From the NCBI RefSeq assembly GCF_001263415.1, contig NZ_LGTE01000028.1, positions 1-36,844 on the forward strand: 36,844 nucleotides of DNA, read 5' to 3'. Positions 1 to 36,844 of the stretch are shown here, one piece after another. Both the position numbers and the translations under genes were made by a program. The notes under the pieces are model-generated. The model did no database searches, was not told where the DNA came from, and saw only the letters and a list, made by a program, of their open reading frames with translations. Positions within the stretch are counted from its first letter, which is position 1. Every line of letters begins with the position of its first letter. Source of the DNA: Thermincola ferriacetica (GTDB taxonomy: Bacteria; Bacillota; Thermincolia; Thermincolales; Thermincolaceae).

Positions 1-125
1 AACTCACCATAGTGAGATATTCAACATGACCGGCGACAGTTACCGGCTTAAACATCGTGATAGTATTTTGAGGTGAAAAAACTGGCAAAATTATTTGCCT
101 AAATTCATCCAAAAGTACTTGCCGT

Positions 126-320
126 TTACATCAAGTCAAAATGTTGTTTAAAAAAGTTGAATAACATCTTTTTGATTCTATTAATATCGCTTGCACTTGC
201 ACTAACTGATTTTAATTGCTTAATGTATTCTGATAAGATTGATTCCAAGGTCATAAACGTCTCTCCCAAGTTACAAATAACCAAACTCTTCATGATAATA
301 TATTTTACATTAGTATCCAT
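126..320 (-). CDS. Small hypothetical protein, possibly a remnant
   Basis: A 64-residue open frame with mostly helical composition and no family I can name. The C-terminal half (LSEYIKQLK, then NRIKKMLFNFF) vaguely resembles the N-terminal SAM-like helices of tyrosine recombinases or a small Spo0E-like helical hairpin, but no diagnostic residues are present. It has no convincing ribosome binding site. It lies in AT-rich accessory DNA at the far end of the island. It may be a decayed fragment rather than a working gene. Confidence 0.25.
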   Translation of the reverse strand: MDTNVKYIIMKSLVICNLGETFMTLESILSEYIKQLKSVSASASDINRIKKMLFNFFKQHFDLM

Positions 321-380
321 TTTATAACAATATGCTGTTTTCTCCTCCCGTCCATGGGAACATACCCAATTCCCCCAAAA

Positions 381-417
381 AGCCTATAAAGCCTTGCGGT
401 GCAAGGCTTTATAGGCT
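381..417. terminator. Perfect 17-bp stem-loop, terminator of the island end
   Basis: AGCCTATAAAGCCTTGC (381-397) is followed by a 3-nt loop and its exact reverse complement (401-417). A T-rich run (TTTTCTTTT) follows on the plus side and TTTT on the minus side, so it could act in both directions. On the minus strand it overlaps the stop codon of the RlmD-like C-terminal remnant at 409-411. That suggests a gene end was carried along together with its own terminator. Confidence 0.65.
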
Positions 418-510
418 GTGTTTTCTTTTGAGCGATACTACACACTCAACGTGACGTGAGCGCATGAAAGAGATAAGTTTGAGCTGACTCAACTTACTTT
501 AGAAAATGTA
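409..510 (-). pseudogene. RlmD/RumA-like C-terminal remnant (site A), putative displaced attachment site
   Basis: Read on the minus strand, the frame gives FMRSRHVECVVSLKRKHSL and then a stop at 409-411; another in-frame stop closes it upstream near 500. HVECVV is the C-terminal signature of RlmD/TrmA-type methyltransferases. The intact rlmD in this window ends HHVECIVQIKR, and the two share the 12-nt string TCACGTTGAGTG. There is no start codon context and no upstream domain, so this is only a gene end. The orientation is the same as rlmD. I infer that it is the 3' end of rlmD displaced by an integrative element; a chance ORF is unlikely given the motif. Confidence 0.55.
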
Positions 511-548
511 AGGGGTTGTGGTTACAGTTAAATTAATTTCTTGACATA

Positions 549-3500
549 CTATAAAATATTTTCTCTTAACATATATCCAACGACAGATGCCTTTTCTATT
601 AGGAAATCTAATATTATTAAAACTTCTTGTTTCAATTGTTTAGTGACTCTTATTTTTTCTCGATTAATAAATATATACTTTTTAACCAAGTTTTCTAGAT
701 AATAGATTGTATTTTCTTCCAACTTATCTGACCATAAATTTCTATTATCTTTAAACATCTTGGAAATCCATAAAACTCCGTCATTCAAATAAATGCTTCC
801 TATGCTATTTAATAATTTTGAAATTGAATATAAGACAGAAGGACAATGCCCGATATCTTCTGCTATTTTTTTAAAGAACATTTTATTATTTTCTTTAAGT
901 GTATGCCATTCTGTTGCTTCTTCCTTCCACATGGTTTGGGCAAAAAGGTAACTTTTAATAATTTTTTGTGTATACCAATATTTATCTCCATTTTTACATA
1001 TTTCGACTACTTTGCTGTAAAATAGATTCCAAATATGCCAGAATTTATTATATGCAGCCAATTTATCTTCTACTGAAATAAATACTTTAAATAACTCGGC
1101 TATAGACTCTGACCTGTTAAAACCATCAACAAATGGTTTTAAATAATCAGAAATATCTTGTTGATCAGAGACATTCAAAATAATAGATGCTAATTTGTTG
1201 AAAAAATCATACCTGACTTTATAATCAACCTTATCTTCTCTTTTTTCTGATAACAAATTCTGTGCAAAAGTTGAAATTATTACTTGGGCTAATTTTTTAT
1301 GTTCTATATTATCTGATTTTAATGGTATCAGCTCAAAAGCCGTTTTTAAAACATATAGATCTAAATTTTGTATAGCGTTTAAATCCTCTATAGTAACTTT
1401 ATTGTTAATTACCTTTTGTAAATCTGTGTTGTATTTCTTTAAAAATGCTTTAATAACTTGATTTTCGTGAAGTTCGTAGATATTCTTTTTATAATTTTTT
1501 TTGCGTAATTCTGACCTCAACTCTTCATATTTCAGCTTTAATAATAAATATCCCAAAAGGATGGACTGTGCATCATCAAAATTTATACTCCACAAATTAT
1601 TCAAAATTGCCTTTTTAGAATAATCCGCAAATTCACAATACATTCCTATATTGTGAGGATCAAATAGAGTTAATAACAAAACTGTTTTTATAACCTCTTT
1701 TTCTTCTGGAAAATCCTTTAATAAAATTGGGAGCACAGAGATTGCTGATTCTACACCATCAGATATTTGATATGAATAATTGTCTCTAATAGGTTGTGAA
1801 GCTACTTCTAAAATAATATCTTTACAAAACAACTTCTCATCTTTTGTTAGATTCTCACTATAATCTCTTATTAAAACAGAGCAAGCATGCCCCGGAATTG
1901 AATAATTGAAAAGATAAAATTGTTTATCTTCAGTGCTATTAAGCCTTTCAATAATTTCTTTTACCTCTTGTAGCACAAGTCCAGGGTTATTATCATAATA
2001 ATCATATTTTTTGTATAACTCATTATTTTCCATTTTGTAATTAGCCCATAGCTTTAATGCAGAGAATCTCATATATTCATTAATTTTTCTAATTGATGTT
2101 TCACTAAATTCTTTAAGTTCAGGATCAATATCTGGATTGAGACTAATAAGAATTTGCCCATCTTTTACTTCGGTTGAGGGCTTCATCTTCCTTCTATCCA
2201 TTCTTGCTAGATAAAGCCTCCAAGTTTTATCAAATTCATTTTCTTCTGATTTATCCGGTAATTCCTCATAATATTTATCAAAAATATTCCATATAACTTG
2301 TTGCCTTTTCTCTACTTCTTCTTCAGTTATCCCCTCACTTCTAAAGAATTGATAATTTAAAGCTAAGTGCTCTAAAGAGTTCTTTCTATGTTTATCGTCA
2401 CAAGTCTTAATTCTTTCATCTTGATATAATTCATGTTTATAGTTTAAGCCATACCCTATAGAAAACAGACTCTTAGCAGTCTGATCATTTAACATCCTAC
2501 TTGTATCGAAAAGAAAAAATTCTTTTGTTTGAAATAATATCTCTGCAATACTAAAAGTTTTCTCGGGAAAAGCCAACACAACACTTACTACTATAGCAGA
2601 GATTGAAGCTGAGCTAGTATTTTCAAGTAAGTATAAAAGCCAAGACTCTAATATTTTTGGATCAGAGTTTTTTGCTCTTTCCAATAAGAACTTTTCTAAC
2701 GCCATGTGCATTGATTGTAATACATGAGGGGTTACTTCTGTACCTCTGTATGTATTCCAAAGTCTATTACTTATATATTGCTTGGTAGTTTTCCCATTTC
2801 CAACAAAAACATCTATTTCCTCAACCTCCGATTTTCCTAAATCAGATTTAGCAAAACATTCAACCGTTTTGTTAGTGAAATCTAAAATAAATTCTATGGT
2901 TTCTTGTAGAGAATATTGAAGCAACCAATAAATAGGTGTTTGAAACGCACTTGCAGGAAAATAATCCAAGTGATCATCTTCTAAACAAAAATACTTTTCA
3001 ATTCCTATTCCTGAATTATAATAGTAATCTTCCTTTTGAGGTACTCTAAACCAGTATAAATCTGCAAGTTTTAAGATATATTGTGGGAGAACTTTTATAA
3101 CCTCAATATTGTCTCCTAATTTTGTCAAAATAACTTTTACTAAATCATAATAGGGATCTCTATACCTTTTCCATTTATTTTTTAATACTTCATCAAATAT
3201 AATTGCAAGTTCGTCTTTTATTTCAGAAGCCCCAGATAAAATAGTTTGGAAGATTTTTTCTTTAACATCTTCATCACGGGGAAAATACACATCTTCTTTA
3301 ATTGTCCATTGATAGTATTTCAAAGCTATTAAGCTTGATATCTTTGTCGTTTCTCCTTCTTTGAATTTTTTATTCCAGTCATTAATTATAGGCAAAATAA
3401 AATAAATGTTATTAATTCCAATTGTTTCCAAATTTTTAAAAACGAATTTTATAAGGCTTTGCCAACCTTTACCCTTGGGCTTGGTGAAAACATATTTAAT

Positions 3501-5264
3501 AGAAAGCAAGTCTATGTCCTTTATTCCTAAATTCTTAAAAAAATCGTTATCAACTTCTTTACATGCTATTCTAAGCAAAAAGGTAAGCTTTCTCATCAAC
3601 TTTCCACTATTTTCTAGTAGTTTTTCCTTAAAAAGCTCAAAAAAGGTCTCGGAGTAATTTGAAAGTAAGACAGATACCAAAACTTCATCTTTCCAAAAAG
3701 GTTCAATCTCTTCATTTTGAATAATTTCTTCAATAAATTGTTTAATTGAGTTATCTTCTAATAAAAGCTTTTCAGATACCCAATTTCTAAAACTTCTACG
3801 AATGGGCAAAGACCCTCCAATCCTTGTTAAAAATTCTTTATTGTTCTCTTTTTTAATAAACTCAGATTGAATAATCTTTTCTAATGCCCATTCTTCATAA
3901 ATATCATGAGTAATAAAGTAACCTGCTGTTTCATATCCCAATATTCCGTCTTGAACCAATTCATTCAAAATCCGATAATCAAAATTTATCAAAACAAAAA
4001 ACTGACTTTGATTTACTCTTTGAAAAGCAATTTGCAAAAAGCATTGTTCTCTCGCTGGATTTAATTTTTTTATTATTTTATTCCACAATTTTTGCTTAAA
4101 CCCTAAATAATCAATATTTTCTTCTTCTTTGTAGAACTTTAAATATTCATTTAAATAAAAAGGATTTTTAATAAGATCTAACAGTTTTGGGTCTTCTGGA
4201 AGTATAAAATTATATTTATATGACAACTCTTCTAGTTCATTTTGGTTTAAATTTTGAATATCTAAATTTACTGGAATAATTCTATATATTTCAATAAACT
4301 CATAATTTAACTCCTCTAAATAATTATTTCTCGTAGTGAAAATTATTGTCCAACTACTTTGAATTAAACTAAAGAGAAACTCTTTAAAGGGCTCCCTATT
4401 TTCAAGTTCTAATAGCTTTTCGGCAGAATCAATTACAATAACTTTTGTTTTTTCACCTTTATGAGCTTCTATAAATTCCTTTAAATCAAACTCTTTAAAT
4501 AATTCGTTTATATTATTCGTTTTAAATTCGTTAGCTTTAAAAACATAAAAAGGCACCTTTTCTTTTATTTCTCCATAAAGGTCTTTAATAATCGCGGTTT
4601 TACCAACCCCACCAACTCCGCTTAAGATTAGAATTTGCTTTTGATCAAGTCCTTTTCTAATTCTTTGTAAAACTTCATCTCTGTCAATTTTTATTTTTTG
4701 GTTATTAAAGTCTATTTCTGTCTGAATTTGGAATAGGATAGATTCTGTATGTTTTTGTTTTTCATCAATAAAAGCAACTATACTTTTGTCCAGGCTAAAA
4801 AAGTGTTGTGCTATGGTTTTATTATTTATTGCCACAAAAGAAGATTCAAAAAAGCTTGCAGTTCTCCATTCTATGTTAACTCTCAAATCTTCTGCCTTTT
4901 TCTCTACCTCTATTTTGGCTTGAGGATCATTTTGACTTCTTCCTTGTCCCCATTCTTGATTAGTATAAAAAATGACTTTTGTAAGATTAGGATAATCCCT
5001 TTTAATCTTTGTTATAGTTTCAATTAAATCATCTTTATGGTCTGATAATGTGGTTTCATAGAATTTTGCCTGCCAACCAATGACTTCATCGTCTTTAGTA
5101 ATGGGATTGGTTTCAATGCCTGACTGGTTTTTATAACGAAAAATACCAAAAGGTTTATTAAATTCTTGACAGAATAGTAAATAACATAACCATTCAAAGT
5201 TACTTTGGGGGTTCTCACTAAATTTTGCTTTAAATTTATTCCAGTCTGGTTTAATGATATACAT
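549..5264 (-). CDS. Avs-like STAND ATPase with N-terminal PD-(D/E)XK-type nuclease region
   Basis: A 1571-residue protein with three regions. Residues 20-70 look like a PD-(D/E)XK nuclease fold: FEWLCYLLF helix, GIET with Glu51, then GWQAKF with Gln65 and Lys67. Residues 190-400 are a P-loop ATPase of the STAND/NACHT type: Walker A GVGGVGKT (216-223), Walker B VIVIDSAE (275-282), and a sensor-like IIFTTR (307-312). The remaining roughly 1100 residues are helical and probably repeat-like, as in sensor domains. This order (nuclease, STAND ATPase, long C-terminal sensor) is that of antiviral STAND (Avs) proteins, which bind a conserved phage protein, oligomerise and switch on the effector. The target cannot be read from sequence. 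Start: AAAGGAG sits about 7 nt before the ATG at 5264. The gene is much richer in A+T than the chromosome to its right, which suggests transfer. It stands alone, with no associated nuclease or transposase gene beside it. Confidence 0.82.
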   Translation of the reverse strand: MYIIKPDWNKFKAKFSENPQSNFEWLCYLLFCQEFNKPFGIFRYKNQSGIETNPITKDDEVIGWQAKFYETTLSDHKDDLIETITKIKRDYPNLTKVIFYTNQEWGQGRSQNDPQAKIEVEKKAEDLRVNIEWRTASFFESSFVAINNKTIAQHFFSLDKSIVAFIDEKQKHTESILFQIQTEIDFNNQKIKIDRDEVLQRIRKGLDQKQILILSGVGGVGKTAIIKDLYGEIKEKVPFYVFKANEFKTNNINELFKEFDLKEFIEAHKGEKTKVIVIDSAEKLLELENREPFKEFLFSLIQSSWTIIFTTRNNYLEELNYEFIEIYRIIPVNLDIQNLNQNELEELSYKYNFILPEDPKLLDLIKNPFYLNEYLKFYKEEENIDYLGFKQKLWNKIIKKLNPAREQCFLQIAFQRVNQSQFFVLINFDYRILNELVQDGILGYETAGYFITHDIYEEWALEKIIQSEFIKKENNKEFLTRIGGSLPIRRSFRNWVSEKLLLEDNSIKQFIEEIIQNEEIEPFWKDEVLVSVLLSNYSETFFELFKEKLLENSGKLMRKLTFLLRIACKEVDNDFFKNLGIKDIDLLSIKYVFTKPKGKGWQSLIKFVFKNLETIGINNIYFILPIINDWNKKFKEGETTKISSLIALKYYQWTIKEDVYFPRDEDVKEKIFQTILSGASEIKDELAIIFDEVLKNKWKRYRDPYYDLVKVILTKLGDNIEVIKVLPQYILKLADLYWFRVPQKEDYYYNSGIGIEKYFCLEDDHLDYFPASAFQTPIYWLLQYSLQETIEFILDFTNKTVECFAKSDLGKSEVEEIDVFVGNGKTTKQYISNRLWNTYRGTEVTPHVLQSMHMALEKFLLERAKNSDPKILESWLLYLLENTSSASISAIVVSVVLAFPEKTFSIAEILFQTKEFFLFDTSRMLNDQTAKSLFSIGYGLNYKHELYQDERIKTCDDKHRKNSLEHLALNYQFFRSEGITEEEVEKRQQVIWNIFDKYYEELPDKSEENEFDKTWRLYLARMDRRKMKPSTEVKDGQILISLNPDIDPELKEFSETSIRKINEYMRFSALKLWANYKMENNELYKKYDYYDNNPGLVLQEVKEIIERLNSTEDKQFYLFNYSIPGHACSVLIRDYSENLTKDEKLFCKDIILEVASQPIRDNYSYQISDGVESAISVLPILLKDFPEEKEVIKTVLLLTLFDPHNIGMYCEFADYSKKAILNNLWSINFDDAQSILLGYLLLKLKYEELRSELRKKNYKKNIYELHENQVIKAFLKKYNTDLQKVINNKVTIEDLNAIQNLDLYVLKTAFELIPLKSDNIEHKKLAQVIISTFAQNLLSEKREDKVDYKVRYDFFNKLASIILNVSDQQDISDYLKPFVDGFNRSESIAELFKVFISVEDKLAAYNKFWHIWNLFYSKVVEICKNGDKYWYTQKIIKSYLFAQTMWKEEATEWHTLKENNKMFFKKIAEDIGHCPSVLYSISKLLNSIGSIYLNDGVLWISKMFKDNRNLWSDKLEENTIYYLENLVKKYIFINREKIRVTKQLKQEVLIILDFLIEKASVVGYMLRENIL

Positions 5265-5587
5265 AGCTTACTCCTTTCGTTTTCATAGCGATAGCTAAGA
5301 AAACATATTATTCCTTTGCCTTAAGAAAAAAAGGTTTTCAAACTTTGTGATTATTTTTACAAGTGATGTTCTTATATTTTTTTGCTATAAGCCATCCGCT
5401 TAGCCCGATATCTTTTTTGTGCACTCAAGGGTTACCCAAAATTAGCAAATTCCCAAAGTGCCCCAAACCCTCAATCCATCAGCCTTTCACCCTCTCCAGC
5501 CTCACAACCGTCGCTGTATGCCTTGAGCGCATGAAAAACAATTCCATCTACAATCACATCATAATCAACCACAAAAATACCAAAAGA
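5265..5587. other. Intergenic stretch holding the second RlmD-like remnant
   Basis: No complete gene is visible here. The left part (5265-5400) is the AT-rich upstream region of the STAND gene; I could not place a convincing -35/-10 pair with proper spacing. The rest contains the short remnant at 5479-5547. Open frames on the plus strand in this stretch have no ribosome binding site and no recognisable protein signature. Confidence 0.5.
5479..5547 (-). pseudogene. Second RlmD-like C-terminal remnant (site B)
   Basis: On the minus strand this short frame reads MELFFMRSRH followed by TATVVRLERVKG and a stop at 5479-5481. It shares FMRSRH and the 13-nt string TTTCATGCGCTCA with site A, then diverges while keeping the same hydrophobic pattern (VV-x-L-x-R). 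It lies directly downstream of the small HTH gene and in the same orientation as rlmD. I read it as an older or different copy of the same displaced gene end. It is too short to stand alone as a functional protein. Confidence 0.4.
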
Positions 5588-5767
5588 TCATAACTTGCCT
5601 TTAGCTTTTATACGCGCATCTGCAGGCTTGTCCGCATCTTTGGGAATTGCCCATGCCCAGCCTAACCGAACCGCTCCCTCAACTCGTCCTTGCTCACATA
5701 GAAGCTGAACTCTGCGCTGGGATATCCCCCATTTTTCTGCTGCTTCTTTTGCCGTAATATATTCCAT
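5588..5767 (-). CDS. Small excisionase-like helix-turn-helix protein
   Basis: A 59-residue protein beginning MEYITAKEAAEKWGISQRR and ending KAKGKL, with WAWAIPKDADKPAD in the middle. The order of AKEAAEKWGIS helix, RRVQLLCEQGRV recognition helix and GWAWAIPK wing is typical of the MerR/excisionase-like HTH_17 proteins found in clostridial mobile elements. Such proteins bind DNA as excision directionality factors or as regulators of neighbouring cargo. Start: the ATG at 5767 has GAGG about 8 nt upstream and a candidate promoter at 5801-5829. It lies between the serine recombinase remnant and an RlmD-like remnant, fitting an element-borne regulator. The fold assignment is confident; the role is inferred. 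Confidence 0.75.
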   Translation of the reverse strand: MEYITAKEAAEKWGISQRRVQLLCEQGRVEGAVRLGWAWAIPKDADKPADARIKAKGKL

Positions 5768-5800
5768 TCCTTATACCTCGCAGAAATATTTTCCATATAT

Positions 5801-5829
5801 AGTATATACGAAGAAACGAATGAAAACAA
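5801..5829 (-). promoter_or_regulatory. Candidate sigma-A promoter of the small HTH gene
   Basis: On the minus strand TTGTTT (5824-5829) and TATACT (5801-5806) are separated by exactly 17 nt. The -10 box matches 5 of 6 consensus bases, the -35 box only TTG. Transcription would start about 25 nt before the ATG at 5767. Confidence 0.35.
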
Positions 5830-5942
5830 TGAATTGTTGTGACATACTTCTATGAAGGAACTATTTGAGCAAAGAATATACATGAATAAAACATCCGCTA
5901 TTCTGCTTTTCACAGTTTGACGGTTGTCTCTTCTCGGTAATG

Positions 5943-6134
5943 TTATTTTGTAGCCAGCGCCTGCTCCATTTCAAAACCTGATTTGAATCTTATGAGAATC
6001 TTATCCTTTGACATGACCTTGATGCTTTGTATAAGCTGTCTGACAAGCTGGTTATCAAATCTTGATAATTTGCAGTCTGCGGTGTTCAGAAACTTTTTCA
6101 TATCCTCGACTCTTTGTTGAAAGCTGCCGCCAGC
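5943..6134 (-). pseudogene. C-terminal stump of a large serine recombinase
   Basis: The minus-strand frame ends RFKSGFEMEQALATK before the TAA at 5943-5945 and contains FDNQLVRQLIQSIKV upstream. Large serine recombinases of conjugative and mobilisable elements commonly close with a helix of the type LVRxLIExV followed by a strand VEFKSGxE, which this matches well. Only about 60 residues remain; an in-frame stop at 6135-6137 closes the upstream side, and the catalytic Ser domain is absent. The stump overlaps the 3' end of the DUF1281-like gene in another frame, so a deletion or recombination fused the two. It shows that an integrase-bearing element was once here. Confidence 0.65.
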
Positions 6135-6610
6135 TCAAGCGCCTCGGCAGAGCCGCCCTCTGGTATAAAGTAACTCAGGGTTTTGCCGCCTTTAAACTCT
6201 GCCTTGCCGGTGTTATAGCCAAAGTCCTCATCCGCCCATTTGTAGTCAAAACGGATATCGGGAAACATAGAGGACAGCTTTTTCATTAGATCGCTAACGC
6301 TGCTCCATGCGGTTAAGAATTTTACCGTGCTGCCATCAAAATTCTCCACGGTATGTTCGTCATAGCCATAGCTGTTCCATTTGGTTCCCCAATTTTTCAA
6401 GCTCCAGTCGTACCAGCAGTTTTCAGCGCCGTACTTTTCTATTTCCTCCCTGCCAAGATTGCCCCTGTAGATATGTTCCGGCATCGGTATAATTTTATTG
6501 AAGTCAATGCTGCCGATTCCAATCTCATCATTTTTGATGGCTTCAAACATTGCTCTGACTTTTTTCTCATCACCATACGCGGTGAGTATGTTTGTGATAT
6601 GATTTGGCAT
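6098..6610 (-). CDS. DUF1281/YubB (Api92-like) ferredoxin-fold protein
   Basis: A 170-residue protein starting MPNHITNILTAYG and carrying FNKIIPMPEHIYRGNLG, then NCWYDWSLKNWGTKWNSYG. The MPNH start and the W-Y-W-x5-WGTKWN block are hallmarks of the DUF1281/YubB family, found on plasmids, phages (Api92) and conjugative elements; its biochemical role is unknown. GGGAGG lies just before the ATG at 6610, inside the end of the upstream gene. Only 1 nt separates the two genes, so they are probably translationally coupled. The C-terminus (AAAFNKESRI) overlaps the recombinase stump in a different frame, so the native tail may have been replaced. Codon use is less AT-rich than in the STAND gene, which points to a different source. 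Confidence 0.7.
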   Translation of the reverse strand: MPNHITNILTAYGDEKKVRAMFEAIKNDEIGIGSIDFNKIIPMPEHIYRGNLGREEIEKYGAENCWYDWSLKNWGTKWNSYGYDEHTVENFDGSTVKFLTAWSSVSDLMKKLSSMFPDIRFDYKWADEDFGYNTGKAEFKGGKTLSYFIPEGGSAEALELAAAFNKESRI

Positions 6611-6611
6611 G

Positions 6612-7139
6612 TTACATTCCTCCCATCGTCTGTTCGCAAATGTTTTGTTCGTTTTCCTGTTTCATCTCCCGCTCCGGCTTGATGAAGAAATGATCACTGT
6701 TCCAGAAGCTGACGAAAATTTCACCGTCATTCGTTTTGATGGGACGCTGCTCGAACCCCTCGCCCCATCCGTCAGATAGTTGACCAGTGATAAAATCAAG
6801 CATTTTGGCTGTTTCCGCTTCTGTCAGCTCGCCATAAACCTCTGCCGCCATTACTCCCCACAGCTTGCCGTTCCATTCCTCTACAGTCGGGTGGAGGCTG
6901 TAGATTTTTTCAGACAGCGCCTGGTCGTCGTAGAAATATACCATCAGGCCACGGTCACCTTCGCTGGGCAGCTTTTCTTTTTCAATAGCGGCAAGTATTT
7001 CATCCATGTAATACACCGCCTCCGATGTAGACAATTCTTCAGGCAGATCGTCCGCGCCGCACCCGCCGTATTCATGAGAAGGGTATGTTGTAATCGACAG
7101 GGGACTGAAAAACTTGAGGTTTTGCTTGATGTTTGACAT
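6612..7139 (-). CDS. Conserved mobile-element cargo protein of unknown function
   Basis: A 175-residue acidic protein beginning MSNIKQNLKFFSPL and ending MKQENEQNICEQTMGGM. I do not recognise a catalytic motif. The sequence alternates helices and strands and has a conserved-looking aromatic end (FVSFWNSDHFFIKPER). Start: an in-frame ATG lies 18 nt further upstream, but GGAGG sits 9 nt before the ATG at 7139, so the shorter form is chosen. It is immediately followed by the DUF1281-like gene, with a 1-nt gap. Pairs of this kind travel with clostridial conjugative elements, so it is likely element cargo. Confidence 0.6.
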   Translation of the reverse strand: MSNIKQNLKFFSPLSITTYPSHEYGGCGADDLPEELSTSEAVYYMDEILAAIEKEKLPSEGDRGLMVYFYDDQALSEKIYSLHPTVEEWNGKLWGVMAAEVYGELTEAETAKMLDFITGQLSDGWGEGFEQRPIKTNDGEIFVSFWNSDHFFIKPEREMKQENEQNICEQTMGGM

Positions 7140-7313
7140 TTGATTTCCTCCAATCATTTGTAATTTTCACCCTAAAAAAGGGCATAAAAAAAAGCAGCAG
7201 CATCTTATTTCTAAAATGCCACCGCTAATTTTGTGATAAGGAATTCTTTTATTCAGTTTTCGCTGTTTATAAAAGAAAGCATCATTAATAAAATGAAATA
7301 TTACTACTTTTTA

Positions 7314-8096
7314 TTAGTCTATCTTTGTTAGATCTTTTTCCGGGTCAAAATGCATCTCAACACAAAAACCCCTATTAAATAATTCATCCGCTGTAGTTAA
7401 GTGAGAATATCTAGTCATATCGCCAATATTGATAATAAGTGGTTCGTTTGAATCTTTGTTTGTTACGATAATCCTGTATTCCTTCTGATTCTTAAAAAAA
7501 CTGTCCTTCCAAAAATACTTATCGTTTCCACCATTCGTATATGACTCTATTCTGTCTTTATAATTTATAGAAAAATCAGTATATCTTACCTTACTAGCAG
7601 CCCATTGTATATTCTCTTTCTCAAAGGTTCTTCTAACATTTTCAATAAAGTCGCCACAAGAATATATAAGAACATGCTCTCCAAAATTATTTTTAAATTC
7701 TTTCTTTTGCTCATCGCTAAAAGATGTCTTTGTTTTGATATAATTACTACCTTCCTCTATTATTTCTAAGTTATAAAAATCAAGGTAACACATACAGAAT
7801 GCATGTTTTTCACAATCTTCCTCAAACCTAATTTGGCTTCTTCCAGCAAAGCCTTTAAGAAAAAGATTTCCTGTTTCATAATCGTATAAACTTATATCTA
7901 ACTGATTTAGAACTAACGCACCTTCGTCTTTATCACCCATACCTCTTTTCTTGGTTTCTTCCTCTAGTTTTTTAAAGTAACCAATGGTATTCATATATAA
8001 ATTACCTTTTCTTAGGGACTCTAAAGTCCATTTTTCTTTAGAAAATTTCATAAAAAAGATTGGTCGTTCTTTAAGTTCCGGTGCTATTTCGTACAT
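7314..8096 (-). CDS. Unrecognised 260-residue accessory protein
   Basis: A soluble, charged protein with no signal peptide or membrane segment. The N-terminal part (FFMKFSKEKWTLESLRKGNLYMNTIGYFKKLEE split around residues 14-45, then GDKDEG) resembles in layout the DUF2971-type proteins, where a short helix and a LYxxTxxxF strand open an alpha/beta fold, and FxKNQKEYRII near residue 205 resembles their second conserved block. This is a resemblance, not an assignment. GGGAG lies about 6 nt before the ATG at 8096, and a TATAAT lies at 8129-8134 without a good -35 box. The gene is AT-rich like the STAND gene and sits between rlmD and the recombinase remnant. A role in defence or element biology is possible but unproven. 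Confidence 0.6.
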   Translation of the reverse strand: MYEIAPELKERPIFFMKFSKEKWTLESLRKGNLYMNTIGYFKKLEEETKKRGMGDKDEGALVLNQLDISLYDYETGNLFLKGFAGRSQIRFEEDCEKHAFCMCYLDFYNLEIIEEGSNYIKTKTSFSDEQKKEFKNNFGEHVLIYSCGDFIENVRRTFEKENIQWAASKVRYTDFSINYKDRIESYTNGGNDKYFWKDSFFKNQKEYRIIVTNKDSNEPLIINIGDMTRYSHLTTADELFNRGFCVEMHFDPEKDLTKID

Positions 8097-8245
8097 ATGA
8101 TTCTCCCTTCATTTTTAGATCCATTAATATTATAAAGGTTTTTTAAAATACCTACATGATTTCAATGTTAACGCGCTAATTCTTATCAGCGTTTTATCAT
8201 CCTATTTTCCTTTCAAAACCCACTCATCTTAAACGCCGGAAACCC

Positions 8246-9628
8246 TTATCCCATGCGGCTTTCGGCACGTTTTATCTGAACTATGCACTCAACGTGATGC
8301 GTCTGCGGAAACATGTCCACGGTCTGGATTTCCCGGACACCGTAACCGCGGTGGCGAAGGAAATGCAAATCCCGCGCCATACTTGCCGGGTCGCAGGATA
8401 CGTAAACAATCCGCTCCGGCCCGATGTCACAGATAGCCTGCAAAGCCCTCTTATCCACGCCCTTCCGCGGCGGGTCCACCACCACCACATCAGCTTTCAC
8501 CCCTTGCGCCGCCAGTTTGGGGAGCCTGTCCTCCGCCCGGCCCACAATGAACTCCGCGTTACCAATCCCGTTAATCCTGGCGTTGGCCGCCGCATCGGCC
8601 ACTGCCGCTTCATGCACCTCCAGGCCGATCACCTTTTCCGTAAACTGAGCCAGATACAGGGCTATGGTCCCGATTCCGCAGTAAAGGTCCAACACCGTTT
8701 CTTTCCCTGTTCCCACGGCATACTGCCGCACTTTTTGGTAAAGGATTTCCGTCTGCACAGGGTTCACCTGAAAAAAGGACGTAGGCGAAATAACAAAGGT
8801 CAGCCCGCAAAGCTTGTCCTCAATAGTCTCCCGCCCGGCCAAAACAACATTGCAGTTCCCGAAAATATTGCGTCCCGGCCCGTCATTGATATTCCTCACC
8901 ACGGAAACGACCGACGGGTTCCTGTGCAGGTCTCTGGCCATGGCATGTAAATTTATACATTTTTCAGAAGTGGTTACCAAGACAATCATCACTTTATTAT
9001 GGGCCCAACTGCGGCGGATCACCACATGCCGCAATATTCCCCGGTGCGTTTTCCAGTCGTAGGCCGGCACTTTATATTTGTTCAGCAGCATTTCCACCAC
9101 CGCCGCAAACTCGCTGATTTGTCTGTGCAGCAACATACAATCGTAAGCCGCCACTACCTGGTGGGTTTCTTCCGCAAAAAAACCCAGCCTGATACGTCCA
9201 TTGTCATCGGCCACCTGGAACGCGGCTTTATTTCTATAGCGCCAAGGCATCTCCATGCCAATGGGAAAATGCACCGGAACATCCCCCAGCTTACCTATCC
9301 GTTGCACAGCATCGGCTACCACCTTTTGTTTAAAGGCCAACTGGGCGCTGTAGGAAATATGCTGCAGGTGAGACCCCCCGCATTTGAAAAAATCGGGACA
9401 GGCCGGCTCCTGGCGTATTTCCGCACGATCCAAAACCTTGTCCAGTTTGGCTATGGCAAACCCTTTCCTGATTTGTTCTACCCGGCACAGAACCCTTTCC
9501 CCGGGAACGGCATAAGGCACAAACACTGTAAAACCGGCATACCGCCCGATTCCTTCCCCGGCATGGCTAAAACCCGTAATTTCCAGTTCCAGAACCTGGC
9601 CTTCCTGCACAGGAGCTGCGCGTTTCAT
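8246..9628 (-). CDS. rlmD: 23S rRNA (uracil(1939)-C(5))-methyltransferase RlmD/RumA type
   Basis: A 460-residue TrmA/RumA-family methyltransferase. Residues 8-66 form a TRAM RNA-binding domain; the SAM site DLYCGIGT is near 314, DPPRKG near 385, the catalytic Cys in VSCDP near 412, and the C-terminal HHVEC near 444. It methylates C5 of a uridine in 23S rRNA. Cluster cysteines 77, 83 and 164 are present, but the usual CGGC motif reads CGGS, so the third ligand of the 4Fe-4S cluster is Ser. Start: ATG 9628 has GAGGTGA 10 nt upstream; an in-frame ATG at 9664 lacks a proper site. No terminator is visible after the stop, where the accessory island begins. The exact uridine target is inferred from the family. 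Confidence 0.92.
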   Translation of the reverse strand: MKRAAPVQEGQVLELEITGFSHAGEGIGRYAGFTVFVPYAVPGERVLCRVEQIRKGFAIAKLDKVLDRAEIRQEPACPDFFKCGGSHLQHISYSAQLAFKQKVVADAVQRIGKLGDVPVHFPIGMEMPWRYRNKAAFQVADDNGRIRLGFFAEETHQVVAAYDCMLLHRQISEFAAVVEMLLNKYKVPAYDWKTHRGILRHVVIRRSWAHNKVMIVLVTTSEKCINLHAMARDLHRNPSVVSVVRNINDGPGRNIFGNCNVVLAGRETIEDKLCGLTFVISPTSFFQVNPVQTEILYQKVRQYAVGTGKETVLDLYCGIGTIALYLAQFTEKVIGLEVHEAAVADAAANARINGIGNAEFIVGRAEDRLPKLAAQGVKADVVVVDPPRKGVDKRALQAICDIGPERIVYVSCDPASMARDLHFLRHRGYGVREIQTVDMFPQTHHVECIVQIKRAESRMG

Positions 9629-9785
9629 TCTCAAAAAGTCACCTCTCTTGTCGTGTACAGTCATGAACCCGCCTGATTCCTTTTGTTTTCAAACTCGTAT
9701 AAAAATATAAAGACTGCCTTTTCTTAAGTGGTTTCTGAATTAGCGGTCAACCTAAAGGGGATAATACCACCTGTAGGAGGTAAAT

Positions 9786-10385
9786 ATGCAAACCCTTGCG
9801 GATTTCATTCAGGAAATTCGGCAGCACCTTGCGACTGGGAAACTCAAGGCGCAAAACAACAATTATCTGGATTTAGCTACCATTAGCATTACCGACCGGC
9901 TCCCGGAAATCCAACTGTCAGGATACCCCGCCGGCAACCCATTTTTACCGGTTTTTGAAATAATCCTGGAGCAAATCAGAGAAGGTCGGCTTGACCGCAT
10001 CCAGGTCGGTTTAAATGAGCTTTTGAAAAGTTGCCTGGCAAACCTGGATAATGATGGGCTCACCTGCCGGGAAGCTATGTACAGGGTCCGACTCATTTTT
10101 GAACGGTGCCTGCAGCCCGATTTTCCATATATACAGCATATCTGGGAATACATTAACATTATCTTGCAAAACTTCTGCCTGTATTTGCTGCGTCGACAAA
10201 AATACAATGACGCCCGGACAGCCCTGGACACACTGGCTCAACTGGGGCGAATGGCAGTCCAAAAAGCGCTTCCCACAGCAACAACTCAGTCAGCATTGCG
10301 TTTGATAGAAATTCAGGCGCGGGATTTTGGCAATGACTGTCTGGCTGCACAGGCAAAAAACTACCGTTTCAACCTGGAACTGTAA
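9786..10385 (+). CDS. Hypothetical helical protein
   Basis: A 199-residue soluble protein beginning MQTLADFIQEIRQHL, almost entirely predicted helical, with no motif I recognise. The run of Leu/Ile heptads and the C-terminal AAQAKNYRFNLEL suggest a helical-bundle or TPR-like fold. AGGAGG stands 5 nt before the ATG. It is divergent from rlmD and followed after 13 nt by a membrane protein gene with its own AGGAGG-type site, so the two probably form an operon and may act together. No function can be given. Confidence 0.75.
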   Translation: MQTLADFIQEIRQHLATGKLKAQNNNYLDLATISITDRLPEIQLSGYPAGNPFLPVFEIILEQIREGRLDRIQVGLNELLKSCLANLDNDGLTCREAMYRVRLIFERCLQPDFPYIQHIWEYINIILQNFCLYLLRRQKYNDARTALDTLAQLGRMAVQKALPTATTQSALRLIEIQARDFGNDCLAAQAKNYRFNLEL

Positions 10386-10398
10386 ACTGGAGGAAAAT

Positions 10399-11484
10399 AT
10401 GTTTGATTTTCAGTCCTATATTCGGGTACTCTTATCCGTAAGTTCCGGGCTACTTACCCTATTAGGTTCCGTAGGTATTTTTGTTTCGCTGACCGTACAA
10501 AGGAGAATAGAGCGCCTACAGGACACCCTGGAACAATTTATGGACTTATCTTACCATAATTCGGCCAATCTGACCGGACAAATGTTCAGGCTTATTGAAA
10601 AATACCAAATGCATTACCTTTTGCCCGACAGCCCCAGCCGAAAGATTCTGTACTACATTAACCTGACAATTTTTGTGGTCGTATTTGTCTGGTTCAGTCT
10701 GCTGATAATTGATTTTGAACCGCCCTGGAAATGGGAGGCGCTACTCTACTTGATCCCAATCAGCACAGGGCTGAGTATACTTTTTTTCTACAGGTACCTT
10801 TTAAAAAATGCTATTAATCCTATAGATAACGGCCTGTTTACCCCGTTAATACCTCCGCCAACCAAGCTGCGCAGTGTTTCGTTTTTATCGAAATATGTAA
10901 ATGTTTCTGTCAAAACCATATTAAAACACGCCCGGTTAAGGTTGGTGGTAAAAAAGAGGGACAACGCCACGCTGGTTGTTTTAAAAGAAGAATTATCCTT
11001 TGACGACTATTTTTATTATATCGAACTAAAAAACGACAAAAAAGCCCTCTTTGCAGGTTTCGGCGAACTGCGCCTCATTTTTCCCAATGAACCCATTACG
11101 GGCAAACCGGTACCGGTACTGAGAAACATAAATATTCCTCTAGGCTTTTTGGCCCTTGAAGAAATAGAAGAGGAAAAAATAGATACCAAACTTTTAATTT
11201 TTCCCCGTGGGGAAAAACACCCGGTCGAATACCTCTTTAATTTACGCAAACAAACAGACGGCATGACTATGGTCGGCGAACCGGTGATCAGTATAAACTA
11301 CATGATTTTGTATCATATTAACGGTTCCGTTTTTGAACTGCTGGAAAACAACACCGACGAAAAACTATTCGACACGATGGCCAAGTATTTTGTCCTGGAC
11401 CGGAAACGCCGCTGGATTTCCCAGTTTGACCCCGTCAATGAAAACAATATTCAGGAGTGCCTGGTGGACCCTTACGTGGATTAG
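10399..11484 (+). CDS. Hypothetical membrane protein with soluble C-terminal domain
   Basis: A 361-residue protein. A membrane segment lies at about residues 8-28 (VLLSVSSGLLTLLGSVGIFV), a second and third at about 85-130 (INLTIFVVVFVWFSLLII and LYLIPISTGLSILFFY). A roughly 220-residue cytoplasmic or external domain follows, rich in beta strands, with PVPVLRNINIPLG and LLIFPRGEKHPVEYLF. I recognise no family. Start: the ATG at 10399 follows TGGAGGA by 5 nt; upstream in-frame starts lie inside the preceding gene. Its stop codon overlaps that of the convergent protease gene by a few bases. Confidence 0.75.
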   Translation: MFDFQSYIRVLLSVSSGLLTLLGSVGIFVSLTVQRRIERLQDTLEQFMDLSYHNSANLTGQMFRLIEKYQMHYLLPDSPSRKILYYINLTIFVVVFVWFSLLIIDFEPPWKWEALLYLIPISTGLSILFFYRYLLKNAINPIDNGLFTPLIPPPTKLRSVSFLSKYVNVSVKTILKHARLRLVVKKRDNATLVVLKEELSFDDYFYYIELKNDKKALFAGFGELRLIFPNEPITGKPVPVLRNINIPLGFLALEEIEEEKIDTKLLIFPRGEKHPVEYLFNLRKQTDGMTMVGEPVISINYMILYHINGSVFELLENNTDEKLFDTMAKYFVLDRKRRWISQFDPVNENNIQECLVDPYVD

Positions 11485-12221
11485 GGTGCCAACCGCGAAC
11501 CGGTAGCCATTAAAAGCAGCATAACAGTATTCCAGGTGGAATGAGCAAAAATCGAAGCCCACAAGGATTTGGTCCGTTCAAAGAGGTAGGCCAGGCCAAT
11601 ACCACCCACGGCAATAGGGATAAACCTGAACAGGTCCCGGTGCATCAAAGAAAAAATTAATCCCGATATAACCATGCCGGGCAGCCGGCCAAACCTGTCC
11701 CGAAATACAGGGTAAACCATGCCGCGAAAATAGATTTCCTCGCTCAAAGGGGCCATAACCGACCCAAGGAAAAATGCCAGCAACCGGGACCATTTTCCGT
11801 CCATCGCCAGCAAATAAGTGGCAACATCCTGAGGCGGCGGAGTAGTTTTGGTAATGATAACCATGATAACGCCAAGAAGAAGGATGAGAAATACCAGCAC
11901 AAAACCGCCCCCAACGCCTATAAACAGGGTTTGTAAAAAGTTATGTGTAGTTAATCCTATTTCTGCCAGGGTTGCTTTGCGGAACCAAAAAATAATCCCT
12001 GTTACAACGAGGATGTAGAAAGCTTGCGACATGGCGCTAAAAAAGAACAAAGTCAGCTTGGGCTCCATGCCCAAAAAACGAAGACTGCCGAAAATTCTTC
12101 TGATGTTGTCGGCATAAGCCCTGGTAATCCCCATCAGGATTAGCAAAAGAACAAAAACCAGAATAATGTCCACAAAGGACCACTTTATTTTTTTATCATC
12201 CAGGAAACTTTCCTTCTGCAT
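11481..12221 (-). CDS. CPBP family intramembrane glutamic endopeptidase
   Basis: A 246-residue polytopic membrane protein. The CPBP (Abi/CAAX protease-like) motifs are in order: SEEIYFRG with the Glu pair at about 161-162 and Arg166, FSLMH with His at about 194, and FAHSTWN with His227 and Asn231. These build the glutamate-based intramembrane peptidase site. Family members process prenylated or membrane proteins, or bacteriocin-related substrates; the substrate here is unknown. Start: the ATG at 12221 is preceded by GGGGGTGG; a TTG at 12236 is an alternative. It faces the DUF4912 gene divergently across a roughly 170-nt spacer with a repeated TTACGGTCTTTT. Confidence 0.88.
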   Translation of the reverse strand: MQKESFLDDKKIKWSFVDIILVFVLLLILMGITRAYADNIRRIFGSLRFLGMEPKLTLFFFSAMSQAFYILVVTGIIFWFRKATLAEIGLTTHNFLQTLFIGVGGGFVLVFLILLLGVIMVIITKTTPPPQDVATYLLAMDGKWSRLLAFFLGSVMAPLSEEIYFRGMVYPVFRDRFGRLPGMVISGLIFSLMHRDLFRFIPIAVGGIGLAYLFERTKSLWASIFAHSTWNTVMLLLMATGSRLAP

Positions 12222-12394
12222 TAATACCACCCCCAATCATTACCGGTGAGTCGGTGGCCTTGTTACTTTACGGTCTTTTGTTATGTTACGGTCTTTTCGG
12301 TCTTCTTATTATTAGGTAAAACCTCTGCAAATAAACATCAGGTTTCTGGACATAATAAATTAAGCAGTGTTATTTAATACAAAGGAGGAGGGGC

Positions 12395-13045
12395 ATGGAT
12401 ACCGTAGACATCCTCGTCATCGTTTCGCTTTTTTTGCTGATCATTGCCGGGATACTCTTATATTCTACCAAAAAAACTCCTATAAAAAAATTAAATATTA
12501 ACCAATCCCTCCCTTCCGGCACAGAATTCAGTCAGGAACTGGCGCCACAACCCTCTTCAAAGGCTGTGTCAGAATTTATTCCCGAACTTCCGGCAAGTTA
12601 CGGGGAAAGCCGTTTAACAGCTTTGGTAAGAGACCCTTATTGGGTTTATTTATACTGGGAAATTACGGAAAACCTAAAAAGAAGGTTTCAGGAACAATAC
12701 GGAAACTGGGCCGATTCAACGCCTTTTTTCATCGTTTACAATGCGGCTGACCCGCGCAGTTTAGTCCGGCTTTTTACAACACAAATCAACGATTCGACAA
12801 ATAACTGGTACTTAAGGGTTCCGGAAAACACCTGCCTGCTTATTGACCTTGTTCGCATATACCCTGACGGTAGGGTGGTCACCGTATTGCGTTCTAATAT
12901 CGTAACCACGCCAAGGGCATTTATGTCAGACCGGATTGATGAAGAATGGATGCTGGTTGACGACAAACAGAAAAAACTGTACAGGCGAATAGGTATAGGC
13001 CACGGCCCCAGTTCCCCGGACTTTTATAATCCCTTAAGAGAATAG
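12395..13045 (+). CDS. DUF4912 domain protein with N-terminal membrane anchor
   Basis: A 216-residue protein. One membrane helix (ILVIVSLFLLIIAGILLY) lies at residues 6-23, then a linker, then a DUF4912 domain opening with YGESRLTALVRDPYWVYLYW at about 70-90. DUF4912 proteins are regularly found beside GH57 glycogen branching enzymes; the aromatic-rich fold suggests carbohydrate or protein binding, but no function is established. AAGGAGGAGG precedes the ATG. The next gene starts about 20 nt downstream, so both are cotranscribed. Placement in the glucan cluster supports a structural role in glycogen metabolism. Confidence 0.88.
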   Translation: MDTVDILVIVSLFLLIIAGILLYSTKKTPIKKLNINQSLPSGTEFSQELAPQPSSKAVSEFIPELPASYGESRLTALVRDPYWVYLYWEITENLKRRFQEQYGNWADSTPFFIVYNAADPRSLVRLFTTQINDSTNNWYLRVPENTCLLIDLVRIYPDGRVVTVLRSNIVTTPRAFMSDRIDEEWMLVDDKQKKLYRRIGIGHGPSSPDFYNPLRE

Positions 13046-13065
13046 TTTGAGAAAGGATGATTTTT

Positions 13066-14679
13066 TTGCCCAAAGGTTACCTTGCTTTGGTTCTCCACGC
13101 TCACTTGCCTTATGTCAGGCACCCTGAACATGAAAATTTTTTGGAAGAGAAATGGTTATACGAAGCTATTACCGAGTGTTACGTCCCTTTAATCAATGTC
13201 TTTGATTCTTTACTCGAAGACGGGGTTGATTTTCGCCTGACAATGTCAATAACGCCCCCACTCCTATGTATGCTTAATGATGATTTACTGAAAGAAAGAT
13301 ACCGTAAATATATCCTGAAGCTTTTGGAACTGGCCAAAAAAGAAGTTGTCCGGACCAGAAATGACCGAAGTTTTAACCGGTTGGCCAAAATGTATGTCGA
13401 TTTCTTCAGCAGGGTCTATGAAACCTATGCCAACAAATACCATGGCAACCTGATCAGCGCCTATAAAAAATTTCAGGACCTGGGCAAGCTAGAAATCATT
13501 ACCTGCGGCGCTACCCACGGTTTCTTCCCTCTACTGGGCATTCACCGGGAAGCTATCCGGGCCCAGGTAGGCATTGCCGTAGACAATTACTGGCAATTCT
13601 TCGGCAGGCCGCCAAAAGGCATTTGGCTGCCCGAGTGCGGATATAATCCGGGGGATGATTATATATTAGACGAATTCGGGATTAAATATTTCTTCGTCGA
13701 CACCCACGGGGTCATGAATGCCTCCGTCCGGCCCAAATACGGTGTTTTCGCACCGATATACTGTCCTTCGGGTGTGGCCGCCTTCGGGCGGGATATGGAA
13801 ACGTCAAAACAGGTCTGGAGTATGCACGAAGGTTATCCAGGGGATTTTAATTACCGGGAATTTTACCGGGATATCGGTTATGACCTGGATTTTGACTACG
13901 TTAAACCATATATCCACCCTGACGGCATCAGGACCCATACAGGCATCAAATATTATAAAATCACGGGCAAAACAGATTACAAAGAACCTTACAACCCTGA
14001 TGTCGCCCTGGCCAAAGCGGCAGAACACGCAGGAAACTTTATGTTTAACCGGGAACGGCAAATCGAATATCTGGCCGAAATCATGGACCGCAAACCCATT
14101 GTGGTTTCACCTTATGACGCCGAACTGTTCGGGCACTGGTGGTACGAAGGACCGCAGTGGTTAAATTTCCTGATCCGAAAAATTGCTTACGATACCGACA
14201 TTTTCAAACTCATTACACCCAGCGAATACTTAACAGAATACCCCTGCAACCAGGTAGCCGTGCCTTCCATGTCCAGTTGGGGGTACAAGGGCTATAATGA
14301 GGTCTGGCTGGAAAGCAGCAATCACTGGATCTACCGCCACCTGCATAAATGCGCAGAGAGGATGATAGAACTGGCCAATATGTTTCCCGATGCCGGCGGC
14401 GATCTGCGCAGAGCTCTTAATCAGGCTGCCAGGGAATTGCTGCTGGCGCAAAGCAGCGACTGGGCTTTTATCATGAAAACAGGGACCATGGTGGGATATG
14501 CAGTGAAACGAACCAAGCTGCATATTCACAATTTTCTTTCACTATACGAAGATATCAAATGGAATAAAATTAACCCCCATTGGCTGAAAGAACTGGAAGA
14601 CAAAAACAACATCTTCCCCGACATTGATTACAGGTATTACGCCTCTCAACAGCAGCTATCTTCAGCTACGGAAAGGTAG
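13066..14679 (+). CDS. GH57 1,4-alpha-glucan branching enzyme
   Basis: A 537-residue glycoside hydrolase family 57 enzyme with DUF1957 features. GYLALVLHAHLPYVRHPE opens the catalytic barrel. The nucleophile Glu in WLPECGYNPG (about residue 190) and the acid/base Asp in SPYDAELFGHWW (about residue 351) are at the positions seen in characterised GH57 branching enzymes. It transfers alpha-1,4 glucan segments to make alpha-1,6 branches in glycogen. Start: an ATG at 13057 overlaps the ribosome binding site AAAGGA (13052-13057), while the in-frame TTG at 13066 lies 8 nt after it and gives the family's usual short N-terminus, so TTG is chosen. It is cotranscribed with DUF4912 and converges on the nucleotidyltransferase gene. 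Confidence 0.92.
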   Translation: MPKGYLALVLHAHLPYVRHPEHENFLEEKWLYEAITECYVPLINVFDSLLEDGVDFRLTMSITPPLLCMLNDDLLKERYRKYILKLLELAKKEVVRTRNDRSFNRLAKMYVDFFSRVYETYANKYHGNLISAYKKFQDLGKLEIITCGATHGFFPLLGIHREAIRAQVGIAVDNYWQFFGRPPKGIWLPECGYNPGDDYILDEFGIKYFFVDTHGVMNASVRPKYGVFAPIYCPSGVAAFGRDMETSKQVWSMHEGYPGDFNYREFYRDIGYDLDFDYVKPYIHPDGIRTHTGIKYYKITGKTDYKEPYNPDVALAKAAEHAGNFMFNRERQIEYLAEIMDRKPIVVSPYDAELFGHWWYEGPQWLNFLIRKIAYDTDIFKLITPSEYLTEYPCNQVAVPSMSSWGYKGYNEVWLESSNHWIYRHLHKCAERMIELANMFPDAGGDLRRALNQAARELLLAQSSDWAFIMKTGTMVGYAVKRTKLHIHNFLSLYEDIKWNKINPHWLKELEDKNNIFPDIDYRYYASQQQLSSATER

Positions 14680-14834
14680 ATGGGGTTCTCATGCTACCGT
14701 TTAGGAGCAACTGCGCCCGCAGAACCGGTTGTTTTACCTCTACAGCGGTGGTTACCGGAACTTCTGGCAAGGTTTTGCAGCACAAGCTCCGTGGTAGTGG
14801 AGGACCCCACCTACCCCTTCAATACCCTCCCTTA

Positions 14835-17351
14835 TCAATCACCAGGCTGCTTCTCATTAACCAATTGCTTAATCTTATCCACGTAAAAATCAGCCAGTGA
14901 TTCGGCAATCTCAAAATTGGCACCTTCCGTATAGACATGGTAGAGAGGTTTTTCCACATCAGGCAGGATTAAAGCCCACCCGTCCCGGTCAAAGATTTTT
15001 ATGCCGTCTATTACTTGTACTTTTTTCCCCCTATTTTGCCCAACACAATCCTCTCCACCATGTTCCTCGATTAAGCTGCGCATCACTTTACCTTTGTTTT
15101 CCCAACTGCAGTTGACCGATTTTTTCCGGTTATAAACTTTGGGCAATTCGTCTATAAACGAAGAAAGTTTTGTATCCCCGGCCGCCAGAAAATCGAGGAT
15201 TCCCACCAAACCGGCAATTCCGTCAAAGGCCAATAGATACTGCGGGATTTCCTGAGTTTGCATAATTTCGTCTTTCAACAGTTCCTCAAAGTATTGCTGC
15301 GGTAAACTTTTTGTCCTGATAACCTGAGCCTCAGTTTCACGGGCAACCATCTCCACAAGTCCTGGCATGGTTACCGGTACGGCAACCTTAAGTGCTTGCT
15401 TTTTATCCCTGCCCTGCGACCTTTTCAAAAGCATGGCCGTGGTCAAGGTAAGGTAATCGTCCTTGCCAAAAACACGCCCTAAATCGTCGATTAACTCCAA
15501 CCTTTCTCCTGAACTGCCCAATACAACCCCCAAATCGGCTTGTTCGTGTATAATCATTTGTCTTAATCGGGCCAACAATTCCTGTTCTGAAAAGGTGACA
15601 CCGTTTTCAGCCGGCGCTATCACCATCTGACACCCCAGCTTTTCCATGAGGGAAACCAGCAGGTTTTTGTTTAGTCCCCTGTTATAAACAAAGACTTTCG
15701 GCTTGCGCCGGGCTATCCTTTCTACGTTTATAAAGGACAGGATATTATCTAAATATTTATCGTATATACCGGCGTAATCTGTAATACTGCCTATCCTGTT
15801 TGCCGGCGCCCTGCCGAAATCTTCCCGCTGCAGGTGGTTTTCAATCTTTCTTTCTATATTTCGTGATATGGGGATTCCTCTGGCATCAGTCATCCGAATA
15901 ACCAAGTTATTATTTTCCTCGGCCAGCATAACGTGGAGGCCGCCTTTGGCGCCCAGAGATTTAACGGCAAATCTGTGCAGAGGCACCGGAACCTGTCCTA
16001 TATCCACTACTTGGCAGCCCACGGATAATAGGCCGGAAGCTAAGGCCAGCTTGACCATAAGGCTGGCCGGAATCTCATCAGAACTGAGGATAATTTTTTC
16101 ACCGGCGCCCATGACGGCCCCAAAGGCAGCCCCGATTCGGGCGGCATATTCAGGCAGTATTTCCGTATTGGGCGCTCCGGAAATGCCCTCCAATCCAAAA
16201 ATGTTTTTTGTGCCGGTTTTGCTCCAGACAAGATTGTCCTTCTGTATGGTTTCTTTCTCGATTACTTTATCCGGCCAGACTTTCACCCCCGGGCGAACTT
16301 TCGCCATTGTTTCCACGGTCACCCTGTCGCCCAAGACAGCTCCTTCAAAGACTGCGCTACGGGATTGCATCTTCACCTGGGAGCATAAAACAGCGCCTCT
16401 TACTTCCGCCATCGGTTCCAAAACAACACCATCCCAGAGGACAGATTTTTTAATGGATGAGTTGGCCCCTATCCGGCAATTCGGCCCTATAACGGAGTAC
16501 GGGCCTATTTCCGCGCCCTGCTCTATAACGGTATTGTCGCCTATAATTATAGGACCGTAAATATTGGCTCCTTTGCTAATGGCTACATTTTTGCCCAGCC
16601 AGATTTTACCCCCCTGCAATGTTTCCCTGATTTCCGTTACAGTAGCTGTTCCGCTTAAAACATCCATATTTGCTTGCAAATACTGGGCCAAACCCCCTAT
16701 ATCACACCAGTAACCATCGGCCAGATAACCAAACAACGGCTTGCCCTCCCGCATCAGCAAAGGAAATAAGTCCTGACTGAAATCAAACTTGGTTTTGTCG
16801 GGGATATAATCCAAGACCTGAGGTTCGATAATATAGATACCGGTATTTACCGTATCACTGAAAACTTCCCCCCAACCCGGTTTTTCCAAAAAACGCCGGA
16901 TGCCGCCGTTCTCTGCCGTAATCACCACGCCATATTCCAGGGGAATATTGACCTTTTTCAGGACCAGGGTCACCCAGGCACCGTTTTTTTTGTGAAACTC
17001 CAGGGCGCTCTCCAGATCAAAATTCGTGAGGGCATCTCCGCTGAGAACGAGGAAAGTATCTTTGATAAAAGCCGAAGCGTTTTTTACGCTGCCTGCTGTC
17101 CCCAGTGGAACGTCTTCGATAAAATACTGCATTTTTACGTTAAATGCTGACCCATCCCCAAAATACTCAGTAATTTCCTGGGGTAAATATTGAAGAGTTA
17201 CTCCTATATCATTCCAACCTAATTTGCACAAAAGGTCGACTGTGTGTTCCATTACCGGCTTATTTACCAAAGGTACCATGGGTTTGGGCCTGTCACAGGT
17301 GAGCGGCCTCAGCCTGGAACCTTCGCCGCCGGCCATGATAATTGCCTGCAC
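14835..17351 (-). CDS. Sugar-phosphate nucleotidyltransferase fused to degenerate phosphoglucomutase/phosphomannomutase domain
   Basis: An 838-residue fusion. Residues 1-235 are an NTP_transferase domain with MAGGEGSRLRPLTCDRPKPM; about 250-360 are left-handed beta-helix repeats (INDNTVIEQGAEIG-like hexapeptides); about 390-830 resemble an alpha-D-phosphohexomutase. The mutase's catalytic TASHNP-type loop is absent: the region reads GGLHVMLAEENNNLVIR, with no phospho-accepting Ser. The mutase half may therefore be regulatory or binding only. By family it makes GDP-mannose or ADP/UDP-glucose; the substrate is not decided by sequence. Start: GTG at 17351 with AAGGAGAT about 8 nt upstream. Its start lies 5 nt after the stop of the GT4 gene, so they form an operon. 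A role in glycogen precursor supply is inferred. Confidence 0.88.
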   Translation of the reverse strand: MQAIIMAGGEGSRLRPLTCDRPKPMVPLVNKPVMEHTVDLLCKLGWNDIGVTLQYLPQEITEYFGDGSAFNVKMQYFIEDVPLGTAGSVKNASAFIKDTFLVLSGDALTNFDLESALEFHKKNGAWVTLVLKKVNIPLEYGVVITAENGGIRRFLEKPGWGEVFSDTVNTGIYIIEPQVLDYIPDKTKFDFSQDLFPLLMREGKPLFGYLADGYWCDIGGLAQYLQANMDVLSGTATVTEIRETLQGGKIWLGKNVAISKGANIYGPIIIGDNTVIEQGAEIGPYSVIGPNCRIGANSSIKKSVLWDGVVLEPMAEVRGAVLCSQVKMQSRSAVFEGAVLGDRVTVETMAKVRPGVKVWPDKVIEKETIQKDNLVWSKTGTKNIFGLEGISGAPNTEILPEYAARIGAAFGAVMGAGEKIILSSDEIPASLMVKLALASGLLSVGCQVVDIGQVPVPLHRFAVKSLGAKGGLHVMLAEENNNLVIRMTDARGIPISRNIERKIENHLQREDFGRAPANRIGSITDYAGIYDKYLDNILSFINVERIARRKPKVFVYNRGLNKNLLVSLMEKLGCQMVIAPAENGVTFSEQELLARLRQMIIHEQADLGVVLGSSGERLELIDDLGRVFGKDDYLTLTTAMLLKRSQGRDKKQALKVAVPVTMPGLVEMVARETEAQVIRTKSLPQQYFEELLKDEIMQTQEIPQYLLAFDGIAGLVGILDFLAAGDTKLSSFIDELPKVYNRKKSVNCSWENKGKVMRSLIEEHGGEDCVGQNRGKKVQVIDGIKIFDRDGWALILPDVEKPLYHVYTEGANFEIAESLADFYVDKIKQLVNEKQPGD

Positions 17352-17356
17352 TGATC

Positions 17357-18619
17357 TTATCTCCTTTCTTGTCCAAAAATATTGTACCGACCAAAATTCC
17401 GGAATTTTTCCTGTACCAGACTAAGTCGTTTGCGAGCCATCCAGGTATCGGTCTGCCAGTTTACTGATTTGGCTTCATTTACAATTTCCTTGTAAACTTC
17501 CGCTGTCTGGCCTGCAATGGCATCCCAGCTATATTTTTTAATCACCTTTTCATAACCTGCCTTTTTCAGCCGTTGAGCCAATCCAGGATCGTTGAATACA
17601 GCCAGGATGTTATCAGCCAGGGACTGAGCAGAACCAGGATAACATTTCAGCCCATCCACGCCGTGTTCAACTATTTCCCTTAAACCGCCTGTGTCGCCCA
17701 CCACTACCGGAGTTTTCGCGGCCATAGCTTCCAGGGCGACTATCCCAAAAGGTTCATAAAGGCTGGGAAAAGCGGCTACCGTTGCCTGCTGATAAAGCCG
17801 GTTTCGCTGCATGTCATTGACATAACCGGCAAATTCTACTTTCCCGTTGAGGCCCAAACCATGGGCTATGGCCCTCAGGTAATCTTCATACGGCCCTTTG
17901 CCGGCAATTACAATGCGCGTATCCGGATATTGCGAAAGTATCCTGGGCGCTGCTTCCAACAAAACCTGGACGCCTTTTTCCCTAACTAATCTGCCGATGA
18001 AGAATATCATCTTGCCCCGTTCTTCCCGGATACTGGCAGGTGCCTGAAAATCTTCCGGTTCAACCCCATTGGGAATTATTCTAATTTTGTCTCCGGGCAA
18101 CTGGAAGAAGTTTTTTAGTTCTTGCTCCATGTACGAACTGCAGCAAATGACTCGCCACGCTTCATAAGTTAACCACCATTCTACATCGCTGATGTACCGC
18201 TGGTTGTCATTATGCAAACCGTGGTTGCGCCCGTATTCGGTGGCATGAATTGTGGCCACTAAAGGAATCCTATAAGCATGTTTGACAGCCCGACCAGCAT
18301 ATGCCACCAGCCAGTCGTGGGCATGCACAATATCGACACCGTCGATAGAATTAAGAAGAGTTACTGCATACTCCAGCATACTGAGGTTCAGGTGCAAAAT
18401 CCAGGTACGGAAATCAGGCGCTGAAACAGCATAGGAATGCACCCGGTGAACCTGAACGCCGTCAATGTTTTCCACTGGTTCAGTATCAGGGCCTCCACAT
18501 GTCACCACATATACCTGATGACCCCATTTGGCCAAAGCTTTTGACAAATAGTAAACATGCTGAGCTAAACCACCCACACTTTTGGGCGGGTACTCCCAAC
18601 TGAATATAAGTATGCGCAA
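17357..18619 (-). CDS. GT4 glycosyltransferase, glycogen/starch synthase-like
   Basis: A 420-residue GT-B glycosyltransferase. The N-terminal domain opens with ILIFSWEYPPKSVGGLAQHV, the glycogen-synthase-type KTGGL-like loop, and has HAHDW near residue 100. The C-terminal domain has GRLVREKGVQVLLEA near 210 and the EX7E motif in EPFGIVALEAMAAKTPVV near 300. It probably extends alpha-1,4-glucan from a nucleotide-glucose. Start: TTG at 18619, 9 nt after AGGAGG; family members begin at this point. It shares an operon with the nucleotidyltransferase and has a good promoter at 18658-18686. Confidence 0.88.
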   Translation of the reverse strand: MRILIFSWEYPPKSVGGLAQHVYYLSKALAKWGHQVYVVTCGGPDTEPVENIDGVQVHRVHSYAVSAPDFRTWILHLNLSMLEYAVTLLNSIDGVDIVHAHDWLVAYAGRAVKHAYRIPLVATIHATEYGRNHGLHNDNQRYISDVEWWLTYEAWRVICCSSYMEQELKNFFQLPGDKIRIIPNGVEPEDFQAPASIREERGKMIFFIGRLVREKGVQVLLEAAPRILSQYPDTRIVIAGKGPYEDYLRAIAHGLGLNGKVEFAGYVNDMQRNRLYQQATVAAFPSLYEPFGIVALEAMAAKTPVVVGDTGGLREIVEHGVDGLKCYPGSAQSLADNILAVFNDPGLAQRLKKAGYEKVIKKYSWDAIAGQTAEVYKEIVNEAKSVNWQTDTWMARKRLSLVQEKFRNFGRYNIFGQERR

Positions 18620-18657
18620 ACCTTTTGACCTCCTTTGATTATAAATTTTTACAAAGC

Positions 18658-18686
18658 TTTATATGTTGTATTCTTCCTACGGGCAA
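18658..18686 (-). promoter_or_regulatory. Sigma-A promoter of the GT4/nucleotidyltransferase operon
   Basis: On the minus strand TTGCCC (18681-18686) and TATAAA (18658-18663) are separated by 17 nt. It lies between the terminator of the upstream CBM gene and the TTG start at 18619, about 30 nt from the likely transcription start. Confidence 0.5.
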
Positions 18687-18735
18687 AAAGCATTATACAT
18701 AAAGGAAACGAAGGCTTACGCCGTTTTTCCGCCCA

Positions 18736-18760
18736 TAAAAAAACCCCCACAAAGGGGGGA
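18736..18760 (-). terminator. Intrinsic terminator after the CBM gene
   Basis: On the minus strand CCCCC, the loop TTTGT and GGGGG are followed by TTTTTTTAT. It lies about 60 nt downstream of the stop of the CBM gene and upstream of the GT4 promoter, separating the two units. Confidence 0.85.
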
Positions 18761-18817
18761 TTACTGGTCAACTTGCCAAAGAGCTTTCTCTGTACAAAGA
18801 GGGCAACCGGCAGCAAA

Positions 18818-19183
18818 TTAATAGGTTTTTCCATGGTGAATTTCAAAACTCCAGTTCAGGCCGTTATTGTTATCCCAGTTATTAGCACTGTCCTTAAAAC
18901 AGAAGTTTAATCTGGTGGGGTCTGTCACCTGGAACGTATACTCCCAACCACGGCCGGTTTTAAACATCTTCAGGTCTTTCACATCATGCCAGTTGTTATG
19001 GGGACCAAAACCGTAATGCAGCCAAATTCCGTCAGCTCCTGATTTGGCAAGTAACCCATTATAGATTACATTGATGTGTTCTCCCTGGGTGATGGGAGTA
19101 GGATAGACGGTAACACCCGCACTTTCGTCAGCACTATAATTATTTTTCATATCGATAGTGGGATGGCTTTCTCTAATATCCAT
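18818..19183 (-). CDS. Small CBM25/CBM53-type starch-binding protein
   Basis: A 121-residue protein made of a single carbohydrate-binding module with no catalytic domain and no signal peptide. The signatures are YNGLLAKSGADGIWLHYGFG near residues 42-61, GWEYTFQV near 80, and NFCFKDSANNWDNNNGLNW near 93-111, all typical of CBM25/CBM53 starch-binding modules of clostridia. It probably binds alpha-glucan in the cytoplasm, fitting the adjacent glycogen genes. AGGAGGAG is 6 nt before the ATG. Transcription ends at a strong terminator before the GT4 operon. The function as a glycogen-granule protein is inferred. Confidence 0.88.
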   Translation of the reverse strand: MDIRESHPTIDMKNNYSADESAGVTVYPTPITQGEHINVIYNGLLAKSGADGIWLHYGFGPHNNWHDVKDLKMFKTGRGWEYTFQVTDPTRLNFCFKDSANNWDNNNGLNWSFEIHHGKTY

Positions 19184-19278
19184 TAATTACTCCTCCTGTA
19201 CAAGATATTGGACTGCATTTATATTATTTATCCCGGCCATAGATTTAATTATGGTAATTAATGTGGTAATAACAAAAA

Positions 19279-20103
19279 CTAATAAGCAGAACGCCCTCTT
19301 AACTGGATGCGGTTAATAGCATCCTGAGCATCCTTTCTTATTTTATTAATCAGTGCCGTAGAAGCCAGATTATCTCTGTTCTCTTCCCATGTGAGGGCAT
19401 TATTGGCCCAGTCCACTATCTTTTTATACAAGGACAATGCTTTGGCTTTGTCCACTGTTTCCAATACCACAGCCGTATGATAGGTTTGGGAAAGGTTGTC
19501 CGGTCCTGCCTGCATAAGGGCCTGAAAAACCGGCAACGCTTCTTTCGCTTTTCCGGCCCTATAAAGCCCCCAACCATAAGTATCCATAACTTCCTTTGTT
19601 TTTTGGGGCAAAGCATTATATATTTCAGCGGCTAATTTATTACCTTCGTTGAAATTACCCGTGTCTATTAAAACCGCTGCCAAAAGATTCTTTTTTCCCG
19701 TATTAGTGGGGTCTGTTGCCAATAACAACCGGGCTGTTTCAACATACTTTTTCTTTTCACGGTCAGTTAAGCCTTCCAGTTGGTTCTTGTAACCATAGGC
19801 TACAGCCAGTGTGTCCAGAAACTTTTCGGACTGCCGGCCCTGTTCAAAAGCTGATTCGCCTATTGATATAGCTTTATCAAAAAACCCCGCCCGGGTTTCA
19901 TTAACCATCTGCACAACAACCCGGTCAATATCAACCTTTTCCTGATCGCCTTTTGCCGGTTTCTCACTAAGCCGTTTGACCTCGTCTTTCTGTACCGACA
20001 ACTGTGATTTGGCAGCAAATGGGTTCATACTTTTGCCGGAACAACCTGCTAGCAAAAGCGCTCCCACCAAAAAAGTCGCGCAAAAGAGGATACCCTTTTT
20101 CAT
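19279..20103 (-). CDS. TPR-like lipoprotein under c-di-GMP riboswitch control
   Basis: A 274-residue lipoprotein with signal peptide MKKGILFCATFLVGALLLAG and lipobox LAGC, so Cys21 is lipidated and the protein is anchored outside the membrane. The mature part is helical with tetratricopeptide-like repeats: SIGESAFEQGR, LLAAVLIDTGNFNEGNKLA, YGWGLYRAGKAKEALPVF, TYHTAVVLETVDKAKAL. TPR lipoproteins usually scaffold protein complexes. AAGGAGGG lies before the ATG. Upstream on the same strand are a c-di-GMP-I aptamer and a terminator hairpin, so its level should respond to c-di-GMP. The role (motility, surface or biofilm) is inferred from that regulation only. Confidence 0.87.
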   Translation of the reverse strand: MKKGILFCATFLVGALLLAGCSGKSMNPFAAKSQLSVQKDEVKRLSEKPAKGDQEKVDIDRVVVQMVNETRAGFFDKAISIGESAFEQGRQSEKFLDTLAVAYGYKNQLEGLTDREKKKYVETARLLLATDPTNTGKKNLLAAVLIDTGNFNEGNKLAAEIYNALPQKTKEVMDTYGWGLYRAGKAKEALPVFQALMQAGPDNLSQTYHTAVVLETVDKAKALSLYKKIVDWANNALTWEENRDNLASTALINKIRKDAQDAINRIQLRGRSAY

Positions 20104-20130
20104 GGAGCAAACCCTCCTTGATAAAATATG

Positions 20131-20167
20131 TAAATAAAAAACCCTATTATCTTGTAGACAATAGGGT
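20131..20167 (-). terminator. Riboswitch-associated intrinsic terminator
   Basis: On the minus strand ACCCTATT, an 11-nt loop and AATAGGGT are followed by TTTTTATTTA. It stands between the c-di-GMP aptamer and the lipoprotein gene, so it is the likely expression platform rather than the end of a gene. Confidence 0.8.
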
Positions 20168-20176
20168 AACTACACA

Positions 20177-20275
20177 TTTTTCGGCAGCCTGGCAATCATA
20201 GAATAATGACCACTGAACACCATTCCGTAGACCCATGGCTTTGTGTCCTTATCTTTCGATAAGTTTACCCTTTTC
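20177..20275 (-). ncRNA. c-di-GMP-I (GEMM) riboswitch aptamer
   Basis: On the minus strand the order is GGGTAAAC, a hairpin TTATC-GAAA-GATAA, GGACACAAAGCC, GGGTCTACGG, a variable hairpin, and then TTGCCAGGCTGCCGAA. These are the conserved blocks of GEMM-I RNAs, including the GAAA tetraloop. The GGG before TAAAC is the c-di-GMP form rather than the cGAMP variant, which differs there; I hold that point less firmly. A terminator follows directly, then the lipoprotein gene. It should switch transcription by attenuation when c-di-GMP is bound. Confidence 0.92.
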
Positions 20276-20414
20276 ACCAAGAAATTTTTAATTTTTAATG
20301 CTTAATTCTTGATTTATCATGTTCTACCGACAAGTAGATTTTTCCTGCACATCCGTTGCATTTTGGCAAAAATAGTACCCTGGCATTAGGACTATAGCAC
20401 TAGTAATTTTTTCC

Positions 20415-20443
20415 TTGAAAAATGTCGATTTTTATGTTACATT
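20415..20443 (+). promoter_or_regulatory. Sigma-A promoter of the purine transport operon
   Basis: TTGAAA (20415-20420) and TACATT (20438-20443) are separated by 17 nt. The predicted start is about 20 nt before the purine aptamer, which is the right geometry for a leader RNA. Confidence 0.55.
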
Positions 20444-20465
20444 ATTTTTGAAATTAAACATGAAT

Positions 20466-20543
20466 AAATACTCGTATATCTTTGAGAATATGGCTCAAAA
20501 GTTTCTACCGGGCGACCGTAAATTGCCCGACTACGAGTGAAAC
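20466..20543 (+). ncRNA. Purine riboswitch (guanine class)
   Basis: P1 pairs ACTCGTA (20470-20476) with TACGAGT (20532-20538). P2 uses TTTGAG/CTCAAA and P3 uses CGGGC/GCCCG. The junction strings TATGGC, GTTTCTACC and CCGTAAAT match the family. The specificity base in GACTACG is C, which selects guanine, hypoxanthine or xanthine rather than adenine. It sits before the BMP lipoprotein and xpt operon, the expected target. The 3' side of P1 (GAGTGAAAC) is complementary to GTTTTCACTC inside the terminator, giving a clear antiterminator. Confidence 0.95.
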
Positions 20544-20600
20544 AATCCACCATTATATATTGGTTCAGTTCTTTTAGAACTGGCATCTAGGGCAATCCGG

Positions 20601-20655
20601 CTCAGATGAGGGTTTTCACTCCGGAAGCGAAAACTACCATCTGAGTTTTTATTTT
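20601..20655 (+). terminator. Purine-riboswitch terminator
   Basis: CTCAGATG (20601-20608) pairs with CATCTGAG (20638-20645), with an inner stem GTTTTCAC/GCGAAAAC, followed by TTTTTATTTT. The inner strand GTTTTCACTC can instead pair with the P1 strand GAGTGAAAC of the aptamer. Ligand binding would lock P1 and leave the terminator free to form. Confidence 0.88.
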
Positions 20656-20773
20656 GCTTGGGTCGCCGTTTATGAATTAGTTTACTGGTGTAAGGGTACC
20701 GCGCAATTTTATACCCTTTTGTTTCACTGTGTCAGTAGACAAGCTTTGGTCATATTTTTTTATTTGTTTTAAC

Positions 20774-20855
20774 AATTCAACTTTCGCCGCCTTCCGCTAA
20801 GTTATAACTTATTGTTTCGCCAATACAGTACTAATAGAACTGCGAAAGTTGAATT
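20774..20855 (+). promoter_or_regulatory. Long inverted repeat in the 5' leader of the BMP gene
   Basis: AATTCAACTTTCGC (20774-20787) and its exact reverse complement (20842-20855) enclose 54 nt, which contain the 12-nt palindrome AAGTTATAACTT. The structure ends just before the AGGGGGAG ribosome binding site and cannot end transcription, as no T run follows. It may stabilise the mRNA, control translation, or be a protein binding site. Confidence 0.6.
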
Positions 20856-20882
20856 TAAAATAACAAAAAAAGGGGGAGAACT

Positions 20883-21992
20883 ATGAAAAAGATTCTGGCG
20901 CTCTTTACCCTGCTGCTATTTGCTGTTGTAACAGTAACAGGTTGCGGCGGCGGTAAGGCAGAAAAAGCCGCCACAGAAAAGGCGGCGACAGAACCTACAA
21001 AAGTTGGCTTTATCTACATAGGCCCTGTAGGTGACGCGGGTTGGACCTATGCCCATGACCAGGGGCGTAAATACCTGGAGGAAAAGGTTCCCAACATCAA
21101 AACCATTTACATGGAGTCAGTACCTGAAAATGCCGATGCTGAACGCGCTCTGGAAAACCTTGTTCAGCAAGGCTGCAAGATCATCTTTGCAACCAGTTTT
21201 GGTTACATGGATGCTGTTCAGAAGGTAGCCGCGAAATACCCCGATGTGGTTTTCCTGCATTGCTCCGGCTATAAAACAGCTAAAAACGTCGGTACATACT
21301 TCGGGAGAATTTACCAGGCTCGTTACCTGTCCGGTATCGCAGCAGGTAAAACCACTAAAACCAACACTATCGGCTATGTTGCCGCTTTCCCCATTCCTGA
21401 GGTTGTACGGGGCATTAACGCCTTTACCCTCGGTGTACGTTCAGTAAATCCTAAGGCAAAGGTAAAAGTAGTTTGGACCAATACCTGGTATGACCCTGCC
21501 AAGGAAAAAGAAGCCGCCAAGAGCCTCCTGGAACAGGGCGCTGACGTAATAGCCCAGCATCAGGATACACCCGGTCCTATGCAGGCGGCCGAAGAAGCAG
21601 GCAAATTTGGCATCAGTTACAACTCCGATATGAGGAAGTTTGCTCCCAAAGCAGTTTTGACCGGCCCAGTTTGGAACTGGGGACCTTATTATGAAAAAAC
21701 TGTCAAGGCCATTCTTGACGGCACCTGGAAATCCGAACAATATTGGGGGCCCATGGCTGACGGCGTCGTAGACCTGGCTCCTTACGGCGACATGGTTTCA
21801 GAAGACATTAAGACCGCCATTGAATCGAAAAAACAAGAAATTCTCAGCGGTAAGTGGGATGTATTCTTCGGGCCTATCAAAGACAACACAGGTAAAGAAC
21901 GTGTTCCTGCCGGGCAAGATCTAAGTGACAAAGACAAGCTTAGTATGGACTGGTTTGTCGAAGGCGTAGAAGGAACTGTTCCCAAACAGTAA
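20883..21992 (+). CDS. BMP family ABC transporter substrate-binding lipoprotein (purine nucleoside type)
   Basis: A 369-residue lipoprotein with a signal peptide of about 20 residues and lipobox VTGC. The mature domain has KVGFIYIGPVGDAGWTYAHD at about 40-60, the N-terminal strand of the Bmp/Med/PnrA family that binds nucleosides such as guanosine and inosine, and TPGPMQAAEEAGK near 236. It captures purine nucleosides outside the membrane for the transporter encoded next. AGGGGGAG precedes the ATG. It is the first gene of the operon under the purine riboswitch, and a hairpin after its stop may give it a higher dose than the rest. Confidence 0.9.
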   Translation: MKKILALFTLLLFAVVTVTGCGGGKAEKAATEKAATEPTKVGFIYIGPVGDAGWTYAHDQGRKYLEEKVPNIKTIYMESVPENADAERALENLVQQGCKIIFATSFGYMDAVQKVAAKYPDVVFLHCSGYKTAKNVGTYFGRIYQARYLSGIAAGKTTKTNTIGYVAAFPIPEVVRGINAFTLGVRSVNPKAKVKVVWTNTWYDPAKEKEAAKSLLEQGADVIAQHQDTPGPMQAAEEAGKFGISYNSDMRKFAPKAVLTGPVWNWGPYYEKTVKAILDGTWKSEQYWGPMADGVVDLAPYGDMVSEDIKTAIESKKQEILSGKWDVFFGPIKDNTGKERVPAGQDLSDKDKLSMDWFVEGVEGTVPKQ

Positions 21993-22039
21993 AGGGGCCC
22001 ATTCTTAATAATGCCCATTTTCAAATAACTGTGCTATCC

Positions 22040-22065
22040 GGCTGCTGGCCTTCGGGTCAGCAGCC
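22040..22065 (+). other. UUCG-capped hairpin between BMP gene and ATPase gene
   Basis: GGCTGCTGGCC, loop TTCG, GGTCAGCAGCC form an 11-bp stem with one G-U pair. It is followed by AACTTTTG, which is too weak for a full terminator. Such hairpins commonly protect the upstream binding-protein mRNA from decay, or partly stop transcription, so the binding protein is made in excess over the membrane parts. Confidence 0.7.
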
Positions 22066-22099
22066 AACTTTTGATAAAGCTTTTCAGGAGGAGTGCTTA

Positions 22100-23620
22100 A
22101 TGAAAGCGCCACTTGTAAAAATGCAAGCCATAACTAAAAAATTTCCAGGGGTTATTGCCAACCAGGATGTAAATTTTGAACTTCTCCCTGGAGAAATCCA
22201 TGCCCTGCTGGGAGAAAACGGCGCAGGCAAAAGTACGCTGATGAGTATATTAACAGGCCTCTATATGCCCGACGAAGGAGAAATATATATCAGGGGTCGG
22301 AAAACCCGTTTTTCCTCCCCGCGCGATGCCATTGACGCAGGTATAGGCATGGTTCATCAGCACTTCCGCCTGGTGCAGTCCTTCAGCGTTGCAGAAAACA
22401 TTATAATGGGCTCAAAAGAAGAAGGTTTCATTATCAATATGAAAAAAGTTCAGGATAAACTGGCCCGATTCTCGGAGGAATATGGCTTGAAAATTGACCC
22501 CAGAGCGAAGATTTGGCAGTTATCCGTGGGAGAGCAGCAAAGAGTTGAAATTATAAAAATGCTTTACCGGGGAGCCGAAATACTGATATTGGATGAACCG
22601 ACGGCTGTATTGACACCTCAGGAATCAAGGGAACTCTTTGCTACTTTGCGACGGATGGCTGACCAAGGAAAAGGAGTTATCGTAATCACCCATAAACTGC
22701 AGGAAGTCCTGGATAATGCCGACCGGGTGACTGTCCTGCGCGACGGAAAATCTGTGGGGACTTATATCGGAAAAGAAATTGACAACAAACATCTGACCAT
22801 GGCTATGGTCGGCAGGGATATAAATTTAAATGACAACCTGCCTTTTACAGACAAGGGAGATATTATTCTGGAACTTAAGAATGTATCAGCCCTTGGAGAC
22901 CGGGGCCAACGGGCGCTAAAAAACCTCTCCCTCCAGGTTAGGCAGGGTGAAATACTGGGTATAGCTGGAGTTGCCGGCAATGGCCAAAAAGAAATGGCGG
23001 AAGTAATTGCCGGCCTTCGGGAAGTCGCCGCAGGGGAACTGCTGATACGGGGACAGCATTTCAACGGCAAAAACGCCCGGCACATGATAGATGCAAAGGT
23101 AAGCCTTATTCCGGAAGATCGCCTGGGAACCGGGTTGGTTGGGAGTCTTAATGCCCTTGATAACAGTATTTTAAAGAATTACCGGTCTGAATCCATTGGC
23201 CGGGGCTGGTTTATCAACTGGAAAAGAGTGCGTGCCTTTGCCCACGAACTGGTAGAACGTTTCGATATTAAGCTGGCGGGACTCGATGCACCGGTCAAGC
23301 TTTTATCCGGAGGAAATCTGCAAAAATTACTGCTGGCGCGGGAAATCTCAGGTAATCCGGACGTAATAGTGGCTGTCTATCCTGTCCGCGGCCTGGATAT
23401 AGGGGCTGTTGAAACAGTACGCAGAATACTTCTGGAACAAAGGTCAGCCGGTAAAGGCATTATTCTGATATCTGAAGAGCTTGAAGAACTCTTCACTTTA
23501 TCGGACAGGGTTGCAGTTTTGCACGAAGGGGAAATTATGGGTATCCTCTCCAGAGAGCAGTTTGACATAGAAAAAGTTGGCCTGATGATGGCCGGCCAAA
23601 CAAAAGAGGTGAGTATATGA
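22100..23620 (+). CDS. Nucleoside ABC transporter ATP-binding protein (two NBDs)
   Basis: A 506-residue protein with two tandem ABC domains. The first has Walker A GENGAGKST near 37-45, signature LSVGEQQR near 140 and Walker B ILILDEPTAVL near 165. The second has a weakened Walker A (GVAGNGQKEM) and signature LSGGNLQK near 415, and its Walker B reads IVAVYPVRGLDIG with no catalytic Glu, as is usual in this family. It drives uptake of purine nucleosides with the two permeases downstream. Start: AGGAGG lies 7 nt before the ATG at 22100; a longer frame upstream covers the UUCG hairpin and is rejected. The stop overlaps the start of the next gene. Confidence 0.9.
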   Translation: MKAPLVKMQAITKKFPGVIANQDVNFELLPGEIHALLGENGAGKSTLMSILTGLYMPDEGEIYIRGRKTRFSSPRDAIDAGIGMVHQHFRLVQSFSVAENIIMGSKEEGFIINMKKVQDKLARFSEEYGLKIDPRAKIWQLSVGEQQRVEIIKMLYRGAEILILDEPTAVLTPQESRELFATLRRMADQGKGVIVITHKLQEVLDNADRVTVLRDGKSVGTYIGKEIDNKHLTMAMVGRDINLNDNLPFTDKGDIILELKNVSALGDRGQRALKNLSLQVRQGEILGIAGVAGNGQKEMAEVIAGLREVAAGELLIRGQHFNGKNARHMIDAKVSLIPEDRLGTGLVGSLNALDNSILKNYRSESIGRGWFINWKRVRAFAHELVERFDIKLAGLDAPVKLLSGGNLQKLLLAREISGNPDVIVAVYPVRGLDIGAVETVRRILLEQRSAGKGIILISEELEELFTLSDRVAVLHEGEIMGILSREQFDIEKVGLMMAGQTKEVSI

Positions 23621-24717
23621 GCGGGCTGCCGATAGGTAACCACCGAGTGTTGGTTTTCGAAAAAAGGGATGATACATCTAAAACAGCCATGGTTTTAAAC
23701 CCTATCCTTTCGGTAATCCTAGCCCTCCTCGTGGGCGCGGTATTTCTTGCTGTATCGGGACATAATCCCCTTGAAATTTATTCAGCCATGATAACAGGCG
23801 CCTTTGGTTCCTCCTACAGTCTGTCGGAAACAGTTGTAAAGGCTACGCCCTTGCTCTTGTGCGGTCTGGCCGTTTCCATAGCTTTCAGGATGCAGTTGTG
23901 GAACATTGGCGCTGAAGGCCAGTTTTATATGGGCGCTGTCGCCGCTTCCTGGTTTGCCCTCTTCCACAGTACAGGCTCCAGGTTTCTTGATCTTTCCCTC
24001 ATGTTGCTGGTAGCATTTCTGGCCGGCGGTTTGTGGGGCCTGCTCCCTGCCGTGCCAAGGGCTCTGTGGAAAGTAAATGAAACTATTACAACCCTAATGT
24101 TGAACTATGTAGCTATTCTCTTTTCAAATTACCTTGTTTATGGCCCATGGAAGGACCCGAAGGGCATGAACTTTCCCCTGACGGCAATATTCCCTTCCAG
24201 TACTCTTCTACCCGTCCTTGGAAACACAAGAATTCACCTGGGCCTTATCTTTGGCCTGGTCTTGGCGATCATCCTTTACATCGTCCTCTGGCATACCAAG
24301 TGGGGCTATGAAATAAGAGTCATCGGCGAAAGTCCGGTAGCAGCCCGTTATGCAGGCATGAATATAGCAAAAAACATCCTGCTGGTTATGGCCTTAAGCG
24401 GTGGATTAGCCGGGATAGCCGGTATGACCGAAGTCTCCGGGATCACTCAACGGCTGCAGCCAAACTTATCCCCTGGATACGGATACTCGGCTATTATAGT
24501 CGCCTGGTTAGCAAGGCTTAATCCCTTCGCCATTATTCTGGTTTCTTTCCTGTTTGGCGGGCTGATGGTTGGCGGCTATAACATGCAGACCTTAGGTCTG
24601 CCGGCATCTGTAGTATCTATGCTGCAGGGCGCTATCCTCTTCTTTATCCTGGGAAGCGAGATTTTTACCAGGTACTCGCTAAAACTCAAGGCCACCCAAA
24701 AGAAAGGAGTTGTCTAA
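23617..24717 (+). CDS. Nucleoside ABC transporter permease 1
   Basis: A 366-residue polytopic permease of the branched-chain amino acid/ribose type (BPD_transp_2). The NIGAEGQFYMGA motif near residue 92 and GWEIRVIGESPVAARYAGM-like region near 225-245 are characteristic of nucleoside permeases of the NupP type. It has about ten membrane segments. It starts inside the end of the ATPase gene (ATGA overlap), so translation is coupled. It forms the membrane channel together with the second permease. Confidence 0.9.
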   Translation: MSGLPIGNHRVLVFEKRDDTSKTAMVLNPILSVILALLVGAVFLAVSGHNPLEIYSAMITGAFGSSYSLSETVVKATPLLLCGLAVSIAFRMQLWNIGAEGQFYMGAVAASWFALFHSTGSRFLDLSLMLLVAFLAGGLWGLLPAVPRALWKVNETITTLMLNYVAILFSNYLVYGPWKDPKGMNFPLTAIFPSSTLLPVLGNTRIHLGLIFGLVLAIILYIVLWHTKWGYEIRVIGESPVAARYAGMNIAKNILLVMALSGGLAGIAGMTEVSGITQRLQPNLSPGYGYSAIIVAWLARLNPFAIILVSFLFGGLMVGGYNMQTLGLPASVVSMLQGAILFFILGSEIFTRYSLKLKATQKKGVV

Positions 24718-25668
24718 ATGAACGAACCTTTGGTGGTAATCCTCTTGGCTACAGCAATTACGTCAGGAACACCGCTTCTTTACGCTGCCCTTGGCGAAAT
24801 CCTTTCAGAACGGGTAGGCATACTAAACCTGGGAGTAGAAGGAATGATGTTAGTGGGGGCGGTTTCCGGTTATATTGTCACGGTGCATACCCACAACCAC
24901 TGGATGGGTATCCTCGCCGCTATGGCAGCAGGCGGATTAATGGCCGCCATACATGCTTTCCTTGCAGTTACTCTGAGAGCTAACCAGGTTGTCAGCGGCT
25001 TGGCCCTAACCATTTTTGGCACAGGATTAAGCAGTTTTCTGGGCAAGCCTTATATAGGTCAGCCCGTACCAGATGTCTTTAAGCCTGTGGTCATCCCCGG
25101 CTTGTCAAAGATACCTTTCCTGGGCCCTATCCTGTTTCGGCATGATGCTCTTGTTTACCTGAGCTTTTTATTGGTGGCCGTCCTCTGGGTGCTCATTTTT
25201 CATACCCGTTGGGGCCTAAACATGCGGGCAGTAGGCGAAAACCCCGCCGCAGCCGACTCAATGGGAATACCCGTTTACTTAACAAGGTATATATATGTTA
25301 TCATCGGCGGAATGCTGGCCGGCATTGGCGGTGCTTACCTATCCCTGGCCTATGCGCCGTCCTGGATAGAAAACATGACTGTAGGACGGGGCTGGATCGC
25401 GGTGGCCCTGGTAATCTTTGCGGTATGGCACCCCGGAAAGGCTCTGGTAGGAGCCTACATTTTCGGCGGGGTGGACTCCCTTGGATTCCGTATCCAGGCC
25501 CTTGGGGAACAGGCCTCTTTCCTTAAAACCATTTCACCGTTTTTCTTACAGATGCTCCCTTATGTAATGACTATAATAGTACTTATCTTTATCACAAGTG
25601 AAACTAAAAGACGCCGGGTCGGGACTCCTGCCGCTTTGGGGCTCCCTTATAACCGGGAAGAAAGATAG
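24718..25668 (+). CDS. Nucleoside ABC transporter permease 2
   Basis: A 316-residue permease of the NupQ type. NLGVEGMMLVGA near residue 38 is the signature matching NIGAEGQ in permease 1, and RAVGENPAAADSMGI near 170 is the second conserved block. Its ATG directly follows the TAA of the first permease, so coupling is tight. It completes the heterodimeric channel. The next gene, xpt, follows after 15 nt with its own AAGGAGCT ribosome binding site. Confidence 0.9.
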   Translation: MNEPLVVILLATAITSGTPLLYAALGEILSERVGILNLGVEGMMLVGAVSGYIVTVHTHNHWMGILAAMAAGGLMAAIHAFLAVTLRANQVVSGLALTIFGTGLSSFLGKPYIGQPVPDVFKPVVIPGLSKIPFLGPILFRHDALVYLSFLLVAVLWVLIFHTRWGLNMRAVGENPAAADSMGIPVYLTRYIYVIIGGMLAGIGGAYLSLAYAPSWIENMTVGRGWIAVALVIFAVWHPGKALVGAYIFGGVDSLGFRIQALGEQASFLKTISPFFLQMLPYVMTIIVLIFITSETKRRRVGTPAALGLPYNREER

Positions 25669-25683
25669 CAAGGAGCTGAAAAA

Positions 25684-26253
25684 ATGGAATTATTAAAACA
25701 AAAAATTCGCGAGCACGGTATAGTCGTCTCAGACACAGTCCTAAAGGTTGATTCTTTCCTGAACCACCAACTGGACCCTGAATTAATATTAGAAATTGGT
25801 AAAGAAATTGCAAACCGGTTTAAAAACGACGGCGTTACCAAAGTACTGACCATTGAAGCTTCCGGAATTGCCGTAGCTCTTGCTGCCGCCATGGAACTTA
25901 AAGTACCGGTGGTTTTTGCCAAAAAAAATAAGCCTTCCACCTTGCAGGGTCAGATTTATTCTGCCCTGGTGCATTCTTTTACTAAAAATGAAGACGTAAC
26001 CATCAGCGTATCGGCCAACTACCTGAAACCTAGCGACCGGGTTCTAATCATAGACGATTTCCTGGCCATGGGCGCCGCCTCAAAAGGGCTGGTAGAAATC
26101 GTCCGTCAGTCCAAAGCCCGCCTTGTTGGGATAGGTATTGTGATAGAAAAAGGTTTTCAGTCAGGAGGCCAGGAACTGCGTAACCAAGGAATCCGGGTGG
26201 AATCCCTGGTTACGGTAAAAAGTTTAGCTTCCGGGCAAATTGAGTTTTGCTAG
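25684..26253 (+). CDS. xpt: Xanthine phosphoribosyltransferase
   Basis: A 189-residue PRTase of the usual Xpt length. MELLKQKIREHG opens it. VLIIDDFLAMGAAS near residue 119 is the PRPP-binding motif of type I phosphoribosyltransferases. SFLNHQLDPELILEIG near 27-43 and the KVPVVFAKKNKPSTL block near 72-86 match Xpt. It converts xanthine and PRPP to XMP, salvaging purine brought in by the upstream transporter. Last gene of the purine-riboswitch operon, closed by a terminator 17 nt after its stop. Confidence 0.95.
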   Translation: MELLKQKIREHGIVVSDTVLKVDSFLNHQLDPELILEIGKEIANRFKNDGVTKVLTIEASGIAVALAAAMELKVPVVFAKKNKPSTLQGQIYSALVHSFTKNEDVTISVSANYLKPSDRVLIIDDFLAMGAASKGLVEIVRQSKARLVGIGIVIEKGFQSGGQELRNQGIRVESLVTVKSLASGQIEFC

Positions 26254-26269
26254 CCTAATTCTGATTGCA

Positions 26270-26293
26270 CCTCGCCCCTGGCGAGGCTTTTTC
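26270..26293 (+). terminator. Intrinsic terminator of the purine operon
   Basis: CCTCGCC, loop CCT, GGCGAGG followed by CTTTTTC. It lies right after xpt. Confidence 0.88.
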
Positions 26294-26310
26294 ATTGCGG
26301 AAAAACCGTC

Positions 26311-26339
26311 TTTACTTAAAAACCTGATTATGCTAGAAT
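26311..26339 (+). promoter_or_regulatory. Sigma-A promoter of the cation efflux gene
   Basis: TTTACT (26311-26316) and TAGAAT (26334-26339) lie 17 nt apart, with a TGC extension just before the -10 box. It is about 40 nt upstream of the ATG. Confidence 0.6.
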
Positions 26340-26381
26340 TGTTTTTGTTTATATATATTAATTTCCAAAGGAGAGAACAGA

Positions 26382-27362
26382 ATGTCCGCGGAAAGTAAAG
26401 GCGCGATAAAAGCTGCGTTGTTAGCCAACGGTCTTATAGCGGTGATGAAGCTTGTGGGGGCAATTATGAGCGGTTCCGCTTCTATGCTGGCAGAGTTTAA
26501 ACACTCGGTAGGTGATTGGGCTAATGGTTTCTTTCTGCTCATAGGAATCCAGCAGTCTGAAAAGCCAGCAGATAACAAGTACAATTTCGGTCACGGGAAA
26601 AAGGCCTTTTTTTGGTCCTTTGTAGCCAGTCTGGGATTGCTGTTTATAGGTGGAGCCCTGTCAATTTACGGAGGAATCACTAAGGTAATTCACCCCGAAC
26701 CCCTGGAGCATGTTACCCTTAACCTGGGCATCCTGGGACTAAGCATATTATTTGAGCTCTTTTCTTGTTATAAGGCAACAGTAGCCATATGCCACGAAGC
26801 AGGCGATAGTACAAAGGGCATCCGTGCAATTGGCAAAGCCTTCAGATACCTATCTCAAAGTCCTCCCGCCACCAGGTTTGTCTTCCTGGAAGACATGGCA
26901 GCCCTCCTTGGCCTAATTATTGCCGGAATCGCCATTGGAATTTCAGTGGCCGCTGATAATACCGTTTTTGACGGTTTAGCATCGGTCATTATCGGGCTCA
27001 TCCTTTTTGCTATCGGTGTAACAAGCGCCAAAGATAATATGGAGGCTATCACGGGTGAATCTGCAGATATGAACACCACCCTTGAAATCGGTAATTTTGT
27101 AAAAACGATTAACCACGTCAAAGATGTAAACAAAATCAAATCTATGAGCGTAGGGCCCAACAAATATCTTTTTTACCTTGTCCTGGAAGCTGATGAACAC
27201 ATTCAGCTTAAAGATTTGGATGACCTGGCCCATGAAGTCGAGTTTAAACTGAAAGATAATTTTGAGCAGGTGGAGTTTGCCCATGTTATGTTTATAGCCG
27301 ATAACTGTACTGATGACTGGGGAACCCACTGCAAAAATGTGAACGGTAACCTTCCAGCATAA
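26382..27362 (+). CDS. Cation diffusion facilitator family transporter
   Basis: A 326-residue CDF exporter with about six membrane helices and a cytoplasmic C-terminal domain. AEFKHSVGDWANG near residues 37-49 is the TM2 metal site, here with His41 and Asp45 (HxxxD). YNFGHGKKAFFW near 67-78 is the usual CDF loop. In TM5 the expected HxxxD or DxxxD site reads FLEDMAALLG, keeping Asp but apparently not the partner His. The C-terminal domain (KSMSVGPNKYLFYLVLEAD) is the regulatory metal-binding domain. It likely exports divalent metals in exchange for protons; the metal is not clear from sequence. AAAGGAGAG precedes the ATG, with its own promoter and no cotranscribed partner. Confidence 0.9.
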   Translation: MSAESKGAIKAALLANGLIAVMKLVGAIMSGSASMLAEFKHSVGDWANGFFLLIGIQQSEKPADNKYNFGHGKKAFFWSFVASLGLLFIGGALSIYGGITKVIHPEPLEHVTLNLGILGLSILFELFSCYKATVAICHEAGDSTKGIRAIGKAFRYLSQSPPATRFVFLEDMAALLGLIIAGIAIGISVAADNTVFDGLASVIIGLILFAIGVTSAKDNMEAITGESADMNTTLEIGNFVKTINHVKDVNKIKSMSVGPNKYLFYLVLEADEHIQLKDLDDLAHEVEFKLKDNFEQVEFAHVMFIADNCTDDWGTHCKNVNGNLPA

Positions 27363-27566
27363 ACCTGAAGCCTACAATAATTGCAACGCCTGCCTAAATG
27401 CCTGTCCTACTGGCGCAGTCTGCCAGGACCCAGGGGAGAAAAAACTCATGCTGAATGCTTCATGTGTGACCGCTGCCGCGAAATATGTCTTGCTATCTTC
27501 AAACATGCGGGAACCCCTTGTCTTTTTGTCTGCGGTTTTACGGGCACAGTATCGCTCCCTTGTTAA
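27363..27566 (+). pseudogene. Decayed ferredoxin-like 4Fe-4S fragment
   Basis: Directly after the transporter gene, one frame reads AYNNCNACLNACPTGAV (a CxxCxxxCP cluster motif) and another, after a frameshift, reads ECFMCDRCREICLAIFKHAG. Together they look like an 8Fe-style ferredoxin domain interrupted by a frameshift. No start codon or ribosome binding site precedes it. The tail AIFKHAGTPCLFVCGF is repeated in altered form at 36326-36391. It is a gene scrap, not a working protein. Confidence 0.6.
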
Positions 27567-27793
27567 TATTTGTCTGTCACAACTCCTAAAGAAGATGCCT
27601 TAATAAAGGGTACGGTAACCGCTACTCCCTGAACTTTGTAATCGTCTTTAGTTATTTTCCCATCCTTACCCGCCAAATTAATGAAAACTCGTTCAAATTC
27701 CCCCTTTAATAAACAATTTGGCCGGACAAATGTATACAATTGGACAAAAAATTTTTGGCGCCTGATAATAAAAAGGATAAGTAAGCATTAAAA
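27563..27793 (-). pseudogene. C-terminal gene scrap of unknown origin
   Basis: On the minus strand a frame without a start codon or ribosome binding site ends GVAVTVPFIKASSLGVVTDKY, with FERVFINLAGKDGKITKDDY upstream. The protein-like pattern suggests a broken gene rather than chance. It lies between the scrap of the ferredoxin and the terminator of icd. The family is not recognised. Confidence 0.3.
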
Positions 27794-27840
27794 AAAGGTC
27801 GAATGGTTCCTTAGTTATACACAGGACCATTGACCTCTTT
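27790..27840 (-). terminator. Terminator downstream of icd
   Basis: On the minus strand AGGTCAATGGTCCT and AGGAACCATTCGACCT form an imperfect stem followed by TTTTTTT. On the plus strand CTCTTTTG follows, so it may work in both directions. It lies about 45 nt downstream of the stop of icd. Confidence 0.75.
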
Positions 27841-27884
27841 TGCATTTACCTTCAGATGCTGCACCCATTATCCTAAATGCGCTT

Positions 27885-29180
27885 CTACAGGTTTTTGATT
27901 ACCTCATTACCGAATTCTGAACACTTGACTTCCTTGGCATTTTCCATCAGACGGGCAAAGTCGTAGGTTACAATACCACTGACTATGGTTTTTTCCAAAG
28001 CATTATAAATTAATTCAGCGGCTTCCTTCCAACCCAGGTATTCCAGCATCAGTACACCGGACAACAGTACGGAACCCGGGTTAACCTTATCGAGACCGGC
28101 ATATTTCGGCGCTGTTCCATGGGTTGCCTCAAATACAGCATGTCCAGTTACATAATTTATGTTGGCCCCGGGGGCAATTCCAATGCCACCGACCTGAGCG
28201 GCCAAAGCATCAGAAATATAGTCGCCGTTCAGGTTAAGAGTGGCAATAACATCATAGTCTTTGGGCCTGTGCAGTATTTGCTGCAGAAAGGCATCGGCGA
28301 TGCAATCCTTGATAATTATTCTACCTGCTGCTTCTGCTTCAGCTTGGGCCTTACTAGCAGCCTCTGTTCCTTCAGCTTCCGCAATCCTGTCATATTGAGC
28401 CCATGTAAACACCTTGTCCCCGTATTCCTTCTCGGCCAATTCATAACCCCAGTTCTTAAAAGCTCCTTCTGTAAATTTCATGATATTGCCTTTATGCACC
28501 AGGGTTACGCTTTTCCTACCGTTGGCCAGGGCGTATTCTATGGCGGCTCTTACCAGCCGGAAAGTACCCTCTTTGGATACAGGTTTAATACCAATACCGG
28601 AAGTTTCCGGGAAGCGAATTTTTTTAACTCCCATTTCTTCCTGCAGGAATTTGATAACCTTTTTAACTTCTTCACTGCCTTCCGGCCACTCTATCCCGGC
28701 ATAGATATCTTCGGTATTCTCCCGGAATATTACCATATCTACCAATTCGGGATGTTTGACTGGCGAAGGCACTCCCTGGAAGTACCTTACCGGTCTCAAA
28801 CATACGTATAAATCCAATTCCTGGCGCAGGGCCACATTCAAAGAACGGATCCCCCCGCCAACGGGAGTTGTCAGGGGCCCTTTTATTGCTACTATGTATT
28901 CCCTGATAGCGGTTAAAGTATCGGCAGGCATCCATTCGCCAAATTTATTAAAAGCCTTTTCGCCGGCATAGACTTCATACCAGGCAATTTTCTTCTTTCC
29001 GGCATAAGCTTTCTCGACCGCCGCATCCAAAATCCGGGACGCTGCAGCCCAAATATCCGGACCGATTCCATCGCCTTCGATGAAGGGAATTATAGGGTTG
29101 TCCGGTACATTAAGTTTTCCGTTTTCCAGCGTAATGGGAGTACCTTCTCTGGGTAAATCGTATTTTTCGAATTTGACCAA
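27885..29180 (-). CDS. icd: NADP-dependent isocitrate dehydrogenase
   Basis: A 431-residue enzyme of the E. coli-type homodimeric class. [11 protein letters not shown] near residue 34, [20 protein letters not shown] near 99-118 (isocitrate-binding Ser and Arg residues), [12 protein letters not shown] near 129, [12 protein letters not shown] near 154, and [11 protein letters not shown] near 353 (cofactor loop) are all in place. It oxidises isocitrate to 2-oxoglutarate, making NADPH. Start: TTG at 29180 with AGAGGTGA 7-8 nt upstream. It lies 86 nt downstream of the NifV-type synthase gene on the same strand, and no aconitase is visible in the window. Confidence 0.95.
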
Positions 29181-29266
29181 ACTCCATCACCTCTTGTGCT
29201 TTTTATCCCCACTAATACATAATATCACATCATCCCAAAACAGGAAATTATTATTTTCTCCAAAAC

Positions 29267-30403
29267 CTAAAGAGGTTTTTTCCCGAAAACTTCTTCATAA
29301 ATATATACCAGCTCTTTATCAAACAAAGACCTTTTTAAGGCCACGGCATGGGACCGAATTTTTGGCAAAAGCTGGGCTGCGTCCGCTTCGCTGAGGTGGA
29401 TGCCGTATTCAGCAAACTTCATCATTAAAGCCTTGGAACCTGAATGTTTGCCGATTACTATTTGCCGCTCCAACCCCACTTCTTCCGGGGCAAATACTTC
29501 GTAAGTTATAGGGTTTTTAATAGCGCCGTCGGCATGTATGCCTGATTCATGAGCAAACATATTTGACCCTACGATGGCCTTCCAGGCAGGGAGTTCCCGC
29601 CCGGAAGCGAGGGAAACGTATTCGGCCAAATCCCTGAACATATTGGTCTTGAATCCCAGGTCAATTTGCCAGATATGCTTGAGAGCCATCACCACTTCTT
29701 CCAGAGCAGCATTACCGGCGCGTTCGCCCAAGCCCATAACGGTCACTCCCACGTGGGAAGCGCCGGCCTTTATCCCGGCTAGAGCATTGGCCGTAGCCAT
29801 ACCGAAATCATTATGCGTATGCATTTCTATATCAATATCAACGTGTTTTTTTAACGTCTGGATATTTTCATAAGTAGTAAAAGGATCCAAAATACCTATG
29901 GTATCGCAATACCTGATTCTGTCTGCCCCCGCTTCTTTAGCCGCCCTGGCAAACTGGATAAGAAACTCCATATCACTGCGGGAAGCATCCTCAGCATTAA
30001 CGGAAATATAAACCCCTTCCTTTTTGGCAAATTCAACGGCTTTGACCATATTTTCGAGCACCCATTCGCGTGATGTCTGTAGTTTATGCTGAATATGTAT
30101 ATCTGAAGTAGATATGGAAATCGCCACAGCGTCCACGCCGCACCTTAGAGTCTCTTCAATATCGGAAATAACTGCCCGGTTCCATCCCATAATACTGGCC
30201 TTCAGCCCGAGCTTGACGATCTCCTTAACGGCTTTTTCTTCATCACCGCCCATGACCGGAATACCGGCTTCTATCTGGTGAACTCCTAATTCGTCAAGCA
30301 TCTGGGCAATTCTTACCTTTTCCTTGTTCGCAAATACTACTCCGGCCGTTTGCTCCCCATCGCGTAAAGTTGTATCCACAATTGTTATCTTTTTTTCCAT
30401 CAT
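29267..30403 (-). CDS. Homocitrate synthase-type enzyme (NifV-like)
   Basis: A 378-residue DRE-TIM metallolyase. VDTTLRDGEQTAGVVF (residues 9-24) carries the catalytic Arg and Asp. MHTHNDFGMA near 194 is the metal-binding HxH motif. GLGERAGNAALEE near 224 is the family's GxGERxGN signature. HESGIHADGAIKNP near 287 is typical of homocitrate and isopropylmalate synthases. It condenses acetyl-CoA with a 2-oxo acid; NifV uses 2-oxoglutarate to make homocitrate for the nitrogenase cofactor. No nif gene is nearby. Its place before icd also fits a Re-citrate synthase, which belongs to the same superfamily. Length and motif wording favour the homocitrate class. Start: either of two adjacent ATGs after GGGGTGG. 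Confidence 0.85.
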   Translation of the reverse strand: MMEKKITIVDTTLRDGEQTAGVVFANKEKVRIAQMLDELGVHQIEAGIPVMGGDEEKAVKEIVKLGLKASIMGWNRAVISDIEETLRCGVDAVAISISTSDIHIQHKLQTSREWVLENMVKAVEFAKKEGVYISVNAEDASRSDMEFLIQFARAAKEAGADRIRYCDTIGILDPFTTYENIQTLKKHVDIDIEMHTHNDFGMATANALAGIKAGASHVGVTVMGLGERAGNAALEEVVMALKHIWQIDLGFKTNMFRDLAEYVSLASGRELPAWKAIVGSNMFAHESGIHADGAIKNPITYEVFAPEEVGLERQIVIGKHSGSKALMMKFAEYGIHLSEADAAQLLPKIRSHAVALKRSLFDKELVYIYEEVFGKKPL

Positions 30404-30460
30404 TATTCCACCCCTCTCATATACAGCATTGGTTCTTTTCCAAGAGAGCCATATAATCTA

Positions 30461-30489
30461 ATTCTAACACGAAATCTTTTTTTTGAGAA
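30461..30489 (-). promoter_or_regulatory. Candidate promoter of the NifV-like/icd unit
   Basis: On the minus strand TTCTCA (30484-30489) and TAGAAT (30461-30466) are separated by 17 nt. The likely transcription start is about 50 nt before the ATG at 30403. Confidence 0.4.
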
Positions 30490-30540
30490 GCCACAAATTT
30501 AGAATATATTTGTTGTTTACCAGGTACAAAATAATGATAA

Positions 30541-30572
30541 AATTAAAATTGGCACCTTTTCTTGGGTGCCAA
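30541..30572 (-). terminator. Terminator of the protease gene
   Basis: On the minus strand TTGGCACC, an 8-nt loop and GGTGCCAA are followed by TTTTAATTTT. It lies 16 nt after the stop of the protease gene. Confidence 0.85.
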
Positions 30573-30587
30573 TATATAAACTATTCC

Positions 30588-31598
30588 TTAAAAAGTGATA
30601 GATAATTTATCCATAACATTTTGTATCCTATTTAGTATAGTCACCTTGTCGGAACCTGCAAAAAGCAGCCCTACGGCGCGGTTCTGTTCATCCAATACCA
30701 AAGAACCGCTGTCGCCGCCCTGGGACATACCTGAAGCAATAATCTGGTCGGCAAAAACCGCTTCCGTTCCGTCACCCATATCAACCTGGACCGTGGCATT
30801 GACCGCTTTGACCTGCCCTTTTGTCACTCCGGTGGTCCTGCCGCTTTTCTTTATGTTCATCCCTACCTCGGCTTCAGCCACTCCTTTGACCGGACCAATA
30901 TCCAGGATAGTCGGGTCAAGCCGGTTGGGATCGTTGGGTTTGGCCAGGGCCGCATCTATAATATTTGCCGTTTGTGTTTTCCGCAGGACCTTGACCACAT
31001 ACTTAGGAGCCACCATTTTTACCAGCACGTTTGCCCAAAACTCTGCTGCCGCTGCTTTTGCGCACGCCGGCTGGACCGTTTCCCGGTGCACCGGAACAAA
31101 CTTGTATAAAGTGCCTATTTCATCCTTTCTCGTCCCCCCATCATGGGGTCCGGGCTGTAAAATGGGATCTCCTATCTTGGCTCTGCCGTCGTTACCGTTG
31201 CTTCCGTTGGCAAGGACATGGTTGTTTGACAATATGAGCAGTTGCCCGGTCTTTTTGTCCTTAACCACGGCCCCTAACGTTCCGGCCGTAATTTTATAAT
31301 GCCCGATACTTACTCCCGGTTGTACTTTTTTATATTTTATCGTCCGGCTGGCCTGCAGTTTAATATCCCCGACTTCGATTACATCGGTGGGAATGCCGTT
31401 TATCTCTTTAGGAACAATATCGTGTACTCTAAGCTCGCTTTCAGGAAGTTTTTTCTTTACCAGAACAACAATGCTCATCGGCGCATCCGCACTGCTTATC
31501 GACCTGACCATCTTTTTGCCCATGCCCACTCCGCAGACATTGGCCCTGGAAAATAATGAATTTTGATATTTTTGAATCGTAGCTTTAATCTTCTCCAT
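30588..31598 (-). CDS. Cytoplasmic trypsin-like serine protease
   Basis: A 336-residue protein with a chymotrypsin/trypsin-type fold. The catalytic triad can be read in order: His127 in LSNNHVLANG, Asp215 in NIIDAALAKP, Ser297 in SQGGDSGSLVLD. The N-terminal 85 residues form a separate lead domain. There is no signal peptide or membrane segment, so it acts in the cytoplasm or the spore. Related bacterial proteins are poorly studied. GGGAGGGAGGT precedes the ATG by about 6 nt. The gene forms a single unit with its own terminator. The substrate is unknown. Confidence 0.82.
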   Translation of the reverse strand: MEKIKATIQKYQNSLFSRANVCGVGMGKKMVRSISSADAPMSIVVLVKKKLPESELRVHDIVPKEINGIPTDVIEVGDIKLQASRTIKYKKVQPGVSIGHYKITAGTLGAVVKDKKTGQLLILSNNHVLANGSNGNDGRAKIGDPILQPGPHDGGTRKDEIGTLYKFVPVHRETVQPACAKAAAAEFWANVLVKMVAPKYVVKVLRKTQTANIIDAALAKPNDPNRLDPTILDIGPVKGVAEAEVGMNIKKSGRTTGVTKGQVKAVNATVQVDMGDGTEAVFADQIIASGMSQGGDSGSLVLDEQNRAVGLLFAGSDKVTILNRIQNVMDKLSITF

Positions 31599-31764
31599 TT
31601 TCTTACCTCCCTCCCGCTTAAGGTCATTACATTATATGCAGACCATAAAAATTAGGGAAGAAGGGAAGAAAGGTTTTCAATGGGAAACCAAATTTATACC
31701 ATTGGCAAAATAATCTCTACCACTGTATCCTCGCCCGGGTGTGCTTTAAATTTTCAATGTTCCT

Positions 31765-31793
31765 CAAAGAAAAAAGGCAGCCTATTGGCTGCC
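31765..31793 (-). terminator. Terminator of the gatCAB operon
   Basis: On the minus strand GGCAGCC, loop AATA, GGCTGCC are followed by TTTTTTCTTTG. It lies about 30 nt after the stop of gatB. Confidence 0.9.
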
Positions 31794-31820
31794 ACAACAC
31801 GCTGTTCAACAGTTTATGGT

Positions 31821-33269
31821 TTAGTTGTTTAACCGTTCCTTTAAAAGTTTATTCACAATTTCCGGATTGGCCTTCCCTTTGGTTGCTTTCATGACTTGTC
31901 CTACAAGGAAGCCCAAAGCCCTGTCTTTCCCGTTTTTGTAATCTTCCACAGATTGCGGATTGTTGGCAATTACTTCATCAACCAGGGCAGCAATTGCCGA
32001 TTCGTCAGAAATCTGAACCAAGCCTTTGTCCTGAACGATCTTTTCCGGTTTTTCACCGGTGGCAAACATTTCTTCAAAAACAGTTTTGGCTATCTTGCCG
32101 CTGATAGTGCCTTTATCGATTAACGTCAACAGTTCAGCCATATTTTCCGGAGAAATCTTGCACTCGGTAATATCAATATTGGCCCCGTTCAGGTGCTTGA
32201 GCAATTCGCCCATGACCCAGTTGCTCAATGCCTTTGGGTTGTCGTAGTATTTGAGGCACCGGTCAAAGTAATCCGATAAGGCTTTGGAAGCTGTAATTAC
32301 TTCAGCGTCATATTCGGGCAGTCCATACTGCTCGACATAACGGGCCTTTCGCTGGTCAGGCAGTTCGGGCAAAGTAGACTTGATTTTATTAACCCATTCT
32401 TCATCTATCACAAGGGGTACCAGGTCCGGGTCGGGGAAGTACCTGTAGTCATGGGCCTGTTCTTTACTACGCATTGATAAGGTAATGCCTTTATTTTCAT
32501 CCCAGGTTCTGGTTTCCTGAACCACCCGGCCCCCTTCTTCCAGGATCTCAATCTGCCGCTGCACTTCGTATTCCAGCGCTCGCTGCAGGGCCCGGAAGGA
32601 GTTCATATTTTTCAGCTCTGTCTTAGTGCCGAATTCTTTTTGGCCCACCGGGCGCACGGAAATATTGGCGTCGCACCGTAACGAACCCTCTTCCATTTTG
32701 CAGTCAGATACATCAATATACTGAAGAATAGCCTTTAATTTTTCCAGGTACAAACGTGCCTCTTCCGGCGACCTGATATCGGGTTCGGAAACGATTTCCA
32801 CCAAGGGTACGCCGGTCCGGTTATAATCTACCCGGGAATACTTGGAGGAAGCAATGGTAGCGCCTTCATGTACCAGCTTTCCGGCATCTTCCTCCATATG
32901 CACTCTGGTAATACCGATTCGTTTCTGCTCACCGTTCACGGTAATATCCAGGTAACCGTGCTCAGCAATGGGCAAATCATACTGTGAAATCTGGTAGTTT
33001 TTGGGCAGGTCGGGGTAATAATAGTTTTTCCGGTCAAATTTACTGAATTCAGCAATCTTACAGTTTAAAGCCAATCCTGTCTTAATTGCGAATTCTACAA
33101 CTTTTTTATTCAAAACAGGCAAAACCCCGGGCAAACCTAAACATACGGGACAAACATGAGTGTTGGGGTCGCCCCCAAACTCCGTTGATGAACAACAAAA
33201 TATCTTGGAATCAGTTTTTAATTCAGCATGGACTTCCAGACCTATTATTACTTCATAATCCGCTGACAT
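31821..33269 (-). CDS. gatB: Asp-tRNA(Asn)/Glu-tRNA(Gln) amidotransferase subunit B
   Basis: A 482-residue GatB of normal length. [20 protein letters not shown] opens the cradle domain. [15 protein letters not shown] near 38-52, [19 protein letters not shown] near 85-103 and the C-terminal YqeY-like helical domain (ending [11 protein letters not shown]) are all typical. It phosphorylates the side chain of misacylated Glu-tRNA(Gln) or Asp-tRNA(Asn) before amide transfer from GatA. AGGAGGTG precedes the ATG. It lies 11 nt after gatA in the operon gatC-gatA-gatB. Confidence 0.98.
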
Positions 33270-33280
33270 CGCTGCACCTC

Positions 33281-34738
33281 CTATAAACTGGGCTTGGCTT
33301 TATGATGGTCTGTGTTCTGTTCATAGGTATAAGCAACCCTGAACAAAGTTTCCTCTCCCAGGGGCTTGCCAATTAACTGCAAGCCAACAGGCAGACCTTG
33401 ACTTAAGCCGCAGGGTATCGAAATACCCGGTATACCGGCCAGGTTAACGGCAATGGTACAGATGTCGGAAAGGTACATCTCCATCGGGTTGTCCGATTTT
33501 TCGCCGAATTTGAAGGCCGTCGAAGGAGATGTAGGCGTCAAAATAACATCATATTTTTCAAAAGCCCGGTCAAAATCCTGTTTAATCAAAGTCCGCACCT
33601 TTAAGGCCTTCAGGTAATATGCGTCATAATAACCGGAACTTAATGCGTAGGTGCCCAGCATGATCCTCCGTTTAACCTCGGCGCCAAAGCCCTCACTCCT
33701 GGTTTTCATATACATGCTGACAATATCGTCGGCTGATTCGTCCCGGTAGCCGTACCCTACCCCGTCGTAACGAGCCAGGTTGGAACTGGCTTCTGCGGGC
33801 GCCAGTATGTAATAAACGGGCAGCGCATATTCCGTATGAGGCAGGGACATCTCTTCACAAACCGCTCCCAGGGATTCAAATTTCTTAATAGCATCCTCTA
33901 TAAGCTCCCGCACATCAGGCTGGATGCCTTCCACAAAGTACTCCTTGGGAATACCGATTTTAATGCCCCTTACGTCGTTAACCAATGACTTTGTATAATC
34001 AGGTACATTGTAATTAACCGATGTAGAGTCACATGGATCATGGCCGGCTATGGTATTCATAATAATGGCCGCGTCCGTAACGTCTTTGCTGAAAGGCCCG
34101 ATTTGATCCAGCGATGAAGCGAAGGCCACCAATCCATAACGGGAGACCAAACCGTAAGTCGGTTTCAAGCCAACTACACCACAGAAAGATGCCGGCTGCC
34201 TGATGGAACCGCCTGTATCGGAACCCAGAGAATAAACGGTCTCATCTGCCGCGACAGCAGCAGCCGAACCGCCGCTGGAACCACCGGGTACCCTTTCCAG
34301 GTCCCACGGGTTTCTGGTGGGAAAGAACCTGGAGTTCTCCGTCGAAGAGCCCATGGCAAATTCGTCCAGGTTGGATTTGCCAATCATAACCGCTCCGGCG
34401 TCAGCAAGTTTTTTCACTACCGTAGCGTCATATGGCGGCACAAAATTATGCAACATCTTGGAAGAACAGGTGGTCAAAATGCCCCTGGTGCACATATTAT
34501 CCTTGATAACAACAGGGATACCGGCCAGCGGGCCGATCTCTTCGCCTCTGGCAATCTTGTCATCAACCTCTTTTGCCTTGGCCAGCGCTATTTCCCTGGT
34601 CTGGGTTACAAAAGCCTTGACCTTATCTTCAACCTGGTCAATTCGTTCAAAAACCGATTTGGTTATTTCCTCAGAACTGACCTGCTTTGATTTCAGCAAT
34701 TGGTGCAGTTCGTGAATGGTTTTCCGGTACAGCGCCAA
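33281..34738 (-). CDS. gatA: Asp-tRNA(Asn)/Glu-tRNA(Gln) amidotransferase subunit A
   Basis: A 485-residue amidase-signature enzyme. The triad Lys79 (VVIKD), Ser154 (PGGSSGGS) and Ser178 (DTGGSIR) is intact. It releases ammonia from Gln and passes it to GatB. Start: TTG at 34738, 7-8 nt after AGGAGGG. It lies 42 nt after gatC and just before gatB, so the three subunits are made together. The set implies that the cell makes Gln-tRNA and/or Asn-tRNA by the indirect route. Confidence 0.98.
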
Positions 34739-34780
34739 TCTGATTCCCTCCTATAGCTGAAAAATAAACAAAAAACGATG

Positions 34781-35062
34781 TTAAACAATTTTCGGAACCT
34801 TAAAGTAACCGTCTTCCCTCGCCGGAGCATTGGCCAGCGCTTCTTCGTTAGGCAGATGTTCACAGACCTTATCCTCTCTCATTACGTTCCGCAGGGGAAG
34901 TACATGAGCTGTCGGAGGAATATCGGTGGTATCAAGTTTGTTCAGAGCTTCAACATGATTTAGTATGTCGTTGAGCTGGGAAGCATACATTTCTTTTTCC
35001 TCTTCCGTCAGTTCAAGACGGGCAAGCAAGGCAACATGTTCTACCTGAGCTTTGGTTAACAT
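34781..35062 (-). CDS. gatC: Asp-tRNA(Asn)/Glu-tRNA(Gln) amidotransferase subunit C
   Basis: A 93-residue GatC of normal size. VEHVALLARLELTEEEKEMY (residues 7-26) and the C-terminal LRNVMREDKV and APAREDGYFKVPKIV blocks are diagnostic. It wraps around GatA and holds the complex together. GGAAGGTG precedes the ATG. First gene of the operon, with a strong promoter at 35153-35181. A small hairpin (GCCAGTC/GACTGGC at about 35102-35121) lies in the leader but resembles no known riboswitch or T-box. Confidence 0.96.
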   Translation of the reverse strand: MLTKAQVEHVALLARLELTEEEKEMYASQLNDILNHVEALNKLDTTDIPPTAHVLPLRNVMREDKVCEHLPNEEALANAPAREDGYFKVPKIV

Positions 35063-35152
35063 CCTTTCACCTTCCTTAAATATAGTGACCAGTGATTAGT
35101 AGCCAGTCAACAGCGACTGGCGCCGGGTAAGGACAAGTTTTCACGATATTTA

Positions 35153-35181
35153 ATTATACCAAATATGGCGATTGGTGGCAA
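35153..35181 (-). promoter_or_regulatory. Sigma-A promoter of gatCAB
   Basis: On the minus strand TTGCCA (35176-35181), a 17-nt spacer and a perfect TATAAT (35153-35158). It lies about 90 nt before the gatC start, leaving a leader of roughly 80 nt. Confidence 0.75.
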
Positions 35182-35243
35182 GTTTCGCGCCTTTAATTAA
35201 AATAAGGCCAATGAGGTAAAATACTGTTAAAGGAGTGGATGAA

Positions 35244-35369
35244 ATGGAAATAATCTATAAGGTTAAGTATGACCCAAAAACAAAATTGCCCCGCATCAGG
35301 TGTTACGGATACATTTATAGCGCCAACGGGGCCAAAATTCCGGTGATTTTGCCGAAAAGGCCTGTTTAG
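35244..35369 (+). CDS. Orphan 41-residue basic protein
   Basis: A small frame starting MEIIYKVKYDPKTKLPRIR and ending AKIPVILPKRPV. AAAGGAG lies 9 nt before the ATG. The protein is basic and strand-forming, with no Cys motif apart from one Cys. It is divergent from gatCAB and followed by a strong hairpin at 35436-35474. I recognise no family. Ribosome binding site, compactness and terminator support a real gene, but only weakly. Confidence 0.4.
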   Translation: MEIIYKVKYDPKTKLPRIRCYGYIYSANGAKIPVILPKRPV

Positions 35370-35435
35370 GGATTTGCTTTGGGTTGGACCTGGTCCAACT
35401 TTTAGGGCTGTCAAAAGTTATTCCGAAAAACAATT

Positions 35436-35477
35436 AGGGGAGGTTAAATGTTTTCAAAAAATTTAACCTCCCCTTTT
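35436..35477 (+). terminator. Perfect 14-bp stem-loop, terminator and repeat-family member
   Basis: AGGGGAGGTTAAAT (35436-35449), an 11-nt loop, and its exact reverse complement (35461-35474), followed by TTTCC. It can end the 41-residue ORF. The left arm plus one base (15 nt) recurs exactly at 36147-36161, so the hairpin also belongs to a repeat family. Confidence 0.6.
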
Positions 35478-35510
35478 CCTATTATGCAAATATATTGGTA
35501 CGGCCTACCA

Positions 35511-35539
35511 TTGTCAGCCTTTTTGTCCGGGTGTATAAT
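35511..35539 (+). promoter_or_regulatory. Strong sigma-A promoter of the 105-residue protein gene
   Basis: TTGTCA (35511-35516), a 17-nt spacer and a perfect TATAAT (35534-35539) preceded by GTG. It lies about 80 nt before the ATG at 35617. Confidence 0.72.
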
Positions 35540-35616
35540 TGCATTAAACATAGTATTTATGTAATTTCCCCACAGACGGACTTTGGAATTAACAACAACC
35601 TTAAGGAGGTATATCC

Positions 35617-35934
35617 ATGGTCAAAGCAAAAATCAACTCCGGCGCCTGTGGCTTTGAAACAACAGTCCAGGCAGAAGCCGGCCCCGACTATCTGGCCGGC
35701 GTAAAAATCACCAGCGGCTGCCAGCACATAAACAAAATGGCAGAAAAACTGGGCACCCTGAACGTCATGAGCGAACTGTTCAAAAAAGGGGAATCACAGG
35801 TTTTAGCCGCGGCTAAAGAAATCCTGCCTCACCTTACCTGCCCGGTTCCCATTGGTATTCTAAAGGCAATTGAAGCCAGCGCGGGCATGGCTCTACCTAA
35901 AGATGTAACTATTACTTTGGCAAAGGGCGAATAA
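35617..35934 (+). CDS. Conserved small Cys-containing protein (DUF6951-like)
   Basis: A 105-residue protein beginning MVKAKINSGACGFETTVQAE, with SGCQHINKMAEKLG near 33-46 and HLTCPVPIGILKAIEASAGM near 72-91, then ALPKDVTITLAKGE. Three cysteines in conserved contexts (ACGF, SGCQH, LTCPVP) suggest a metal or cofactor site. It resembles the DUF6951 family of anaerobic bacteria and archaea, as I recall it; the function is unknown. AAGGAGG lies 8 nt before the ATG, and its promoter is strong, so it is probably well expressed. It stands as a single gene. Confidence 0.82.
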   Translation: MVKAKINSGACGFETTVQAEAGPDYLAGVKITSGCQHINKMAEKLGTLNVMSELFKKGESQVLAAAKEILPHLTCPVPIGILKAIEASAGMALPKDVTITLAKGE

Positions 35935-35962
35935 AGGGTGGGTGAGGTGGCCCGGCTACCCC

Positions 35963-36029
35963 GGAGCTTGGTGCTGGAGAATGGCGGCAGGGTAGGAGGG
36001 TGTCTCCGCTACCTGGGAGCTTGGTGCTG
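35963..36029 (+). repeat. Pair of 14-nt direct repeats
   Basis: GGAGCTTGGTGCTG occurs at 35963-35976 and again at 36016-36029, 53 nt apart. Similarity continues on the left (GGCTACCCC versus CGCTACCTG). It may be a small tandem duplication. Confidence 0.6.
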
Positions 36030-36146
36030 CAAACCCTGGCCGTTCAGGCAGCGTTCCCGAACTCGATGGCTCATGTTGCATTTCTAATAAGTCAGGCCGC
36101 CTCCCGTCCGGTCACTCAGCATATGTTGCGTGCCGCAGATAGGAAA

Positions 36147-36266
36147 AGGGGAGGTTAAATGATTCCTCCGCTCCGGGCGAAATCTCCATCGGATAACTGC
36201 TCCCGCTTACGCGGCCCGCGGACCGATGGACGATTTAAGCCCCGCTCCGGAAAACATTTAACCTCC
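36147..36266. repeat. Nested palindrome with GGAGGTTAAATG ends
   Basis: GGAGGTTAAATG (36150-36161) pairs with CATTTAACCTCC (36255-36266). Inside, GGGCGAAATC pairs with GATTTAAGCCC, and CCATCGG (36186-36192) pairs with CCGATGG (36223-36229). The left 15 nt equal those of the hairpin at 35436. It could be a small mobile repeat or a structured RNA. Confidence 0.65.
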
Positions 36267-36325
36267 TTTATCAACATCCCGGGGCGCCCTATATAAGTTG
36301 AGTGCCGGACTTCCCGGCGGCCTTC

Positions 36326-36391
36326 GCCATCTTCGAACATGCGGGAACCCCCTGCCTGCCCGGCTGCGGTTTTGCGGGCGCAGTCGCTCCC
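36326..36391 (+). pseudogene. Second copy of the ferredoxin-tail scrap
   Basis: The frame reads AIFEHAGTPCLPGCGFAGAVAPKR and then a stop. It matches AIFKHAGTPCLFVCGFTGTV at 27492-27559, with an identical 16-nt core AACATGCGGGAACCCC. The rest of the gene is absent. It shows that the same sequence was copied to two places about 9 kb apart. Confidence 0.55.
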
Positions 36392-36449
36392 AAACGGTAG
36401 GCGGAAAACCCTGCCCACCCTGCAGGGTATGAGGAAAAGTAGCCGCTGC

Positions 36450-36654
36450 CCGGTGAAACAATAAGTTGCGACCTGGCGGAGGGCAGATAGCCGGTGTTGA
36501 CGACAGTGAGGGCTTGAAATCACTGTTTCCGGCATGGACGCCGGAAACCCGGCCATTGAGTCAGGACGACGATTTGGCCGGGTTCAGTGATTTCAACCGA
36601 GCGGAGTTTACACCGGCTCTGCCCGTAGCCCCGGAGCAACGGTTGTTTCACCGG
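36450..36654. repeat. 205-nt nested Y-shaped palindrome
   Basis: CCGGTGAAACAA (36450-36461) pairs with TTGTTTCACCGG (36643-36654). GTTGC pairs with GCAAC, GGGCAGA (36481-36487) with TCTGCCC (36618-36624), GCCGGTGT with ACACCGGC, and TTGAAATCACTG (36514-36525) with CAGTGATTTCAA (36585-36596). The tip splits into two hairpins: GTTTCCGGC/GCCGGAAAC (36525-36548) and ACCCGGCC/GGCCGGGT (36547-36583). It resembles a MITE-like element or a three-way-junction RNA. No known RNA family is recognised. Confidence 0.7.
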
Positions 36655-36669
36655 AAGATCGGCCAAGCC

Positions 36670-36844
36670 TTACTCTCTTCCAGGCCGGGTGTAAATATCA
36701 TCATACATATTCCCCAGGATGATGACGGAGTCTTCTTCACAGATTTCCAGTTCTCCCGTCATGCCGAAGTTGTTTATGTTGCTCACGGTCACGTAATACC
36801 TGCCCTTGTCAATATTTTCTTCTGTGGCGCTGTAATTGTTCAGG
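36670..36844 (-). CDS. C-terminal end of an unrecognised protein, cut by the window edge
   Basis: On the minus strand the frame enters at the right edge and stops at 36670-36672. The 57 visible residues include KGRYYVTVSNINNFGMTGEL and EEDSVIILGNMYDDIYTRPG. The alternating strands (YYVTVSN) suggest a beta-rich, perhaps surface-exposed domain. The start lies outside the window, so length, domains and function cannot be given. Confidence 0.55.
   Translation of the reverse strand, partial: LNNYSATEENIDKGRYYVTVSNINNFGMTGELEICEEDSVIILGNMYDDIYTRPGRE

Follow-up and report, generated by a model that had tools for sequence, protein, structure and literature searches.

In Gammaproteobacteria, the RNAs CsrB and RsmZ titrate the regulator protein CsrA. 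A second kind of element to be considered here comprises the palindromes of the ERIC, REP and MITE types, which share with the element described below a high copy number, an intergenic location, a long imperfect palindrome and modular insertions and losses. A 2010 survey reported the TwoAYGGAY motif (Rfam RF01731) as a probable RNA and gave it a score by which a cis-regulatory role is improbable (PMC2864571). Gardner and Eldai found a match between it and a CsrA-binding motif and, on the basis of loop similarity, proposed CsrA-binding sRNAs in Clostridia, with validation then pending and CsrA decoy RNAs described as identified only in Gammaproteobacteria (PMC4333381). The idea of a CsrA decoy is thus already published (2014/15), without validation there, and no later test of TwoAYGGAY function was found in the open-access literature. 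In Rfam, RF01731 is placed in the same clan as RsmY (CL00106).

Identification of a TwoAYGGAY element in Thermincola ferriacetica

The window, i.e., the whole 36,844-nt stretch of T. ferriacetica DNA analyzed, contains close to its 3' end a nested palindrome that a first-pass annotation, made from the sequence alone, had placed at 36450-36654 and described as being of unknown kind. All the stems it listed (12, 7, 8 and 12 bp, with hairpins of 9 and 8 bp) were found in the sequence. The outermost stem of 12 bp pairs CCGGTGAAACAA (36450-36461) with TTGTTTCACCGG (36643-36654) and is followed inwards by stems of 7 bp (GGGCAGA/TCTGCCC), 8 bp (GCCGGTGT/ACACCGGC) and 12 bp (TTGAAATCACTG/CAGTGATTTCAA), and then by two apical hairpins of 9 bp (GTTTCCGGC-ATGGAC-GCCGGAAAC) and 8 bp (CCCGGCCA...TGGCCGGG). 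Hairpin 2 overlaps the longest form of hairpin 1 by three bases (AAC), and its loop in the window copy has five bases, one having been lost relative to the hexaloop (ACGGAU/AUGGAC) that most copies carry. The minimum free energy of this stretch is -130.2 kcal/mol, against -77.9 +/- 4.5 kcal/mol in dinucleotide-shuffled sequences (z = -11.7; 0 of 200 shuffles as low), in agreement with the earlier view that such nesting is not due to chance. The element is therefore real, and its conserved extent is slightly longer on both sides than first annotated (Table 1).

No Rfam match was obtained at the window element at the gathering threshold, because this copy scores 37.8 bits against a threshold of 43. 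Among the matches listed, seven other copies in the same genome exceed this cut-off (44.2-49.1 bits), and homologues from sister genera reach up to 53.0 bits. The element consists of two adjacent hairpins with AYGGAY-type loops carried on one long stem, as in the described family (PMC2864571; PMC4333381), and matches the complete model of 168 positions. We are highly confident that it is a diverged copy of RF01731 TwoAYGGAY, present here as a strongly multiplied dispersed palindrome; the statement that no known family applies does not hold, since the window copy is a sub-threshold member whose sister copies pass. Several features set it apart from the Rfam description: the outer arms reach past the ends of the model, show strong covariation and occur also in a second palindromic repeat; about 21 intact copies are present together with decayed ones; and the window copy has a sub-threshold score.

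Table 1. Coordinates in the window of the TwoAYGGAY element and its parts
Feature	Coordinates	Strand	Basis
Entire element (TwoAYGGAY RNA plus outer arms reaching beyond the Rfam model)	36442..36663	+	21 full copies aligned; covariation; match 1-223 of the covariance model built from the copies at exactly these coordinates
Rfam RF01731 TwoAYGGAY match	36474..36631	+	37.8 bits, E 1.2e-4; model 1-168 complete; gathering score 43
5' outer arm	36442..36463	+	Sequence varies among copies, yet pairs with own 3' arm
3' outer arm	36640..36663	+	Copy comparison; covariation
Apical hairpin 1, putative CsrA site	36525..36548	+	Hexaloop AUGGAC (36534-36539), C-G closure
Apical hairpin 2, putative second CsrA site	36546..36584	+	Loop AGGAC (36563-36567) in GUC/GAC stem

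Copies in the genome and distribution of homologues

A search for further copies, already proposed in the first-pass annotation, was done on the 3.18 Mb of the own genome (78 contigs). BLAST revealed 53 places matching the window element. Twenty-one full-length copies could be aligned, partial copies and copies with a replaced tip are also present, and a pattern search allowing up to three mismatches detected 36 sites with the core motif. Among the 32 core sites within fetched loci, the pattern recognized both loops in 21, one loop in 2 and neither in 9, four of these last being cut off by contig ends. The genome thus contains about 21 intact and over ten damaged TwoAYGGAY sites. One copy lacks exactly hairpin 1 (L037) and another exactly hairpin 2 (L044), and in five copies (L038, L040, L041, L042 and L047) the tip is swapped for an unrelated insert. 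The own copies share a mean similarity of 85%, compared with 44% to copies of the sister family, which indicates that they multiplied after the split or were homogenized. Since copies without intact tips have also spread, spreading does not depend on CsrA binding.

In L038, L040, L041 and L047, and in part in L051 and L053, the tip insert measures ~150-200 bp and carries the inverted motifs CCACAGAG...CTCTGTGG. These tip-less derivatives are themselves repeated.

Homologues outside this genome were found solely with covariance models, after BLAST and patterns had given none. BLAST of the element in 60 relatives and a pattern with up to three mismatches in 398 genomes of the phylum returned the own genome only, and sequence patterns gave no match in genome-contig and viral-contig collections. 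The nearest named genomes, several Firmicutes MAGs among them, have a GatB similarity of 73-74% at the amino acid level. Of the 9 further genomes from the order, 6 contain full-length matches to the model built from the own copies (lowest E 6e-16), and these matches share the loop and junction motifs with the own copies. As this model also matches the reverse strand of the own copies, the homologues could have been generic long palindromes; this suspicion was dropped because both GGA loops and the flanking motifs were aligned and the independent Rfam model agreed. RF01731 itself was detected in 18 of 119 genomes, with at least two matches in 15 of the 18, and was absent from all 14 control genomes.

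Covariation of the stems and conservation of the GGA loops

The first-pass annotation had also suggested looking for compensatory changes, and these support a shared structure. In a plain MAFFT alignment of the own copies, made without reference to the structure, pairing is seen in 97.6% of cells and both-side changes occur in 21 of 79 pairs. Double-change cells number 75, whereas shuffles give 20.7 +/- 4.5 and none of 500 reaches 75. When the partners are slid by 1-3 columns, 29-43% of cells pair and no more than 8 carry double changes. The outer arms are the most variable part among copies and still match within each copy. When 31 sequences from different species were aligned with the structure as a guide, and hence with a bias towards pairing, 94% of cells paired versus 36-41% in slid controls. 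On the AYGGAY strand, G-U pairs exceed A-C mismatches (46 versus 20 cells, or 31 versus 20 without one constitutive pair), a hint of an RNA made from this strand, though one too weak to be relied upon. Covariation alone is no proof of RNA function, because template-switch correction between the arms could also yield paired changes in the stems.

Conservation of the loops is an argument for RNA function that is independent of stem covariation. Loop 1 reads AYGGAC in all 20 own copies that have hairpin 1; loop 2 reads AYGGAY in 17 of 21 copies and the one-base-shorter A-GGAY in the other four, including the window copy, so that GGA is retained in 20/20 loops 1 and 21/21 loops 2. Other families carry AAGGAU or AGGGAU in the equivalent C-G-closed position, and across families GGA is constant while the stem sequences vary. 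A fixed GGA with a free second loop base fits the expectation for CsrA sites (ANGGA). With many dispersed copies and terminal inverted repeats on the one hand and a structured, loop-bearing fold on the other, both the MITE-like and the RNA-like character noticed in the first-pass annotation are upheld. To read the element simply as a MITE would leave part of it unexplained, since its fold and its apical GGA loops, unlike the stem sequences, are kept across genera and families.

Genomic context of the element

The window element lies about 500 bp downstream from a gene with a DUF6951 domain (Pfam) and is followed by a convergent reading frame. All 24 own copies examined are intergenic. With neighbors taken from simple codon-usage gene calls, none of the 17 own copies with both neighbors called lies between two divergent genes, and all 17 have at least one gene ending toward the element. 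The element is antisense to the upstream gene in 6 of these 17 copies and, among 17 copies from relatives for which an upstream gene was called, in 9. Neither the window nor 17 relatives showed a sigma-70-like promoter above chance, and no terminator was recognized, the element being devoid of a U-tract terminator; read-through transcription is therefore an assumption.

Two species of one sister genus carry the element at an orthologous locus (L174 and L162). Between them the element is the best-conserved stretch of the locus, with 93.2% identity against 83-84% downstream, 53-70% upstream and 84-87% in the immediate palindromic flanks, a pattern consistent with purifying selection. Conversion from other copies could add to this identity; the uncommon loop ACGGAA, present in both, speaks against it.

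A candidate decoy for CsrA

The genome encodes one CsrA of 85 aa (PF02599, 79.9 bits), whose translation has L4 and R44, the RNA-contact residues, and csrA lies beside reading frames that we take to encode FliW and flagellin. Among genomes of at least 90% completeness, CsrA is present in all 16 that are positive for RF01731 versus 75 of 106 overall (hypergeometric p 0.0023, a value that ignores kinship across 9 families, CsrA being common anyway). In the sole RF01731-positive genome lacking CsrA (G007), completeness is 75% and the match is marginal.

These data are best explained by a TwoAYGGAY RNA that exists as a dispersed palindromic repeat and acts as a CsrA-titrating decoy, a reading to which we give a probability of roughly 0.6. 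The element would be transcribed from the + strand, perhaps by read-through from neighboring genes, and the long nested stem would end in a three-way junction bearing two hairpins side by side. With a C-G-closed GGA loop on each hairpin, a single CsrA homodimer could occupy the two loops, and roughly two dozen intact copies could jointly titrate CsrA away from its mRNAs, in addition to the action of FliW. We are moderately confident of this role, CsrA binding and titration being predicted from the sequence. Points against it are the negative promoter and terminator searches, the sub-threshold score and 5-nt second loop of the window copy, and the spread of copies whose tips are not intact. As in CsrB, CsrC, RsmX, RsmY and RsmZ (clan CL00106), GGA is found in hairpin loops paired in a manner suited to a CsrA dimer. 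Those RNAs have many sites and are encoded by one to a few genes, whereas here each RNA would have two sites and the genome has many copies; the likeness would lie in the way of working as a decoy rather than in sequence. The earlier proposal for Clostridia is now joined by evidence from compensatory changes in the stems, from loops conserved across families, from the presence of CsrA in the same genomes and from an element conserved at an orthologous locus, which makes it directly testable.

With its long outer arms and its nesting with other repeats, the element resembles a mobile palindrome more than it does an ordinary sRNA gene. Its occurrence in so many dispersed copies invites the question of whether a regulatory sponge is able to spread in the manner of a mobile element. 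A self-spreading palindrome with CsrA-binding tips might itself be the sponge, CsrA being buffered by a decoy whose strength follows from genome copy number, an extension that we put forward tentatively. The same observations could reflect a non-autonomous mobile palindrome of MITE, ERIC or REP type in which the GGA loops are incidental and the stems are kept as a transposition substrate or through template-switch correction between the arms. Dozens of intergenic copies with inverted termini, modular tips with precise hairpin losses and five replacements, outer arms common to another repeat family and three Y1 transposase genes in the genome are consistent with such an origin. Neither pairing nor arm correction would keep the loops, however, and these are the best-kept letters across families; an orthologous copy is moreover conserved in place between two species. 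No consistent or recognizable target-site duplication was found in the flanks of the 21 own copies, and none of the three Y1_Tnp genes has element sequence within about 1.5 kb. Unlike ERIC, REP and MITE palindromes, the element combines cross-family conservation of its apical loops with the lack of a recognized target duplication or linked transposase, and we regard a mobile palindrome with incidental loops as unlikely. Assignment to the RAYT-linked REP elements is not supported, as none of the three Y1 genes is flanked by the element within that distance.

A cis-acting RNA of the neighboring gene, such as a 3' UTR stability element, attenuator or terminator, would agree with the Rfam type label of RF01731 ('Cis-reg') and with the orientation of the neighboring genes at the 17 own copies, at least one of which ends toward the element in each case. 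It is nevertheless improbable, given that the neighbors differ among copies, that the element frequently has an antisense orientation relative to the gene upstream and has no U-tract terminator, and that the 2010 survey came to the opposite score (PMC2864571). A structured RNA binding a protein other than CsrA through its AYGGAY loops would be compatible with the open-access literature, in which no test of RF01731 function was found, and with a CsrA co-occurrence that is just moderately significant. The loop sequence, C-G closure and two-site pairing match described CsrA/RsmA sites, which makes another partner very improbable.

Neighboring repeats and riboswitches

A second dispersed repeat, with 68 BLAST places in the genome, occupies positions 35934-36440 of the window. 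Its 507 nt fold into one very large nested palindrome (-247 kcal/mol), in the middle of which lies another palindrome (about 36151-36265). It contains no GGA hexaloop, and its outer arms at other loci are those of the TwoAYGGAY element. A further composite copy of this repeat family, with a single TTGTTTTACCTCTACAGCGGT arm mid-way, is located at 14660-14823. Elsewhere in the genome (L050:200-900, - strand), four tandem units of the 3' outer arm CAACGGTTGTTTCACCGGTGCAGCGGC are separated by 11-nt spacers, as though arms had been added through successive nested insertions. The window also carries a c-di-GMP-I riboswitch (20180-20279, - strand) and a purine riboswitch (20452-20553, + strand), arranged back to back and 172 bp apart.
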